The notes: generated from the letters alone by a model not told the origin. Positions 1-64,000 are shown, counted from the stretch's first letter. The stretch: DNA of 64,000 bases from Actinomadura rayongensis (GCF_009831215.1 NZ_WUTW01000008.1:1-64000), one strand, 5' to 3'. Program-made: numbers and translations.

Positions 1-76
1 GAACCCGGAAGTTAAGCCTTTCAGCGCCGATGGTACTGCATGGGAGACTGTGTGGGAGAGTAGGACACCGCCGGAC
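1..76 (+). rRNA. rrf: 5S ribosomal RNA, 3' part
   Basis: The first ~76 bases read as the 3' two-thirds of a bacterial 5S rRNA: the GAACCCGGAAG loop region, then GCGCCGATGGTA and GAGAGTAGGACACCGCCGG. The 5' end lies outside the window, so this is the tail of an rRNA operon transcribed into the window. The exact 3' end is estimated from the family's usual end. Confidence 0.95.
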
Positions 77-86
77 TTTCTTTAGT

Positions 87-126
87 GTCGAGGGTCGCCC
101 CGGAATGCACGGGTGCGGCCCTCGAC
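87..126 (+). terminator. Hairpin after the rRNA operon
   Basis: GTCGAGGG (87-94) and CCCTCGAC (119-126) are perfect complements 11 bases beyond the 5S end, and inner bases can extend the stem imperfectly. It is preceded by a short T-rich stretch rather than followed by a T-run. A transcription end or processing hairpin for the rRNA operon is the likely role. Confidence 0.55.
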
Positions 127-192
127 GCATGTAATGCCCCAGTCGAAGTAGGCTGCAGGGGCAACCGAACGACGACGACAGTGACGGACGTG

Positions 193-2676
193 ATGAGCGC
201 GGAAGAGGACGGCCGAAACGGCGAGGACCGGCGCGGCAGGGACGGGGGGCGCGACAAGCCCGCCCGTCGCGGGGGGGACGGTCGCGGCGACGCCGGTCGG
301 CGCCGGGACGGCGGCCCTCGCGGTGCGGCGCCGCGGTCGGGCGGCCCCCGAGGCGCCCAGGGCCGTCCGCGACAGAGCGGCCAGTCGGGGAACGGCGGTG
401 GCCGTTCCTTCGGCGGCGGCCGTCCGGGTGGCGGCGGCTTCCGGCGCGATGACCGCCGCGAAGACCGTCCGCCTCGACGCGACTTTCGCGACGATGACCG
501 CCGGGGCGACGGCCCGCGCGGTGGCCAGGACCGTCCGTACCGCGGCTCCGACGACCGCCGTCAGGGCGGCGAGGGGCGTTTCGACCGTCGTGACGACCGC
601 GGCGGACGTGGATCGGGTGGCCCGCGTGGCCCCCGTCAGGGCGGGCCGCAGGGCGAGCGGCGTTACCAGGGGCGTCCCGGCGACCGTGATGACAGGCGTC
701 CGTTCCGGTCCGGCGACGACCGGTCCGAGCGTCCGTCCGGTGGTCCGCGCCGCGACGACCGGAAGCCCTTCCGGCAGGACCGCGGTCCCGGCCGTCCGCA
801 GGGCGGCGGCTTCCGCGACCGTGACGACCGCTCCGGCAGGTCCGACGACCGTCGCGGCCTCGGCGGACCCCGATTCGACCGGCAGGAACGTTCGGGACGT
901 CCGGACGACCGTCGCGGTCCCCGCTTCGAGCGGCGCGACGATCGCGGTGGTCGGCCCTTCGAACGGCGGGACGACCGTCCGGGCGACGATCGGCGTCCGT
1001 CCGGTGGTCCGCGTTTCGAGCGGCGCGACGACCGTGGTCAGGGAGATGATCGGCGTCCGTCCAGTGGCCCGCGCTACGACCGGCGTGATGACCATGGTCA
1101 GGGTGACGACCGGCGTTCGTTCGGCGGCCCGCGCTACGACCGGCGGGACGACCGTCAGGGAGATGACCGGCGTCCGTCCGGTGGGCCCCGCTTTGACCGG
1201 CGGGACGATCGTGGGCGCGGTGATGACCGGCGTCCGTCCGGTGGCCCGCGCTATGAGCGGCGGGACGACCGTGGTGATGACCGGCGTTCGTCGGGCGGTC
1301 CGCGTTATGAGCGTCGGGACGATCGGCGTGGGCCGGGCGGTCCTCGCTTTGAGCGGCGTGATGACCGTGGGGGACGTCCGGACGACCGGCGTGGCCCGCG
1401 CTTCGAGCGGCGGGACGACCGTCCGGGCGATGATCGGCGTTCGTCGGGCGGTCCGCGTTACGAGCGGCGCGATGACCGGCGTGGGCCGGGTGGCCCTCGG
1501 TTCGAGCGGCGCGACGACCGTGGGGGACGTCCGGACGACCGGCGCGGCCCCCGGCCGGACCGGCGCGACGATCGGCGTTCCGGTGGTGGGCCGCAGCGCG
1601 GTTCCGGCCGTCCGCCGTTCCGCCAGGGCGACCGCGACGATCGGCGTCCGTGGCAGGACCGGGGCGGCCGTCCTGGCGATGAGCACGCGTCCACTGAGCT
1701 GAAGCACGACGACCCGCTGCTGCCCGACGACGTCACCGGCGAGGAGCTGGACGCGGAGGCCCGCGCCGAGCTGCGCACGCTGCCGAAGGACCTCGCGACC
1801 CGCGTCGCCCGTCACCTGGTGATGGCGGGGCGGCTCGCGGAGGACGATCCCGAGCAGTCGTACAAGCACGCGCGTGCGGCCCGGCGGGTGGCGTCGCGGG
1901 TCGGGATCGTCCGGGAGGCGGCGGGGCTCGCCGCCTACCACGCCGGCGAATGGGCCGAGGCGCTCGCCGAACTGCGGGCCGCGCGGCGGCTCGGCGCGGG
2001 GGACGAGACGTACCTTCCGGTTATGGCGGACAGCGAGCGCGGACTGGGGCGTCCCGAGCGGGCGCTGGACCTGGTCAAGTCGCCCGAGGCGTCCCGGCTG
2101 GACACGGCAGGGCTGGTGGAACTGCGGATCGTGGAGTCCGGCGCCCGCCGCGACCTCGGTCAGCACGACGCCGCCGTCGTGACCCTCCAGATCCCCGAGC
2201 TGCGCGACCGGCGGCTCCGGCCGTGGTCGGCGCGGCTGTTCTACGCCTACGCGGACGCGCTGGCCGAGGCCGGACGGGAGACCGAGGCGTCCGACTGGTT
2301 CGCGCGGTCCGCCGCCGCCGACCGCGACGGCGAGACCGACGCGGCGGAGCGCTACGCGGAGATCGAGGGCCTGGAGATCGTCGACACCGAGGAGGACGAC
2401 GACACGTTCGTCGCCGACGCGGAGCTGGACGAGGCCCCGACCGTCGGCGCGGACGAGCCGGAGGCCCAGGACGTCGTCGTCGCGGACGAGCCCGACGTCA
2501 CGGACCCGGCGGACGACGGGGAGGCGCTCGGCGAGCCGGTCGCGGAGACCGCGACGGACCCGCTGACCTTCGCCTTCGCGCCGGACACCCCGCCGGCGGC
2601 CGACGCGGACGTCCCCGAGGCGCCCGCCGTCTTCCTGGCGCCCGAGCCGGCGCCGGAGAAGGACGAGGACGAGTGA
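193..2676 (+). CDS. Arg/Asp/Gly-repeat protein with C-terminal TPR-like domain
   Basis: 827 aa. The first ~490 residues are a charged low-complexity region rich in R, D and G, with RGG/RGR motifs. From about residue 230 to 456 it is built of imperfect repeats of the type DDRR-x-SGGPR(F/Y)ERRDDRG. Residues ~505-730 are a helical, TPR-like domain with good actinobacterial character (KHARAARRVASRVG, AGEWAEALAELRAARRL), followed by a strongly acidic tail (~735-827). RGG-type basic regions are known to bind RNA, and the gene directly follows an rRNA operon, so an RNA- or ribosome-linked role is plausible but is an inference. The start is uncertain: ATG 193 was chosen, GTG 181 is possible, and GTG 85 is rejected because it lies in the rRNA hairpin. 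No clear ribosome binding site is visible. Confidence 0.85.
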   Translation: MSAEEDGRNGEDRRGRDGGRDKPARRGGDGRGDAGRRRDGGPRGAAPRSGGPRGAQGRPRQSGQSGNGGGRSFGGGRPGGGGFRRDDRREDRPPRRDFRDDDRRGDGPRGGQDRPYRGSDDRRQGGEGRFDRRDDRGGRGSGGPRGPRQGGPQGERRYQGRPGDRDDRRPFRSGDDRSERPSGGPRRDDRKPFRQDRGPGRPQGGGFRDRDDRSGRSDDRRGLGGPRFDRQERSGRPDDRRGPRFERRDDRGGRPFERRDDRPGDDRRPSGGPRFERRDDRGQGDDRRPSSGPRYDRRDDHGQGDDRRSFGGPRYDRRDDRQGDDRRPSGGPRFDRRDDRGRGDDRRPSGGPRYERRDDRGDDRRSSGGPRYERRDDRRGPGGPRFERRDDRGGRPDDRRGPRFERRDDRPGDDRRSSGGPRYERRDDRRGPGGPRFERRDDRGGRPDDRRGPRPDRRDDRRSGGGPQRGSGRPPFRQGDRDDRRPWQDRGGRPGDEHASTELKHDDPLLPDDVTGEELDAEARAELRTLPKDLATRVARHLVMAGRLAEDDPEQSYKHARAARRVASRVGIVREAAGLAAYHAGEWAEALAELRAARRLGAGDETYLPVMADSERGLGRPERALDLVKSPEASRLDTAGLVELRIVESGARRDLGQHDAAVVTLQIPELRDRRLRPWSARLFYAYADALAEAGRETEASDWFARSAAADRDGETDAAERYAEIEGLEIVDTEEDDDTFVADAELDEAPTVGADEPEAQDVVVADEPDVTDPADDGEALGEPVAETATDPLTFAFAPDTPPAADADVPEAPAVFLAPEPAPEKDEDE
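880..1560 (+). repeat. Coding tandem repeats (GGTCCGCG-TTCGAGCGGCGCGACGACCG type)
   Basis: Imperfect in-frame repeats of roughly 45-60 bases inside the Arg/Asp-rich gene. Each encodes a variant of GGPRFERRDDRG plus a variable GDDRR/PDDRR spacer. Copies differ mostly at synonymous positions, which argues for old expansion with selection on the peptide rather than a fresh slippage artefact. Confidence 0.85.
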
Positions 2677-2678
2677 GA

Positions 2679-2711
2679 TCAGGCCGTCCGCCCCCGTGGC
2701 GGACGGCCTGA
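2679..2711. terminator. Bidirectional terminator between convergent genes
   Basis: A perfect 14-bp stem, TCAGGCCGTCCGCC (2679-2692) with GGCGGACGGCCTGA (2698-2711), and a 5-base loop. It lies in the 40-bp gap between two converging genes and is followed by CCCTTT on the + strand. Confidence 0.9.
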
Positions 2712-2716
2712 CCCTT

Positions 2717-3649
2717 TCACGCGTGCTGTGACAGCGCGTGCATGATGCCGACGACGTTGCTCTCGTCGCTGTTGAGCACCTGGTACTTGGCGGCGATGTT
2801 CGGGTCGACGTCGTCCTGCGTGATGCGGTAGCGGTGCGCGGTGCGCTCGCGGACCATCTCGACGGCGTGGTCGACGTCGAGCCCGGCATCGCGGGCGTCC
2901 CGGACGGCGTCCACCCAGACGCGCAGTTCCTCGGCGGACCGCTCCAGCGTGTCCTGGACCGCCGTCACCGGGCCGTAGTGCGCGAACAGCAGCCGTTGCG
3001 GCTGGAGCGCGGCGAAGCGCCGGAGCGAGCCGAGCGCGGTGTCCAGGTCGAAGTCCGGCGGGGGCGTCGCGGGACGGACGTCGGCGGTTTCCTGAAGGTA
3101 GATTCCGGCGGCGTCCCCGACGTAGAGGTCGCCGGTCGCGGAGTCCATGAGCCCGACGTGGTGCTTGGCGTGTCCCGGCGAATAGTGCGATTCCAGGCGT
3201 CGGCCGCCGCCGAGGTCGATGACGCCGGTGTCGTCCACCGCCCGGATCCGCGCCGCGTCGGTCGGCTTCAGCTCGCCGAACAGGACGTCGAGCGCGTCCC
3301 CGTAGACCCGCCGCGCGCTGCGCATCAGCCGTTCCGGCGAGACGAGGTGGCGCGCGCCCTTCTCGTGGACGACGACCTCGGCGTCGGGGTACATCGCGGC
3401 GATGTCGCCGACGCCGCCGGCGTGGTCCAGGTGGATGTGGGTGACGACCACGGTCGCGAGGTCGGCGGCGGTGACGCCGAGTTCGGTCAGCGCGGCCTGG
3501 ACGATCGGCGCGGACCCGGACGTTCCGGGCTCGACCAGGCATGGCCGGTCGGACAGGATCAGGTATCCGGCCGTGATCCCGCTGTATCCCGCCATCCGCG
3601 TGTCGATCTCGTAGACGTCCCCGCCGAGCGGCGTGATCGTGGTCTCCAT
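2717..3649 (-). CDS. MBL-fold metallo-hydrolase
   Basis: 310 aa from ATG 3649. The metallo-beta-lactamase motif THIHLDHAGG gives the H-x-H-x-D-H metal ligands. Downstream are the other ligand regions (SPGHAKHHVGL, YVGDAAGIY, FAHYGP). This is a glyoxalase II-like/RNase Z-type hydrolase fold; the substrate cannot be told from sequence. It lies 28 bp downstream of the DUF1015 gene on the same strand and is probably cotranscribed with it. An upstream in-frame extension is open but would overlap the neighbouring gene and lacks conservation features, so ATG 3649 is preferred. Confidence 0.88.
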   Translation of the reverse strand: METTITPLGGDVYEIDTRMAGYSGITAGYLILSDRPCLVEPGTSGSAPIVQAALTELGVTAADLATVVVTHIHLDHAGGVGDIAAMYPDAEVVVHEKGARHLVSPERLMRSARRVYGDALDVLFGELKPTDAARIRAVDDTGVIDLGGGRRLESHYSPGHAKHHVGLMDSATGDLYVGDAAGIYLQETADVRPATPPPDFDLDTALGSLRRFAALQPQRLLFAHYGPVTAVQDTLERSAEELRVWVDAVRDARDAGLDVDHAVEMVRERTAHRYRITQDDVDPNIAAKYQVLNSDESNVVGIMHALSQHA

Positions 3650-3677
3650 GGCCCGATCATCGCGCTCCGGGACGCGG

Positions 3678-5603
3678 TTATCCACAGTTCGAGCCCGGGG
3701 TTTCGCCGTCGGCGTCCGGCGCTCCATCCTGGTCGAGGAGGCGCAGGACGAGGCCGGTGCGGGGTTTCGGGCCGAAGGAGGTGGACTTCCGGGGAACGCG
3801 GTCGCCGTGCGCGGCGACGGCCATGACATCGCGAACAGAGAGGGGGTTGAGCAGGACGGCGGTGCCGCCGGTCGCGCGGGCGCGGTCGAGGGCGGCGGCC
3901 GGGTCGTCGTGGACGATCTCGACGGCGTCCTCGTCGCGGGGCACGTTCCAGAGGGCGTCGATGAGGAGCCGGTCGAGGACGGTCGTGTTCAGCCTGCGGA
4001 CGAGCGGGGACACGCTGGCGGGCACGGCGCGCTCAAGCCGGGCCGGGTCGGGCCGCGTCAGCAGGTGCAGGCCGTGCGCGCCGCCGAGCAGGAACGCGGG
4101 CTCGTCCGCCGCCGCGAGCGCGTCGAGCGCGGGGGACAGGTCGGTGAACGAGGTGACGCCGAAGGCCGTCCGGGCGGCCGTCAGCGCCGTCTCGGGGTCC
4201 AGACCCGGCAGGACGCGGTGGATGGCGCCCAGCCGGGGCGGGTAGCGCGTGGAGTCGACGAGGAGGGCCATGCCGTAATCGCAGGGACCGGGGCCGCTCT
4301 GGCGGGCCTGGAGGAGGCGGTACGTCGCGTACCGGTGGTGACCGTCGGCGATCAGCGCCTGCCGAGGCCACAGGTCGTCGGCGATGCGCGCGTGCAGACG
4401 CGGATCGGTGATCCGCCACAGCCGGTGGACGAGCCCGTCGCGATCCCGGAACTCGACGAGGGGCTCACCGGACGCGGCGTCGTCCACGATGTCCGCCGTG
4501 ACCCCGCCGCCCTCATAGGTCAGGAAGATCGGCTCCAGGTTGGCGCGCGTCGCGCTCATCAACGCCAGCCGGTCGCGCACGGGCCCGGGATAGACGTCCT
4601 CATGCGGCAGCACAACCCGGTCGCCCTCCGCCCGCAGCCCGAGCGCACCAATAAGCCCACGCTGCAGAACAACACCACCACCAGCGCCCCCACCAGCGCC
4701 CCCGTCCGTGCCCTCGCCGGTGCCTCCGTCCGTGCCCTCGCCCCCGCCCGTGCCTGCGTCCGTGCCCTCGCTAGCGCTCCCGCCAACGCACTCGTCCGCA
4801 CGCCCGACGCCCTCGTCAGCACCTTCGACAGGCCTACCGGCAGCACGACCGCCAGTGTCCCCGCCGAGGCGCGCCTCACCGGGCACTGCACCAGGAGTGT
4901 CACTCGCGTCGCTGCCTCTGTCGGTACGCCCGTCGGCACTCGCGGCACCGCGTTCGACGCCGGGCGCGGCGCCTGCGTCTGCGCTTCCGCCAGTGTCCCC
5001 GCGAGCGCTCGGGTCGGCATTGTGGCCAGCGTCCCCGCTGGCCCTCTCGGCGCTCCCAATGGGCCCGCCAGGGGTACCTGTGGCCGCGCTCGCGCCTGCG
5101 CCTGCGCGCTTGGCTGTGGTGTACCTGATGGTGGTTGTTTCGGGGTGGCGGGTGGCTGCTGCGTGGGAGCGGGCCCGGGCGGTCGGGCTGTTTGCGTCTG
5201 GCTTGGGGCTTGTGTCGGTGCTGGCGGCTTTGGGGGTGGTGGCGGCTTCGTAGATGTAGAGGGCTGGGGTGTCGTCGGGGCGGAGGGTGCCGTTGGCCAG
5301 CCAGTGGCGTAGTGCTGCGGCGGCGTCGGCGTAGTCGGAGGACTCCGGGCGGGGGTGGATGAGGCGGGCGATGTTGTGTTCGTCGGTGTTCAGGAGTGAG
5401 CGGGTCTCCGCGTCGTCCAGGAGGTCGTAGGGCGGGCTCGTCACGGTGGACAGGTCTTCGATGCGGGTCGGGTCGAAGCGCACGCCGCGGAAGGGGGCCA
5501 GGACCAGTCCGGCGGCGGGCCTGGGGTCCGGTGTGCCGAACGCCCATGCGCTGAAGTCCTCCGGATTGGATCCGGAAGGGAGATCGCCGTCCACTGTGGG
5601 CAT
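3678..5603 (-). CDS. DUF1015 family protein with large low-complexity insertion
   Basis: 641 aa from ATG 5603; DUF1015 proteins are normally ~400-430 aa. The N-terminal part (residues ~30-120: LAPFRGVRFDP, SPPYDLL, NIARLIHP) and the C-terminal part (from ~312: QRGLIGALGLR, LPHEDVYPGP, ADGHHRYAT) are typical DUF1015. Between them, residues ~121-310 (about 4671-5243) are a Gly/Ala/Thr/Ser/Glu-rich stretch with degenerate repeats such as GEGTDGGTGEGTDGG and no recognisable fold. The biochemical role of DUF1015 is not established. The reading frame stays open across the insertion, so the gene may be functional. It is divergent from the TPR gene at 5677 and upstream of the MBL gene. Confidence 0.85.
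   Translation of the reverse strand: MPTVDGDLPSGSNPEDFSAWAFGTPDPRPAAGLVLAPFRGVRFDPTRIEDLSTVTSPPYDLLDDAETRSLLNTDEHNIARLIHPRPESSDYADAAAALRHWLANGTLRPDDTPALYIYEAATTPKAASTDTSPKPDANSPTARARSHAAATRHPETTTIRYTTAKRAGAGASAATGTPGGPIGSAERASGDAGHNADPSARGDTGGSADAGAAPGVERGAASADGRTDRGSDASDTPGAVPGEARLGGDTGGRAAGRPVEGADEGVGRADECVGGSASEGTDAGTGGGEGTDGGTGEGTDGGAGGGAGGGVVLQRGLIGALGLRAEGDRVVLPHEDVYPGPVRDRLALMSATRANLEPIFLTYEGGGVTADIVDDAASGEPLVEFRDRDGLVHRLWRITDPRLHARIADDLWPRQALIADGHHRYATYRLLQARQSGPGPCDYGMALLVDSTRYPPRLGAIHRVLPGLDPETALTAARTAFGVTSFTDLSPALDALAAADEPAFLLGGAHGLHLLTRPDPARLERAVPASVSPLVRRLNTTVLDRLLIDALWNVPRDEDAVEIVHDDPAAALDRARATGGTAVLLNPLSVRDVMAVAAHGDRVPRKSTSFGPKPRTGLVLRLLDQDGAPDADGETPGSNCG
4671..5243 (-). repeat. 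Low-complexity coding insertion in the DUF1015 gene
   Basis: About 573 bp (191 codons) made of short degenerate direct repeats (GCCCTCGCC/CCGTCCGTG-like on the + strand). It interrupts DUF1015 between the YIYEA and QRGLIGAL segments, which are close together in normal family members. Its length is a multiple of three. Confidence 0.75.
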
Positions 5604-5676
5604 GCTAACCACCGGCGGCCCCCCGCCGCGTGAGCGGGTACCGTCGAAAGTGATCACGATCGCACGGGAGGTCCAT

Positions 5677-6102
5677 ATGAGTCTTCAAGGACCGGGACGG
5701 CCGGACGATTCCACGGGTGAGCATCCTCCCGGCGGCGACGTGTACGAGTGGTACACGCGTGGGCTCAGTCTGTTGCGGTCGGGCAGTGCTGCCGCGGCGC
5801 TCCAGCTCCTGGCCCGTGCGGCCGATGCCGAGCCGGACTCGCGTGCCATTCGTGAGGCGCTGGCGCGGGCTCAGTTCGGGGCCCGGCGGTTCGGGGACGC
5901 CGCCGACAGCTTCCGCTCGATCGTCGCCGATGATCCCGCTGAGGATTACGCCCTGTTCGGGCTGGGGCTTGCGCTCAGCCGCATGGGCGACTTTCGCGGC
6001 GCCGTCGAGCCGCTTGCCCTTGCTGCCGCTATGCGGCCCGACAACAAGGACTACGCCAACGCCCTCCGGCACGTTCGCGCCACCCTCGCCTCGCGCGACT
6101 GA
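5677..6102 (+). CDS. Small TPR-repeat protein
   Basis: 141 aa. It starts at ATG 5677 with a good ribosome binding site (GGGAGG, 5666-5671). After a ~28-residue polar N-terminus, residues ~30-135 form about three TPR helical hairpins (YTRGLSLLRSGSAAAALQLL, REALARAQFGARRFGDAADS, FGLGLALSRMGDFRGAVEPL). TPR proteins are protein-interaction scaffolds; no partner is evident. It has no signal peptide or membrane segment. The next gene is over 500 bp away and the upstream neighbour is divergent, so it is probably monocistronic. Confidence 0.88.
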   Translation: MSLQGPGRPDDSTGEHPPGGDVYEWYTRGLSLLRSGSAAAALQLLARAADAEPDSRAIREALARAQFGARRFGDAADSFRSIVADDPAEDYALFGLGLALSRMGDFRGAVEPLALAAAMRPDNKDYANALRHVRATLASRD

Positions 6103-6615
6103 CTTCCTCCGCCCGTTCACCCCCTCCGTTCTTTCTCCGCTCCGTCCGTTCGCCCCTCCGTCCGTTCGCCCCTCCGTCCGTTCACCGCTCCCTTTTGCCC
6201 CTTCGACCTTCCCGCCTGATCGCCCCTGACCACGACCATCACTGTTGCAGCGCTGATCGCGATCACGTTGCATCGAGTGTCGCCGGTTCGCGTTTGTGGG
6301 ACCTCCTCCGTCCGCGTTGGACGAATCAATTGCGGCCTCGCTTTTGGCGGGCTCGTGTACTCGGCGCGATCAGCGCCCGCTGTCGAGCGCTGGGGATGCT
6401 TGCGCTGGCGGGGCTGAGTGTGGTGTGCGTCATGGTCGGTTGAAGTTTGATCGTGGGTGCGTCGGCGGCGGTGCTGGTGGGTGCGATCCAAATGGGTGGG
6501 TGCTTCGGGGATGGGGGCTGGGCGTCTCGGTGGCGGGGCGGGGGAGATGGTGTGATGGACGGGATCCCGGGCGGTGCTCGGGGGTTCGTGGCGACCGCGT
6601 GAGGGACGAGGTGCG
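6103..6615. other. Long non-coding stretch (513 bp)
   Basis: No convincing gene is seen on either strand. Its left end is C/T-rich with a 16-bp tandem repeat (6141-6186). The middle is locally less GC-rich than the surrounding genes. The right end is G-rich and runs into the ribosome binding site (GAGGGACGAGG) of the HAD gene. No tRNA, hairpin terminator or clear sigma-A promoter was found. Confidence 0.6.
6141..6186. repeat. 16-bp tandem repeat, ~2.9 copies
   Basis: TCCGTCCGTTCGCCCC occurs exactly at 6141-6156 and 6157-6172, then as a partial, one-mismatch copy at 6173-6186. It lies in intergenic DNA. Confidence 0.8.
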
Positions 6616-7620
6616 ATGCGAGGGTCCGACAGGCCGCTCAGCGAGGTGTACGACGTGGCGTTGCTCGACCTCGACGGGGTCGTCTACGTCGGGCACAGGC
6701 CCGTTCCGGGGGCGGCGGAGGCGCTGGCCAAGGCGCGTGCGGCGGGGCAGCGGCTGGCGTTCGTCACCAACAACGCGTCCCGGACGCCCTCGGCCGTCGC
6801 GACGTTGCTGCGCAGCGTCGGCGTGCCCGCCGATCCGGCCGATGTCGTGACGTCGTCGCAGGCCGCCGCGACGCTTCTCGCCGAGCGGCTGCCCGCCGGG
6901 GCCAAAGTGCTCGTCGTCGGCGGTGCGGCGTTGCGGCGCGCGCTTCATGCGCGGGGGTTGCGGCCGGTGTCGACGGCGGCCGAGAAGCCCGCCGCCGTTG
7001 TGCAGGGATTCGATCCGAGTCTGTCGTACGGGCTGATCGCGGAGGGGGCGAAGGCGGTGCTCGCCGGGGCGCTGTTCGTCGGCTCGAATGGCGATCGCAC
7101 CATTCCGGACGGCGACGGTGTTCCGAAGCCCGGCAACGGTTCGCTGCTCCAGGTGATCCGGTCGGCGACCGGGGTGGATCCGATCGTGACGGGCAAGCCG
7201 GAGCGTCCGCTGCACCACGAGTCGGTGGTCCGGACGGGCGCCGAGCATCCTCTCGTCGTCGGAGACCGGCTCGACACCGACATCGAGGGCGCGCACAACG
7301 GCGGCGCCGACAGCCTGCTCGTCTTCACGGGCGTCACCCGGCCGCGCGACGTGCTCACCGCCCCGCCCGAGCATCGGCCGACCTTTCTGGCGGCCGATCT
7401 GGGCGGTCTCGTCGCCGGGCATCCGGAGGTCGTCCGGGACGGGGACGCCTGGCGCTGCAACGCCTGGACGGCGACGCGCGACGGCGACGCGCTCTCCGTC
7501 GAGGGGTCCGGCGATCCGTACGACGGCCTGCGTGCGCTCGCCGCCGCGTCCTGGCGCGACGCGGCGGCGCCGTCCGCCGAGGCCGTCGACGGTCCGCTGC
7601 GGACGCTCGGGCTCGCGTAG
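6616..7620 (+). CDS. HAD-superfamily phosphatase, class IIA (NagD-like)
   Basis: 334 aa from ATG 6616. HAD motif I is LLDLDGVVY (nucleophile D18, acid/base D20), motif II is FVTNNAS (T51), the motif III lysine lies in TGKPERP, and motif IV is GDRLDTDIEG. The cap between motifs II and III is of the class IIA (NagD/PNPase) type. Such enzymes hydrolyse small phosphoesters such as nucleotides, 4-nitrophenyl phosphate or phosphoglycolate; the substrate is not predictable. Its 3' end is involved in an 87-bp tandem duplication that reaches into the convergent neighbour. Confidence 0.9.
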   Translation: MRGSDRPLSEVYDVALLDLDGVVYVGHRPVPGAAEALAKARAAGQRLAFVTNNASRTPSAVATLLRSVGVPADPADVVTSSQAAATLLAERLPAGAKVLVVGGAALRRALHARGLRPVSTAAEKPAAVVQGFDPSLSYGLIAEGAKAVLAGALFVGSNGDRTIPDGDGVPKPGNGSLLQVIRSATGVDPIVTGKPERPLHHESVVRTGAEHPLVVGDRLDTDIEGAHNGGADSLLVFTGVTRPRDVLTAPPEHRPTFLAADLGGLVAGHPEVVRDGDAWRCNAWTATRDGDALSVEGSGDPYDGLRALAAASWRDAAAPSAEAVDGPLRTLGLA

Positions 7621-7729
7621 AGCGCGGCGGGTCAGAGGGCTTGGCGCACGGCGGCGCCGTCCGCCGAGGCCGTCGACGGTTCGCCGCGGGCGCCCGGGCC
7701 CGCCGGGTCGGTCAGAGGGCTTTGCGCAG
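7562..7729. repeat. Imperfect ~87-bp tandem duplication across convergent gene ends
   Basis: Copy 1 (7562-7648) and copy 2 (7649-7729) begin with the same 32 bases (7562-7593 and 7649-7680) and both end in a (G)GGTCAGAGGGCTT-GCGCA segment. Copy 1 carries the HAD stop codon and copy 2 the stop codon of the minus-strand SCP2-like gene. The duplication therefore separated two ends that probably once abutted. Confidence 0.75.
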
Positions 7730-8053
7730 GCGCAGGAGGTCGGTGAAGCTCGCCTCGACGCGCAGGCGGCCCGACGTCCACGCGCGGGCGGGATGGAGGC
7801 GGTCGTCGGCGAGGGCGACGAGGTCGTCGCTGTTCACCGTCAGCCGAACCTGGCCGACGGACGGGTCCTCGGTGCGCCGCACGGGGTCCAGGCCGCCGGG
7901 GTGCACGCGGGTCGCGAACGCGATCCCGAGGTCGGGGATCCGGCAGGTGATGGTGCGTTCCACCACGTGCTCGGCGAACCGCTCGGGGTCCACGTCGGCG
8001 AGCCGGGCGGCGACCCGGTCGAGCGCGGCACGGCATTCGTCCTCGTTCGCCAT
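7712..8053 (-). CDS. SCP2 sterol-binding-like small protein
   Basis: 113 aa from ATG 8053 (an in-frame ATG 30 bases upstream would give 123 aa). The pattern CRIPDLGIAFATRVHPGG...VRLTVNSDDLVALADDRLHPARAW..GRLRVEAS matches the SCP2/sterol-carrier-like fold used for hydrophobic ligands. It is a cytosolic protein with no signal. In actinomycetes similar small proteins are frequent near tlyA. Function beyond the fold is unknown. Confidence 0.75.
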   Translation of the reverse strand: MANEDECRAALDRVAARLADVDPERFAEHVVERTITCRIPDLGIAFATRVHPGGLDPVRRTEDPSVGQVRLTVNSDDLVALADDRLHPARAWTSGRLRVEASFTDLLRLRKAL

Positions 8054-8169
8054 GGTCAGGCCGTTCCCCCGTTCGGTCGACAACGATGCCGTGAAGGGAC
8101 GGTAGCGTTCAGACCGGTCCCCGAGCGACCCGCGACCCGCGGGCCGGAGATGTCCAGGAGGTCAGGCCG

Positions 8170-8361
8170 ATGTCCGACGGCACCGCGCCGCACGCGTCCA
8201 CCGGGGACGCGCGCGTCGACACGGTCCTCGCGCGCCTCGGCGAGCTGCCCGGCGCGCCGGTCGCCGCGCACGTGGCGGTGTTCGAGGACGTCCACGCGCG
8301 GCTCCAGGAACTGCTCGACGGCGAGCCCGCGCAGCCGCCGGTCCCGGGGCCGCGCCCGTGA
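8170..8361 (+). CDS. Small conserved-type hypothetical protein upstream of tlyA
   Basis: 63 aa from ATG 8170, with AGGAGG 8 bases upstream (8156-8161). The sequence is an amphipathic helix-rich middle (DTVLARLGELPGAPVAAHVA, EDVHARLQELLD) between polar/Pro-rich ends. The stop overlaps the GTG of tlyA (GTGA at 8358-8361), so the two are translationally coupled. Short proteins in this position are seen upstream of tlyA in other actinomycetes; their function is unknown to me. Confidence 0.8.
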   Translation: MSDGTAPHASTGDARVDTVLARLGELPGAPVAAHVAVFEDVHARLQELLDGEPAQPPVPGPRP

Positions 8362-9167
8362 CGCGGCGGCGGCTCGACGCCGAGCTGGTCCGGCGCGGCC
8401 TGGCGCGGTCGCGCGAGCAGGCGGCCCAGCTCATCGGCGACGGCCTCGTCCGCGTCGGCGGGCAGCAGGCGGCGAAGGCGGCGACGCAGGTCGAGACCGG
8501 CGCCGCGATCGTCGTCACCGCGCCCGCCGACGATCCCGGGTACGTCTCGCGCGGCGGCCACAAGCTCGCGGGCGCCCTCGCCGCGTTCGCGGACCTCAAG
8601 CCGGCGGGCCGGGTGTGCCTGGACGCGGGCGCGTCCACGGGCGGCTTCACCGACGTCCTGCTGCGCGCCGGCGCCGCGCACGTCTACGCCGTGGACGTCG
8701 GCTACGGGCAGATCGCGTGGTCCCTGCGCACCGACGACCGCGTCACCGTGCTGGAACGCGTCAACATCCGGGACCTGACGCCCGAGACGCTGGGGCAGCC
8801 GGAGGCCGAACGGCCGGACCTGGTCGTCGGGGACCTCTCGTTCATCTCGCTGCGGCTCGTCCTCGAACCGATCCGGCGCTGCGTCGCGCCGGACGCCGAC
8901 TACGCGCTCATGGTCAAGCCCCAGTTCGAGGTGGGGAAGGACCGCGTCGGGGCGGGCGGCGTGGTGCGGGATCCGGAGCTGCGCGCCGAGGCCGTCCGGG
9001 GCGTCGCCGCGCACGCCGCGACGCTCGGGCTCGGCGTCAAGGGCGTGGCGGCCAGCCCGCTGCCCGGCCCGTCGGGCAACGTGGAGTACTTCTTGTGGAT
9101 GGCGGCGGGAGCGCCGCCCCTGGACGCGGACGACCTCGCCCGCGCGATCGAGGAGGGGCCGCGGTGA
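8358..9167 (+). CDS. tlyA: TlyA family rRNA 2'-O-methyltransferase
   Basis: 269 aa. The N-terminal S4 RNA-binding domain (residues ~3-60: RLDAELVRRGLARSREQA) is followed by an FtsJ-like SAM methyltransferase. SAM motif I is LDAGASTGGFTD, and the catalytic K-D-K-E set is in RGGHKLAG, VVGDLSF, MVKPQFE and NVEYFLW. TlyA of mycobacteria methylates 16S C1409 and 23S C1920 at the 2'-OH, which gives sensitivity to capreomycin; the same role is inferred here. The GTG start overlaps the stop of the small upstream gene. Its own stop sits inside the first copy of the repeat array (GTGA, 9164-9167). Confidence 0.95.
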   Translation: MTRRRLDAELVRRGLARSREQAAQLIGDGLVRVGGQQAAKAATQVETGAAIVVTAPADDPGYVSRGGHKLAGALAAFADLKPAGRVCLDAGASTGGFTDVLLRAGAAHVYAVDVGYGQIAWSLRTDDRVTVLERVNIRDLTPETLGQPEAERPDLVVGDLSFISLRLVLEPIRRCVAPDADYALMVKPQFEVGKDRVGAGGVVRDPELRAEAVRGVAAHAATLGLGVKGVAASPLPGPSGNVEYFLWMAAGAPPLDADDLARAIEEGPR

Positions 9168-9316
9168 GCGAACCGCAGGCGCGCGGCACCGGGCGCGCCG
9201 CAGGTGAGCGAGCGCGAACCGCGGGCGCCCGCCGTGCGCTGGACCGGGGAGCGGCGGGAGCGTGCGACCAGAGACGCGGCTCAGAACGCGCCGCAGGCGG
9301 GCGGGAGACACTGTGA
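9164..9316 (+). CDS. Repeat-derived mini-ORF 1 (coupled to tlyA)
   Basis: 50 codons from GTG 9164, which overlaps the tlyA stop by 4 bases (GTGA). It begins V-S-E-P-Q-A-R, the same residues as the NadK N-terminus, then is Arg/Ala/Gly-rich. It ends at 9316, overlapping the next mini-ORF start by 4 bases. A ribosome binding site (GAGGAGGGG, 9150-9158) lies in the tlyA 3' end. There is no known homologue; it could be a translated relay peptide or simply repeat debris. Confidence 0.4.
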   Translation: MSEPQARGTGRAAGERARTAGARRALDRGAAGACDQRRGSERAAGGRETL

Positions 9317-9558
9317 GCGAGCTGGAGGCGCGTGCCGTGCGGTGGGCTGAGGAGCGCGCGCAGCGGGGGACGTGCGAGCACGTGACGAGGGAAGCGCGGC
9401 TTGAAGTGCGCCGCAAGCGAACGGGAAACGCTGTGAGCGAGCCGGAGGCGCGCGGCGCGCGGTGGGCTGAGGAGCGCGCGCAGCGAGGGGCGAGCGAGCA
9501 CGTGACGAGCGAAGCGCGCGGCTCAAGGCGCGCCGTAGGCGGGCGGGGAACGCTGTGA
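9313..9558 (+). CDS. Repeat-derived mini-ORF 2 (two in-frame repeat units)
   Basis: 81 codons from GTG 9313. It contains two in-frame 40-residue units, each starting VSE(L/P)EAR, then RWAEERAQRG and EHVT(R/S)EAR. The peptide is Arg/Glu/Ala-rich and probably helical. It overlaps the preceding and following mini-ORFs by GTGA tetranucleotides. No function is recognised. Confidence 0.4.
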   Translation: MSELEARAVRWAEERAQRGTCEHVTREARLEVRRKRTGNAVSEPEARGARWAEERAQRGASEHVTSEARGSRRAVGGRGTL

Positions 9559-9674
9559 GCGAGCCGGAGGCGCGTGCCATGCGGTGGGCTGGGGAACGGC
9601 GGGAGCGTGCGATCAGAGTGGCGAGGGAAGCGCGCAGCGCAAGACGCGCTCTAGGCGAGCGGGGGACAGCTTGA
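9555..9674 (+). CDS. Repeat-derived mini-ORF 3 (coupled to nadK)
   Basis: 39 codons from GTG 9555: VSEPEARAMRWAGERRERA and an Arg/Ala-rich tail. Its TGA (9672-9674) overlaps the TTG start of nadK at 9671 by 4 bases. If the chain is translated, this would be the direct coupling partner of nadK. No function is recognised. Confidence 0.4.
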   Translation: MSEPEARAMRWAGERRERAIRVAREARSARRALGERGTA

Positions 9675-10606
9675 GCGAGCCGCAGGCGCGGTCGGTGCTG
9701 ATCGTCGCCCATACGGGACGGCCCGAGGCCGTCCGCAGCGCGCATCTGGTCATCGACCGGCTGGCCGAGGCCGGGGTGGCGGTGCGCGTGCTGGAGGACG
9801 AGGCGGCCGACATCGGGTGCGCCGACGTCGAGGTGGTGCCCGACGGTCCGTCCGCCGCGGCAGCCGCCGAGGTCGTCATGGTGCTCGGCGGGGACGGGAC
9901 GCTGCTGCGCGCCGCCGACCTGGCGAGGTCCGCAGGGACGCCGCTGCTCGGCGTGAACCTCGGCCATGTCGGGTTCCTCGCCGAGGCCGAGCGCGAAGAT
10001 CTCGCCGCCACCGTCGACCGGGTCGTGTCGCACCGGTACGACGTCGAGGAGCGGATGACGATCGACGTGACCGTCCGCCGCAACGGCGAGGTGATCGGGA
10101 CGAACTGGGCGCTGAACGAGGCGTCGGTGGAGAAGGGCGAGCGGGAGCGGATGCTGGAGGTCGTCGCCGAGATCGACGGCCGTCCGCTGTCGAACTGGGG
10201 CTGCGACGGCGTCGTCTGCGCGACCCCGACCGGTTCGACCGCCTACGCGTTCTCGGCGGGCGGCCCGGTGGTGTGGCCGGAGGTCGAGGCGATGCTCGTC
10301 GTGCCGATCTCCGCGCACGCGCTGTTCTCCCGTCCGCTGGTCGTTTCGCCGCGCTCGCTCGTCGCGATCGAAGTGATGGCGGACACACCGGGCGCGGTGT
10401 TGTGGTGCGACGGACGGCGCATGATCGACCTGCCGGACGGCGCCCGCGTCGAGGTGCGCAGGGGCGCGAAACCCGTGCGCCTGGCGCGATTGCACCTGAC
10501 CCCGTTCACCGACCGGCTGGTGACCAAGTTCGGCCTCCCGGTGACGGGCTGGCGCGGACGGTCCCGGCCGCGTCCCGAGGAGCCGGGTGCCGGACACGAG
10601 AGATAA
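9671..10606 (+). CDS. nadK: NAD kinase
   Basis: 311 aa from TTG 9671. NAD kinase motifs are VLGGDGTLLRAADLA (GGDGT), NLGHVGFLAEAE, and the conserved TPTGSTAYAFSAGGPVVWP. It phosphorylates NAD to NADP in the cytosol. The start was chosen because S-E-P-Q-A-R-S-V-L-I-V leads straight into the first beta strand and G-CGGGGGAC precedes it; a longer frame to 9584 only adds repeat-derived sequence. It is preceded by the mini-ORF cascade and followed 54 bp later by recN, the tlyA-nadK-recN order common in actinomycetes. Confidence 0.95.
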   Translation: MSEPQARSVLIVAHTGRPEAVRSAHLVIDRLAEAGVAVRVLEDEAADIGCADVEVVPDGPSAAAAAEVVMVLGGDGTLLRAADLARSAGTPLLGVNLGHVGFLAEAEREDLAATVDRVVSHRYDVEERMTIDVTVRRNGEVIGTNWALNEASVEKGERERMLEVVAEIDGRPLSNWGCDGVVCATPTGSTAYAFSAGGPVVWPEVEAMLVVPISAHALFSRPLVVSPRSLVAIEVMADTPGAVLWCDGRRMIDLPDGARVEVRRGAKPVRLARLHLTPFTDRLVTKFGLPVTGWRGRSRPRPEEPGAGHER

Positions 10607-10660
10607 TCTCGGGCAGCCGCGGAAACCGTTGTGCGAGGGGTTGTGACGCCGGTGCGTCCG

Positions 10661-12358
10661 ATGATCGATGAGGTGCGGATCCAGGGCCTCGGCGTGATCG
10701 ACGAGGCCGTCCTCGATCTTTCGCCGGGCTTCAACGTCGTCACCGGCGAGACCGGGGCCGGGAAGACGATGGTGGTGACGAGCCTCGGCCTGCTGTTCGG
10801 CGGGCGCGCCGACCCGCAGCGGGTGCGGCCCGGCGCCGACCGCGCGGTCGTCGAGGGACGGCTCGTCGTGGATCCGGGCGGCCGGGTGGCCGAGCGGGTC
10901 GAGGAGGCGGGCGGCGAGCTGGACGACGACGCGCTCATCGTCACCCGCTCGGTCTCGGCGGAGGGAAGGTCCCGCGCGCACCTCGGCGGCCGGGCCGTGC
11001 CGGTCAGCGTGCTGATCAACCTGGCGGACGATCTCGTGGCCGTCCACGGCCAGTCCGACCAGCAGCGGCTGCTGCAGGCGGGCCGCCAGCGCGCCGCGCT
11101 CGACCGGTACGCGGGCGGCGAGCTGACCAAGCCGCTGCGCGCCTACACGCGCTCGTTCCAGCGGCACAAGAAGGTCGCGGCGCTGCTGGAGGAGCTGACG
11201 ACGCGCGCCAACGAGCGCGTCCGCGAGGCGGAACTGCTGCGCTTCGGCCTGGAGGAGATCGAGAAGGTCGACCCCAAGGAGGGCGAGGACGTCGACCTCG
11301 CCGCCGAGGAGGAGCGCCTGGGCCACGCCGACGCGCTGCGGGCGGCGGCCGACACGGCGCACGAGGCGCTGCTCGGCGACCCGGCGGCGGCGTTCGAGGC
11401 CGCCAACGTCGTGAGCCTGCTCGGCCGGGCGCGCGCCGCGCTGGAGCAGGTCCGCGACCACGACCCGGAGCTGGGCGGCCACGCCGACCGGCTCGCCGAG
11501 GCGGGCTACCTGGTGTCGGACGTCGCGACCGACCTCGCCGCCTACGCCGAGTCGGTGGACGCCGACCCGGCGCGGCTCGCCGTCGTGCAGGAGCGCCGCG
11601 CGGAGGTCACGGCGCTGGCGCGCAAGCACGGCGGGACGGTCGCGGGCGTCCTGGAGTGGGCGCGCACGTCCGCCGCCCGCCTCACCGAGCTGACCGGCGA
11701 CGACGACCGCATCGACGAGCTGCGGGCCGAGCACGCCGAGCTGACCGAGCGGCTGGCCGCCGAGGCCGAAGAACTGACGGCCGTAAGGACGCGCGCCGCC
11801 GAGCGGTTCTCCGCCGCCGTCACCGCCGAGCTGGCCGCGCTCGCGATGCCGCACGCGCGCGTCGAGGTGAACGTCACGCCGTCCGCCGACTACGGCCCGC
11901 ACGGCGCCGACGAGGTCGAGGTCCTGCTCGCCCCGCACCCCGGCGCCCGGCCGCTGCCGCTGAACAAGGGCGCGTCCGGCGGCGAGCTGTCGCGCGTCAT
12001 GCTCGCGATCGAGGTGGTGTTCGCGGGCGCCGACCCGGTGCCCACGTTCGTGTTCGACGAGGTGGACGCGGGCGTCGGCGGGAAGGCCGCCGTCGAGATC
12101 GGCCGCCGCCTCGCGCGGCTGGCCCGCAACGCCCAGGTGATCGTCGTGACGCACCTGCCGCAGGTCGCGGCGTTCGCCGACCAGCACCTGCTGGTGGAGA
12201 AGGCCGACGACGGGTCGGTCACGCGCAGCGGCGTCACCGCGCTGGACCGGGAGGGCCGCGTCCGCGAGCTGTCCCGGATGCTGGCCGGCCTCGAGGACTC
12301 CGAGCTGGGCCGCGCCCACGCCGAGGAACTGCTCGGCCTGGCCGCCGGCGAGCGGTGA
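10661..12358 (+). CDS. recN: DNA repair protein RecN
   Basis: 565 aa from ATG 10661 (in-frame GTGs at 10652 and 10643 are alternatives). It is an SMC-like ATPase for double-strand-break repair. Walker A is TGETGAGKTMV near the N-terminus. A coiled-coil middle follows, then signature KGASGGELSRVMLA, Walker B FVFDEVDAGVGGKAA, and the D-loop/H-loop region VVTHLPQVAAFADQH. Length and motif order fit the family. A short dyad (GAGATAATCTC) lies upstream at about 10600. No clear LexA box was found. Confidence 0.95.
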   Translation: MIDEVRIQGLGVIDEAVLDLSPGFNVVTGETGAGKTMVVTSLGLLFGGRADPQRVRPGADRAVVEGRLVVDPGGRVAERVEEAGGELDDDALIVTRSVSAEGRSRAHLGGRAVPVSVLINLADDLVAVHGQSDQQRLLQAGRQRAALDRYAGGELTKPLRAYTRSFQRHKKVAALLEELTTRANERVREAELLRFGLEEIEKVDPKEGEDVDLAAEEERLGHADALRAAADTAHEALLGDPAAAFEAANVVSLLGRARAALEQVRDHDPELGGHADRLAEAGYLVSDVATDLAAYAESVDADPARLAVVQERRAEVTALARKHGGTVAGVLEWARTSAARLTELTGDDDRIDELRAEHAELTERLAAEAEELTAVRTRAAERFSAAVTAELAALAMPHARVEVNVTPSADYGPHGADEVEVLLAPHPGARPLPLNKGASGGELSRVMLAIEVVFAGADPVPTFVFDEVDAGVGGKAAVEIGRRLARLARNAQVIVVTHLPQVAAFADQHLLVEKADDGSVTRSGVTALDREGRVRELSRMLAGLEDSELGRAHAEELLGLAAGER

Positions 12359-12397
12359 GGCGTGCGCGTTCCCGCGCTCTGGCAGGATGAGGGAACG

Positions 12398-13633
12398 ATG
12401 AACGAGTCGTCACCGGCCGCGGAGCGGCGGATCCGCCTCGCGCCGTCGCTGGCGCGGCGCGTCCGCGCGTTCGGACGCGGGCGGAGCGACGGTCCCGGCG
12501 TCACCGGCACCGTCCGGCTGGACAAGCGCACCAAGAACCTCACCAAGCGGCTCCAGCCCGGCGAGGTCGCCGTCATCGACCACGTCGACCTCGACCGGGT
12601 CAGCGCGGAGGCGCTGGTGTCGTGCCAGGTCGCGGCGGTGGTGAACGTCGCGCCGAGCATCTCGGGCCGGTACCCGAACCTCGGCCCGCAGATCCTCGTG
12701 GACGCGGGCATCACGCTGGTCGACGGCGTCGGCCCCGAGATCTTCACGGCGCTCGGCGAGGGCGACCAGGTCCTCGTGGAGGGCGGCGCGGTCCGGCGCG
12801 GGGACGAGACCGTCGCCACCGGCACCGAGCAGACCCTCGCGACCGTCGAGGAGGCGCTGGCCGAGGCGAAGGCGGGCCTGGCCGACCAGCTCGAGGCGTT
12901 CGTCGAGAACACGATGGAGTACGTCAAGCGCGAGCGCGACCTGCTCATCGACGGCGTCGGCGTCCCGGACGTGAAAACGAAGATCAGCGGTCGGCACGCG
13001 CTGATCGTCGTGCGCGGCTACCACTACCGCGAGGACATCGCCGCCCTGCGCCCCTACATCCGCGAGTACCGGCCGGTGCTGATCGGCGTGGACGGCGGCG
13101 CGGACGCGCTGCTGGAGGCCGGCTACCGCCCCGACATGATCGTCGGCGACATGGACTCGGTGTCGGACGGCGCGCTGACGTGCGGCGCGGAGATCGTCGT
13201 CCACGCCTACCGGGACGGGCGCGCGCCGGGCCTCAAGCGCGTCCACGACCTCGGCCGGGAGGCGGTGACGTTCCCGGCGACCGCCACCAGCGAGGACATC
13301 GCGATGCTGCTCGCCGACGACAAGGGCGCCACGCTCATCGTCGCCGTCGGCACGCACGCGAACATGGTCGAGTTCCTCGACAAGGGCCGCGCGGGCATGG
13401 CCAGCACGTTCCTCACCCGGCTGCGGGTCGGCAGCAAGCTCGTGGACGCCAAGGGCGTCAGCAGGCTCTACCGCAGCCGGATCTCCACCTGGCAGCTGCT
13501 GTTCCTCGTCATCGGCGCGTTCGTCGCCATGTCCACCGCCGTGTTCATGTCCCCCGCGGGCGACGTCATCCGTCCCCTGCTGGCCGACCGCTGGCACGCC
13601 TTCCTCTTCTGGCTGACCGGACTCTTCTCGTGA
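12398..13633 (+). CDS. steA: SteA-like cytokinetic ring protein
   Basis: 411 aa from ATG 12398. It is a homologue of the SteA family (mycobacterial Rv1697 / C. glutamicum SteA). It contains a thiamin-pyrophosphokinase-like core (IGVDGGADALLEAGYRPDMI, GDMDSVSD) and a C-terminal membrane helix (WQLLFLVIGAFVAMSTAVF). SteA works with SteB at the division septum in corynebacteria. The next gene, steB, overlaps by 4 bases, which supports the assignment. Confidence 0.88.
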   Translation: MNESSPAAERRIRLAPSLARRVRAFGRGRSDGPGVTGTVRLDKRTKNLTKRLQPGEVAVIDHVDLDRVSAEALVSCQVAAVVNVAPSISGRYPNLGPQILVDAGITLVDGVGPEIFTALGEGDQVLVEGGAVRRGDETVATGTEQTLATVEEALAEAKAGLADQLEAFVENTMEYVKRERDLLIDGVGVPDVKTKISGRHALIVVRGYHYREDIAALRPYIREYRPVLIGVDGGADALLEAGYRPDMIVGDMDSVSDGALTCGAEIVVHAYRDGRAPGLKRVHDLGREAVTFPATATSEDIAMLLADDKGATLIVAVGTHANMVEFLDKGRAGMASTFLTRLRVGSKLVDAKGVSRLYRSRISTWQLLFLVIGAFVAMSTAVFMSPAGDVIRPLLADRWHAFLFWLTGLFS

Positions 13634-14586
13634 TCGACTTCCGCTACCACCTCGTCTCCATCGTCGCGATCTTCCTCGCGCTGGCCCTCGGGATCATCCT
13701 CGGCTCCACCACCCTGTCGGACTCGGTGACGGCCGGGCTGAAGCGGGAGGCCAACACCGCGGCCAAGCGCAACGAGGCGTTGCGGCAGGAGCAGAGCCGT
13801 CTCGCCGCCCAGACGCGCGGCGAGGAGCAGTTCGCGCGCGGCCTCGGCGCGCAGATCGTCGCGGGCCGCCTCAAGGGCCAGTCGGTCGTGCTGGTCGAGG
13901 CGCCCGGCGCGGGCAACGACGGGCTGGAGAAGATCGGCGACCTGGCCAAGGCGGCGGGCGCGACCGTCACCGGCCGCGTGACGATCCAGGCCAAGTTCCT
14001 GGACGCGCGCGAGGGCGCGACCGTCGACCAGCTCGCCACCCAGCTCCGTCCGCCGGCGGTGCCGTTCGCCGGGGACGCCGACGCCTACGAGAAGGCGGGG
14101 GCGGTGCTCGCGTCGGCGCTCGTGACGCGGAACGCGGCGCAGATCGGGCGGGAGGACGCGTCCGGCAGCGCGATCCTCACCCGCTTCCAGCAGGCGGGTT
14201 ACCTGACCCTCAGCGGGAAGCCCGCCCAGCATGCGACACTCGCCGTCATGGTCGCGCCGTCCACCCCCTACACCTACACCGGCGGCGACGCCGCCAACAA
14301 GGCGCTGCTGTCGGTGACGGGAGCGCTGGACGCCGCCGGACGCGGCGCCGTCGTGGGCGGCCCGCAGCAGGCGGCGCAGGAGGGCGGCCTGATCACGGCG
14401 CTCCGCGACGCCGACCTGCGCAAGACCGTCTCGGACGTGGACACGGCCGACACAGCCTCCGGCCAGGTCGTGACGATCCTGGCCCTCCAGAACGAGCTGA
14501 GCGGCAAGTCGGGGCAGTACGGCACGGGCTCGGACGCGAGCGGATACCTGCCGTCCCCCGCGCCCGCCGCCGGAAAGAACGGATGA
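13630..14586 (+). CDS. steB: SteB/MctB-like protein (copper transporter family annotation)
   Basis: 318 aa from GTG 13630, overlapping the steA stop (GTGA). The N-terminus is a membrane helix (YHLVSIVAIFLALALGIILG), followed by a coiled-coil region (LKREANTAAKRNEALRQEQS) and an extracytoplasmic domain. The family includes mycobacterial MctB (Rv1698, copper homeostasis, channel-like) and corynebacterial SteB (division partner of SteA). The operon position next to steA favours the SteB role. The Gly/Ser/Pro-rich C-terminus looks disordered. Confidence 0.87.
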   Translation: MIDFRYHLVSIVAIFLALALGIILGSTTLSDSVTAGLKREANTAAKRNEALRQEQSRLAAQTRGEEQFARGLGAQIVAGRLKGQSVVLVEAPGAGNDGLEKIGDLAKAAGATVTGRVTIQAKFLDAREGATVDQLATQLRPPAVPFAGDADAYEKAGAVLASALVTRNAAQIGREDASGSAILTRFQQAGYLTLSGKPAQHATLAVMVAPSTPYTYTGGDAANKALLSVTGALDAAGRGAVVGGPQQAAQEGGLITALRDADLRKTVSDVDTADTASGQVVTILALQNELSGKSGQYGTGSDASGYLPSPAPAAGKNG

Positions 14587-14593
14587 CACACCG

Positions 14594-15520
14594 ATGACTG
14601 CGAGCAGGAACGGCCGCGTGCGCGGCACCGTCCGGCTGCTGGCGGGGGCGGCGCTCGGCGCCGCCGCCGCCCGCGCCGCCTACGCCTCGCTGACCGCGCG
14701 GACGCCCGGCCTCGGCGGCGTGGCCGGGGACGAGCTGTGGGGCCGCACCAACCACCGCGGCGAGCCCGTGACGCTGCTGGAGGGCCCCGCGTTCGTCGCG
14801 GGCGCCGCGTCCGCCGGGCTGCTGCTGCCCGGCCTGCCGCCGCGGCTGCGCGCGGCGGCGCTGCTGGCCGGGACGGTCCCCGGCGCGCTCGGCGGCTACG
14901 ACGACCTGTTCGGGTCGGGCGCGTCGCGCGGCTTCAAGGGCCACCTCGGCGCGCTGGCGCGCGGCGAGGTCACCACCGGCGCGGTGAAGATCCTCGGGAT
15001 CGGGGTCGCCGGGCTGGCCGCCGCCGCCGTCGCCGGGTCGCCCGCGCCGTCCCGGGGCGGACGGCTGTTCGACACGGTGCTGAACGGCGCGCTCATCGCG
15101 GGCAGTGCCAACCTGATGAACCTGTTCGACCTGCGGCCCGGCCGCGCGATCAAGGTCGGGCTGCTCACCGGGGCGCCGCTGGCGTTCACGGCGGGCGGCG
15201 CCGTCACCGCCGCGCCGCTCGGCGCCGCCGCCGCGCTGCTGCCCGCCGACCTCGGCGAGCGGGCCATGCTCGGCGACACCGGCGCGAACGCGCTCGGCGC
15301 GCTGCTCGGCCTGGCCGCCACCCGGCTCGGACGCGGGCCGCGCCTCGCGGTGTTCGCCGGCGTCGCGGGGCTCAACGCCGCCAGCGAGTTCGTCAGCTTC
15401 ACCAAGGTCATCGCGCGGACGCCGGTGCTGCACAGGCTCGACATGCTGGGCCGCCGTCCGGTCGCGGCACCCGATCCGGTGCCCGCCGCGTCGGGGACGA
15501 CCGCGCCCGCCGCGTCCTGA
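14594..15520 (+). CDS. MraY/WecA-like polyprenyl-phosphate phosphoglycosyl transferase
   Basis: 308 aa from ATG 14594, 7 bp after steB. It is a polytopic membrane protein. It keeps the superfamily's acidic motifs: GYDDLFG (the DD pair), NLMNLFDLRPGRA (N-x2-N-x2-D) and MLGDTGANALG. Family members transfer a phospho-sugar from a UDP-sugar to undecaprenyl phosphate in the cytoplasmic membrane. It lacks the HHH loop of true MraY, so it is a paralogue whose donor sugar is unknown. Its place between steB and a MurJ-like gene suggests an envelope glycan precursor pathway. Confidence 0.83.
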   Translation: MTASRNGRVRGTVRLLAGAALGAAAARAAYASLTARTPGLGGVAGDELWGRTNHRGEPVTLLEGPAFVAGAASAGLLLPGLPPRLRAAALLAGTVPGALGGYDDLFGSGASRGFKGHLGALARGEVTTGAVKILGIGVAGLAAAAVAGSPAPSRGGRLFDTVLNGALIAGSANLMNLFDLRPGRAIKVGLLTGAPLAFTAGGAVTAAPLGAAAALLPADLGERAMLGDTGANALGALLGLAATRLGRGPRLAVFAGVAGLNAASEFVSFTKVIARTPVLHRLDMLGRRPVAAPDPVPAASGTTAPAAS

Positions 15521-15568
15521 CCGTCCGTCCCGAGTCCCGGTGAGCCCGATCCCCGTGAGCGCCCTTCC

Positions 15569-17185
15569 GTGAGCCCATCTGCGCGCCGCCTGACCGGCGG
15601 CCTGGCGGGCGCGGCCGTCCTCATCGGCGTCATCACGGTGCTGTCGCGGCTCGCCGGGTTCGGCCGGACGTACGTGTTCTCCCAGACCGTCACGACGTCC
15701 TGCCTCAGCCAGGCGTACTTCACCTCGACGCAGATCCCGAGCATCGTCTACGAGATCGTCGCGGGCGGGGCGCTGGCGAGCATGGTCGTGCCGGTGCTGG
15801 CGGCGCCCGCCGAGCGCGGCGACCGCGACGAGGTCCGGCGGATCGCGTCGGCGCTGCTGACCTGGGTCGTCGTGCTGATGGTGCCGCTGTCGGCGGCGAT
15901 GGCGCTGCTGGCGCGGCCGGTCATGGAGCTGCTGGTCGGGCCGGACCTCATCGGCTGCTCGCGGCACGACATCGTCGGCGTCGGCGGGGACATGCTGGCC
16001 ATCCTCGCCCCCCAGATGATCATGTACGGGCTGGCGGTCGTGCTGTACGGGGTGCTGCAGTCGCACCGGCGGTTCGCCGCGCCCGCGCTCGCGCCGCTGA
16101 TGTCCAGCCTCGTCGTGATCGGCGCCTACCTGGTGTACGCGCCGCTCGGCCGGGGCTTCGAGAACGACCTCGCGCACCTGCCGCCGCGCGCCGAGCTGAC
16201 GCTGTCGGTCGGGACGGCCCTCGGCGGCGTCGCGATGGCCGCCACCGCCGGGATCGCCGCGTGGCGGCTGCGGCTCGGGCTGCGGCCGACGCTGCGGTTC
16301 CCGCCCGGCGTCGCGCGGCGGGTGCGGCGGCTCGCGGTCGCGGGCCTCGCGACGGTCGTCGCGCAGCAGGTGTCGGCGCTGCTGGTCGTCCGGCTCAGCT
16401 ACCGGGGGACGGGCGGCGCGCTCGCCAACTACCAGTACGCCTGGTCGATCTACCTGCTGCCGTGGGCGATCCTCGCCGTGCCGATCGCGACCAGCGCGTT
16501 CCCGCTGCTGTCGGCGCGGACCGGGCCGGACGACGCGGCGGCGTTCGACCGGATCACCGCGTCCACGACCCGCGCCGTGCTGCTCGTGTCGTGCGCGGGG
16601 GCGGCGGTGCTCGCGGCGGTGGCCGTCCCGGCGGCGGCGGTGTTCAACCCGGGCCGGGCCGACCAGCAGGAGGTGCTGGCCCGCGCCGTGCTCGCGTTCG
16701 CGCCCGGCCTGCTGGGCTACGGGCTGGTCGCGCATCTCGGGCGCGTCCTGTACGCGTGCCGCCGGGGACGCGCGGGCGCCGTCGCCGTCGTCGCGGGCTG
16801 GGCGGTCGTGATGGTCGCCGACGTCGTGCTCGTCCTGCTCGTGGACCCCCACTGGGTCGTCGCCGCGCTCGGCCTCGGCAACGCGGCCGGGATGACGGCG
16901 GCGGGCGCGCTGCTGCTCGGCGTCCTCGCCCGCGCCCGGGGCCGCGCCGCGCTGCACGGCGTCCCGCGCGCGCTGGCCGCGTCGGCGGCCGGGGCGGTTG
17001 CGGGCGCGGGCGCCGGGTACGGGCTCGCGGCGCTGCTCGGCACCGGCGGGCAGGTCCGCGACGTCGCGGTGGGCGCGCTGGCCGCACTGGCCGCCGGGAC
17101 GGTGTTCCTGGCGGTGACGTTCGTGATCGACGGGCGGGACCTCCGCGCCGTCCTCAGCCGGAGGTTCGCACGCGATGCGCCCTGA
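15569..17185 (+). CDS. MurJ/MviN-like lipid flippase
   Basis: 538 aa from GTG 15569. It is a MATE/MVF-type membrane protein with about 13-14 predicted hydrophobic segments. The opening RLAGFGRTYVFSQTV and the FTSTQIPSIVYEIVAGGAL segment correspond to the MurJ TM1/TM2 region with its conserved Arg and Pro/Gly pattern. MurJ flips lipid II; this paralogue may flip the product of the MraY/WecA-like enzyme encoded just upstream. The gene overlaps the following glycosyltransferase by 11 bases. Confidence 0.87.
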   Translation: MSPSARRLTGGLAGAAVLIGVITVLSRLAGFGRTYVFSQTVTTSCLSQAYFTSTQIPSIVYEIVAGGALASMVVPVLAAPAERGDRDEVRRIASALLTWVVVLMVPLSAAMALLARPVMELLVGPDLIGCSRHDIVGVGGDMLAILAPQMIMYGLAVVLYGVLQSHRRFAAPALAPLMSSLVVIGAYLVYAPLGRGFENDLAHLPPRAELTLSVGTALGGVAMAATAGIAAWRLRLGLRPTLRFPPGVARRVRRLAVAGLATVVAQQVSALLVVRLSYRGTGGALANYQYAWSIYLLPWAILAVPIATSAFPLLSARTGPDDAAAFDRITASTTRAVLLVSCAGAAVLAAVAVPAAAVFNPGRADQQEVLARAVLAFAPGLLGYGLVAHLGRVLYACRRGRAGAVAVVAGWAVVMVADVVLVLLVDPHWVVAALGLGNAAGMTAAGALLLGVLARARGRAALHGVPRALAASAAGAVAGAGAGYGLAALLGTGGQVRDVAVGALAALAAGTVFLAVTFVIDGRDLRAVLSRRFARDAP

Positions 17186-18380
17186 CGAGAAGCCCGTGGA
17201 ACGCGATCTGGACGGGCTGCGCGTCGCGCTCGTCCTCGGCACCAGCGGCGGGGGAGTGGGGCGGCACGTCCGGTCGGTCGCGGCCGGGCTCACGGCGCGC
17301 GGCGCCCGCGTGCTCGTCTGCGGCCCGGCCGCGACCGAGGAGCTGTTCGCGTTCACCGAGGCCGGGGCGCGGTTCGCGGCCGTGGACCTCGCCGACCGGC
17401 CGCGCCCGGCCCGGGACGCGCGCGCCGTGGCGCGGCTGCGGCGGCTGCTGCGGAACGCCGACGTCGTCCACGCGCACGGCCTGCGGGCGGGGGCGCTGGC
17501 CGTCGCGGCGGGCGTCCGGCCCGCCGTCGGGCCGCTGCGGATCGGCCGGGGCCGCACGCCGCTCGCCGTCACCCTGCACAACGCCGTCCTCGCGGGCGGG
17601 CGCACCGCCGCCGTGTACGGGCTGCTGGAGCGCATCGTCGCCCACGGCGCGGACGCGGTGCTCGGCGTCTCCCCGGACCTGGAGGAGCGGATGCGGTCGC
17701 TCGGGGCGCGGCGCGTCGAGGCGGCGTTCGTGCCCGCGCCGCCGCCGCGCTCCAGCCCGGGACCGGCCGTCCGCGCCGACGTCCGCGCCCGGCTCGGCGT
17801 CGGCGACCGGCCGCTGATCCTCGCGGTCGGACGGCTCGCCGAGCAGAAGGGCCTGCCGACGCTGCTGGACGCGGCGGCGGGCTGGGCGCGCCGCGACCCG
17901 GCGCCGCTGGTCGCCATCGCCGGGGACGGGCCGCTGGAGGAACATCTCGCCGCCCGGATCGCCGCCGAGGACCTGCCGGTGCGGCTGCTCGGCCGCCGCT
18001 CGGACGTCCCGGACCTGCTCGCCGCCGCCGACGTCGCGGTGGTGCCGAGCGTCTGGGAGGGGCAGCCGCTGATCGTCCAGGAGATCATGCGGGCGGGCCG
18101 GCCGCTGGTCGCCACCCGCGTGGGCGGGATCCCGGCGATGGTCGGGGCGTCCGCGCGCGGCCCGGCCGCCGGATCGCCGCTGCAGGGGCCGGAGAGCGAC
18201 GCGGCGCTGCTCGTCCCGCCGGGCGACGCGGCGGCGCTGGAACGGGCCGTGAACCGGGTCTTGGACGACGCGGCGCTGGCCGTCCGGCTCGGGACGGCCG
18301 GGGCGCTGCGCGCGGCGGCCCTCCCCTCGGAGGCGGACGCGGTGGAACAGCTCGCCGTCCTCTACCGCGCGCTCCGCTGA
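17175..18380 (+). CDS. Glycosyltransferase, GT4 family
   Basis: 401 aa from ATG 17175, overlapping the MurJ-like gene. It has the two-Rossmann GT-B fold: N-terminal GTSGGGVGRHVRSVAAGL and HAHGLRAG, a C-terminal donor domain with AVGRLAEQKGLPTLLDAA, and the E-x7-E-like motif VPSVWEGQPLIVQEIM. It probably adds a sugar to a lipid-linked intermediate at the inner face of the membrane, together with the two preceding genes. The specific sugar cannot be read. Confidence 0.88.
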   Translation: MRPDEKPVERDLDGLRVALVLGTSGGGVGRHVRSVAAGLTARGARVLVCGPAATEELFAFTEAGARFAAVDLADRPRPARDARAVARLRRLLRNADVVHAHGLRAGALAVAAGVRPAVGPLRIGRGRTPLAVTLHNAVLAGGRTAAVYGLLERIVAHGADAVLGVSPDLEERMRSLGARRVEAAFVPAPPPRSSPGPAVRADVRARLGVGDRPLILAVGRLAEQKGLPTLLDAAAGWARRDPAPLVAIAGDGPLEEHLAARIAAEDLPVRLLGRRSDVPDLLAAADVAVVPSVWEGQPLIVQEIMRAGRPLVATRVGGIPAMVGASARGPAAGSPLQGPESDAALLVPPGDAAALERAVNRVLDDAALAVRLGTAGALRAAALPSEADAVEQLAVLYRALR

Positions 18381-18446
18381 GACCGTTCCAGAAAAGTAGG
18401 GGCAACCCGGAACCGGCACGCGACCCCGCGCGTTGAAGGAGGTAGT

Positions 18447-18560
18447 GGAGGGGAGTATCCCTGCGCGACGGTTCCGTCACTACGGTCGGCCCATGCCGGC
18501 CCGGGGCCGCCGGTCCGGCCCCACGGGCGGGAGAGACCTCCGACGTTCCCAGTCGGAGGT
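18447..18560 (+). promoter_or_regulatory. yybP-ykoY manganese riboswitch with RBS-sequestering hairpin
   Basis: The conserved 5' element GGAGGGGAGTA (18447-18457) and 3' element GGGAGAGACCTCC (18529-18541) match the yybP-ykoY consensus (GGGGAGUA ... GAGACC). P1 can form between GGAGG 18447-18451 and CCTCC 18537-18541. A perfect 9-bp alternative stem, ACCTCCGAC 18536-18544 with GTCGGAGGT 18552-18560, covers the terC ribosome binding site and uses the same 3' P1 strand. That predicts translation ON when Mn2+ stabilises P1. The family is known to sit before terC/alx genes, as here. Confidence 0.85.
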
Positions 18561-18566
18561 ACGTTC

Positions 18567-19553
18567 GTGCACGTCGCACCCTGGGTCTGGATCCTGACGC
18601 TCGCCGGGATCCTCGCCGTCATCCTCGCCGATCTGCTGCTCGTCCACCGCGCCGACGGCAAGGAGTTCACCACCCGCCGCGCCGCGTTCTGGTCGGCGGT
18701 CTACCTCGGTCTCGCGGTCGCGTTCGGCGCCGGCGTCTGGGCGTTCTCCGGCGGCGAGCACGCCGCGCAGTTCTTCGGCGGCTTCGTCACCGAGAAGAGT
18801 CTCAGCGTCGACAACCTCTTCGTGTTCATGGTGATCCTGACGCGGTTCGCCGTGCCGAAGGCGTCGCAGCACACCGCGCTGATGGCGGGCATCGTCATCG
18901 CGCTCGTGCTGCGGGGCGCGTTCATCGCGGTCGGCGCGGCGGCCCTGTCGGCGTTCACCTGGGCGTTCTTCGTCTTCGGCGGGTTCCTGCTCTGGACGGC
19001 GATCGGCCTCGTCCGCGGCGGGGACGACGACGAGTTCACCGAGAACCGCCTGCTCAAGCGCGCCCGGAAGATCCTGCCGACGACCGATGAGTTCGAGGGC
19101 GGACGGCTGTTCACCCGGCGCAACGGCAAGCGGATGGTCACGCCGCTGTTCATCGTCGTGCTCGCCATAGGCTCCACCGACGTCCTGTTCGCCCTGGACT
19201 CGATCCCGGCGATCTTCGGCCTCACCACCGAGCCGTACCTGGTGTTCACCGCCAACGCGTTCGCGCTGATGGGCCTGGTGCAGCTGTTCTTCCTGCTCGG
19301 CGGCCTGCTGGACCGGCTGGTGTACCTCGGCCGCGGGCTGGCGTTCATCCTCGGCTTCATCGGCGTGAAGCTCGTGCTGCACGCGCTGCACGAGTACGGC
19401 GTCGCCTGGGCGCCCGACGTGCCGATCTGGCTTTCGCTGGCCGTCATCGGGGGAACACTGGCGGCGACGACGGTCGCGAGCCTCACGGTCGGCCGGCGGC
19501 GCACCGCCGACGCGACCGAGCGCGTCCCGGCAGAGCGCGACCGGACGGAGTGA
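18567..19553 (+). CDS. TerC family membrane protein (Mn2+ export type)
   Basis: 328 aa from GTG 18567, with CGGAGGT 6 bases upstream. It has eight or nine hydrophobic segments. TerC signatures are KSLSVDNLFVFMVI, FGGFLLWTAIG and GSTDVLFALDSIPAIFG, with acidic residues inside membrane helices that could bind metal. TerC/Alx proteins export Mn2+, in part to load secreted metalloenzymes. The Mn2+ riboswitch directly upstream supports that role. The C-terminal tail is short and charged. Confidence 0.92.
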   Translation: MHVAPWVWILTLAGILAVILADLLLVHRADGKEFTTRRAAFWSAVYLGLAVAFGAGVWAFSGGEHAAQFFGGFVTEKSLSVDNLFVFMVILTRFAVPKASQHTALMAGIVIALVLRGAFIAVGAAALSAFTWAFFVFGGFLLWTAIGLVRGGDDDEFTENRLLKRARKILPTTDEFEGGRLFTRRNGKRMVTPLFIVVLAIGSTDVLFALDSIPAIFGLTTEPYLVFTANAFALMGLVQLFFLLGGLLDRLVYLGRGLAFILGFIGVKLVLHALHEYGVAWAPDVPIWLSLAVIGGTLAATTVASLTVGRRRTADATERVPAERDRTE

Positions 19554-19588
19554 GACCCAGATCACCTAGAGACGCGGCCCGAATGCTG

Positions 19589-19597
19589 TTCTAGAAT
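19589..19597 (+). promoter_or_regulatory. Putative -10 element and TTCTAGAA palindrome before the acyl-CoA dehydrogenase
   Basis: TAGAAT (19592-19597) fits a sigma-A -10 element and overlaps the 8-bp palindrome TTCTAGAA (19589-19596), 32 bases before the ATG. The palindrome could be a regulator site. No convincing -35 was found. Confidence 0.35.
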
Positions 19598-19628
19598 CCC
19601 CGTCGAACAGGTCGAGAGAAGGTGACGC

Positions 19629-21827
19629 ATGGCCATCGGGCTGACGGAAGAGCATGAGGCCCTCGCCGCATCGGTGCGCGGGTTCGCCGAGCGCAACATC
19701 CCCGCCGGGGTCGTCCGGGCCGCGCTGGAGGCCGACGCCGAGACCCGGCCGCCCTTCTGGTCGGCCCTGGCCGAGCAGGGCCTGCTGGGACTGCACCTGG
19801 ACGAGGCGCACGGCGGGCAGGGGTTCGGGCTGCTGGAACTCGCCGTCGCGGTGGAGGAGCTGGGCCGCGCCGCCGCGCCCGGCCCGTTCCTGCCGACGGT
19901 CCTCGCGAGCGCGGCCGTGCGGGCCGCCGGGAACGCCAAGGCGCGGGACGCGCTGCTGCCCGCCCTCGCCGACGGGTCCCGCACCGCCGCCGTCGCGCTG
20001 ACCGGGTCGTTCACCGGCCGCCGCGACGGCGGGACGGTCGTGGTGGACGGCGCGGCCGACACCGTCCTCGGCGCGTCCCTGGCCGACCTGCTCGTGCTCC
20101 CGGTCGCGATCGGCGCCGAGACCGCGTGGGTCGTCGTGGACGCCGCCGACACGACGATCACGGCCGTGGAGAGCCTGGACCGCGTCCGGCGGGTCGCGAG
20201 GGTCGAGGCGTCCGGCGTCGACGTCCCCGCCGACCGGGTGCTGGACGGCCTCACCACCGCCGCCGTCCGGGACCTCGCCGCCGCGCTGTTCGGCGCGGAG
20301 GCGGCGGGCGCGGCGGACTGGCTCGTCACGACCGCCGCCGAGTACGCCAAGGTCCGCGAGCAGTTCGGCCGCCCGATCGGGCAGTTCCAGGGCGTCAAGC
20401 ACAAGGCCGCCCGGATGCTCATCGCCGCCGAGCAGGCCCGCGCCGTCGCCTGGGACGCGGCCCGCGCGCTGGACGAGGACGTCCCCGAGGCGGGCTTCGC
20501 GGCGGCCGTGTCCGCCGTCGTCGCGGTCGACGCCGGGGTCCGCACCGCGCGCGACGCCATCCAGATCCTCGGCGGCATCGGGTTCACCTGGGAGCACGAC
20601 GCCCACCTCTACCTGCGCCGGACGCTGACGCTGCGGGCGCTGCTCGGCGCGCCGGGCGCCTGGGCGCGCACGGTCGGGGAGCGGGCCCTCGCGGGCGGGC
20701 GCCGGCCCGTCGAGCTGGAGCTGGACGACGACACCCGGCCGCTGCGCGAGCGCGTCCGCGCCGAGATCGCCGAGCTGGCCGCGATCGAGGACAAGGGCGA
20801 GCTGAACACGCGGATGGGCGACGAGGGCTGGACCGTCCCGCATTTCCCCGCGCCGTGGGGCCGGGACGCCGGGCCGGTCGAGCAGATCGTCATCCAGCAG
20901 GAGCTGAAGCGCGCGGGCGTCAAGCCGCCGAGCCTGATGATCGGCGCGTGGCTGGTGCCGTCGCTCGTCCGGTACGGGACCGCCGAGCAGCAGGAGCGGT
21001 TCCTGCGGCCGACGCTGCGCGGCCAGATGGTCTGGTGCCAGCTGTTCTCCGAGCCGGGCGCCGGGTCGGACCTCGCGTCGCTGTCGATGCGGGCCGAGCG
21101 GGTCGAGGGCGGCTGGAGGCTGACCGGGCAGAAGATCTGGACGTCGCTCGCGCAGTTCGCGCAGTGGGGCTTCTGCATCGCCCGCACCGACGCGTCCGGG
21201 CCCAAGCACGACGGGATCACGTACTTCCTCGTGGACATGAAGTCCGAGGGCGTCGACGTCCGGCCGCTCAAGGAGCTGACCGGCGAGGCGATCTTCAACG
21301 AGGTGTTCCTGGACGGCGTGTTCGTCCCCGACGACCGCGTGGTCGGCGAGGTCGGCAAGGGCTGGCAGGTCGCGCGCAACACCCTGTCCAACGAGCGGGT
21401 GTCGCTGTCCACGGGCAGCGGCGGCCTCGGGATGGGCGTCGACGAACTGCTCGCGTTCTTCGCCGAGCGGACGCCCGACGCCGCCACCGTCACCGAGGTG
21501 GGCAGGCTCGTCGCGCAGGGGCACTCGATCGACCTGCTGTCGCTGCGCACCACGCTCAAGCAGCTCAACGGCGTCGAGCCGGGCGCGGAGGCGAGCGTGC
21601 GCAAGCTGCTGGGCGTCCAGTTCAACCAGGACGTCGCCGACTTCTGCTGGGCCGCGCAGGGCGACGCGGCGGCGACCGAGGTCCCGATGGCCGAGAGCGG
21701 GATCGTCGGCCGGGCGATGCTGTTCAGCCGCGCGATGACGATCTACGGCGGCACCACCGAGGTGCAGCTCAACATCATCGGCGAGCGGCTGCTCGGGCTG
21801 CCGCGCGACCCCGAGCCGGGGAAGTGA
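19629..21827 (+). CDS. Acyl-CoA dehydrogenase, two fused ACAD domains (FadE6-like)
   Basis: 732 aa from ATG 19629 with GAGAAGG upstream. Two acyl-CoA dehydrogenase modules lie in tandem. Residues ~1-355 include REQFGRPIGQFQGVKHKAA and the flavin-end QILGGIGFTWEHDAHLYLRR. Residues ~370-732 include the classic CQLFSEPGAGSDLASL, TGQKIWTSLAQ and YGGTTEVQLNIIGERLLGL. This length and layout match mycobacterial FadE6/FadE34-type fused enzymes that act on CoA thioesters of bulky or sterol-derived acids. Only the second half has the full FAD/substrate motif set. The substrate is not predictable. It ends exactly where the convergent gene ends. Confidence 0.92.
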   Translation: MAIGLTEEHEALAASVRGFAERNIPAGVVRAALEADAETRPPFWSALAEQGLLGLHLDEAHGGQGFGLLELAVAVEELGRAAAPGPFLPTVLASAAVRAAGNAKARDALLPALADGSRTAAVALTGSFTGRRDGGTVVVDGAADTVLGASLADLLVLPVAIGAETAWVVVDAADTTITAVESLDRVRRVARVEASGVDVPADRVLDGLTTAAVRDLAAALFGAEAAGAADWLVTTAAEYAKVREQFGRPIGQFQGVKHKAARMLIAAEQARAVAWDAARALDEDVPEAGFAAAVSAVVAVDAGVRTARDAIQILGGIGFTWEHDAHLYLRRTLTLRALLGAPGAWARTVGERALAGGRRPVELELDDDTRPLRERVRAEIAELAAIEDKGELNTRMGDEGWTVPHFPAPWGRDAGPVEQIVIQQELKRAGVKPPSLMIGAWLVPSLVRYGTAEQQERFLRPTLRGQMVWCQLFSEPGAGSDLASLSMRAERVEGGWRLTGQKIWTSLAQFAQWGFCIARTDASGPKHDGITYFLVDMKSEGVDVRPLKELTGEAIFNEVFLDGVFVPDDRVVGEVGKGWQVARNTLSNERVSLSTGSGGLGMGVDELLAFFAERTPDAATVTEVGRLVAQGHSIDLLSLRTTLKQLNGVEPGAEASVRKLLGVQFNQDVADFCWAAQGDAAATEVPMAESGIVGRAMLFSRAMTIYGGTTEVQLNIIGERLLGLPRDPEPGK

Positions 21828-22127
21828 TCAGGGCCGACGCGCGTGGACGGCGTTGAACAGCACGACGCCCGTCCACACCACGGCCAGCCCTGCAAGCCCC
21901 GCCTGGACGGCGGCGATCGCGCTCAGCGGGATCGCCGCCGCCAGCGACAGGACCGCCAGCACGAAGCCGGAGTCCAGCAGGCGGGCGGGCGCGCGCCGGG
22001 CGGCCACCAGCTCCTCGACGCGGTCGGCGATGGCCTGCGCGAACGCGGCGTCGTAGTCGGGGCCGAGTTCGCGCCGGGCGGCCATCGCCGCGGCCAGCTC
22101 GTCGTGGGGGAGGCGTGCGGTCGTCAT
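21828..22127 (-). CDS. Small two-helix membrane protein
   Basis: 99 aa from ATG 22127. A charged ~48-residue N-terminus (ELGPDYDAAFAQAIADRVEE) precedes two adjacent membrane helices (FVLAVLSLAAAIPLSAIAAV, GLAGLAVVWTGVVLFNAV). Its stop (TCA 21828-21830) directly abuts the stop of the acyl-CoA dehydrogenase (TGATCA). It is divergent from the lipoprotein gene. Similar small integral membrane proteins are common in actinomycetes; function unknown. Confidence 0.75.
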   Translation of the reverse strand: MTTARLPHDELAAAMAARRELGPDYDAAFAQAIADRVEELVAARRAPARLLDSGFVLAVLSLAAAIPLSAIAAVQAGLAGLAVVWTGVVLFNAVHARRP

Positions 22128-22175
22128 GCGTCCGATCCAACCGGGCGGCGGCGTCGGGCCGCGTCACCCCCGGGG

Positions 22176-22210
22176 CCGAACTCCGGCGTGCTACCAGGGA
22201 GGGAGTTCGG
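22176..22210. promoter_or_regulatory. Inverted repeat in the divergent promoter region
   Basis: CCGAACTCC (22176-22184) and GGAGTTCGG (22202-22210) form a perfect 9-bp inverted repeat with a 17-bp spacer. It lies 75 bp before the lipoprotein start and ~50 bp before the opposite gene. It could be an operator for either; TACGGT (22234-22239) may be a -10 element for the lipoprotein. Confidence 0.4.
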
Positions 22211-22284
22211 GGTACAGGGTGTGTCCCGTCGGATACGGTAACCCGTCGATAAGTCACCTCTTTCTCCCCGCTCAGGAGGTCCCC

Positions 22285-22707
22285 ATGCGCCTGCGGGCTC
22301 GTTCCGTCAGCTCCCTCGCCGCGACCGCTCTCGCCGCGGCGCTCGCCCTCACGGCGTGCGGCGGTTCCGGCCACGGGTCGTCCGGCGCCGCCTCGACCGC
22401 GCCGACGCCCACGCTGGCGCCGGTCCCGGCGGTGAAGGCCGCGGACGTCCGGGTGCTCGTGGGCCGCTGGATCGGCGAGCGCAAGGACTACTTCGAGTTC
22501 AAGGCCGACGGGTCGGGCGTCTGGAAGCAGGGCGGTCAGACGCTCTGGACCGGACAGGCCATCCCAGACGGGAAGAACAAGTACCGTTTCTCCTGGCAGG
22601 GCAAGGATCCGCAGTCCGGGTCGTACTGGGGTGCGACGATCGACGCCAAGGGGAGGCTCGTGTTCGCGGGGACGAATCAGACGTACAGCAAGGCGAAGCG
22701 GAAATGA
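22285..22707 (+). CDS. Secreted lipoprotein
   Basis: 140 aa from ATG 22285 with a strong AGGAGGT 7 bases upstream. It has a lipoprotein signal peptide: Arg-rich start, Ala/Leu core and lipobox LTAC (C25). A Ser/Thr/Pro linker and a small domain of ~85 residues follow (VGRWIGERKDYFEFKADGSG...GKDPQSGSYWGATIDAKGRL), whose pattern suggests a beta-barrel/lipocalin-like fold. It overlaps the MoxR ATPase start by 4 bases (ATGA), which is unusual for a secreted protein and suggests cotranslation with the MoxR-VWA pair. Confidence 0.85.
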   Translation: MRLRARSVSSLAATALAAALALTACGGSGHGSSGAASTAPTPTLAPVPAVKAADVRVLVGRWIGERKDYFEFKADGSGVWKQGGQTLWTGQAIPDGKNKYRFSWQGKDPQSGSYWGATIDAKGRLVFAGTNQTYSKAKRK

Positions 22708-23576
22708 CCGCGCCGGCCGCGTTCACCTCGCCGGACGACGTCGCCGCGCGGCTCGCCGCCGCCGGGTACCTCGCGGACGAGCCCGTCACCACGACCGTGT
22801 TCCTCGCCCAGGCGCTCGGCAAGCCGCTCCTGGTCGAGGGTCCGGCGGGCACCGGCAAGACCGAGCTGGCCAAGGCGGTCGCGGCGGCGACGGGCGCCGG
22901 GCTGCTGCGGCTCCAGTGCTACGAGGGACTGGACGAGGCCCGCGCCCTGTACGAGTTCAACTACAAGAAGCAGCTCCTCGCGATCCAGGCCGCCCCGTCC
23001 GACCGCGCCTGGCAGGAGACGCACGACGACATCTTCTCCGCCGACTTCCTGCTGGAGCGCCCGCTGCTGGCGGCGATCCGCCGCGCGGACCCGACGGTCC
23101 TGCTCATCGACGAGGCCGACAAGGCCGACGTCGAGGTGGAGGGCCTGCTGCTGGAGGTCCTGTCGGACTACCAGGTGACGATCCCCGAACTCGGGACGAT
23201 CACCGCCGTGCGCCGCCCGTTCGTCGTCATCACCTCCAACGCCGCGCGGGAGCTGTCGGAGGCGCTGAAGCGGCGGTGCCTCTACCTGTACCTGGACTAC
23301 CCGGCCGCCGAGCGGGAGCGCGCCATCGTGCTGGCGCGGGTGCCGGGCATCGAGGCGTCGCTCGCCGAGCAGCTCGTCCGGACGGTCGCGGCGCTGCGCG
23401 ACCTGGAGCTGAAGAAGGCGCCGTCCATCGCCGAGACGATCGACTGGGCGCGCACCCTGCTGGCCCTCGGCGTGGACGACCTGGACGAGGCCGCCGTCGC
23501 CCGCACCCTCGGCGTCGTGCTCAAGCACGTCTCCGACCAGGAGCGCGCGGCGGCGGAGCTGGGCCTGCGGGGCTGA
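22704..23576 (+). CDS. MoxR-type AAA+ ATPase
   Basis: 290 aa from ATG 22704. Walker A is VEGPAGTGKTELAKA, Walker B is VLLIDEADKAD, sensor I is VVITSNAAREL, and an arginine finger region is EALKRRCLYLYL. MoxR ATPases act as chaperones that activate metalloenzymes or membrane complexes together with a VWA partner, here encoded 2 bp downstream. This is the CoxD/CoxE-like pairing also found outside CO dehydrogenase loci. No metalloenzyme gene is in the same operon. Confidence 0.92.
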   Translation: MTAPAAFTSPDDVAARLAAAGYLADEPVTTTVFLAQALGKPLLVEGPAGTGKTELAKAVAAATGAGLLRLQCYEGLDEARALYEFNYKKQLLAIQAAPSDRAWQETHDDIFSADFLLERPLLAAIRRADPTVLLIDEADKADVEVEGLLLEVLSDYQVTIPELGTITAVRRPFVVITSNAARELSEALKRRCLYLYLDYPAAERERAIVLARVPGIEASLAEQLVRTVAALRDLELKKAPSIAETIDWARTLLALGVDDLDEAAVARTLGVVLKHVSDQERAAAELGLRG

Positions 23577-23578
23577 CC

Positions 23579-24970
23579 GTGGCGTCCCTGGTCGGCCGGC
23601 ACGCGGACTTCGTCGCGGCGCTGCGCGAGGCGGGCCTGCCGGTGTCGACGGCCGAGGGGCTGGACGCCGTCCGCGCTCTGAAGCTCCTGGACCTGATGGA
23701 CCGCGAGTCCTTGCGCGCCGCGTACGCCGCGACGCTCGTGAAGCGGTCCGCGCACCGCGAGCTGTTCGACACGCTGTTCGACCTGTGGTTCCCGGCGGCG
23801 CTCGGCGACGGCGCGGGGCACGTCCCGGGCCGTCCGGGACGGCGCCTGGACGGCGAGGGCCGCCCGATCCCCGCCGCGCTGGACCCCGGCGTGCAGGCGC
23901 GCCGCCGCGAGCTGGCCGACGTGCTGCTGGACGGCGACGACGCGGCGCTGCGGGCGTTCGCGCGCGACGCCGTCGCGTCCTACGGCCGGACGCCCGGCCA
24001 GGAGTCGTGGTTCTCCTCGGGCGTGCTGCGCGCCCTGTCCCCGGACACGCTGATGGCGGGGCTCCTGAACGCCGTCCTCACCGGACGGGACCGGGGCGGG
24101 CTCGCCGAGCGGGTCGCGCGCCGCACCTTCCGCGACCGGATCGCCCGGTTCGAGCGGCTGGTGGCGGGCGAGGTCCGCCGCCGCATCGCCGAGGACACCG
24201 GCGTCGAGCGGACGGCCCGGCTCGCGGTCCGCCCGCCGCTGGAACGGCTGGACTTCGGCCGCGCGAGCCGCGCCGAGCTGGACCGGCTCCGCCGCGAGGT
24301 CCACCCGCTCGCGCGGCGCCTCGCGACCCGGCTCGCGCAGCGCAATCGGGCGGGCGACCGGGGGCGGCTGGACTTCCGCCGGACCGTCCGGGCGTCGCTG
24401 GCCAGCGGGGGAGTGCCGCTCACCACCCGGCACCGGCCGCGCCGCCCGCACCGGCCCGACCTCGTGATCCTCTGCGACGCCAGCGACTCGGTGTCGGCGT
24501 TCGCGCACTTCACGCTGCTGCTGACGTTCGCGCTGCGCGAGCAGTTCAGCCGGGTCCGGGCGTTCGCGTTCATCGACACCACCGACGAGATCACCAGGTT
24601 CTTCGCGCCGGGCGCGGACGTCGCCGCCGCGATGACCCGGATGGCGCGCGAGGCCGACCTCGTCTGGATCACCGGCCGCAGCAACTACGGGCACGCGATC
24701 AAGGTGTTCGAGGAGCGGTACGCCGACGCGATCGGGCCCCGGACGTCCCTGCTCGTCCTCGGCGACGCCCGCTCCAACTATGGCGAGCTGTCCCTGCCGG
24801 TCCTGGAGGCGATGGCGGGCCGGGCGCGGCACGCGTACTGGCTGAACCCCGAGCCGCGCGGCCTGTGGGACACCGGGGACTCGGCGGCGTCCCGCTACGG
24901 CGCGATCGTGCCGATGGTCGAGTGCCGCAACCTCGACCAGCTCACGGCGTTCATCGAGGAGCTGGCGTAA
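23579..24970 (+). CDS. VWA domain-containing CoxE-like protein
   Basis: 463 aa from GTG 23579, 2 bp after the MoxR gene. The N-terminal helical region (~1-250) is CoxE-like. The C-terminal half is a von Willebrand A domain whose MIDAS begins LVILCDASDSVS (D-x-S-x-S), with the later Thr/Asp in ITGRSNYGHA and VLGDARSNY. It pairs with the upstream AAA+ ATPase in target remodelling or cofactor insertion. The protein is cytosolic. Target unknown. Confidence 0.9.
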   Translation: MASLVGRHADFVAALREAGLPVSTAEGLDAVRALKLLDLMDRESLRAAYAATLVKRSAHRELFDTLFDLWFPAALGDGAGHVPGRPGRRLDGEGRPIPAALDPGVQARRRELADVLLDGDDAALRAFARDAVASYGRTPGQESWFSSGVLRALSPDTLMAGLLNAVLTGRDRGGLAERVARRTFRDRIARFERLVAGEVRRRIAEDTGVERTARLAVRPPLERLDFGRASRAELDRLRREVHPLARRLATRLAQRNRAGDRGRLDFRRTVRASLASGGVPLTTRHRPRRPHRPDLVILCDASDSVSAFAHFTLLLTFALREQFSRVRAFAFIDTTDEITRFFAPGADVAAAMTRMAREADLVWITGRSNYGHAIKVFEERYADAIGPRTSLLVLGDARSNYGELSLPVLEAMAGRARHAYWLNPEPRGLWDTGDSAASRYGAIVPMVECRNLDQLTAFIEELA

Positions 24971-25019
24971 CGGGTGTGATGTGTGGAACATCCGTTTCGA
25001 CCTACTACTCTGCTCGCTC

Positions 25020-26627
25020 ATGGAGTTCGACAGGGCGCCCCGCGCGCGCCGGACGCCGTTCGTGGTGCTCTGGCGGCTCATCGACGGACGTCCCGGCGAC
25101 TCGCGGACGGTGATCGTCCGCCGCGCCCGGCGCCTGGTCACGATCGCCACGGGCCTGGCCAACCTCGGCGGCGCGCTGGTCGTCTTCCTGTTCACGCTCG
25201 TCGTGCCGAACCCCGACGGCGACATCCCGGGCCGGCTGGAGACGATCAACGTCTGGCTGTTCACCGTCTACGTCACGCTGGCGGTGCCGGTCGGGCTGGT
25301 GCTCGGCGCGCGGGTGTTCCGGGGCGTCCGGCGGATCGTGGAGCGGGACGAGGGCGCGCGGCCCGGCGAGCGGTCCGCGCTGCTGTACGCGCCGCTGCGG
25401 ATGATGGCCGTCCACCTGATGCTGTGGGGCATCGGCTCGGTCGGCTGGGTCGTGATCAACGCCGTCTTCTCGCCGCTGCTGGCCGCCAAGCTCGGCCTGA
25501 CGAGCCTGCTCGGCGGGCTCACGACCTGCACGATCGTCTACCTGCTCACCGAGCGGCTGCTGCGCCGCGCCGTCACGGCCGCGCTGCGCTCGGGGACCCC
25601 GGCGCGGACCGGGCTGCCGGGCGTGGTGGCCCGGTCGGTGCTGGCGTGGGCGCTCGGGACGGCGGTGCCGATCCTCGGGCTCGTCGCGCTCGCCGTCGGC
25701 TCGCTCGTCTTCGCGCGGGTGACGCTGCGGGACTTCGCCGTGGCCGCCCTCGTCCTCGGCGGGACGGCGCTCGTCGTCGGGTTCGCCGTCACCTACGGCG
25801 CCGCGCACGCCATCGCCGACCCGGTGGAGTCGGTGCGGTTCGGGCTCGCGCGCATCGAACGCGGCGACCTGGACGTGGAGGTGCCCGTCTACGACGCCAG
25901 CGAGGTCGGCCTGTTGCAGGCCGGGTTCAACCACATGGCGGCGGGCCTGCGCGAGCACGAACGCCTGCAAGACCTGTTCGGACGGCAGGTCGGCCCGGAC
26001 GTCGCCCGCGTCGCGCTCGAACGCGGCATCGACCTCGGCGGCGAGACGCGCCGGGTCGCGGTGCTGTTCGTGGACATCATCGGCTCGACGCGGCTGGCCG
26101 CCGACCGGCCGCCGAGCGAGGTCGTCGCGCTGCTCAACGCGTTCTTCGGCGTGGTCGTCGAGGTCGTCGGACGGCACGGCGGCTGGATCAACAAGTTCGA
26201 GGGCGACGCGGCGCTGGCGATCTTCGGCGCTCCGCTGGACCTGGACGGCGCGCCCGCCCGCGCCCTCGCGGCGGGCCGCGAGCTGGCCGCCCGGCTGCGC
26301 GCCGAGGTGACGGGCGTGTCGGCGGCCGTCGGGGTGTCGGCGGGCGAGGCCGTCGCCGGGCACATCGGCGCCGAGGAGCGGTTCGAGTACACCGTCATCG
26401 GCGACCCGGTGAACGAGGCCGCGCGGCTCACCGACCTCGCCAAGTCGACGCCCGCGCTCGTGCTGGCGGCCGGTTCGGTCGTCGCGGCGGCGGGCGATCC
26501 CGAGGCCGCGCACTGGGAACTCGGCGAGGAGGTCGTGCTGCGCGGCCGGACCGAGCCCACCCGGCTCGCCGCCCCGGTGCCCGAGCCCGCCGCCGAGGCG
26601 GAGACGGCGGACGCGGCCGGACGCTAG
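25020..26627 (+). CDS. Six-TM HAMP class III adenylate/guanylate cyclase
   Basis: 535 aa from ATG 25020. Six hydrophobic segments in the first ~265 residues are followed by a HAMP linker (RFGLARIERGDLDVEVPVYD) and a class III cyclase domain (~345-515). Metal-binding aspartates lie in AVLFVDIIGSTRLA and NKFEGDAALAIFG; the transition-state Asn/Arg region is VIGDPVNEAARL. The architecture and length match mycobacterial Rv1318c/Rv1319c/Rv3645. It should make cAMP at the membrane in response to an unknown signal. It converges with the lipoprotein gene, overlapping by 4 bases (CTAG). Confidence 0.93.
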   Translation: MEFDRAPRARRTPFVVLWRLIDGRPGDSRTVIVRRARRLVTIATGLANLGGALVVFLFTLVVPNPDGDIPGRLETINVWLFTVYVTLAVPVGLVLGARVFRGVRRIVERDEGARPGERSALLYAPLRMMAVHLMLWGIGSVGWVVINAVFSPLLAAKLGLTSLLGGLTTCTIVYLLTERLLRRAVTAALRSGTPARTGLPGVVARSVLAWALGTAVPILGLVALAVGSLVFARVTLRDFAVAALVLGGTALVVGFAVTYGAAHAIADPVESVRFGLARIERGDLDVEVPVYDASEVGLLQAGFNHMAAGLREHERLQDLFGRQVGPDVARVALERGIDLGGETRRVAVLFVDIIGSTRLAADRPPSEVVALLNAFFGVVVEVVGRHGGWINKFEGDAALAIFGAPLDLDGAPARALAAGRELAARLRAEVTGVSAAVGVSAGEAVAGHIGAEERFEYTVIGDPVNEAARLTDLAKSTPALVLAAGSVVAAAGDPEAAHWELGEEVVLRGRTEPTRLAAPVPEPAAEAETADAAGR

Positions 26628-27385
26628 CCGGCGGCGAGCGACGCGCCGGTCAGCGTCGTCGCGAACGCGGCGAAGCCGGGGCCGGTCTCCTCGCCGACGT
26701 ACACGTCCGCGTGGTGCTGGCCGCCGTAGCCGGGACGGAACAGGTCCGTGACGGTGAAGGTCGCCCGCCGGAACGCCGCGCAGACGTCCGCCGGGACGGC
26801 CCTGCCCGCGTCGTCCCGGCCGCAGTCGGTGACCAGGAACCGCTGCCCGCGCGCGAGGACGGACCGGTCGGCCGCCGCCGTCCGCCACGCGACGAGCGGG
26901 TGCGCCCCCGAGTCGCGCGTGGAGTCGTCCAGCCACCAGCCGACGCTGTGCGACCAGTTGAGGTAGCGGCCCTTGTTCGGGCCGGACGTGAGGCGCCCGG
27001 CGCCCTCCATCTGCACGACCGCGAGGAAGTCCTCTGGGTAGGAGCCGAGCGGCGTCCGTCCGTGCGAGCAGTGCAGCTCCGGGCAGCCTTTGACGGCCTT
27101 CGGCTTGCCGTGGTGCAGCGACTCCACCGCCGTGTAGTACGTGGTGATCTTCCAGCTCCCCGGCTTGCCCAGCGGCTTGCCGGGCCTCCCGTCCGGCGCG
27201 CTCTCGGGCGACGCGGACGACACGGACGGCGCGGGCGAGGCGGGGGAGGCGGACGGCGACGGCGCGGCGGCGACGGGCGGCGGCGCGGCCTCCTGCACGG
27301 CCGCGTCCGACCGGGCGCCGCAGCCTGCGAGCGCGCCCAGCAGGGCGAGGCCGCCGACGGCCGCGCCCGGACCCCGCATCCGCAT
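26624..27385 (-). CDS. Secreted lipoprotein with predicted double-psi beta-barrel/3D-like domain
   Basis: 253 aa from ATG 27385. A lipoprotein signal ends at lipobox LAGC (C22). A Pro/Ala/Ser-rich linker (~25-70) is followed by a ~180-residue domain: WKITTYYTAVESLHHG, CPELHCSHG, GAGRLTSGPNKGRYLNW, RFLVTDCGRD and YGGQHHADVYVGEE. The G-x-TDCGR...D-x-Y-V pattern resembles double-psi beta-barrel (3D/RlpA/expansin-like) proteins that bind peptidoglycan. This is a fold-level guess. Four cysteines could pair outside the cell. Confidence 0.7.
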   Translation of the reverse strand: MRMRGPGAAVGGLALLGALAGCGARSDAAVQEAAPPPVAAAPSPSASPASPAPSVSSASPESAPDGRPGKPLGKPGSWKITTYYTAVESLHHGKPKAVKGCPELHCSHGRTPLGSYPEDFLAVVQMEGAGRLTSGPNKGRYLNWSHSVGWWLDDSTRDSGAHPLVAWRTAAADRSVLARGQRFLVTDCGRDDAGRAVPADVCAAFRRATFTVTDLFRPGYGGQHHADVYVGEETGPGFAAFATTLTGASLAAG

Positions 27386-27577
27386 GGAACCCCCGCCTTC
27401 CGGACGTGCCGGACGCACGCCGCCCGCGACCCTATGCCGCGCGCCGCCCGCGCGTCTGCCCGGAGCTACACGAATCTGTCCGTTCCGGTCGGCGTTCGGC
27501 CACCGCAAAATGGGGTTTGACCAGGTCTTTTCCCCGATGTCTGTTTGATCCTTTTCCTGGCGGGGACTCGTTGCCGC

Positions 27578-27724
27578 ATGGCATTCATTCTGTGGCTCAT
27601 CGCCGTCATCCTGGTCGTCGGGGGCATCTACGTGATCCTCGCCCGACGCGAACTGCTCTGGGGCATCGTCCTCATCGTCGTGGGCCTGCTCGTCGGCCCG
27701 GGAGGTGTCAGCATCTTCCACTGA
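27578..27724 (+). CDS. GPGG-motif small membrane protein
   Basis: 48 aa from ATG 27578. Two membrane helices (FILWLIAVILVVGGIYVIL and LLWGIVLIVVGLLVG) flank the loop ARREL, and the C-terminus carries the GPGG motif that names this actinobacterial family. The function is not known. It is preceded by a TTGACC -35-like element at 27517-27522 without a good -10, and followed by a strong hairpin. It is easily missed because of its size. Confidence 0.85.
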   Translation: MAFILWLIAVILVVGGIYVILARRELLWGIVLIVVGLLVGPGGVSIFH

Positions 27725-27756
27725 CCCCGGCGCCCGCGCGGCGCCGCCTCCGCGAA

Positions 27757-27786
27757 CGGCCCGCGTGCAGCGATGCACGCGGGCCG
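27757..27786. terminator. Bidirectional terminator hairpin
   Basis: CGGCCCGCGTGC (27757-27768) and GCACGCGGGCCG (27775-27786) form a perfect 12-bp stem with a 6-base loop. It lies between the converging GPGG and MBL genes. There is no T-run, as usual in actinomycetes. Confidence 0.85.
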
Positions 27787-27801
27787 CGCGCCGGAAGGGC
27801 G

Positions 27802-28467
27802 TCACCAGCCCCGCGCGCGCCACTCCGGCAGCGACGGCCGCTCCCGGCCGAGCGTGGAGTCCTTGCCGTGGCCCGGATAGAACCAGGTCGCGTCGGGCAG
27901 GCGGTCGAACACGCGCTCCTCGACGTCCGCGAGCAGACTCTCGAACCGCGTCGGGTCGCCCCAGGTGTTCCCGACGCCGCCGGGGAACAGGCTGTCCCCG
28001 GTGAACAAGTGCGGGTGGCCGGACAACGACCCGTCGGCGTCGTACAGCAGGGCGATCGACCCCGGCGTGTGGCCCCGCAGATGGATCACCTCCAGCGTCA
28101 CCGCGCCGAACGTGAACGTGTCGCCGTCCTCCACCGGCGCCGTCACCGGGACGGGCAGCGGCTCGGCGTCGAACGGGTGCGCGGTGACCGGAGCGCCCGT
28201 CGCCCCCGCCACCTCCGCGAGCGCCTCCCAGTGGTCCTGGTGGCGGTGCGTCGTGACGATCCGCGCGAGCGGCCCGCCGCCGACCAGGCCGAGCAGCCGC
28301 GGCGCCTCGTTGGCCGCGTCGATGAGGATCTGCTCGCCGGTCGCGGGGCAGCGCAGCAGGTAGGCGTTGTTGTCGTAGGGCCCGACCGCGACCTTCGTGA
28401 TCGTCAGGCCGGGCAGCTCGCGGACGTCGGGCGCGCCGCCGACCGCGACGTCTCCGGTGTACGTCAT
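27802..28467 (-). CDS. MBL-fold hydrolase, glyoxalase II-like
   Basis: 221 aa from ATG 28467. The metal motif TTHRHQDHWEAL (H-x-H-x-D-H) is followed by RGHTPGSIALLY, FTGDSLFPGG and the final histidine in YPGHGKDSTLG. It resembles the hydroxyacylglutathione-hydrolase-like group widespread in actinomycetes. These hosts lack glutathione and use mycothiol, so a mycothiol or other thioester substrate is possible but unproven. It is divergent from the Crp-NB-ARC-TPR gene. Confidence 0.9.
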   Translation of the reverse strand: MTYTGDVAVGGAPDVRELPGLTITKVAVGPYDNNAYLLRCPATGEQILIDAANEAPRLLGLVGGGPLARIVTTHRHQDHWEALAEVAGATGAPVTAHPFDAEPLPVPVTAPVEDGDTFTFGAVTLEVIHLRGHTPGSIALLYDADGSLSGHPHLFTGDSLFPGGVGNTWGDPTRFESLLADVEERVFDRLPDATWFYPGHGKDSTLGRERPSLPEWRARGW

Positions 28468-28649
28468 CGTCCCTCCCGTCGAGGTCCCGTGGCGGACAGC
28501 GCCCATCTTCGCGCATCGCCCGCGCCGCCGCGTCCCCGGCCGCGTCACGGGACGCATTCCGTTCGTGGCGTACGGCGCGGAAAATCACGCGCGTCCGGTT
28601 CATCATGGTCGGCGGGACGGCTCGGGACCCGTCGGGAAGAGGTGAACCG

Positions 28650-31600
28650 TTGCTCCACGACCCCGCGCGGCCGGGCGGTTTCTGGGACCAGCTCGCGCCG
28701 TCGGACCGGGAGGCGCTGCGCGCGATGGGCCACGGCCTGCGGGTCCGCCCCGGGACGGCGCTGCTGCACCAGGGGGAGGCGGCGGGCGGCGTCCGCGTGC
28801 TGTTCGCGGCGGGGCCGCCGACGGCCGGGACCGTCCTCGCCAAGGAGATCGTCGGCTCCAGCGAGGGCCACGAGTCGATCATCGACCTGTTCGGGGCGGG
28901 CGACCTCGTCGGCGGGCTCGCGCCGTGGGGCGGGCCGCAGCGCGGGACGGTCGTCGCGCTCGACCACCTCGTCGTGCTCCGCGTGGACCGCCGCCAGTTC
29001 GGCCGCCTGCTCGCCGCCGGGCCGCAGATCGCCGGGGCGCTCATGCGGACCCTGGCCGCCGACCAGGCCCGCGCCGGCCGCCGGCACGCGCTGCGCGCCG
29101 CCGAGCACCCCCAGCGGCTGGCCTGCCACCTCCTGGAACTCGCCGAGCGGTTCGGCACGGCCGGCCCGGACGGGTGCCGCGTCCCGGGCCGGCTGAGCCA
29201 GGCCGACCTCGCGAACTGGTCCGGGCTGTCGCGCGAGACGCTCGTCCGGTGGTTCCGGGTCTGGCGGGCCGACGGCGTCCTGTCCCGCCGCGCCCGGCCG
29301 CTGACGATCCTCGACCCCGCCGCGCTGCGCCGCGCCGCCGGGCCGTGGGCCGCCGACCCGCCGCCCGCCGCGCCCGCCGTCCCGGCCGCCGCGCTCCCCG
29401 CCGGGATCGCCGCGCCCGACCCCGAGCCGCTGGAGCCGGGCGGCCCGCCGCGCCGCCTGCCCGCCGACAAGCCGTCCTTCACCGGCCGGTCCCTCAGCCT
29501 CGCCAAGCTCGACCTGCTCGTCGGGAGCGGGCCGCGCGGCGTGCTCGTCCAGGGCATGGCGGGCGTCGGGAAGACCACGCTCGCGATCCACTGGGCGCAC
29601 CGCGCCGCCGACCGCTTCCCCGACGGGGTGGTCTTCGCCGACCTGCGCGGCACGACCCCGAGCCCGCTCACCCCCGCCGGGGCGATGGGCCGGGTGCTGC
29701 GGGCGCTCGGCGTCCCCGGCGACCGGCTGCCGCGCACCGAGGACGAGCTGGCCGCCCAGTGCCGCGCGCTGCTCGGCGGACGGCGGACGCTGCTCGTCCT
29801 GGACGACGCCGCCGAGTCCGGGCAGGTCGCGCCGCTGCTGGCGGCCGTGGACGCGGGCCTCGTCGTCGTCACCGCCCGCCGCCGGATGCCCGACCTCGTG
29901 GAGGGCACGGGCCTGCGGACGCTGGAACTGGGGCAGATGGGCGCGGCCGAGGCCGTCGACCTGATCGCCGCCGTCCTCGGGCCGCGCGACCCGCGCGTCC
30001 GGGCCGAGCGCCGCGCCGCGCAGCGCCTCGCCGACAAGTGCGGACGGCTGCCGCTCGCCCTGTCGCTCGTCGCGGCCCGGCTCGCCGAGGATCCCGCCGC
30101 GTCGATCGCCGGGACCGTCCGGAAACTGGCCGGTACGGAGGCGTACGCGCCCGGGATGGTCGTCCTGCGCACCGGACTCGGCCCCACCATCGAGGTCGCC
30201 TACCGGAGCCTGCGCCCCGACCAGCGCGCCGCGTTCCGGCTGCTCGGCCTCGCGCCCGGCCCGGACTTCTCCGCCGCGTCGCTCGCCGCGCTCACCGGCC
30301 GCGACGCCGCCGGGGCCGCCGACTGCCTGGACGGCCTCCGGCAGGCGTACCTCGTCCAGGACGCCGCGCCCGGCCGGTACCGGATGCACGACCTCGTCCG
30401 CGCGTTCGCCCGCGAGCGCGCGCTCGCCGAGGACGCCGACAGCGACCGGATCGCCGCCCAGCGCCGCCTGCTCGCGTCGTGCCTGGCGGGCGCCCTGGCC
30501 GCCGGGGACGCCCTCGGCCGCCGCCGCAGGCCCCGCGTCGCCACCGGCCCGCCCGCCGCGCCGCCGATGACCAGGACCGAGGCCGTCGCGTGGTTCGAGG
30601 CCGAGCGGCGCACGCTGGTCGCCGCCGTCCACCAGGCCGCCGGGCTCGGCCTGCACCGGACGTGCCTGCGCCTCGCCGACGCCCTGTTCGACTTCCAGGA
30701 GTTCCGCCGCTACAGCGATGACAACGTCGCCGTCCACCTGGCGGGCCTGCGGTCGGCCCGCGCGCGGGAGGACTGGGCCGCCGCGGCCGTCATGCTGCAC
30801 AACCTCGCGGTCGCGCACTTCGAGCTGGGTCGGTCCGTCCAGGCCATCGGGTACGCCGAGGACGCCCGGCGCGGGTTCCGCTCCGCCGAGCCGCACGACG
30901 CGTTCGGCGAGGCCGCCGCGCTCACCACCCTCGCCGAGATCCACGGCGCCCTCGGCCGCTACGCCACCGCGATCGAGCACGCCCGGCACGCCCTGGCCAT
31001 CCACCGGGCGCGCGGCGACGCGGCCGGCGCCGCCCGCGCCCACGAGACCCTGGCCCGCGCGGGCGTCGGGCGCACCGACTACGACGCGGCCGAGCGCGAC
31101 GCCCGCCGCGCGATGGCGCTGCGCCGCGCGACCGGGGACGGCCCCGGGCTCGCCGCCACCCTGCTGACGCTCGCGCAGATCCAGCGGCGGCGCGGCGACG
31201 TCCAGCAGGCCGTCGTGTACGTCCTGGAGGCCCTGGAACTGCGGCAGGAGGAGGGCGACCGGCCGGGCGCCGCGCAGGCGCTCACCGAGCTGGCCCGGAT
31301 GCACGCCACCCTCGGCCTGCGCGACCTGGCCCGCCGCGACGCCGACCTGGCGCTGCGCACCAGCCGCTCCCTCGGCGCCCGCCACGGCGAGGCCCGCGCG
31401 CTCGCCACGCTCGGGCGGCTGGAGTGCGACGCGGCCCGGTTCGCCGAGGCGTTCACCCACTGCGGACGGGCCCTGCGCCTGCACCGGGAGATCGGCGACC
31501 GGCACGGCGAGGCCGAGGTCCTGGCCCGGACGGGCATGGTCCACGGCCGTCTCGGCCGCTTCCACGAGGCCCGCGAGCACCTGGAACGCGCCCTGGAGAT

Positions 31601-32363
31601 CCGCCGCGAGCTGGGCGACCGGCACGGCGAGGCGCACGACCTGGAACAGCTCTCGATCGTCCTGCGCGGGCTGGAGCGCGACGCCGAGGCGTTCGTCGTC
31701 GGCCTGGAGGCGCTGGACCTGTTCCACGGGCTCGGCGCGCGCGGCGGCGTCGCCGGGACGCTCGGCAGCCTCGCCCGCACCTACCTCGGCCTCGGCCTGC
31801 ACGCCGAGGCCGAGCACGCCGCGCGGCAGGCGCTGCGGCTGCGCGCGGAGATCGGCGACCGGTACGGGACGGGCGTCGGCATGGACACGGTCGCGGCCGT
31901 CCTGCACGGCGGCGGCCGGCCCGCCGAGGCGCTGACCGCCGCCCGCGAGGCGCTGCGGGTCCTCGGCGAGGTCGGGGACCGGCACGGGGCGGGCGTGGCG
32001 CTCGCCCGGCTGGCGGCGATCCACCTCGACCTCGGCGACGCGCCCGCCGCCCTCGCGACCGGACGCCGCGCGCTGGACCTCGCGGCCGACCTCGGCGACG
32101 CCCGCGAGCAGGCCGTCTCGCTGCACGTCATGGGCCGGGCGTGCCAGTCGCTCGGCCGTCCCGCCGAGGCGGCCGACCACCTGCGCGCCGAGATCGGGAT
32201 CCGCCGGGACCTGGCCGACCACCGGGGCCGGCGGCAGGCGCTGGAACGGCTGGCCGAGGCGTGCGCGGCGCTCGGCGACCGGGACGCGGCGGCGGACTGC
32301 CGGCGGCGCGTCCGGGCCATCGACCAGTGGCTGGCGTCGGAGGAGGCGACCCCGGCGGTGTGA
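28650..32363 (+). CDS. Crp-like regulator fused to NB-ARC NTPase and TPR repeats
   Basis: 1237 aa from TTG 28650 with AGAGGTG 6 bases upstream (ATG 28605 is an alternative). Domains in order: a cyclic-nucleotide-binding-like beta-roll (~8-125: LLHQGEAAGGVRVL, FGAGDLVGGLAPW, QRGTVVAL); a Crp-type winged HTH (~178-212: LSQADLANWSGLSRETLVRW); a STAND/NB-ARC NTPase with Walker A GMAGVGKTT (302-310), Walker B LLVLDD (~381), GRLPLAL (~466) and MHD (579-581); and about 13 TPRs (~690-1224, many with GDRHGEA turns). The layout parallels AfsR/SARP proteins but with a Crp rather than an OmpR-type head. The beta-roll lacks the usual Glu of the cAMP phosphate-binding cassette, so its ligand is open. It is probably a signal-integrating transcription factor; a defence role, as in other STAND proteins, is also possible. 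Confidence 0.88.
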   Translation: MLHDPARPGGFWDQLAPSDREALRAMGHGLRVRPGTALLHQGEAAGGVRVLFAAGPPTAGTVLAKEIVGSSEGHESIIDLFGAGDLVGGLAPWGGPQRGTVVALDHLVVLRVDRRQFGRLLAAGPQIAGALMRTLAADQARAGRRHALRAAEHPQRLACHLLELAERFGTAGPDGCRVPGRLSQADLANWSGLSRETLVRWFRVWRADGVLSRRARPLTILDPAALRRAAGPWAADPPPAAPAVPAAALPAGIAAPDPEPLEPGGPPRRLPADKPSFTGRSLSLAKLDLLVGSGPRGVLVQGMAGVGKTTLAIHWAHRAADRFPDGVVFADLRGTTPSPLTPAGAMGRVLRALGVPGDRLPRTEDELAAQCRALLGGRRTLLVLDDAAESGQVAPLLAAVDAGLVVVTARRRMPDLVEGTGLRTLELGQMGAAEAVDLIAAVLGPRDPRVRAERRAAQRLADKCGRLPLALSLVAARLAEDPAASIAGTVRKLAGTEAYAPGMVVLRTGLGPTIEVAYRSLRPDQRAAFRLLGLAPGPDFSAASLAALTGRDAAGAADCLDGLRQAYLVQDAAPGRYRMHDLVRAFARERALAEDADSDRIAAQRRLLASCLAGALAAGDALGRRRRPRVATGPPAAPPMTRTEAVAWFEAERRTLVAAVHQAAGLGLHRTCLRLADALFDFQEFRRYSDDNVAVHLAGLRSARAREDWAAAAVMLHNLAVAHFELGRSVQAIGYAEDARRGFRSAEPHDAFGEAAALTTLAEIHGALGRYATAIEHARHALAIHRARGDAAGAARAHETLARAGVGRTDYDAAERDARRAMALRRATGDGPGLAATLLTLAQIQRRRGDVQQAVVYVLEALELRQEEGDRPGAAQALTELARMHATLGLRDLARRDADLALRTSRSLGARHGEARALATLGRLECDAARFAEAFTHCGRALRLHREIGDRHGEAEVLARTGMVHGRLGRFHEAREHLERALEIRRELGDRHGEAHDLEQLSIVLRGLERDAEAFVVGLEALDLFHGLGARGGVAGTLGSLARTYLGLGLHAEAEHAARQALRLRAEIGDRYGTGVGMDTVAAVLHGGGRPAEALTAAREALRVLGEVGDRHGAGVALARLAAIHLDLGDAPAALATGRRALDLAADLGDAREQAVSLHVMGRACQSLGRPAEAADHLRAEIGIRRDLADHRGRRQALERLAEACAALGDRDAAADCRRRVRAIDQWLASEEATPAV

Positions 32364-32426
32364 GTGATCGTTCCATGGGAAGTGCGGTGGCACCGCCGTT
32401 AATGGGTCGCGACTCGGGAGGCCACT

Positions 32427-33041
32427 GTGCACGATGGGGGAATGGACGCCGCACCGCTCACCGACCGGCCTCCCGAACGGATCGTGCTGGACGACCTCGT
32501 CGTGCGCCGCTGGCGGCCGTCCGACGTCGCCGCCCTCGATCGGGCCGTCGCGGAGTCCTTCGCCGAACTGCACGAGTGGATGGCCTGGGCGGCGGAGCTT
32601 CCCACCCCGCGGGACCACGCGGCCTACCTCGCCGAGCGGGACCGGTCCTGGGCCGACGGGACGGAGTTCGCCTACGGGATCTTCGCGGCGGGCGGCGAGA
32701 AGGACGGCGCCCCGGTGCTCGGCGGCGCGGGCCTCCAGGTCCGTCCGCCCGTGACGCGTGAGATCGGTTACTGGGTCCACTCGGCCTACACCGGCCGGGG
32801 CATCGCGACCCGGGTCGCGGCGGCGCTGGTCCGGGCGGCGTTCGCGGCCCCCGGCGTCGAACGCGTCGAGATCCGGTGCGACGCGGCCAACGACGCCAGC
32901 GCCTCGGTCGCGCGCCGGCTCGGGTTCCTGCTCGAACGGACGGTCGAACGCGAGCCCGCGGCCCCCGGCGACACCGGCCGCGACCTGTGCTGGCTCCTCA
33001 CCCGCGACGACCTGCGGGAGGGCCGCGCGCGGCTGGGATGA
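32427..33041 (+). CDS. GNAT acetyltransferase (RimJ/RimL-like)
   Basis: 204 aa from GTG 32427, with GGGAGG 5 bases upstream; ATG 32442 is an alternative. It has a GNAT fold: REIGYWVHSAYTGRGIATRV carries the acetyl-CoA-binding Q/R-x-x-G-x-G/A-type loop, and VERVEIRCDAANDASASVARRLGF is typical of the RimJ/RimL group, which acetylates N-terminal amines or small amines. It follows the Crp-NB-ARC-TPR gene by 63 bp and may be cotranscribed. The substrate is unknown. Confidence 0.9.
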   Translation: MHDGGMDAAPLTDRPPERIVLDDLVVRRWRPSDVAALDRAVAESFAELHEWMAWAAELPTPRDHAAYLAERDRSWADGTEFAYGIFAAGGEKDGAPVLGGAGLQVRPPVTREIGYWVHSAYTGRGIATRVAAALVRAAFAAPGVERVEIRCDAANDASASVARRLGFLLERTVEREPAAPGDTGRDLCWLLTRDDLREGRARLG

Positions 33042-33077
33042 GACGAGGCCCGCGCCCGTTCCGGTGGCAAGTGGTGT

Positions 33078-33093
33078 TCGAACACGTGTACGG
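33078..33093 (+). promoter_or_regulatory. Probable LexA (SOS) box upstream of uvrA
   Basis: TCGAACACGTGTACGG matches the actinobacterial SOS consensus TCGAAC-N4-GTTCGA in 10 of 12 fixed positions, with the first half-site perfect. It lies 120 bp upstream of the uvrA GTG, in the only intergenic region before the gene. Confidence 0.6.
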
Positions 33094-33213
33094 TCGAAAT
33101 GAAGCGGCCGATGCCGCTGTTAACTCAACGGGGGAATCTCTCCCCGCCGCCGTGAACGGGACGCGCGCTGACGCGCCGTCGGCGCCCCATCAGAGGAACC
33201 GGAAGCCACCGCC

Positions 33214-36051
33214 GTGCATGACCGACTCATCGTGCGTGGAGCACGCGAGCACAACCTGAAGGACGTCTCGCTCGACCTGCCGCGGGACGCCATGATCGTG
33301 TTCACCGGGCTCTCCGGCTCCGGGAAGTCGAGTCTGGCGTTCGACACGATCTTCGCCGAGGGACAGCGCCGGTACGTCGAGTCGCTGTCGGCCTACGCCC
33401 GGCAGTTCCTCGGCCAGATGGACAAGCCGGACGTCGACTTCATCGAGGGCCTGTCCCCGGCCGTGTCGATCGACCAGAAGTCCACGAGCAAGAACCCCCG
33501 GTCGACCGTCGGGACGATCACCGAGGTCTACGACTACCTGCGCCTGCTCTACGCGCGCATCGGGCACCCGCACTGCCCGGTCTGCGCCCGTCCGATCAGC
33601 CGCCAGGCCCCGCAGCAGATCGTGGACCGGGTGCTGGAGCTGGGCGAGGGCACCCGCTTCCAGGTGCTCGCGCCGGTGATCCGTGGCCGCAAGGGCGAGT
33701 ACCTGGAGCTGTTCCGCGAACTCCAGTCCAAGGGCTACTCGCGGGCGATCGTGGACGGCGCGACCGTCCGGCTGGACGAGCCCCCGACGCTCAAGAAGCA
33801 GGAGAAGCACGACATCTCGGTCGTGGTGGACCGGCTGTCGGTCAAGCAGTCCGCCCGCCAGCGCCTCGCCGACTCGGTGGAGACCGCGCTCGGCCTGTCC
33901 GGCGGCACGATCGTCCTCGACTTCGTCGACCTCCCCGAGGACGACGAGAACCGCACCCGGATGTACTCCGAGCACCTGTACTGCCCCTACGACGACCTGT
34001 CGTTCGACGAGCTGGAGCCGCGCTCCTTCTCGTTCAACTCGCCCTACGGCGCCTGCCCCGACTGCACCGGCCTCGGCACCCGCATGGAGGTGGACCCGGA
34101 GCTGGTCGTCCCCGACCCCGAGCTGTCGCTGGCCGACGGGGCCGTCCAGCCGTGGTCGGGCGGGCACGTCAGCGAGTACTTCCTGCGGCTGCTGGCGGCC
34201 CTCGGCGACGCGCTCGGCTTCGACCTCGGGACGCCCTGGCACAAGCTGCCGCTCAAGGCGCGCCGGGCCGTCCTGAACGGGCACGAGACGCAGGTCCACG
34301 TCCGGTACAAGAACCGGTACGGCCGCACCCGGTCGTACTACACCGCGTTCGAGGGCGTGATCCCCTACATCCAGCGGCGCCACTCCGAGTCCGAGAGCGA
34401 CTCCAGCCGGGAGAAGTTCGAGGGCTACATGCGGGAGATCCCGTGCCCGACGTGCGAGGGGGCGCGGCTCAAGCCGTACGTCCTCGCCGTCACGATGGGC
34501 GGCCGGTCGATCGCCGAGATCGCCGGGATGCCGATCGGGGAGTGCGCCAAGTTCCTGCTGTCGCTGGAGCTGAACGACCGCGAGAAGCACATCGCCGAGC
34601 GCGTGCTGAAGGAGATCAACGCGCGCCTGGGCTTCCTGCTGGACGTCGGCCTGGACTACCTCACGCTCGACCGCGCGTCCGCGACGCTGGCGGGCGGCGA
34701 GGCGCAGCGCATCCGGCTCGCGACCCAGATCGGCTCCGGGCTGGTCGGCGTCCTGTACGTGCTGGACGAGCCGTCGATCGGCCTGCACCAGCGCGACAAC
34801 CACCGGCTCCTGGAGACGCTGCTGCGCCTGCGGGACATGGGCAACACGCTCATCGTCGTCGAGCACGACGAGGACACCATCGCCGCCGCCGACTGGATCG
34901 TGGACATCGGCCCCCGCGCGGGCGAGCACGGCGGCGAGGTCGTCGTGTCCGGCACGGTGGACGACCTGCGCGCCAGCGAGCGGTCCCTGACCGGCGCGTA
35001 CCTGTCGGGCCGCCGGACGATCGACGTCCCCGAGGTCCGCCGCCCGCGCCAGAAGGGCCGGGAGATCACGGTCAAGGGCGCGCAGCAGAACAACCTGCGC
35101 AACGTGGACGTGTCGTTCCCGCTCGGCGTGCTCACGGCCGTGACCGGGGTGTCGGGCTCGGGCAAGTCGACGCTGGTCAACGACATCCTCTACAACTCGC
35201 TGGCCAAGCAGCTCAACGGCGCGCGGACCGTCCCGGGCAAGCACCGCCGCGTCACCGGGGTCGACCAGCTCGACAAGGTCGTCCACGTCGACCAGTCGCC
35301 GATCGGCCGCACCCCGCGCTCCAACCCGGCGACCTACACCGGCGTGTTCGACCACGTCCGCAAGCTGTTCGCGCAGACGACCGAGGCCAAGGTGCGCGGC
35401 TACCAGCCGGGCCGGTTCTCGTTCAACGTCAAGGGCGGCCGGTGCGAGAACTGCTCCGGCGACGGCACGATCAAGATCGAGATGAACTTCCTGCCGGACG
35501 TCTACGTGCCGTGCGAGGTGTGCCACGGGGCGCGCTACAACCGGGAGACGCTGGAGGTCCACTACAAGGGCAAGACGATCGCCGAGGTCCTCGACATGCC
35601 GATCGAGGAGGCGACGGTGTTCTTCGAGCCGATCAGCGCGATCCACCGGCACCTGAAGACGCTGAACGACGTCGGGCTCGGGTACGTCCGGCTCGGGCAG
35701 CCCGCGCCGACGCTGTCGGGCGGCGAGGCGCAGCGCGTGAAGCTGGCCGCCGAGCTGCAGAAGCGCTCGACCGGGCGCACCATCTACGTCCTGGACGAGC
35801 CGACCACCGGCCTGCACTTCGAGGACATCCGCAAGCTGCTCGGCGTGCTGAACGGCCTGGTGGACAAGGGCAACACCGTCCTCGTCATCGAGCACAACCT
35901 CGACGTGATCAAGACGGCGGACTGGATCGTCGACATGGGCCCCGAGGGCGGCTCGCGCGGCGGCACCGTCGTCGCGACCGGCACCCCGGAGGACGTCGCC
36001 CGCGTCGAGGCCAGCCATACCGGGCAGTTCCTGGCCAAAATGGGGCTCTGA
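33214..36051 (+). CDS. uvrA: Excinuclease ABC subunit A
   Basis: 945 aa from GTG 33214. It has two ABC ATPase modules: Walker [15 protein letters not shown] near the N-terminus and [14 protein letters not shown] in the second half, with signature sequences LAGGEAQRI and [11 protein letters not shown]. Zinc modules are [10 protein letters not shown]...CPDCTG and CENCSGDG...CEVCHG. UvrA dimers detect bulky DNA lesions and hand them to UvrB. uvrC lies 0.5 kb downstream; uvrB is not in this window. A candidate LexA box lies upstream. Confidence 0.98.
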
Positions 36052-36088
36052 TCCCGTTCCGCGCCCCGGGTGCAGGATCATGTGTCCC

Positions 36089-36517
36089 ATGAACGACGAT
36101 GTGACGGCCGGGACACCGGCGACGCGGCGGACGGTGCTGTGCGGCGCCGGGGCGTTCGGCGCGGCGGCGGTGCTGGCGGCCTGCGGCCCGAGCGACGACA
36201 AGCCCGCGAAGTCCGCGACCGAGCTGCGCGGCACCGAGATCGCGAAGACCGCCGAGGTCCCGGTCGGCGGCGGGGTGATCAACCAGCAGGCGAAGCTGGT
36301 GGTCACCCAGCCCACGGCCGGGACCTACAAGGCGTTCGACGCCACCTGCACCCACCAGGGCTGCCTGACCGACAAGGTGAGCGGCGGGGCGATCCACTGC
36401 CCCTGCCACGGCAGCGCCTTCAAGATCGCCGACGGGTCGGTCCAGCACGGGCCGGCGGGCCGGCCGCTGAAGGAGTATCCCGTCCAGGTCAAGGGCGACG
36501 TCATCGTCGTCGCCTGA
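36089..36517 (+). CDS. Rieske [2Fe-2S] protein with Tat-lipoprotein signal
   Basis: 142 aa from ATG 36089 (ATG 36080 possible). The N-terminus has twin arginines ([16 protein letters not shown]) and a lipobox-like LAAC, indicating Tat export with lipid anchoring. The Rieske cluster motifs are CTHQGC and CPCHGSAF, giving the two Cys and two His ligands plus the disulfide pair. Small secreted Rieske proteins next to uvrA/uvrC are common in actinomycetes. An electron-transfer role is inferred; the partner is unknown. Confidence 0.92.
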
Positions 36518-36527
36518 GCGCGACGTC

Positions 36528-36555
36528 CGGCGGGCCGCCCCCCGGCGGCCCGCCG
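36528..36555. terminator. Terminator after the Rieske gene
   Basis: A perfect 12-bp stem, CGGCGGGCCGCC (36528-36539) with GGCGGCCCGCCG (36544-36555), and a 4-base loop. It lies 10 bases after the stop codon and before the uvrC promoter region. Confidence 0.85.
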
Positions 36556-36583
36556 GGGAGCCGCGGTTGTCGGCGGCGCCGAC

Positions 36584-36589
36584 TACGCT
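36584..36589 (+). promoter_or_regulatory. Putative -10 element of a leaderless uvrC transcript
   Basis: TACGCT lies 7 bases before the GTG at 36597, so transcription would start at or next to the start codon. No ribosome binding site is visible. No good -35 was found. Confidence 0.35.
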
Positions 36590-36596
36590 TGCGAGC

Positions 36597-38594
36597 GTGG
36601 CAGATCCGGCGACCTACCGACCCGCACCGGGATCCATCCCCGAGGATCCCGGCGTCTACCGCTTCCGCGACGCGGGCGGGCGCGTCGTGTACGTGGGCAA
36701 GGCCAAGAGCCTGCGGTCCCGGCTGAACTCCTACTTCGCCGACTTCGCGGGCCTGCACCCGCGCACCCAGACGATGCTGCAGACCGCCGCCCGCGTGGAC
36801 TGGACGGTCGTCGGCACCGAGGTCGAGGCGCTCCAGCTCGAATACTCCTGGATCAAGGAGTTCGACCCCCGGTTCAACGTCCGGTACCGCGACGACAAGT
36901 CCTACCCCTACCTCGCGGTGACGCTGAACGAGGAGTTCCCGCGCGTCATGGTGATGCGGGGGGCCAAGCGCAGGGGCGTCCGCTACTTCGGGCCGTACTC
37001 GCACGCGTGGGCGATCCGCGAGACCGTCGACCAGCTCCTGCGCGTCTTCCCGGTGCGGACGTGCAGCGCCGGGGTGTTCAAGCGGCAGCACCAGCTCGAC
37101 CGGCCGTGCCTGCTCGGCTACATCGACAAGTGCTCGGCGCCGTGCGTCGGGCGCGTCTCCCCGGACGAGCACCGGCTGCTCGCCGAGGAGTTCAGCGACT
37201 TCATGGCGGGCAACACGACCCGGTTCATCCGCCGGCTCGAACGCGACATGCGCGAGGCCGCCGCGTCGCAGGAGTACGAGCGCGCGGCGCGGCTGCGCGA
37301 CGACGTCCGCGCGCTGGAGCGGGCGCTGGAGAAGCAGACGGTCGTCTTCGGCGACAGCACCGACTGCGACGTGGTCGCGTTCGCGCAGGACGAGCTGGAG
37401 GCCGCCGTCCAGGTGTTCTACGTGCGCGGCGGCCGGATCCGGGGCCGGCGCGGCTGGGTCGTCGACAAGGTGGAGGACGTCACCACCGGCGACCTCGTGG
37501 AGCAGTTCCTCATGCAGATCTACGCCGAGGCCGAGGGCGGGCAGGGGATCCCGCGCGAGGTGCTCGTCCCCGAGCTGCCGCCCGACCACGAGGCGATGGC
37601 CGAACTGCTCGGCGAGCAGCGCGGCGGCCCGGTGGGGCTGCGCGTGCCCCGGCGCGGCGACAAGAAGACCCTGCTGGAGACGGTCGAGCGCAACGCGCTG
37701 GAGGCGCTGAAGCAGCACAAGACGCGCCGCGCGAGCGACCTCACGACCCGCAGCCGCGCGCTCCAGGAGATCCAGGACGCGCTGGAGCTGGACGACGCGC
37801 CGCTGCGGATCGAGTGCTACGACGTGTCGAACCTCCAGGGCACGAACGTGGTCGCGTCGATGGTGGTGTTCGAGGACGGGCTCGCCCGCAAGTCCGAGTA
37901 CCGCCGGTTCACGATCAAGGCGGTCGAGGGGCAGGACGACGTCCGCTCGATCCACGAGGTGATCACCCGCCGGTTCCGCCGCTATCTGGCCGAGCGGGAG
38001 AAGACGGGCGAGCTGGACGTCCTCGGCGACCCCGACGAGACCGAAGCCGGCGCGCACGGCCCGGTCGATCCGGAGACCGGCCGGCCGCGCAAGTTCGCCT
38101 ACCCGCCGAACCTCGTCCTGGTGGACGGCGGCCCGCCGCAGGTCGCGGCGGCGCAGCGGGCGCTGGACGAGCTGGGCGTCGAGGACGTCGCGGTCGCGGG
38201 CATCGCCAAGCGGCTGGAGGAACTGTGGCTGCCGGGCGACGACGACCCGGTGATCCTGCCCCGCAACAGCGAGGGCATGTACCTCGTGCAGCGGGTGCGC
38301 GACGAGGCGCACCGGTTCGCGATCACGTTCCACCGCCAGCGCCGGTCCAAGGCGATGACGGCGAGCGAGCTGGACGGCGTCCCCGGGCTCGGCCCGGCCC
38401 GGCGGACGGCGCTGCTCAAGCATTTCGGGTCGGTGAAGCGGCTGCGCGCGGCGACGCCCGAGCAGATCGCGGAGGTGCCGGGCATCGGGGCGCGCAGCGC
38501 CGAGACGATCGCGGCGGCGCTGCACGGCGGGACGGTCCCGGTCGCCGGCGCGCGGCCCGGGTCCGGCGAGGACGCACGGGGTTCTGACGGCTGA
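36597..38594 (+). CDS. uvrC: Excinuclease ABC subunit C
   Basis: 665 aa from GTG 36597. It has an N-terminal GIY-YIG nuclease ([21 protein letters not shown]), a UVR/UvrB-binding motif ([20 protein letters not shown]), a UvrC RNase H-like endonuclease ([32 protein letters not shown]) and two C-terminal HhH motifs ([37 protein letters not shown]). It makes the dual incisions of nucleotide excision repair. It starts the uvrC-rapZ-yvcK-whiA operon. Confidence 0.97.
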
Positions 38595-38607
38595 CGGGGG
38601 AAGCGCA

Positions 38608-39486
38608 ATGACGACAGAGACAAACGTCCCGGACATCGTGATCGTGACGGGCATGTCGGGCGCGGGGCGCAGCACCGCCGCCAAGGCCCTGGAGGATCTC
38701 GACTGGTTCGTGGTGGACAACCTGCCGCCCGGCCTGCTCGCGACGATGGCCGACCTCGGCGGCCGGGTGAAGGACGCGGTGCCGCGGATCGCGGTGGTGG
38801 TGGACGTCCGGAGCCGGGCGTTCACCGAGGACCTGCACACCGCCATCGCGGAGCTGGAGGCCAGGGGCGTCCATCCCCGGGTGGTGTTCCTGGAGGCGGG
38901 CGACCCGGACCTCGTGCGCCGGTTCGAGAGCGTCCGGCGTCCGCACCCGCTGCAGGGCGACGGGCGCCTGGTGGACGGCATCGCCCGCGAACGCGACCTC
39001 GTGCGCGAGGTGCGCGCCGAGGCGGACCTTGTGATTGACACGAGCGGGCTCAACGTCCACGAGCTGCGCGCCAAGATCGTGTCGTTCTTCGGGACCGACA
39101 CCGGCGGGCCGAGCCTGCGCGCGACCGTGGTGTCGTTCGGCTACAAGTACGGCCTGCCGGTCGACGCGGACCTCGTGGTCGACTGCCGGTTCCTGCCGAA
39201 CCCGCACTGGGTGCCGGAGCTGCGGCCGAAGACCGGGCGGGACGCCGACGTCCGCGACTACGTCCTCGGGCAAAGCGGCGCCAAGGAGTTCCTCGACGCC
39301 TACACCGAGGTGCTGCGCCTGCTCGCGGCGGGGTACGACCGGGAGGGCAAGCACTACGTGACGCTCGCCGTGGGATGTACAGGCGGCAAACACCGTAGTG
39401 TGGCCATGGCGGAACAGATCGCCGCACGGCTGCGCGACGAGGGCATCGAGGTACAGGTCGCCCATCGCGACCTCGGCCGTGAGTGA
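38608..39486 (+). CDS. rapZ: RapZ/YvcJ nucleotide-binding protein
   Basis: 292 aa from ATG 38608, with GGGGGAAG 6 bases upstream. Walker A is VTGMSGAGRSTAA, with Arg where most P-loops have Lys, a feature of actinobacterial members. The C-terminal domain has FGYKYGLPVDADLVVDCRFL and the conserved GCTGGKHRSV. In E. coli, RapZ controls glmZ and GlcN6P synthase; in Gram-positives the function is less clear but the gene is linked to yvcK and whiA as here. It overlaps yvcK by 4 bases. Confidence 0.95.
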   Translation: MTTETNVPDIVIVTGMSGAGRSTAAKALEDLDWFVVDNLPPGLLATMADLGGRVKDAVPRIAVVVDVRSRAFTEDLHTAIAELEARGVHPRVVFLEAGDPDLVRRFESVRRPHPLQGDGRLVDGIARERDLVREVRAEADLVIDTSGLNVHELRAKIVSFFGTDTGGPSLRATVVSFGYKYGLPVDADLVVDCRFLPNPHWVPELRPKTGRDADVRDYVLGQSGAKEFLDAYTEVLRLLAAGYDREGKHYVTLAVGCTGGKHRSVAMAEQIAARLRDEGIEVQVAHRDLGRE

Positions 39487-40535
39487 GCAGTGACCCGGCA
39501 CGGGTCGGGGACGAGGAGACGAACGGCACGGTGGACGTACCAGGCCCGGGTTCAGGTCCGCAGGCGGGTCCGCTGACGGGTCCCAAAATCGTGGCGCTCG
39601 GCGGCGGGCACGGGCTGTACGCGGCCCTGTCGGCGCTGCGCCGGGTCACCGACCGGCTGACCGGGATCGTCACGGTCGCCGACGACGGCGGGTCCAGCGG
39701 ACGGCTGCGCGCCGAGCTGGGCGTGCTGCCGCCGGGCGACCTGCGGATGGCCCTCGCCGCGCTGTGCGGCGACGACGAGTGGGGCCAGACCTGGCGCGAC
39801 GTGGTGCAGCACCGGTTCCGCAGCGGCGGCGTCCTGCACGACCACGCGGTGGGCAACCTGCTGATCGTGGCGCTGTGGGAGCTGCTCGCCGAGCGCGCGG
39901 GCCCGACCGGCTCGACGGTGGAGGGCCTGGACTGGGTCGGGCGGCTGCTCGGCGCCCACGGCCGGGTGCTGCCGATGGCGTCGGTCCCGATGGACATCGT
40001 CGCGGAGGTGCGCGGCGCCGACCCGGCGCGGCCCCGCGTGATCACGCGGGTCAAGGGCCAGGTGGCGTGCGCGAGCACGGCGGGGACGGTGCTCGGCGTC
40101 GACCTCGTCCCGGCCGACCCGCCCGCGTGCCCCGAGGCCCTGGCCGCCGTGGACGACGCGGACTGGGTGGTGTTCGGCCCGGGGTCGTGGTTCACGAGCG
40201 TCCTGCCGCACCTGAAGGTCCCCGCGCTGGCCCGGTCGCTGGTCCGCACGAGCGCCCGCCGGATCGTCGCGCTGAACCTCGTCCCGCAGCCGGGCGAGAC
40301 CGACGACTTCTCCCCCCAGAACCATCTGGAAGTGCTCCAGGCCCACGCGCCCGACCTGCGGGTGGACGTCGTCCTCGCCGACCGGGGCGTGGTGGACGAC
40401 GCCGAGGCGCTGGAGAAGGCCGTCGCCGCGCTCGGCGGCCGGCTCGTCCTCGCCGACGTCGCCGACCCCGGCGGCGCGCCGCGTCATGATCCCGCCCTGC
40501 TGGCCCAAGCCTTCGTACAGATATTCGCGCAGTGA
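39483..40535 (+). CDS. yvcK: YvcK/CofD-like protein (gluconeogenesis factor)
   Basis: 350 aa from GTG 39483, coupled to rapZ. It is a CofD-like fold: [50 protein letters not shown] and the late [14 protein letters not shown]. YvcK/CuvA proteins bind UDP-GlcNAc and link carbon metabolism with cell-wall synthesis. The N-terminal ~30 residues are a Gly/Pro-rich extension. It is part of the uvrC-rapZ-yvcK-whiA group. Confidence 0.95.
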
Positions 40536-40599
40536 CGACCCGCGCGGCCGACTTCGGCCACACTGCAGGGAGTCCGGACAGGGGGAGAGGGTTCATCTC

Positions 40600-41580
40600 A
40601 TGGCGATGACCGGTGTGGTCAAGGACGAGCTGAGCAGGCTGCAGGTGCTGAAGCCCTGCTGCCGCAAGGCCGAGGTCTCGACGCTGCTGCGCTTCGCGGG
40701 CGGCCTGCACCTGGTGAGCGGCCGGATCGTGGTGGAGGCCGAGATCGACACCGGGGTCGCCGCGCGGCGGCTGCGCCGGGACGTCGCCGAGGTGTTCGGG
40801 CACGGCTCGGAGGTCGTGGTGCTCGCGCCGAGCGGGCTGCGCAAGGGCAACCGCTACGTCGTGCGGGTGTTCCGCGACGGCGAGTCCCTGGCCCGCCAGA
40901 CGGGCCTGATCGACAACAACGGCCGTCCGGTGCGGGGGCTGCCCCGGCACGTGGTGGCGGGCGCGGCGTGCGACGCCGAGTCGGCGTGGCGGGGCGCGTT
41001 CCTCGCGCACGGGTCGCTGACCGAGCCGGGCCGGTCGATGTCGCTGGAGGTGACCTGCCCGGGCCCGGAGGCGGCGCTCGCGCTGGTCGGCGCGGCCCGT
41101 CGGCTCAAGATCCACGCCAAGGCGCGCGAGGTGCGCGGGGTGGACCGGGTGGTCGTCCGCGACGGCGACGCGATCAGCGCGCTGCTGACCCGGCTCGGCG
41201 CCCACGACAGCGTGCTGGCCTGGGAGGAGCGGCGGATGCGCCGCGAGGTCCGCGCGACGGCCAACCGCCTCGCCAACTTCGACGACGCGAACCTGCGACG
41301 GTCGGCGCGGGCGGCGGTCGCGGCGGGCGCGCGGGTGGCGCGGGCGCTGGAGATCCTCGGCGAGGAGGCCCCCGAGCACCTGGTGAGCGCGGGGCGGCTG
41401 CGGCTGGAGCACAAGCAGGCGTCGCTGGAGGAGCTGGGCCAGCTCGCCGACCCGCCGCTGACCAAGGACGCCATCGCGGGCCGCATCCGGCGGCTGCTGG
41501 CGATGGCCGACAAGCGCGCGAGCGACCAGGGCCTCCCGGGCACCGAGGCGAACCTGACCGCGGACATGCTCGCCCCCTGA
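40600..41580 (+). CDS. whiA: Sporulation/division regulator WhiA
   Basis: 326 aa from ATG 40600 with GGGGGAGAGG upstream. The N-terminal part is the LAGLIDADG-like WhiA domain ([46 protein letters not shown]). The C-terminal part is a helix-turn-helix ([35 protein letters not shown]). WhiA works with WhiB to switch on genes for sporulation septation in actinomycetes. In relatives it is followed by the gap operon; here a ~7 kb segment intervenes. Confidence 0.96.
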
Positions 41581-41620
41581 CCTCGGCCGACGGCGGGGCG
41601 TGCCCCGGGCGGTCGCGGCG

Positions 41621-42018
41621 CTACCCGGCGCCGGGGCCGCCGGTCGGGCTCTCGAGTCCGTGGCGCGCCTGCGCGAGGTGATCGCTCATGGCCTTCGCCG
41701 CGCCGTCGGCGTCGCCCGCGCGCACGCGCTCCAGGATCGTCGCGTGGGCTTCGACGATGCTCGCCAGGTTGCCCCCGGAGGAGACCCAGCCGCTCCAGAC
41801 GCGGCGGCGCAGTCGGTGCAGGAGGGGCTGGAGCGCGTCCAGGGTCAGGCTGAACATGTCGTTGCCGGAGGCGCGGGCGAGGGCCGCGTGGAAGGCGATG
41901 TCGGCGGCGTGCAGCGCTTCGTCCCCCTCGACGGAGCGCAGGTTCCGCAGCGCCTCGTCCAGTTCGGCCAGGGCGTCCTCGTCGCGGTTGGCGGCGGCGA
42001 GCCGGGCGCTGCCGACCT
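41621..42018 (-). pseudogene. GntR/FadR-type regulator, C-terminal FCD fragment
   Basis: About 132 codons remain, reading from the junction near 42015-42025 to TAG 41621. They encode the C-terminal FCD ligand-binding domain of a FadR-subfamily regulator: ARLAAANRDEDALAELDEAL, ADIAFHAALARASGNDMF, and EAHATILERVRAGDADGAAK, with the H/D metal-ligand pattern. The whole N-terminal winged HTH (normally ~70-80 residues) is missing. Beyond the junction the frame runs antisense through the GH3 gene without any HTH. The fragment cannot bind DNA as it stands. Confidence 0.8.
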
Positions 42019-42022
42019 TCCG

Positions 42023-43741
42023 CGCTGCGGGCGCAACTTCGAGTACCACGGCGAGGACCCGCTGCTGTCCGGGATCATGGTGGCCGGGGAGCTGGCCGGC
42101 ACCCAGGAGACCGGCGTGATCGCCACGGTCAAGCACTACGCGGGCAACTACCAGGAGACCGGGCGGTTCACGATCAACACCGTGATCGACGAGCGCGCCC
42201 TGCGCGAGGGTGAACTGCTCGCGTTCGAGATCGCCGTCGAACGGTCCGGGGTCGGCGCGGTCATGTGCTCCTACAACCGTCTCAACGGCCCCTACGCCAG
42301 CGAGAGCCGGTACCTGCTCACCGACGTCCTCAAAGACGAGTGGGGGTTCCAGGGCTGGGTGATGTCGGACTGGGGCGCCGCGCACAGCACCGAGGCGTCC
42401 GCGAACGCCGGGCTCGACCAGGAGTTCCCGCTCAACCGCTGGTTCGGCGCGGCCCTGGGCCGGGCGGTCGCCGACGGCCGGGTGCCGACGGCGAGGCTCG
42501 ACGACATGGCGCGCCGGATCGTGCGCACCATGGCCCGCGTCGGGCTGCTGGACGCGTCGCCCGTCCCGGACTTCGACGCGGCGGAGAGCTACCGCGTCTC
42601 CCAGCGGATCGCGGAGAACGGGATCGTCCTGCTGGCCAACGAGCGGGGACTGCTGCCGCTGGATCCGGCGGCCGAGCACCGTGTCCTCGTCGTCGGCGCG
42701 CACGCCGACGTCGGCGTGCCGAGCGGCGGAGGCTCGTGCGCCGTCGATCCGATCGGCGGCAACGCCGTGCCCGTCGATCTGCCGCCGGGCCAGCTCCCCG
42801 TCATGCAGCCGATCTGGGTGCCCTCGTCCCCGCTGGAGGCGATCCGGGAGGAGTTTCCGCGGGCGGCGGTCTCGTTCGCGGACGGCTCGGACGTCGACGC
42901 GGCGACCGGCGCGGCCCGGGACGCGGACGTGGTCGTGGTGTTCGCCGACCAGTGGACCTGTGAGCACTACGACGTCGAGGACCTGAGCCTGCCGCGCGAG
43001 CAGGACCGGCTGATCGACGCGCTCGCGGCCGTGAACGACTCGGTGGTCGTCGTCCTGCAGACCGGCGGTCCCGTCCTCACTCCCTGGGCCGGGCGCGTCG
43101 GCGCCGTGCTCGAGGCGTGGTACCCGGGCCACCGCGGCGGCCCGGCGATCGCCTGGGTGCTCAGCGGGGCGGTGAACCCCTCGGGGAAGCTCCCCGTCAC
43201 CTTCCCCTTCTCCGCGGACGACCTGCCGACCTCGATCGTCCCGACGAGCCAGCCCATCGAGATGACCGGGATGGCCGACCCCGCGGTGGACTGGTCGCCG
43301 GCGACGGCCTTCGACGTGTCCTACGACCACGCGCTGACGTCGGGCTACAAATGGTTCACCGGCGACCGCCGTCCGGCGTTCCCGTTCGGGTTCGGCCGGT
43401 CCTACACCACGTTCGAGATCGGCGGCCTGTCCGTCGACCCCGAGAACCTGACCGCGTGGGCCGACGTCCGCAACACCGGAGACCGGGCCGGCGCCGAGGT
43501 CGTCCAGCTCTACGCCCAGCTTCCCGACACGCTGGGCCCGTGCCCGCGCCGGCTGGTGGGCTGGGCGAAGGTCCACCTCGCCCCCGGGGAGTCCACGCGG
43601 GCGCGGATCGACCTGGAGCGACGACTCCTCGCGGTCTGGGACACCGCCTCGCGCGGCTGGCGGCGCCCCGCCGGGCAGGCCGTGTTCGACGTCGGATCCT
43701 CCAGCGCCCACGTGGCGGACTCGGCGCGCGCCTCCCTCTGA
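42023..43741 (+). pseudogene. GH3 beta-glucosidase, 5'-truncated
   Basis: About 572 codons of a glycoside hydrolase family 3 enzyme (normally ~750-800 aa). The sequence enters abruptly at CGRNFEYHGEDPLLSG, a motif that in intact enzymes lies ~150-200 residues from the start. From there it is well preserved: KHYAGNYQE, nucleophile motif VMSDWGAAHS, the alpha/beta sandwich domain (AEHRVLVVGAHADVG, EAWYPGHRGG, GAVNPSGKLPVTFP) and a fibronectin III-like end (PFGFGRSYTTF, RNTGDRAGAEVVQLY). An internal ATG 42077 exists, but the product would lack half of the catalytic barrel. It was probably a sugar-scavenging beta-glycosidase. Confidence 0.85.
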
Positions 43742-43891
43742 GCCTCCCGCAACGCGTTCCCCTCGACACGCCGATTCGGCGCGTTCCACCCCCGGCCCGT
43801 CGGCCGACGGCGCATGGACGGCGTTCCGCGGTCCAGCGTCCGCGCGCGTCCCCGCGGTGCGCCGCCCTTCCGAGATCGAGATGAGGACACC

Positions 43892-45183
43892 GTGACCGGA
43901 ACCGAGAACCTCCCCCTCCCCGACCCCTCTTCCCCCTCCGCGCCGCCCGGCACGACCGCCGACGGTGAACGGGCGATGCGACCGCTGTTCGTGCGTCGTA
44001 CGTCCTGGCCCAGATGGCGCTCTGGATCGGGCTGCTCACGCCGGTCTCGGTGACCCTGGCCCTGCGGGTCGCCGACCTCACGTCCGCCGACAAGGGCGCC
44101 TGGCTCAGCCTGACCATCGGCGCCGGGGCTCTGCTGGCCGCCGTCGCGGGCCCGGTCTTCGGCTACCTGTCGGACCGGACCCGGGCGCGGATCGGACGGC
44201 GTCGCCCCTGGCTGATCGGCGGCATGCTGGTCAGCGTGGCCGGCACGGTCATCCTGGTCGCCGCGCCGAACGTGGTCGTCCTGGTCGTCGGCTGGTGCGT
44301 CGCCGCGCTCGGTTTCAACGCCGCCCAGGCCGCGATGTTCGCCGTGCTCCCCGACCACGTCCCCGCGCGCCACCTCGGCCGCGTGTCGGGGCTGCTCGGG
44401 CTCACCATCCAGGCCGCCGTCCTGGTCGGCACCTTCCTCGTGCAGGCCGTGCCCGCGCGGAGCCCCGCCGCGCTTCTCCTTCCGACGGCCATCGCCGTCG
44501 TCTTCGTCGGCGGGTTCGTCGTGGTCCTCCCCGACCGACCGGCGCGGGCCGTGTCCGACGTGGGACGCGGTCTGCTGACGCTGTTGCGGGCCTACCGGTT
44601 CAGCCCGCGTCGGCACCCGGACTTCGCCTGGGCGTTCGTCAGCCGCTTCCTGCTCATGCTCGGCCTGTCCTACCTGCTCACCTACCAGGTCTACTACCTG
44701 ACCGACGAGCTGGGCTTCTCCGCCGACGACGTCGCGCGCGCCGTGTTCGGCGCGATGGCCGTCAACGCGACCGTCACGATCATCGTCTCGGTGGCCGGCG
44801 GCTGGTTGTCGGACCGCGTCGGACGGCGCAAGCCCTTCGTGGTCGCGGCGGCGGTGATCGCCGCCGCCGGGCTCCTGATCGTCGGCACGGCCCCGACCTA
44901 CACCCGGTTCCTCGTCGGCATCGGCGTCGGCGCGTTCGGGACGGGCCTGTACATGGCGGTGGACCTGGCCCTGGTCGCCGCCGTCCTGCCCGACCCCGAC
45001 GACAGCGCGAAGGACATGAGCATCTTCAACATCGCCAACGCCTTCCCCCAGTCGCTCGCGCCGAGCATCGCCCCGCTGTTCCTCCTGGCCGGAAGCGGGG
45101 ACTACACGCCGGTGTTCGTCGCCGGCGCGGTCTTCATGGTCTGCGGCGCGATCGCGATCAAACCGATCCGCGCCGTGCTCTGA
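43892..45183 (+). pseudogene. MFS sugar/drug transporter with apparent 1-nt frameshift
   Basis: Translation from GTG 43892 gives a Pro/Ser-rich N-terminus up to ...MRPLFV (43993), then leaves the transporter frame. The transporter frame resumes at 43996 (SYVLAQMALWIGLLTPVSV). One missing base after 43993 (GTG-CG-TCG instead of GTG-GCG-TCG) would restore one continuous ~430-aa protein. The rest is intact, with 12 TM-type segments and loop motifs GYLSDRTRARIGRRRPW and GGWLSDRVGRRKPF. ATG 44014 could start a 389-aa protein that lacks the start of TM1. A sequencing error is possible. It lies next to the truncated GH3 gene and was probably its sugar importer. Confidence 0.75.
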
Positions 45184-45200
45184 CCACGGCCGGAAACGGC

Positions 45201-45236
45201 GAGGTGACGGCCCCTGCCGCCGGGGGCCGTCACCTC
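45201..45236. terminator. Bidirectional terminator hairpin
   Basis: A perfect 14-bp stem, GAGGTGACGGCCCC (45201-45214) with GGGGCCGTCACCTC (45223-45236), and an 8-base loop. It lies between the converging transporter gene and the TPM-like operon. Confidence 0.9.
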
Positions 45237-45267
45237 CCCGGATGTTCCGCGCCGGGAACGGACCCGC

Positions 45268-46491
45268 TCAGCGGCGCGCGTCGCCGCGCAGCACGCGGTG
45301 GACGAGGTCGTCGCGGAACTGCCCGTAGCCGGTGTCGGCCCAGACGCTGCGTTCGGGCGGCACCTCGAAGTACGGGACGGGACGTCCGTCCCGGTCGTCC
45401 AGCAGCCAGTCGGGGGAGCGGCGTTCCTTCACGGCCCGCGCGCACGCGTCGCAGCACCGGACCCGGAGCCTTCGCCGGGTGCCGAGCGGTCGCCAGTCCA
45501 CGGTGACGGACCCGTCGCCGTGCAGCGGGTGGAAGAAGCACAGCGGCACGGCGGGGATCTCGCGTCCGCCCGCGGCGAGCGCGGTGGCGGACGCGAGCGC
45601 GTCCCGGCCCTGGTCGACGAGGACGAGCACCCCGGCGAGGTCGGGCACGCCGGACGCGGCGTCGAGGGTCTTCCCGGCGGCCTGGTAGGCGTCGAGCGCG
45701 CGGGTGAGCAGCGCGCGGGGCCGGTCCGCCCCGCCCGCGACGGTCGTGGCGTCCAGGTCCTCGCCGAACGCGATGACCTCGCGGGACGCCTGCGTGCGCA
45801 GCTCGTCCTCGTCGGCCTTCCCGGCGGTGGCGAACACGGCGCGGGGGAGCAGCAGGCCGTCGCCGGGCCGCCGCGCCGCGGCCATGCGCCGCCGTCGCCA
45901 GACCAGCAGCCCGGCGACGGCCGCGACCGCGACGCCCGCCGCGCCTGCCGTGACGGGCAGGACCGGGAGCCCGTCGTCCGCGGTCTCTTTGGCGGGCTCG
46001 CTCCGCCGGGCCCGCCGGCTGATCTCGGCGCTCAGCCGCTCGTACTCGCGTTTGCCGGTGCCCGCCGTGATGAGGCGGGCGAACGCGGTGAGGCGGGTGG
46101 ACAGGGACGCGTCGTCCATCCGCCGGTCGAAGTTGACGGCCCAGGCCGACTCGCGCGCCGCGTGGGGGCTCTCCCACTTCCGGTCGTCGTCGTTCCCCGT
46201 CCATTCGCGGGCGGTGAGGGTGTCGGCGTTTTCGTCGATGCCGACGAAGACGCCGTCGCGTCCCAGCCGGTCGTGGACGACGGTGAGGAGCTGGTCGCCG
46301 TCCGCCCACGTCCCGCCGCGCACGATCGGGACGATCACCGCGTACACCGGCACGGGAGCGCGGCGCAGCGTCGCGACGAGCCGGCGGCGGTCCGCCACGG
46401 GCAGCGCCGGGGCCAGCGACGGATCGACGTACACGGGCGAGCGCCGCAGCGCCGCCGCGATCCGCTCGCCGGGGGACGGGCTAGTCGACAC
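45268..46491 (-). CDS. TPM-like membrane protein C (third gene of operon)
   Basis: 407 aa from GTG 46491, overlapping the preceding gene by 11 bases. The N-terminal ~150 residues are TPM-like (RRSPVYVDPSLAPALPVADR, PVPVYAVIVPI, VVHDRLGRDGVFVGID). One membrane helix follows (~180-200: AAGVAVAAVAGLLVWRRRRM), then a C-terminal domain with CFFHPLHGDG and a C-C-x2-C cluster (RVRCCDACARAVKERRSPDW). Unlike its two paralogues it shows no signal peptide, so its orientation is unclear. The shared HPLHG and CxxC elements suggest a small metal site. Function unknown. Confidence 0.75.
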   Translation of the reverse strand: MSTSPSPGERIAAALRRSPVYVDPSLAPALPVADRRRLVATLRRAPVPVYAVIVPIVRGGTWADGDQLLTVVHDRLGRDGVFVGIDENADTLTAREWTGNDDDRKWESPHAARESAWAVNFDRRMDDASLSTRLTAFARLITAGTGKREYERLSAEISRRARRSEPAKETADDGLPVLPVTAGAAGVAVAAVAGLLVWRRRRMAAARRPGDGLLLPRAVFATAGKADEDELRTQASREVIAFGEDLDATTVAGGADRPRALLTRALDAYQAAGKTLDAASGVPDLAGVLVLVDQGRDALASATALAAGGREIPAVPLCFFHPLHGDGSVTVDWRPLGTRRRLRVRCCDACARAVKERRSPDWLLDDRDGRPVPYFEVPPERSVWADTGYGQFRDDLVHRVLRGDARR

Positions 46492-47743
46492 CGAGGGACT
46501 CCAGGACGAGAGGGGACAGGGGCGTGCGGGCACCGTACGCGGCGTCCCGCCACAGCCCGGGGACGTCGTGGTGGGGCTGGGCGCCCGCCGGGCCGGGGAC
46601 GTGCAGCACCCGGCTCCGCAGCGTCGCGGTCGACGCCTTGGCGCACGAGCCGCACAGCGCCCGCCGCCCCCGCCCGCCGACGTCCGTCCGCCGGTGCTCG
46701 GCGGACGCCCCGTGCAGCGGGTTGATCCAGCAGGGCGGCGGCGGGGACGCGACGTTCCGGTCGAGCGCCTCCCGGCCCTGCCGGGCGAGCACGATCACGC
46801 CGACGAGGTCGATCGCGCGCGCCCGGTCGTCGGCGACGTCGTCGAGCAGGATCTGGGCGGCGTCGTAGGCGCCGGTGGCGAAGTCGAGCCCGCGGTTCTC
46901 CCCGCCGTCCGCGCCGAGCGCCGCGCGCAGCGCCGCCACGTCCCGGCGGGCGGTGCGGCGCAGCCACCGCGCGCCCGGCCGGACCGGACCGCCGGACCGG
47001 ACGGCCGAGCGGGGCCGGGCGCGCCGGGCGACCAGCGCCGCCGCGATCCGCCACAGGGCGTACAGGACGAGCGCCCCGAACGGTCCGGCGAGCAGCAGGC
47101 CGGTGAGGAACGGCGCGCGGAACTCGGGTCCGTCGGCGGGCACCAGGTCGTCCTCGTGGCCGAAGGCCGGCGGGCTCTCGATGCCCGTGGTCGTCTCGGG
47201 CGGGACCGCCGCGCCGTTCCGGGCGCGGTCCAGCCGGCGGACCAGCCGGTCGGCGAGTCCGGCGAACGGCCGGCGGAAGTCGGGTTCGGGGTCGTCTAGG
47301 GACGGTGTTTCGAGGTCGCGCGAGAGGTCGCGGGGGACCCGGAACCCGGCGGCGTCCACCCGGCCGGACGTGTCGGCGATGAGGTAGAGCCCGTCCCGTC
47401 CCGTGCGGTCGCGCAGTTCGGCGAGGAAGGCCCGGTCGTCGCCCGCCGACTCCGCGTCGGACGGGTTGGGGATCACGACGACGTACACGGGCGTGCCGAG
47501 CGCCCGCGCGGCGGCGGCCGTCGCCGCGCGGACCCGGCGGCGGTCGGCCGCGCCGATCCAGGGCGCGAGGTCGGGGTCGACGAACACCGGGTCGCGGGCG
47601 AGCGCCGCGCCGACCCGGTCCAGCCGGTGGTACGCGTACGCCGGGAACGGCGCGGCGGGCGGGGACGGCGCGGCCCCGGCCGGGACGACGGGAAGCGCGC
47701 CGAACGCCAGGGCCGCGAGGACGGCCGTACTCCGCGCCCTCAT
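46481..47743 (-). CDS. TPM-like membrane protein B (second gene of operon)
   Basis: 420 aa from ATG 47743, overlapping gene A by 4 bases. A signal peptide (MRARSTAVLAALAFGALPVV) is followed by a TPM-like extracytoplasmic domain (ARDPVFVDPDLAPWIGAADR, GTPVYVVVIPNP, LRDRTGRDGLYLIAD), a membrane helix (~224-246: GLLLAGPFGALVLYALWRIA) and a cytoplasmic domain. The last part carries CWINPLHGAS and CGSCAKAS, matching the HPLHG/CxxC elements of gene C. The family is not one I can name beyond the TPM-like part. Confidence 0.75.
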   Translation of the reverse strand: MRARSTAVLAALAFGALPVVPAGAAPSPPAAPFPAYAYHRLDRVGAALARDPVFVDPDLAPWIGAADRRRVRAATAAAARALGTPVYVVVIPNPSDAESAGDDRAFLAELRDRTGRDGLYLIADTSGRVDAAGFRVPRDLSRDLETPSLDDPEPDFRRPFAGLADRLVRRLDRARNGAAVPPETTTGIESPPAFGHEDDLVPADGPEFRAPFLTGLLLAGPFGALVLYALWRIAAALVARRARPRSAVRSGGPVRPGARWLRRTARRDVAALRAALGADGGENRGLDFATGAYDAAQILLDDVADDRARAIDLVGVIVLARQGREALDRNVASPPPPCWINPLHGASAEHRRTDVGGRGRRALCGSCAKASTATLRSRVLHVPGPAGAQPHHDVPGLWRDAAYGARTPLSPLVLESLGVD

Positions 47744-48429
47744 CGGCGCGCCCGCCGACGTCCCCGCCGATGTCGGACGAGCACCGCCGCCACGATCCCG
47801 CCGCCGAGCGCCGTCCCGGCCGCGAACGTCCACCCCTCGACCCGCGCGGTGTGGCGCTCGGCGGCGTCGCGGCGCTCCAGCGCACGGCGGAGCCGCGTCT
47901 TCGGCACCGGACGGTTCCCGGCGCGCAGCCGCTCGGAGACGTCTCCGGCCAGCGCCACGTCCACGAACCGCTCGACGACCGCGACCGCCCCGGCGTCGGA
48001 CGGCAGTTCCACCGCGGCGGCGGTCAGCGTGTGCTCCGGAACGGTGACGGGTCCGGTGCCGTACTGGCGGGCCGCGCCGAGCGGTCCGTCCACCGAGACG
48101 ATCAGGTAGACGCCGTCGCGGCCGAGCCGGTCGTGGACGAGCGGCAGCAGGTCCGCGGCGTCGACGCGCCCCGGCAGCGGCGGCTCGACCGCGACGTAGA
48201 CGGGCTCGCGCAGCCGCGCCACGGCCGCCCTGATCCGTGTGGCCGCGTCGGCGGGAAGGGCGCGCGGGGCGTGGTCGGTCACCTGGACCGGGTCGCGCCG
48301 CCACAGCGCGGCGAGCCGGTCGGCGCGCGCGGCGGCGATCCGGCGGTCGTCGGTCCCGTCGGCCCGCGCGGGGGTCGCCGCGGTCGGGATCGTCAGCCCC
48401 AGGATCAGGACGAGGAGTCCACGCCGCAT
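47740..48429 (-). CDS. TPM-like membrane protein A (first gene of operon)
   Basis: 229 aa from ATG 48429. It has a signal peptide (MRRGLLVLILGLTIPTAATP, cleavage near ARA-DG), a TPM-like domain (WRRDPVQVTDHAPRALPADA, REPVYVAVEPPL, VHDRLGRDGVYLIVS), and a C-terminal membrane helix with a very basic end (AAGTALGGGIVAAVLVRHRR). It is the shortest paralogue and lacks the HPLHG/CxxC domain of genes B and C. TPM domains occur in photosystem-repair phosphatases and in membrane proteins of unclear role. Its promoter must lie in the 48430-48852 region shared with gap. Confidence 0.75.
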   Translation of the reverse strand: MRRGLLVLILGLTIPTAATPARADGTDDRRIAAARADRLAALWRRDPVQVTDHAPRALPADAATRIRAAVARLREPVYVAVEPPLPGRVDAADLLPLVHDRLGRDGVYLIVSVDGPLGAARQYGTGPVTVPEHTLTAAAVELPSDAGAVAVVERFVDVALAGDVSERLRAGNRPVPKTRLRRALERRDAAERHTARVEGWTFAAGTALGGGIVAAVLVRHRRGRRRARR

Positions 48430-49857
<1,428 letters not shown>

Positions 49858-49870
49858 CCGACGTCCCCCG

Positions 49871-49897
49871 CCGTGGCCGTGCCCCGCACGGCCACGG
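49871..49897 (+). terminator. Intercistronic hairpin between gap and pgk
   Basis: CCGTGGCCGTGC (49871-49882) and GCACGGCCACGG (49886-49897) form a perfect 12-bp stem with a CCC loop, 14 bases after the gap stop. It could partly terminate or stabilise the gap message, giving more gap than pgk product. Confidence 0.65.
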
Positions 49898-49984
49898 CGG
49901 CCGTGTCTCCGGGGGCCGTGCGCGCGGCGGTGCGCGCCGCCCCGCCGTGTCCACCGGGGGCGACCCCCGACGGAAGGAAACGCC

Positions 49985-51178
49985 TTGCCGATGCGCACCA
50001 TCGACGATCTCGACGTCGCCGGGAAGCGGGTGCTCGTCCGCGCCGACCTCAACGTGCCGCTGGACGGCGGCGCCATCACCGACGACGGCCGCATCCGGGC
50101 CAGCCTGCCGACGATCGAGGCGCTGCGCGCGCGGGGCGCGAAGGTCGTCGTCTGCGCCCACCTCGGCCGTCCCAAGGGCGAGGTGAAGCCCGAGTTCTCG
50201 CTCGCGCCGGTCGCGGCGCGGCTCGGCGAGCTGCTCGGCGCGGACGTCCCGCTCGCCGCCGACACCGCGGGCGAGTCGGCCCGCGCGCTCGCCGCCGGAC
50301 TCGCCGACGGCCAGGTCGGGCTGCTGGAGAACCTGCGCTTCGAGGCCGGGGAGACCAGCAAGGACGACGCCGAGCGCGGCGCGTTCGCCGACCGCCTCGC
50401 CGCCCTCGCCGACCTCTACGTGGGCGACGGGTTCGGCGCCGTCCACCGCAAGCACGCCAGCGTCTACGACGTGCCGCAGCGCCTCCCGCACGCGGCGGGC
50501 GGTCTCATCGCGACCGAGGTCGACGTGCTGAAGCGGCTCACCGAGGACGTCGAGCGGCCCTACGCCGTCGTGCTCGGCGGCTCCAAGGTCTCCGACAAGC
50601 TCGGCGTCATCGACAACCTCCTGGACAAGGCCGACCGCATCCTCATCGGCGGCGGCATGGTCTTCACGTTCCTCAAGGCGCAGGGCCACGAGGTCGGCAA
50701 GAGCCTCCTGGAGGAGGACCAGCTCGACACCGTCCGCGCCTACCTGGAGCGGGCGCGGGCCAACGGCGTCGAGTTCGTGCTGCCGGTGGACGTCGTCGCG
50801 GCCACCGCGTTCGCGGCCGACGCCCAGCACGACGTCGTCGCGGCCGACGCGATCCCCGCCGACCGTCTCGGCCTGGACATCGGCCCCGAGTCCGGCAAGC
50901 TGTTCGCCGACCGGCTCGCCGACGCCCGGACGATCTTCTGGAACGGCCCGATGGGCGTGTTCGAGATGGCCCCCTACGCGGGCGGCACCCGCGCCGTCGC
51001 GCAGGGCCTCGTCGACTCCGGCGCGTTCACCGTCGTCGGCGGCGGCGACTCGGCCGCCGCGGTGCGCGGGCTCGGCTTCGACGAGGCCGCCTTCTCCCAC
51101 ATCTCGACCGGCGGCGGCGCCAGCCTGGAATACCTCGAAGGCAAGACGCTGCCCGGCCTGCTGGCTCTGGAGGACTGA
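49985..51178 (+). CDS. pgk: Phosphoglycerate kinase
   Basis: 397 aa from TTG 49985; ATG 49991 is possible, but GGAAGG (49972-49977) is better placed for the TTG. Pgk motifs are [68 protein letters not shown] and the ATP-site [13 protein letters not shown]. It makes ATP from 1,3-bisphosphoglycerate. It is 5 bp upstream of tpiA. Confidence 0.97.
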
Positions 51179-51183
51179 CCCCG

Positions 51184-51981
51184 ATGGCCCCGAAGAACGC
51201 TTCCGCCCGCAAGCCGCTGATGGCCGGGAACTGGAAGATGAACAACAACCACCTGGAGGCCATCGCGCTCGTCCAGAAGCTGGCGTTCGGGCTCAAGGAG
51301 GCCGACTACGACGCGGTGGACATCGCCGTCCTGCCGCCGTTCACCGACCTGCGCTCGGTGCAGACGCTCGTCGACGCCGACAAGCTCGACCTGGCCTACG
51401 GCGCCCAGGACGTGTCCCAGCACGCGTCCGGCGCCTACACCGGCGAGGTGTCGGCCGCGATGCTCGCCAAGCTCGGCTGCTCCTACGTCACCGTCGGGCA
51501 CTCCGAGCGGCGCGAGTACCACCACGAGGACGACGCGCTCGTCAACGCCAAGGCGCGCGCCGCGCTCGGCGCCGAGATCACGCCGATCGTGTGCGTGGGG
51601 GAGCGGCTGGAGGTCCGCGAGGCGGGCGAGCACATCGCGCACTGCGTCGCGCAGGTCGACGGCGCGCTGCAGAAGATCACCGCCGAGCAGGCCGCCGGGC
51701 TCGTCATCGCCTACGAGCCGGTCTGGGCGATCGGCACCGGCAAGACCGCGTCCGCGCAGGACGCCCAGGAGGTCTGCGCGGCGATCCGCGCGCGCGTCGG
51801 CGAGCTGTACGACGGCGACACGGCCGCGCGGATCCGTATCCTGTACGGCGGGTCGGTCAAGGGCGCGAACATCGCCGGGATCATGGCCCAGCCCGACGTG
51901 GACGGCGCGCTGGTCGGCGGTGCCAGTCTCGACCCCGGCGAGTTCGTCAAGATCTGCCGGTACCGGGATCTTCCGGCCTGA
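51184..51981 (+). CDS. tpiA: Triosephosphate isomerase
   Basis: 265 aa from ATG 51184. The substrate Lys/Asn are in [11 protein letters not shown], the catalytic His in VTVGHSERR, the catalytic Glu in [15 protein letters not shown] (flexible loop 6), and the phosphate loop is [10 protein letters not shown]. It interconverts DHAP and glyceraldehyde-3-phosphate. It is tightly linked to pgk; a 159-bp gap to secG probably contains a separate promoter, which I could not define. Confidence 0.97.
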
Positions 51982-52140
51982 TCCGAACGGATTGATTCGG
52001 TCTGTCCCGGGGGTTCTTACCGAACCAGGCGCCCGTTCGTCGTACCCTTCGTACCTGACGGGCAAACGCCCGGCTCGACGCTCGTCCGCATCCGAGAACG
52101 CCCCGCCCCGGCGGGGGCGACCCAGAGAAGGCGCTGAACT

Positions 52141-52380
52141 GTGATCATCGCAACGTCCATCGTGCTCATCGTCGCGAGCCTGCTGATGGTGGTCCTCGTC
52201 CTGATGCACAAGGGCAAGGGCGGCGGGCTGTCCGACATGTTCGGCGGCGGCATCTCGTCGTCGCTCGGCGGTTCGTCGGTCGTGGAGCGCAACCTGGACC
52301 GCCTGACCATCGGTCTCGGGATCATCTGGCTGGCGTCGGTCGTGGTGCTGGGCCTGCTGTTCAAGAGCAAGGGCGCCTGA
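52141..52380 (+). CDS. secG: Preprotein translocase subunit SecG
   Basis: 79 aa from GTG 52141. Two membrane helices (IVLIVASLLMVVLVLMHKG and LTIGLGIIWLASVVVLGLLF) flank the conserved loop KGGGLSDMFGGGISSSLGG. It is an accessory subunit of the SecYEG channel. The tpiA-secG neighbourhood is conserved in actinomycetes. Confidence 0.95.
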   Translation: MIIATSIVLIVASLLMVVLVLMHKGKGGGLSDMFGGGISSSLGGSSVVERNLDRLTIGLGIIWLASVVVLGLLFKSKGA

Positions 52381-52457
52381 CCGGCCGCCGAGAGACATGC
52401 GAGCGCCGCGGCTCCGTCGGGCGGACGGACGCGGCAACACTGAGCGAGGAGTAGTCC

Positions 52458-52832
52458 GTGGGTAGTGGCAACGCGATTCGGGGCAGCCGTGTCGGTGCCG
52501 GGCCGATGGGAGAGGCCGAGCGCGGCGACGCGGCCCCCAGGGTCTGGGTGACCTTCTACTGCGCCAACCGGCACGAGACCCGGCCGAGCTTCGCGACGGA
52601 CGTCGCGGTGCCGGAGACGTGGGACTGCCCGCGCTGCGGCTTCCCGGCCGGGCAGGACAAGGACAACCCGCCGGCGCCGCCGAAGACCGAGCCCTACAAG
52701 ACGCACCTCGCGTACGTGAAGGAGCGCCGCAGCGACGAGGACGGCGAGGCCATCCTGGAGGAGGCCCTCGCCAAGCTGCGGGAGAAGCGCGCCGCGGTGA
52801 AGCGCGCGCTGGAGGCCGCCGGACGCGGCTGA
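52458..52832 (+). CDS. rbpA: RNA polymerase-binding protein RbpA
   Basis: 124 aa from GTG 52458. It matches the actinobacterial RbpA family: N-terminal GSGNAIRGSRVGAGPMGE, core VTFYCANRHETRPSFA with zinc-type WDCPRCGFPAG, the basic linker, and the sigma-interaction helix EALAKLREKRAAVKRALE. RbpA binds RNA polymerase and group I sigma factors and stabilises open complexes; it also affects rifampicin tolerance. It is monocistronic, followed by a strong terminator. Confidence 0.96.
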   Translation: MGSGNAIRGSRVGAGPMGEAERGDAAPRVWVTFYCANRHETRPSFATDVAVPETWDCPRCGFPAGQDKDNPPAPPKTEPYKTHLAYVKERRSDEDGEAILEEALAKLREKRAAVKRALEAAGRG

Positions 52833-52843
52833 GCGACGAGCCC

Positions 52844-52882
52844 TGCGGGGCCCGCGGGAGGGAGCGCCCCTTCCGCGGGCCC
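52844..52882 (+). terminator. Strong terminator after rbpA
   Basis: A 12-bp perfect stem, CGGGGCCCGCGG (52844-52855) with CCGCGGGCCCCG (52871-52882), extends inward by about five more pairs (one G-T) to a 5-base loop. A T-containing tract (TCTTT) follows. It isolates rbpA from the glyA riboswitch. Confidence 0.88.
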
Positions 52883-52922
52883 CGTTCGCGTCTTTCCGGG
52901 GGTGCGCGCGTCCCGCTAGGCT

Positions 52923-53005
52923 GGACGGCAACGCGACTGGCGCAGTCAAGGTGGATCCGACCACCGGGAAGCGAACCGTCCGCACACCGCGCGCCTGGGT
53001 GTACG
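52923..53005 (+). promoter_or_regulatory. ZTP (pfl) riboswitch upstream of glyA
   Basis: P1: GGACGG 52923-52928 with CCGTCC 52976-52981. P2: GGTGG 52950-52954 with CCACC 52961-52965. Conserved bases include GCGACTGGCG, CCACCGGGAAGCGAACC and the 3' element CGCGCCTGGGT. P3: ACACC 52984-52988 with GGTGT 52998-53002. A pseudoknot is possible between GGCGC 52939-52943 and GCGCC 52991-52995. These match the ZMP/ZTP-sensing pfl RNA class, which often controls glyA and purine/one-carbon genes. Confidence 0.85.
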
Positions 53006-53059
53006 GGTCCCCACGCCGGGGCCTCGTACCGTCCCGGCGGCGAAGCAGCGGAGGCGTCC

Positions 53060-54331
53060 ATGCACCAGCCGTCCCTTCCCCATCTGCAGGGCCAGGACCC
53101 GAGCGTCGCCGGGCTGGTGGAGGCCGAGGCCCGCCGGCAGTTCGAGAAGATCCGGCTCATCGCGTCGGAGAACTACGTGTCGCCCGCCGTGCTGGAGGCG
53201 ACCGGCTCGGTCCTCACCAACAAGTACTCCGAGGGGTACGCGGGCCGCCGCTACTACGAGGGCCAGCAGAACGTCGACCCGCTGGAGCAGCTGGCCATCG
53301 AGCGCGCCCGGACGCTGTTCGGCGCCGAGCACGCCAACGTCCAGCCCTACTCGGGGTCGCCGGCCAACCTCGCCGTCTACGCAACGTTCCTGGAGCCGGG
53401 CGACACGGTGCTCGGCCTGTCGCTGCCGATGGGCGGCCACCTCACGCACGGCTGGACGGTGTCGGCGACCGGGAAGTGGTTCAACGCCGTCCGCTACGAG
53501 GTCCGCCGCGACACCGGCCGCGTCGACATGGACCAGGTGCGCGAGCTGGCGCTGAAGGAGCGGCCCAAGCTGATCTGGTGCGGCGGGACCGCGCTGCCCC
53601 GGACGATCGACTTCCCGGCGTTCGCCGAGATCGCGCGCGAGTGCGGCGCCGTCCTCGCCGCCGACATCGCGCACATCGCCGGGCTCGTCGCGGGCGGCGC
53701 GCACCCCTCGCCCGTCGGGCACGCCGACGTCGTCACCACCACCACGCACAAGACGCTGCGCGGGCCGCGCGGCGCGATGATCCTCACGACGGACGAGCAC
53801 GCGAAGGCGGTCGACCGGGCCGTCTTCCCCGGCCTTCAGGGCGGCCCGCACAACCACACGACCGCCGCCATCGCCGTCGCGCTCGCCGAGGCCGCCCGGC
53901 CCGACTTCGCCGACTACGCGCGGGCGATCGTCGCGAACGCCGTCGCGCTGGCGGACGCGCTGCTGGAGCGCGGCTACGACCTCGTGTCCGGCGGCACCGA
54001 CAACCACCTGATCCTCATCGACCTGACGAACAAGGGCGTCGCCGGCAAGCCCGCCGCCCGCGCGCTGGACGAGGCGGGCATCGAGCTGAACTACAACGCC
54101 GTCCCGTTCGACCCGCGCAAGCCGTTCGACCCGTCCGGGCTGCGCCTCGGCACCGCCGCGATCACGACGCGGGGCCTGACGCCCGACCTGATGCCGCGCG
54201 TCGCGGAGTGGTTCGACGAGGTCGTCGTCGCGGCGGGCAAGGGGGACACGACCGTCGCCGACCGCGTCGCCGCCGAGATCCGCGACCTCATGGCCGCCTA
54301 TCCGATGCCGGGCTGGGCGCCGCTCGGCTGA
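53060..54331 (+). CDS. glyA: Serine hydroxymethyltransferase
   Basis: 423 aa from ATG 53060 with GCGGAGG upstream. It is a PLP enzyme: IRLIASENYVSPAVLEATGS, EGYAGRRYYEGQQNVD, MGGHLTHGW, and the PLP-lysine motif TTTTHKTLRGPRGA. It makes glycine and 5,10-methylene-THF for purine and thymidylate synthesis, which fits control by the upstream ZTP riboswitch. Its 3' end overlaps the convergent methyltransferase gene by 34 bases. Confidence 0.97.
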   Translation: MHQPSLPHLQGQDPSVAGLVEAEARRQFEKIRLIASENYVSPAVLEATGSVLTNKYSEGYAGRRYYEGQQNVDPLEQLAIERARTLFGAEHANVQPYSGSPANLAVYATFLEPGDTVLGLSLPMGGHLTHGWTVSATGKWFNAVRYEVRRDTGRVDMDQVRELALKERPKLIWCGGTALPRTIDFPAFAEIARECGAVLAADIAHIAGLVAGGAHPSPVGHADVVTTTTHKTLRGPRGAMILTTDEHAKAVDRAVFPGLQGGPHNHTTAAIAVALAEAARPDFADYARAIVANAVALADALLERGYDLVSGGTDNHLILIDLTNKGVAGKPAARALDEAGIELNYNAVPFDPRKPFDPSGLRLGTAAITTRGLTPDLMPRVAEWFDEVVVAAGKGDTTVADRVAAEIRDLMAAYPMPGWAPLG

Positions 54332-55092
54332 CGCAGCACGCTGATCATCCGCCAGGCGGCGGCGTCGGTGACGGGCACGTCGCCGAAGTCGCCGTACTGG
54401 GCGGCGATCTCCAGCCGTCCCGACAGCCGGACGGCGGCGGCCAGCTCCGTCGCCGTCCAGAACCGGTAGGGGACGACGTCGCGGATCGTGCGCGGCTCCG
54501 CCCCGGACTCGATCGTCATGACGACGCGGTCCGGGGCGATCTGCGTGACGGGGTCCAGGACGTCCTCGCGCCCGCCCCAGCGCACCGACGCGCGGACGCC
54601 GTCGCGCTCGACCGTCCACGCGGTGCCGACGCTCGGGTCGCCGAGCCGGTCGCGCGGGTGCGACATCTCCACGACGTACAGGCCGCCGGGCGCCAGGTGC
54701 TCGGCGGCGCGGTCCAGGTGGGCGACGAACGCGTCCAGCGTCATGAGGTGGGACGTCGAGTCCAGCATCGTCACGACGAGGTCGAACCGGCGGCCGAGCG
54801 CGAACGCGGTCATGTCGCCGCGCACGACGTCCACCGCGACGCCCTCGCGCGCGGCCCGCTCGCGCGCGTACGCGCACATCGCCGGGTTCAGGTCGAGCGC
54901 GGTTGCGGCCACGCCCCGGCGGGCGAACGCGCGGGCGTGCTCGGCCGGTCCCGCGGCGAGTTCCAGCACCGACCCCGGCGCGCCCGCGCCGTGCCGCCGG
55001 CACCAGGCCAGGACCGCGTCGACCTCCGGTTCGACGTCGCGGAAGGAGCAGGCCAGCTCGTAGGCCCAGGGGTCGTCATAGATGCCGGTCAC
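54298..55092 (-). CDS. SAM-dependent methyltransferase, class I
   Basis: 264 aa from GTG 55092. Rossmann motif I is SVLELAAGPAEHARAF, motif II is ALDLNPAM, and the region RRFDLVVTMLDSTSHLM is typical of small-molecule methyltransferases. Acceptor unknown. It overlaps the upstream ACT-GNAT gene by 17 bases and so is probably translated from the same message. It converges on glyA. Confidence 0.88.
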   Translation of the reverse strand: MTGIYDDPWAYELACSFRDVEPEVDAVLAWCRRHGAGAPGSVLELAAGPAEHARAFARRGVAATALDLNPAMCAYARERAAREGVAVDVVRGDMTAFALGRRFDLVVTMLDSTSHLMTLDAFVAHLDRAAEHLAPGGLYVVEMSHPRDRLGDPSVGTAWTVERDGVRASVRWGGREDVLDPVTQIAPDRVVMTIESGAEPRTIRDVVPYRFWTATELAAAVRLSGRLEIAAQYGDFGDVPVTDAAAWRMISVLRQPSGAQPGIG

Positions 55093-56140
55093 CCCGCAAT
55101 CCTGCCAGGGCGCGCGCGGGCGCCCGGCCGTCCAGCCGCAGCCGGATCTCGACCACGGCCGGCTCCTCGGTGCGCAGCGTCCGGCCGCCGAGCGCGGTGA
55201 GCAGCCGCCGCATCGGGGCGTTCTCGCTGAACGTCGTCGCGCGCAGCTCGACCAGGCCCCGGTCGCGGCCGAGTTCGGCGAGCATCCGGGTGAGCAGCCG
55301 GCCGAGGCCCCGGCCCTGCCAGGCGTCCTCGACGAGGAACGCCAGCTCCGCGACGCCCGGTTCGAGGACGTGGATCAGGTGGGCGAGCGCGAGCACCGAC
55401 CCGTCCGGGCCCTCGGCGACGAGCGTCAGCCCGTGCCACGGCTCGCAGAACCGCTCGATCGCGCGACGCGGCAGCGACGGCTTGGCGCTGAAGTAGCGCA
55501 TCCGCCGCGTCTCCAGCGAGCAGCGGTCGTGCATCGCGGTGATGGCCTCGACGTCGCGGGTCTCGACCGGCCGGACGACGACCGCCGTGCCGTCGCGCAG
55601 CACCACCCGGCGGGACGCGGGCAGCGGCCCGGCGGCGGGCAGCACCGCCCGGACCATCGCGTCGGCGCGGGCCGCCTCGGTGGTCGTGAACGGCAGCCCG
55701 GGCCGGCGCACCAGCACGGCGCGCCGCTGCCCGACCGGCACGACGAGCGCGGCGGGGTCGTCGTCGGCCTCGACGGACGTGGACCAGCGGGCGTCCTGCG
55801 CGCGCAGCAGCTCGGCGAGGACGTCCGGCAGCGTGTGCGGCTCGGCGCGCAGCCGGGCGGCGAGGACGAGCGCGCGGGTCGTCTCGTCCACCAGCTCGCG
55901 CGGCCGGGCGGGGGCGACGGCGGTGCGCAGCGCGCCCGCGCCCGCGAGCGCGCGGCCGAGGTCGTCGGCCGCCGTGGCGCCGCCCGGGACGTCGACGATG
56001 AACTCGTCGACCACGCCGTCGGCGCCGAGCTGGACCGAGAGCCCGAGGATGTTGGCGCCGCGCCGGGCCAGCGCGGCGGTGAGCAGGGCCAGCCGGCCCG
56101 GACGGTCCTCGATCTCGGCGCGGACGCGCAGCAACGGCAT
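55076..56140 (-). CDS. ACT-domain GNAT acetyltransferase (amino-acid-regulated type)
   Basis: 354 aa from ATG 56140, supported by GGAAGGAA upstream (ATG 56182 is an alternative). The N-terminal ACT domain (~1-75: VRAEIEDRPGRLALLTAALA, RRGANILGLSVQL) is followed by a linker domain and a C-terminal GNAT (~190-345: RPVETRDVEAITAMHDRCS, FLVEDAWQGRGLGRLLTRML). ACT-GNAT proteins of actinomycetes are known lysine acetyltransferases whose activity is set by free amino acids such as Asn or Cys. Targets such as acyl-CoA synthetases are typical. A matching role is inferred here. Confidence 0.88.
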   Translation of the reverse strand: MPLLRVRAEIEDRPGRLALLTAALARRGANILGLSVQLGADGVVDEFIVDVPGGATAADDLGRALAGAGALRTAVAPARPRELVDETTRALVLAARLRAEPHTLPDVLAELLRAQDARWSTSVEADDDPAALVVPVGQRRAVLVRRPGLPFTTTEAARADAMVRAVLPAAGPLPASRRVVLRDGTAVVVRPVETRDVEAITAMHDRCSLETRRMRYFSAKPSLPRRAIERFCEPWHGLTLVAEGPDGSVLALAHLIHVLEPGVAELAFLVEDAWQGRGLGRLLTRMLAELGRDRGLVELRATTFSENAPMRRLLTALGGRTLRTEEPAVVEIRLRLDGRAPARALAGLRGDRHL

Positions 56141-56251
56141 GGGAACGTTCCTTCCGGTGACGGTGAACGTGTACTGACTCACCTTGACCGTGAGGTGTTA
56201 CGGATTCGCTACGCGGCCGTGAGCTGATGGTTTCACATACCGGACAAGGGC

Positions 56252-56280
56252 TTGAGCGCCCGGCCTCCAGCGCCTAGCGT
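56252..56280 (+). promoter_or_regulatory. Sigma-A-type promoter of the CMD gene (leaderless)
   Basis: -35 TTGAGC (56252-56257), a 17-bp spacer and -10 TAGCGT (56275-56280). The GTG at 56288 lies 7 bases after the -10, so the transcript should begin at or beside the start codon. Confidence 0.65.
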
Positions 56281-56287
56281 GCAAGGG

Positions 56288-56935
56288 GTGATCGAGCCTC
56301 TGCGCGATGGCCGTCCGGATCAGCACCCCGACGGCGGGCGGCTGCCCGCCTTGCGTCCCGCACTCCTCAGCGAGGAGCAGCGCGACGTCTACACCGCCAT
56401 CACGGAGGGGCCGCGCGGGGACCGTGCCGCGCCGTTCGCCGTGGCCGACGAGGAGGGCAGGCTGCACGGCCCGTTCAACGCCATGCTCTACAGCCCGCAC
56501 GTCGGGATGCCGCTGCAGGAGCTGGGCGCCGCGCTCCGCCACCGCACGGCGTTCACCCGGCGCGAGCGGGAGATCGCGACGCTCGTCGTCGCCGAGCACT
56601 GGCGGTCGGACTTCGAGTGGTACGCGCACGAGCGGCTCGGCCGCAGCGCCGGGCTCACCGAGGCCGAGCTGGACGCGCTGCGCGCGGGCCGCGCGCCGCT
56701 GCTGGCCGACGTCCGCGAGCGCGTGGTGTACGAGGCGGCCCGGCAGCTCGCCGCCGACGGCGACCTCGGCGACGCCGTCCACACCGAGGCCATCGCGGCG
56801 CTCGGCCGCGCGGCGCTGGTCGAGCTGGTGACGCTCGTCGGCTATTACGCGGGGCTGGCGCTGCAGATGCGCGTGTTCCGGACGGGCGTCCCGGCGGGGG
56901 AGAAGGCGCCCGACTGGCCGGCCCGCGATGCGTGA
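56288..56935 (+). CDS. Carboxymuconolactone decarboxylase/AhpD-like family protein
   Basis: 215 aa from GTG 56288. The CMD-type all-helical fold is seen in LHGPFNAMLYSPHVGMPLQELG and REREIATLVVAEHWRSDFEW followed by HERLGRSAGLTEAELDALRAG. It lacks the CxxC that gives AhpD peroxidase-type activity: the equivalent segment reads EHWRSDFEW. It is therefore a non-redox member of unknown function. A promoter immediately upstream predicts a leaderless message. The downstream GNAT overlaps by 4 bases. Confidence 0.87.
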   Translation: MIEPLRDGRPDQHPDGGRLPALRPALLSEEQRDVYTAITEGPRGDRAAPFAVADEEGRLHGPFNAMLYSPHVGMPLQELGAALRHRTAFTRREREIATLVVAEHWRSDFEWYAHERLGRSAGLTEAELDALRAGRAPLLADVRERVVYEAARQLAADGDLGDAVHTEAIAALGRAALVELVTLVGYYAGLALQMRVFRTGVPAGEKAPDWPARDA

Positions 56936-57531
56936 CGTCGATGCGTGACGTGCTGCGCACGGCCCGGCTGACGCTGACGCCCGTGAGCATGAGCGACCGC
57001 CGCCGGCTGCTCGCGCACTGGACCGGGCCGCTCGTCCGGCCGCACCTGTTCGGGGCGCGCGGCGTGACCGGGCCGGAGGTCACCGAGATCATCGCGGCCA
57101 GCGAGCGCGGGTTCGCGCTGCACGGCTACGGCCTGTGGACGCTGCGCCCGGCCGGGGGCGGGCCGCTGCTCGGCGTCGCCGGGCTGCGCGCGCACGGCGA
57201 CGGCGCCGCCGAGATCGTCTGGAGCCTGGAGCCCGACCGGTGGGGTCGCGGGCTCGCCGAGGAGGCCGCCGGGGCGCTGCTCGGCCACGCGTTCACCGCG
57301 ACGGGCCTGCGCCGCGTCACCGCCGAGGTCGACGGGGCGGTGACGGCCGAGGTCGCCGGACGGCTCGGGATGCGCCGCGTCCGGCACGACCCGGACGGCG
57401 CGGTGCACTTCGCCGCCGACCGCGCGGACACCGGTCACGCCGACAGCATCGCCTCGATCTCCCGTGCCGGGGTGGCGCCCGCGATCATCTCGCCGCTCTC
57501 GAACACCAGCGTGGGCGTCGAGACGATCTGA
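56932..57531 (+). CDS. GNAT acetyltransferase
   Basis: 199 aa from GTG 56932, coupled to the CMD gene (GTGA); ATG 56941 is an alternative. The GNAT fold spans ~7-160: RTARLTLTPVSMSDRRRLL, EIVWSLEPDRWGRGLAEEAA (acetyl-CoA loop) and TGLRRVTAEVDGAVTAEVAGRLGMRRV. It belongs to the RimJ/RimL-like group. The last ~32 residues are antisense to the 3' end of the DsbC-like gene (97-bp overlap) and look unlike a normal GNAT end. They may result from loss of an earlier stop. Confidence 0.82.
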   Translation: MTSMRDVLRTARLTLTPVSMSDRRRLLAHWTGPLVRPHLFGARGVTGPEVTEIIAASERGFALHGYGLWTLRPAGGGPLLGVAGLRAHGDGAAEIVWSLEPDRWGRGLAEEAAGALLGHAFTATGLRRVTAEVDGAVTAEVAGRLGMRRVRHDPDGAVHFAADRADTGHADSIASISRAGVAPAIISPLSNTSVGVETI

Positions 57532-57869
57532 AGCTCCTCGGCGGCCAGCCGGAGCCGGGCGAGCGGCGTGTGCGGGTCCGGGTCGTCCGGCGGCGGCGTC
57601 TCGTCGGTCATCCACGCGTACCAGGCGGCGGCGCGGTCGGGCGCGGCCCAGATCCGCCGGGCCGTGTCGTCGGACCCCGGATAGATCTCCAGCGGCAGCA
57701 GCAGCGTGTGGACGGTCACGTCCCCGACGCGCGACAGTTCGTCGCGGACCAGCGCGCGCGTGTTCGGGTCGCGCGGGTCGCCGAACAGCGCGAGCCGCCG
57801 CGACCCGTCGCCGCGCACGTCGGTGAAGGCCAGGTCGAGCGGCAGCTCGCCGAACCGCACATCCGCCAT
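57435..57869 (-). CDS. Cysteine-free DsbC/thioredoxin-fold protein
   Basis: 144 aa from ATG 57869. The pattern follows DsbC/DsbG-type thioredoxin folds: RRLALFGDPRDPNTRALV where the active CxxC would be (here DPNT), then VTVHTLLLPLEIYPGSDDTA, RRIWAAPDRAAAWYAWMTD (usual IWCA is IWAA), and STPTLVFESGEMIAGATP with the conserved cis-Pro. There is no cysteine and no signal peptide, so it cannot be a thiol oxidoreductase of the periplasmic type. A cytosolic binding or chaperone role is possible. Confidence 0.8.
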   Translation of the reverse strand: MADVRFGELPLDLAFTDVRGDGSRRLALFGDPRDPNTRALVRDELSRVGDVTVHTLLLPLEIYPGSDDTARRIWAAPDRAAAWYAWMTDETPPPDDPDPHTPLARLRLAAEELQIVSTPTLVFESGEMIAGATPAREIEAMLSA

Positions 57870-57949
57870 GTCCGATCCCCCCGAAGTCGGTACCCGGGGG
57901 ATGTACCCGGCTCGTGCGGGCGGGAATCTCCGCAGGTCAGCGGCGCGTC

Positions 57950-58522
57950 TCAGCGGCGCACGTGGGCGATGGCGGCGGCGCGGTCGCGCACGAACTCCTC
58001 GGGGTCGCCCGCGGCCATCCCGGCGATCTTCCCGCCGAACTGGCCGTAGCCGCTGTAGGACGCGGCGAACAGCGCGGCGTACCGGATGCGGGCGTCCCCG
58101 TCGGCGAGCGCGGCGGCGATCCGGCGGTGGACGTCGTCGTCGAACTCGTGGGCGGCGAGGCCGAGGCGCAGCAGCGCCTGGCCGCGGGCGCGGGCGTCGG
58201 GCGCGTCGTCCACCGCCGCGCACAGCTCCTTGACCGTCCACGCGTCCAGCGCCTCGGCGGCCTGCGCGGCGACGGCCTCCACCGCCTGGCGTCCGCCCGC
58301 CAGCCGGTAGTGGCCGATGCCGAACATCGCGTCCTCGCCGTAGTGCAGGGCGGGGCCGTCCGCCTGCCAGGTGACCCGGCCGTCGGTTCCGGTGGCGCGG
58401 TCGCGTTCGGTGACGCCGGTCATGGGCCAGCGCAGGAGCTGCGCGAGGGCGTCCACGTCCTCGACCGTCGTTCCGGGGCGGAGCACGCGCCGCGGCGTCT
58501 GGAAAAGATCACTGCTGGGCAT
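57950..58522 (-). CDS. Hypothetical protein with HEAT-like helical repeats
   Basis: 190 aa from ATG 58522. After an N-terminal region (VLRPGTTVEDVDALAQLLRW, VTWQADGPALHYGEDAMFGI) the second half is helical with HEAT-like character (ARARGQALLRLGLAAHEFDD, RIRYAALFAASYSGYGQFGG). It has no signal peptide or membrane helix. I do not recognise a family with a known function. It lies 80 bp downstream of the DsbC-like gene's start region on the same strand, likely as a separate or upstream cistron. Confidence 0.7.
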   Translation of the reverse strand: MPSSDLFQTPRRVLRPGTTVEDVDALAQLLRWPMTGVTERDRATGTDGRVTWQADGPALHYGEDAMFGIGHYRLAGGRQAVEAVAAQAAEALDAWTVKELCAAVDDAPDARARGQALLRLGLAAHEFDDDVHRRIAAALADGDARIRYAALFAASYSGYGQFGGKIAGMAAGDPEEFVRDRAAAIAHVRR

Positions 58523-58597
58523 GCGGGGCATTGTGCAGCCGTGACCGGGCCGTCCGCCACCGGAACGCGACAACCGGGCATGATCGGCGCGGTCCGC

Positions 58598-59371
58598 TCA
58601 ATTGATCTCGCGCCGGTTCAGCCGGACCAGACCGGCCGCGAGCGGGACCACGAGCCACACCGCGAGCGCCGTCGCGAGCCGTGCCCACTCGCCGGAGGTG
58701 ACGCCGACGTCGCTCAGCGGCTCGGTCGCCCGGTTCAGGTCGATCCAGCCGAGCGGGCCGCGCAGCCGGTGGACGGTCTGGGTGAGCGTCGTCAGCGCGA
58801 CGGGCAGCACGAAGTTCAGCGTGATCGCGAGCGGGGTGTTCATCAGCAGCATCCCGAACGCCATCCCGGTGAGGACGTTGGCGACGGCGAGGAACGCGGC
58901 CGTCCCGACGACGAACAGCGGCAGGTGCCAGGAGCCCTCGGACCGGCCGGCGAGCCCGCCGGCGCCGCGTCCCGCGACGGCCGTGCCGAGCGTGACCGGC
59001 AGGGACGCCAGCCCGAGCACCGCCCCGGCGAGGAGCTTGGCGACGGCGACCCGCCACCGGACGGGCACGAGCGCGAACGTCGTCAGCGCCGTCCGCTGCG
59101 ACCACTCGGCGGTCACCGCGAGGATCCCGACGACGGGCAGCAGGAGCTGCGGGCCGAGCTGCGCGATGGAGAACATGTCCTGGAGGCCCTGGTCGCGGCC
59201 GGGCGAGGTGGCGATGACGATCGGCACGGCGACGACGCCGGTCAGCGCGACGAGCACGAGCAGCCAGCGGCCCGCGCGCGTGTCGGTCATCTTGCGGAGT
59301 TCGACGCCGGTGAGCCGGGCCAGGGACGGCCGGGGCGGCGCGACGGCGGGGGAGGCGGCGAGGGCGGTCAT
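58598..59371 (-). CDS. ABC transporter permease (ABC-2 type)
   Basis: 257 aa from ATG 59371. Six hydrophobic segments are seen, including RWLLVLVALTGVVAVPIVIA, LLPVVGILAVTAEWSQRTAL (the E-W-S-Q-R-T motif typical of ABC-2 permeases) and LFVVGTAAFLAVANVLTGMA. It forms the membrane part of an exporter with the upstream ATPase, overlapping it by 4 bases (ATGA). Substrate unknown. Confidence 0.88.
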   Translation of the reverse strand: MTALAASPAVAPPRPSLARLTGVELRKMTDTRAGRWLLVLVALTGVVAVPIVIATSPGRDQGLQDMFSIAQLGPQLLLPVVGILAVTAEWSQRTALTTFALVPVRWRVAVAKLLAGAVLGLASLPVTLGTAVAGRGAGGLAGRSEGSWHLPLFVVGTAAFLAVANVLTGMAFGMLLMNTPLAITLNFVLPVALTTLTQTVHRLRGPLGWIDLNRATEPLSDVGVTSGEWARLATALAVWLVVPLAAGLVRLNRREIN

Positions 59372-60258
59372 GCGACGGGCTCCCGGTCGGCGGTGAGGGA
59401 CAGGAACAGGTCTTCCAGGCCGTCCCCGGCGGGCCGCAGCTCCACCAGGACGGCCCCGGCCGCCGCGGCGGCGCGGCCCACCCGCGCCGCGTCGGCGGCG
59501 ACGGTGAACGCGCCGGACGCGTCCGGCGTCGCGGGCAGCCCGGCGGCGGCCAGCGCGGCGCCGAGGGCCGCCGGGTCGAGGCCGCGCACGAACGTCCCGG
59601 TGCGGCCGGCCAGCAGGTCGGCGGCGGTGCCCTGCGCGACGACGCGGCCCCGCGCGACGACGACGAACCGGTCCGCGACCGCCTCGACCTCCCGCAGCAG
59701 GTGCGAGGACAGCAGCACCGTGCCGCCCTTGTCGGCGAACCCGCGCAGCAGCGTCCGCATCCAGCGGATGCCCTCGGGGTCCAGGCCGTTGGCGGGCTCG
59801 TCCAGGATCAGGACGGACGGGTCGCCGAGCAGCGCCTGCGCGATCCCGAGCCGCTGCCGCATCCCGAGCGAGTACGCCCGGACGGGCCGCCGCGCGGCCT
59901 TGCCCGCGAGGCCCACCATGTCGAGCATCGCGTCCGCGCGCCGGGGCGGGACGCCGATGAGCCGGGCGGTGAGGGCGAGCGTCTCGCGTCCGGTCCGGCC
60001 GCCGTGCTGGGCGGACGGGTCGAGCAGCGCGCCGACGTGCCGGGCCGGGTTGGCGATCTTCCGGTACTCGGTGCCCGCGACGGTCGCGGTCCCGGTCGTC
60101 GGCGGCGTCATCCCGCAGATCATCCGCATGGTCGTGGACTTTCCGGCGCCGTTCGGGCCGAGGAACCCGGTGACGGTGCCGGGCGCGCACGCGAACGTCA
60201 TCCCGTGGACGGCCGTGACGTCCCCGTACCGCTTGCTGAGGCCGGTCACTTCGATCAT
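59368..60258 (-). CDS. ABC transporter ATP-binding protein
   Basis: 296 aa from ATG 60258. Walker A is LGPNGAGKSTTMRM, signature is YSLGMRQRLGIAQALL, Walker B is VLILDEPANGLDPEG and the H-loop is LLSSHLLREVE. The last ~75 residues are an accessory domain typical of CcmA/DrrA-like exporters. It energises the ABC-2 permease. DrrA-like pairs often export antibiotics or lipids; no such cluster is nearby. It is divergent from the 1132-aa gene. Confidence 0.92.
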   Translation of the reverse strand: MIEVTGLSKRYGDVTAVHGMTFACAPGTVTGFLGPNGAGKSTTMRMICGMTPPTTGTATVAGTEYRKIANPARHVGALLDPSAQHGGRTGRETLALTARLIGVPPRRADAMLDMVGLAGKAARRPVRAYSLGMRQRLGIAQALLGDPSVLILDEPANGLDPEGIRWMRTLLRGFADKGGTVLLSSHLLREVEAVADRFVVVARGRVVAQGTAADLLAGRTGTFVRGLDPAALGAALAAAGLPATPDASGAFTVAADAARVGRAAAAAGAVLVELRPAGDGLEDLFLSLTADREPVA

Positions 60259-60404
60259 GTGCTCCAGCCTCGCCGGGACGCCCGGCCCGCGGCATCGCCC
60301 GAAGGTCGGCGGCGCCGGGCCGAAAGTAGCGTCCGGGCCGAACCGGAGTGGCGCGCGGAGCGTCCACAGTCCCGTACCCGCCGCGATCATGGAAGGCTGC
60401 TCCC

Positions 60405-63400
60405 GTGCCCCTGCCCCCGCCCGACGCCGTCTGGTCCGAGGCCGCCGCGATGGCCGTCCTCGCCGCCGCCGTTCCCGAGCTGTCCCACGCGGGATTCGAC
60501 GTGCGGCCGGACGGGCTGCGGCTGCGCGACACCGGGGACGGCTGGTGGGCGATCACGCGGATCGCGGGCGGGCGCGCGGTCCTGTACGGCAGCGGGCGGG
60601 CGGCCTTCCACACGCCGCCCGTGGACGTCCTCGCCGGAGGACCGGACTGGCTCCCGTGGGACCTGCTCACCGGGCTCCTGGACGAGGATTCCGGGCTGGG
60701 CTTCGTCCGGTGGTGGGACGGCACATCCTGGTCCCACGCGCCGCTCCCGGAGCGTTTCGCGGACAGCGTCGCCTACATGGACGGCACCACCGAGGACCTC
60801 TACTTCGACCTGGCCGACGTGGACGACCCCGGTACGGCCCTGGAAGCCCTGCTGAAGGCCGCGCGGGCCGGGACCGTGGACCGGGCCGTCATCGCGCCGT
60901 TGGCGGACGCACCGGACATCTCGGCCGCCCTCGCCGTCGCCGCCCGGACGGGCGTGGCCCCCGGCTCGGCGCGTCCGGAGATCCCGGCGGGGACGGGCGA
61001 GCCGCCGGGCCGCCGCGTCCCGCTCGCCGATCCCGCCCAGGCCGGCGGCGTGATCGCACTCGCGATGCGCGACGCGGCCGAACGCGAGCGGCCCGCGCCC
61101 GCGCCGGGCCCGAAGCTGGACGCGGTCGTCGCGCGGGCGCGTGACGGCGCGATCACGGCCGCGTACGTCGGCCACGAGCGGCGCGGGTTCACCTACGCCG
61201 CCGCGTCCGGCGGCTGGCTCGACCCCGAGCTGTCCGACCTGCTGACGGCCTGGCGGGAGGCCGAGGCCGATCCCGAGCGGGGCCGCTGGACGCACGCCCG
61301 GGTCTGGGTCGCGGGCGACGCCGTCACGGTCGAGCGCGTCTACGACCACCTTCCGGCGTGGTGGGAGAACGACCACCTGCACGAGGCGCAGATCGACGCC
61401 CTGCGCGCCGAGATCGCCGGCCGCGCCCCCGACTGGCGACCGTCCTGGACGGGCCTGCTCGACGCGGACCTGCTGCGCACCGGCGTGCCGCCCGAAATGT
61501 GCTGGCGCCCCCGCGCGGCGCCGGACGCCGCGACCCTGCTGCGCACCGGCGGGCTGCGGACGGCGCCGCGCGAGGTCTGGGAGGCCGTGCGCTCCGAGGC
61601 GGTCGCGCTGGCCCGCGCCGACGCGGCGGACCTGGCCGCGCTCGTCGCGGCGGAGCCCGCCGGGCCCCGTCCGGACGGCGAGCGGACCCGGTGGCTGTGG
61701 CTCCGCATGCTCGCCGACGCCGGGGCCGTGCTCCCCGCCGCCTGGTTCGCGACGGTCGGCGCGCGCTGCCCGGAACCGGCGCTGCGGCGGCTGCTGGAGC
61801 GGGCCGCGCTCGCGCCCGGCGCGTCGGCCGCCGACGTGCCGCGCGACGTCGCCCGCACCGCCGAGCCCGAGCCCGGCCGCGACCCGGGCTGGGGCGCCGG
61901 GACGGACTTCGCCGCGTTCCGCCTGGACGCCGAAAGCTTCCGGACGGTGTTCTCCCTGCGTCTCGGCCGGTTCCTCCGGGAGATCGGGACGTACGCCAAC
62001 GTCGACTACACGACCGTCCTGGACCGGATCCAGACGGCGCCGGACCCGGTCCCCGCCCTGTTGCGCGCCCGGATCGACGCCGCGCGCGAGCGGGCGGCGC
62101 GCGGCGGCCTGCCCGCCCTGGACGACGGCCTCGCCGAACTCGCGCCCGCCGCCTCCGCGGGCCTCCCCGACGTCGCCGACGGCCGCACGGTCACCGACCC
62201 CGTGGACGCCCTGGCCGCCGCGCTGCGCACCGGTCTGCCCGCCGAGCTGACCTTCCCGTTCGGACGGCCCGTGCCCGTCCGGGCGACCCACCCGGTGATG
62301 GTCGTCCAGCACGGCGACCGGCTGACCGTCACCGACGACTACCTGCGCCGCGCCCGCGTCTACGGCCCGGACGGCGAACTGCTCGCCGAGTCCGTCCCCG
62401 TGCCGTCTTTGTTCCCCGACCGGAGGCCCCCGGCGCGGTACGACGGCCCGCTGTTCTGGCACGACGGGACGGCCCTGCGCGCGTCCTCCTACGACCGGGC
62501 GGCGGGCGCGTGGCGCACGCTGCGCGTCGACGGCCTCACCGACGACCGCGACGCGCTGCTCACCCGCGACCCGGACACCGCCGCCCTCGGCCCCGAACCG
62601 GCGGCGACCGCCGAGGTGACGTTCCCCGGCGCCGACCGGCCCACGACCGTGCGCGCCGGGGACGGGTGGCTGAGCCTGCACGCCCCGGACGGCACCGCGA
62701 CCGTCCGGGTGCCGTTCGGGATCGTCCAGGCCGTCGCGCGGGACGGGGCGCCCGTCCCGCCGCCCGGCTGGTGGCCGCATCTGCGCCCGGTGGACCCGGC
62801 CGGGTCGGCCGCGCTGCGCCGGGTCGGCCCCGCCGCCGCGCGGGAGCTGGCCGAGGCGGCCCTGATCGGCCCGCTGGAGGCCGCGCGGCGGCTGGACGCC
62901 CTGCTGCCCGAGATCACCGATCCGGGCCTGCGGACGGCCGTCCTGGACCAGGCCGCGCTGGCGGCGCGCTGCCTGCGCCGGAGCGCCGCGCTGGGCCTGC
63001 CGGGCGTCCCGGACCTGCTGGCGCCCGCGCCCGGCCTGCCCGTCCGCCGGTTCACCGGGATCGTCGCGGGCGGACGCGCGCTGGCGGACGCCCTGGAGAA
63101 CGCGATGCGAAGCGAGCCGGGACGCGTCCACGTCACCGACCTCCCCGACCTCGACCGCCGTCCGCTGCCGTTCCTGCGGCTCGGCGCGCTGGCGCTCGGC
63201 ACCGTCTGGCCGTGGGTCACGCCGTACGCGCGCTTCCGCGATCTGGACGAGCTGCGCGCGTGGGCGTCGACCCCGCTCGGCGACGGCACCGGCCGATGGT
63301 CGGAAGTGCGGCTCACGGGACCCGGCGACGGTCACAGTGACGGACACGGCGGCGAGGTGTGGCGCCTGCCGGACTCGGCGCTGGTCATCCTGCGCGGCGA

Positions 63401-63803
63401 CCGGCCCGCCGGCGCGCTCCGCTTCACGCCGGACGGCGAGTTCACCGACACCGTCCCGCCGGGCTGGGAGTGGAACGCCTGGCTGCGCCACGGCTGGGGC
63501 TCCCCGGAGGCCGTCGCCGCCCTCGGCCGCCTGCTCGCCGAACGCGGCCCGCTGCCGCCCGACCCGGCCTGGGCGCTGGAGCTGGCCGACCGCGCCGGGA
63601 TGACCCGCGCGGACGCCGCGCACGCCTGCTTCGGCGAACCCGGCGACGTCCCGCCCGAGATCGCCGATTTCGGCCGCCCGACGCTCCGGGCCGGCGTCCG
63701 GACCCGGCTGCGCGAGCTGATGATGCCCGCCGACCCGGCCGTCCTGTGGACCGAAGGACCCGACCTGGAGCGCGCCGCCGCCTGGTTCGCCGCGCGCGGC
63801 TAG
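60405..63803 (+). CDS. Unrecognised large protein (1132 aa)
   Basis: 1132 aa from GTG 60405 with GGAAGG 8 bases upstream. There is no signal peptide or clear membrane helix. It is Trp-rich in places (WWDGTSWSHAP, WWENDHLHEAQI, WPWVTPYARFRD, GWEWNAWLRHGW). Two similar-looking segments near the start, DTGDGWWAITR and RGFTYAAASGGWLDPEL, suggest small beta modules. A helical middle (~360-620) is followed by a beta-rich section (~620-770: HPVMVVQHGDRLTVTDDYLR, ARVYGPDGELLAESV) and a helical end (RAGVRTRLRELMMPADPAV). I recognise no family or catalytic motif. Neighbours are an ABC exporter and a LuxR regulator. Confidence 0.75.
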   Translation: MPLPPPDAVWSEAAAMAVLAAAVPELSHAGFDVRPDGLRLRDTGDGWWAITRIAGGRAVLYGSGRAAFHTPPVDVLAGGPDWLPWDLLTGLLDEDSGLGFVRWWDGTSWSHAPLPERFADSVAYMDGTTEDLYFDLADVDDPGTALEALLKAARAGTVDRAVIAPLADAPDISAALAVAARTGVAPGSARPEIPAGTGEPPGRRVPLADPAQAGGVIALAMRDAAERERPAPAPGPKLDAVVARARDGAITAAYVGHERRGFTYAAASGGWLDPELSDLLTAWREAEADPERGRWTHARVWVAGDAVTVERVYDHLPAWWENDHLHEAQIDALRAEIAGRAPDWRPSWTGLLDADLLRTGVPPEMCWRPRAAPDAATLLRTGGLRTAPREVWEAVRSEAVALARADAADLAALVAAEPAGPRPDGERTRWLWLRMLADAGAVLPAAWFATVGARCPEPALRRLLERAALAPGASAADVPRDVARTAEPEPGRDPGWGAGTDFAAFRLDAESFRTVFSLRLGRFLREIGTYANVDYTTVLDRIQTAPDPVPALLRARIDAARERAARGGLPALDDGLAELAPAASAGLPDVADGRTVTDPVDALAAALRTGLPAELTFPFGRPVPVRATHPVMVVQHGDRLTVTDDYLRRARVYGPDGELLAESVPVPSLFPDRRPPARYDGPLFWHDGTALRASSYDRAAGAWRTLRVDGLTDDRDALLTRDPDTAALGPEPAATAEVTFPGADRPTTVRAGDGWLSLHAPDGTATVRVPFGIVQAVARDGAPVPPPGWWPHLRPVDPAGSAALRRVGPAAARELAEAALIGPLEAARRLDALLPEITDPGLRTAVLDQAALAARCLRRSAALGLPGVPDLLAPAPGLPVRRFTGIVAGGRALADALENAMRSEPGRVHVTDLPDLDRRPLPFLRLGALALGTVWPWVTPYARFRDLDELRAWASTPLGDGTGRWSEVRLTGPGDGHSDGHGGEVWRLPDSALVILRGDRPAGALRFTPDGEFTDTVPPGWEWNAWLRHGWGSPEAVAALGRLLAERGPLPPDPAWALELADRAGMTRADAAHACFGEPGDVPPEIADFGRPTLRAGVRTRLRELMMPADPAVLWTEGPDLERAAAWFAARG

Positions 63804-64000
63804 CCGGGCTCGACGCCCCGCACCAGCAGCGCGACCTGGACGCGGTTGTTCAGCTCCAGCTTGGCGAGGATGCGCGACACGTGCGCCTTGACCGTCGCGA
63901 CGCTCAGCGACAGCTCCCGCGCGATCTCGCCGTTGGTGCGGCCGAGCCCGACCAGGTCGGCGACGGCCCGCTCGCCGTCGGTGAGCCGGCCGAGCAGCGC
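63800..64000 (-). CDS. LuxR/NarL-type response regulator, C-terminal part
   Basis: The final 66 codons of a gene whose 5' part lies beyond the window edge. They encode a complete NarL/FixJ-type helix-turn-helix: LTDGERAVADLVGLGRTNGE, IARELSLSVATVKAHVSRIL and AKLELNNRVQVALLVRGVEPG, the last giving the end of the protein. The upstream receiver domain is expected but not seen. The TAG overlaps the stop of the 1132-aa gene. It may control the nearby ABC exporter, as DrrAB-like pairs often have a two-component system; this is inference. Confidence 0.88.
   Translation of the reverse strand, partial: ALLGRLTDGERAVADLVGLGRTNGEIARELSLSVATVKAHVSRILAKLELNNRVQVALLVRGVEPG

Follow-up and report, generated by a model that had tools for sequence, protein, structure and literature searches.

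Is the long open frame in the 64,000-nucleotide stretch of Actinomadura rayongensis DNA analysed here (GCF_009831215.1, NZ_WUTW01000008.1:1-64000; hereafter the window) a genuine fusion of a Crp-like DNA-binding head to a STAND switch, and, if so, what might it bind and what might it sense? The original prediction, made from the sequence alone, had proposed a Crp beta-roll and helix-turn-helix (HTH) joined to an NB-ARC NTPase and about 13 tetratricopeptide repeats (TPRs), and had named a mis-joined frame or the lack of a beta-roll as the ways in which this reading could fail. We find that the protein is a conserved gene-control protein of at least four related genera and that it is a further variant among the STAND transcription factors rather than a system of a new kind.

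A Crp head, an NB-ARC core and a TPR array in one reading frame

The gene is a single plus-strand frame of 1252 residues when counted from its first ATG (Table 1). The TTG at 28650, already used as the start in the original prediction, appears to be the better choice of start, because it is preceded by an AGAGGTG ribosome-binding site and lies near the onset of ortholog homology (about residue 22); no ribosome-binding site was seen in front of the ATG at 28605. The frame has a third-position GC content of 0.98, scores far above the overlapping frames and carries the strongest coding signature of the region.

Pfam detects cNMP_binding (30.3 bits, cut-off 27.5), HTH_Crp_2 (57.7 bits, cut-off 27), NB-ARC (44.0 bits, cut-off 23.5) and TPR_12 (158 bits, 9 stretches), all above their curated cut-offs, and together with AlphaFold models and orthologs this confirms the proposed order of a Crp/Fnr beta-roll, a Crp-type winged HTH, an NB-ARC domain and TPRs. 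The head is modelled with a pLDDT of 81, and its best PDB match in Foldseek is M. tuberculosis CRP (PDB identifier 3d0s; TM score of 0.87 by target length), with C. glutamicum GlxR alongside it among the best structural matches, so that a cNMP-type beta-roll is indeed predicted. The roll is followed by the C-helix, the dimerisation helix of Crp proteins, and the linker behind the HTH is the least conserved part of the protein (conservation 0.46).

Residues 283-1252 are modelled with a pLDDT of 88, and their best fold match is PH0952 (PDB identifier 6mfv), at only 16% identity, followed mostly by TPR proteins and Apaf-1 (PDB identifier 1z6t). The nucleotide-binding motifs that had been read from the sequence are all present and intact, namely Walker A (GMAGVGKTT, residues 317-325), Walker B (LLVLDD), the GxP-like motif (CGRLPLAL) and MHD (residues 594-596), and the Walker A, Walker B, GxP, MHD and winged-helix elements of a STAND protein follow one another in order. 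Across 38 homologs, the most distant at about 37% identity, no substitution occurs in the Walker A residues, the GxP Pro or the MHD His; the Walker B Asp pair is replaced by Glu-Asn in one more distant genus (g34, see below). A helix count on the AlphaFold model gives 13 TPR hairpins with a 40-residue period, in agreement with the predicted number; repeats 7-8 are the most conserved and repeats 12-13 the least. The helical segment between the STAND core and the TPRs may be equivalent to the arm of PH0952 (PMC6468293).

Table 1. Features of the Crp-NB-ARC-TPR locus, in window coordinates
Feature	Position	Strand	Basis or remark
Crp-NB-ARC-TPR gene	28605..32363	+	preferred start TTG 28650 (1237 aa), alternative ATG 28605 (1252 aa)
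16-bp dyad CGCGTC-ACGG-GACGCA (CGCGTCACGGGACGCA), candidate operator, Crp geometry	28541..28556	.	orthologous dyad in 23/23 loci
Crp/cNMP-type beta-roll, residues 26-137	28680..29015	+	Pfam cNMP_binding; AlphaFold and Foldseek to MtbCRP/GlxR
Region of the phosphate-binding cassette, residues 104-114; Glu position 104 is Gly, Arg113 is retained	28914..28946	+	alignment of 20 diverse members
C-helix, residues 140-163	29022..29093	+	AlphaFold secondary structure
Crp-type winged HTH, residues 169-243; recognition helix about 210-222, RETLVRWFRVWRA	29109..29333	+	Pfam HTH_Crp_2
Variable disordered linker, residues 250-284	29352..29456	+	pLDDT about 45-50
NB-ARC nucleotide-binding and helical domains, residues 286-500; Walker A at 29553-29579	29460..30104	+	Pfam, alignment, AlphaFold
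Winged-helix domain with MHD motif, residues 515-640	30147..30524	+	alignment, AlphaFold
Helical arm between STAND core and TPR sensor, residues 641-723	30525..30773	+	AlphaFold helices
13 TPRs, residues 724-1248	30774..32348	+	helix count

Distribution and origin of the fusion

Related loci number 28, all in Actinomadura or Spirillospora, and every one of the 24 that are full length carries head, linker, NB-ARC and TPRs in one open frame (61-77% identity). Whole-genome searches added three genera of the family with this architecture, at identities of 47% (g47), about 41% (g34) and about 37% (g17); the junction matches a Nonomuraea gerenzanensis record at 81%, which places g17 in Nonomuraea or very close to it. 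The mis-joining of HTH and NB-ARC is ruled out, since the join is in frame in the 24 full-length orthologs and in the relatives from the three more genera (13 outgroup loci). Given the same continuous frame in 37 homologous loci of four genera, and a single clade of Crp-headed members in the NB-ARC tree, there is practically no chance that a frame error has welded two genes together.

A profile of the head-to-P-loop junction was run against 395 genomes of the class and returned the family members at an E-value of 1e-119, with a drop to 1e-36 for the next matches, which are stand-alone Crp proteins whose frames mostly end after the HTH. No Crp-headed fusion was seen outside the family in this sample of 395 genomes. 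In a tree built from NB-ARC domains alone, with the head columns left out, all 18 Crp-headed sequences, from four genera, form one clade (support 100/98), which sits among SARP-headed, XRE-headed and other STAND proteins. Because all Crp-headed NB-ARC domains form one clade, a single fusion event accounts for all Crp-headed members found.

Genomic neighbourhood and gene loss

Comparison of the neighbourhoods of the homologues places the gene at a fixed core-genome position across the genus, which in the window is a setting of core genes including uvrA, uvrC, rapZ and whiA. The usual order in Actinomadura is a divergent metallo-beta-lactamase gene, the gene of a 163-aa membrane protein, the Crp-NB-ARC-TPR gene, which lies a few bases from the membrane-protein gene or overlaps it, the gene of a stand-alone Crp protein (Crp2) encoded directly downstream in most loci and, farther on, uvrA. 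Both partners have been lost from the window lineage and from A. atramentaria, and neither Crp2 nor the membrane-protein gene is present at the g34 and g47 loci. The g34 locus is near pit, mshD and glnR, and in Nonomuraea glnR precedes the gene by about 100 bases and has the same orientation.

The gene is cleanly lost from genome G011, where the adjacent metallo-beta-lactamase is 95% identical to that of the window; G083 and G008 keep the membrane-protein gene without it, and G135 has neither. Its absence from these four genomes shows the gene to be dispensable; it is lost occasionally and is otherwise passed on by vertical inheritance at a fixed position. A HAMP/class III cyclase gene lies close by in the window (24981-26627), but it is equally present in the four genomes that lack the gene and is therefore no evident partner, so that a functional link was rejected; no class III cyclase was seen near the gene in g34, g17 or g47. 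Carriage on a plasmid or phage was likewise rejected: the only phage or plasmid record found to cover the junction is a Nonomuraea gerenzanensis 'plasmid' of 11.85 Mb, the size of a chromosome.

A candidate operator upstream of the gene

A 16-bp dyad, TGMGTC-N4-GACKCA, is present in strict or nearly strict form in all 23 intact Actinomadura and Spirillospora loci. It precedes the gene itself or, in most species, the gene of the small membrane protein with which the operon begins. The dyad arms hold 1.78 bits per alignment column, as against 0.62 in the upstream flank and 1.06 in the downstream flank. Positions 3 and 14 vary independently and are complementary in only nine of the 23 loci, a pattern that agrees with a site for a protein but not with an RNA hairpin. 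The distance from the dyad to the first start is 109 bases in the window and 112, 109 and 113 in loci L023, L030 and L033; it is thus kept although the operon of the window lineage no longer begins with the small membrane-protein gene that comes first elsewhere, and in the window lineage and A. atramentaria together it is 109-113 bases.

The geometry is that of a CRP site, with G at two positions that are read in E. coli CRP by Arg180 and by Glu181/Arg185. R210, E211 and R215 of the present protein correspond to these three residues, and they form an R-E-x-x-x-R pattern that is invariant, within an equally invariant S-R-E-T-L-V-R segment of the recognition helix, in all 25 genus members. The dyad of g47, TGCGTCCGGAGACTCC at -52, has the same geometry and half-site. 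That of g34, TGTGTCAATTGACACA at -64, stands before a gene at an unrelated locus, with which only the Crp-NB-ARC-TPR gene is shared, so that the form TGTGTC-N4-GACACA recurs in another genus at an unrelated locus; in two of the five g34 genomes the dyad is degenerate, and the g34 recognition helix is without the Glu. In Nonomuraea (g17), where the recognition helix has diverged, no such dyad was found. Since Crp2 and the membrane-protein gene are both absent from the outgroup loci, the large protein would be the simplest common factor to bind the candidate dyad.

The window dyad departs from the strict consensus at one position, and sites with that degree of mismatch arise by chance. No strict TGMGTC-N4-GACKCA site occurs in the window's genome; with C allowed at the first position there are 7 sites, and the reversed control gives 3. 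Across 60 genomes of the genus there are about 2 sites per genome, compared with about 0.5 in the control. The pattern GMGTCNNNNGACKC was too loose for a usable search. A second site that recurs lies across the stop codon of a DUF397 gene. It is almost always self-complementary, is often followed by ATTT, occurs as a one-mismatch copy in G008, where the large gene is absent, and is missing from G000 and G003, which have the large gene; it looks like a terminator-type hairpin, and we have rejected it as evidence for a wider regulon.

The ligand pocket of the Crp head

The cassette of the window protein reads GGL at the Glu position, not GEL, as had been noted at the outset. The position is Gly, Ala, Val or Asp in Actinomadura, Spirillospora and g47, and GEL is kept in g34 and Nonomuraea (g17). 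Arg113 and Trp108 are invariant in all 38 members, the Arg lying nine residues past the Glu position, the same spacing as in the mycobacterial CRP sequence. The residue that follows this Arg is Gly, Ala or Val (Gly in the window) and Ser or Thr in no aligned member, so that the Gly-Glu-Leu and Arg-Ser/Thr cassette of the cAMP-binding Crp subgroup is not found. Because the Glu is lost in the genus and Ser/Thr is absent after the Arg in all aligned members, cAMP is an unlikely ligand, which bears out the doubt raised in the original prediction, with the refinement that loss of the Glu is confined to the genus and g47. The roll is under purifying selection (mean identity 0.69 over 38 members, 11 invariant positions), and with Arg113 and Trp108 held the pocket does not seem to be simply dead.

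Proposed mechanism and alternative readings

We consider it fairly probable that the protein is an autoregulated transcription factor in which a STAND switch, through its TPR sensor, governs paired Crp heads that act at the upstream dyad. By analogy with PH0952 and MalT, in which arm and sensor lock the resting form (PMC6468293), and with AfsR (PMC10972967), the NB-ARC core would rest as an ADP-bound monomer closed by the arm and the TPR array. Binding of an inducer, most likely a protein or peptide, by the 13-TPR sensor would open the core, upon which ADP would be exchanged for ATP and the protomers would associate. Association would pair the N-terminal Crp heads through their C-helices, the long disordered linker allowing them to pair freely, and the paired recognition helices could then grip the palindrome upstream of their own operon. 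The protein probably controls its own promoter in this way.

There is about an even chance that the head in such a switch is a ligand-free DNA anchor, in which no more than the fold, the C-helix and the HTH has been retained and all sensing falls to the TPR/STAND part. The erosion of the cassette agrees with this, as do the SARP- and XRE-headed relatives, which carry heads without a small-molecule sensor on the same chassis, but the invariance of Arg113 and Trp108 suggests a retained pocket. That Arg, which is the phosphate-binding one, the selection on the roll and the GEL of two genera point instead to a live second sensor, i.e. to a two-input gate that would need both a pocket ligand and a TPR inducer. 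We regard such a gate as doubtful in view of the loss of the Glu in the genus and g47 and of Ser/Thr after the Arg in all aligned members; moreover, cassette residues 107-111 are the least confident part of the head model (pLDDT below 50), most genus members have an 8-residue insertion in the roll, and the class III cyclase occurs also in the four genomes without the gene. A shade less probable again is a coincidence detector, in which the Crp pocket would read a small molecule other than cAMP, the TPRs a protein or peptide, and the ATP-dependent STAND switch would combine both before pairing the heads on DNA.

The placement of Crp2 directly downstream in most loci raises the alternative that this protein or a paralogue binds the dyad, the large protein acting by hetero-dimerisation with it or elsewhere. 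G008, which keeps the small membrane-protein gene and the dyad (TGAGTCCGCTGACGCA) without the large gene, also suggests that another Crp protein may use the dyad, or else that the gene loss is recent. We think this alternative improbable, as the dyad persists at the window, L033, L034, g47 and g34 loci, all without Crp2, and, of the three contact residues, the recognition helix of Crp2 (GRRKVAQ) has neither the Glu nor the second Arg. Defence is the role of many prokaryotic STANDs, and an anti-phage immune protein with the Crp head as effector would fit the repeated loss of the gene (G008, G011, G083, G135); CRP-like winged HTHs and cNMP-binding domains are also listed by Kaur et al. 2020 (PMC7159879) among the modules of NTP-dependent conflict systems. 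Here, however, PADLOC yields nothing beyond a generic TPR match and a weak one to mad8, with no model matched together with partner genes, no defence genes lie alongside, the neighbours are housekeeping genes at a fixed core-genome position in the genus, and the DNA-contact residues are intact and the candidate operator conserved. The hint of a role in phage defence thus finds no support, and an immune function is very improbable by comparison with the autoregulated transcription factor.

Relation to known regulators

All parts of the protein are known, and what is new is their combination, its phylogenetic range, its single origin and the candidate operator; a literature search of incomplete coverage found no description of a Crp-NB-ARC-TPR regulator. 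Large SARPs such as AfsR of Streptomyces likewise have an N-terminal DNA-binding head, a central NB-ARC and C-terminal TPRs, and it is among SARP-headed proteins that the NB-ARC of the Crp-headed protein falls in the tree. Their head consists of a SARP DNA-binding domain and BTAD (PMC10972967), whereas here it is a Crp beta-roll and Crp-type HTH, followed by 13 TPRs, and no Pfam match to a SARP (OmpR-type) DNA-binding domain with BTAD was found in the protein. The NCBIfam AfsR model reaches 356 bits, with its best stretch at residues 272-752, and stays well below its cut-off of 1430 bits; that it can be aligned over this region supports the view that a Crp head has been placed on an AfsR-type chassis. 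The actinobacterial NB-ARC/TPR chassis can thus be seen to exchange its DNA-binding heads, the Crp head having been captured once and kept in at least four genera. Since the way in which Crp proteins recognise DNA is well understood, and a candidate operator is available, the protein offers a direct route to testing STAND control of DNA binding, a step poorly understood for medium and large SARPs, along with a Crp pocket unlikely to bind cAMP.

PH0952 of Pyrococcus horikoshii (6MFV) and MalT share with it a STAND core, a helical arm, a TPR sensor and a DNA-binding effector. PH0952 differs in its ArsR-like head and 6 TPRs, and MalT in the C-terminal place of its DNA-binding domain; no C-terminal LuxR-type HTH, as in MalT and LAL proteins, was found here by Pfam or AlphaFold, the TPRs reaching residue 1248. 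In the accessible text of Kaur et al. 2020 (PMC7159879), multicellular prokaryotes have Crp-like parts that are fused to STAND-type NTPases or linked with them, but these are multi-gene conflict systems, and a Crp-NB-ARC-TPR regulator is not described there. With Crp, GlxR and MtbCRP the protein has in common the beta-roll, C-helix, winged HTH, R-E-x-x-x-R helix and 16-bp dyad geometry; it differs from them in its fusion to a STAND switch, in a cassette without Glu and Ser/Thr, and in a half-site of TGMGT as against the usual Crp half-site TGTGA.

Neighbourhood, loss and second copy of the Crp-STAND gene

The first gene of the operon in most Actinomadura encodes a 163-aa membrane protein, for which no Pfam family was found and whose gene lies a few bases upstream of the Crp-STAND start or overlaps it, while in Nonomuraea a different small membrane protein of ~123 aa is encoded directly 3' of the Crp-STAND copy. 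Most loci have the gene for a stand-alone Crp, Crp2, immediately 3' of Crp-STAND; its cassette contains GEL, but its recognition helix is changed (GRRKVAQ). The membrane-bound HAMP/class III nucleotidyl cyclase of the window is kept in the neighbourhood with or without the Crp-STAND gene. The latter has been cleanly lost in G011, which is closely related to the genome of the window and in which the gap between the metallo-beta-lactamase (MBL) and GNAT genes is ~180 bases.

In Actinomadura soli, a second copy lies within a 1597-aa open frame that carries an extra Crp domain (36% identity) N-terminal to the usual head, and is possibly a double-headed version. Further afield, glnR adjoins the Crp-STAND gene in Nonomuraea and in g34, another genus of the family (L070-L081); in Nonomuraea it precedes the gene by ~100 bases in the same direction, and in g34 pit/mshD are also found beside it. 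This vicinity might link the Crp-STAND gene to nitrogen or phosphate control.

Coordinates of the features discussed
Feature	Locus	Position	Strand
HAMP/class III nucleotidyl cyclase	window	24981-26627	+
163-aa membrane protein (with orthologs elsewhere)	L023	5481-5972	
Crp2 (with orthologs elsewhere)	L023	9898-10596	
Second Crp-STAND copy, A. soli	L017	5914-10704	
Crp-STAND loss, G011	L089	G011:C6:168000-184000	
~490-aa protein (with orthologs elsewhere)	L143	7169-8641	

A self-complementary sequence at XRE-DUF397 pairs

A conserved, self-complementary TGAGTC-N4-GACTCA, with the half-sites of the Crp-STAND dyad, overlaps the DUF397 stop codon in the XRE-DUF397 pair (L140-L154, L167-L184), where it looks like a short terminator hairpin. 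A gene near this pair encodes a ~490-aa protein that has a cNMP-binding domain at its N terminus and whose C-terminal half, which has no match in Pfam, is cyclase-like, with the motifs VYTDVAGFSS and EDRGDGALI.
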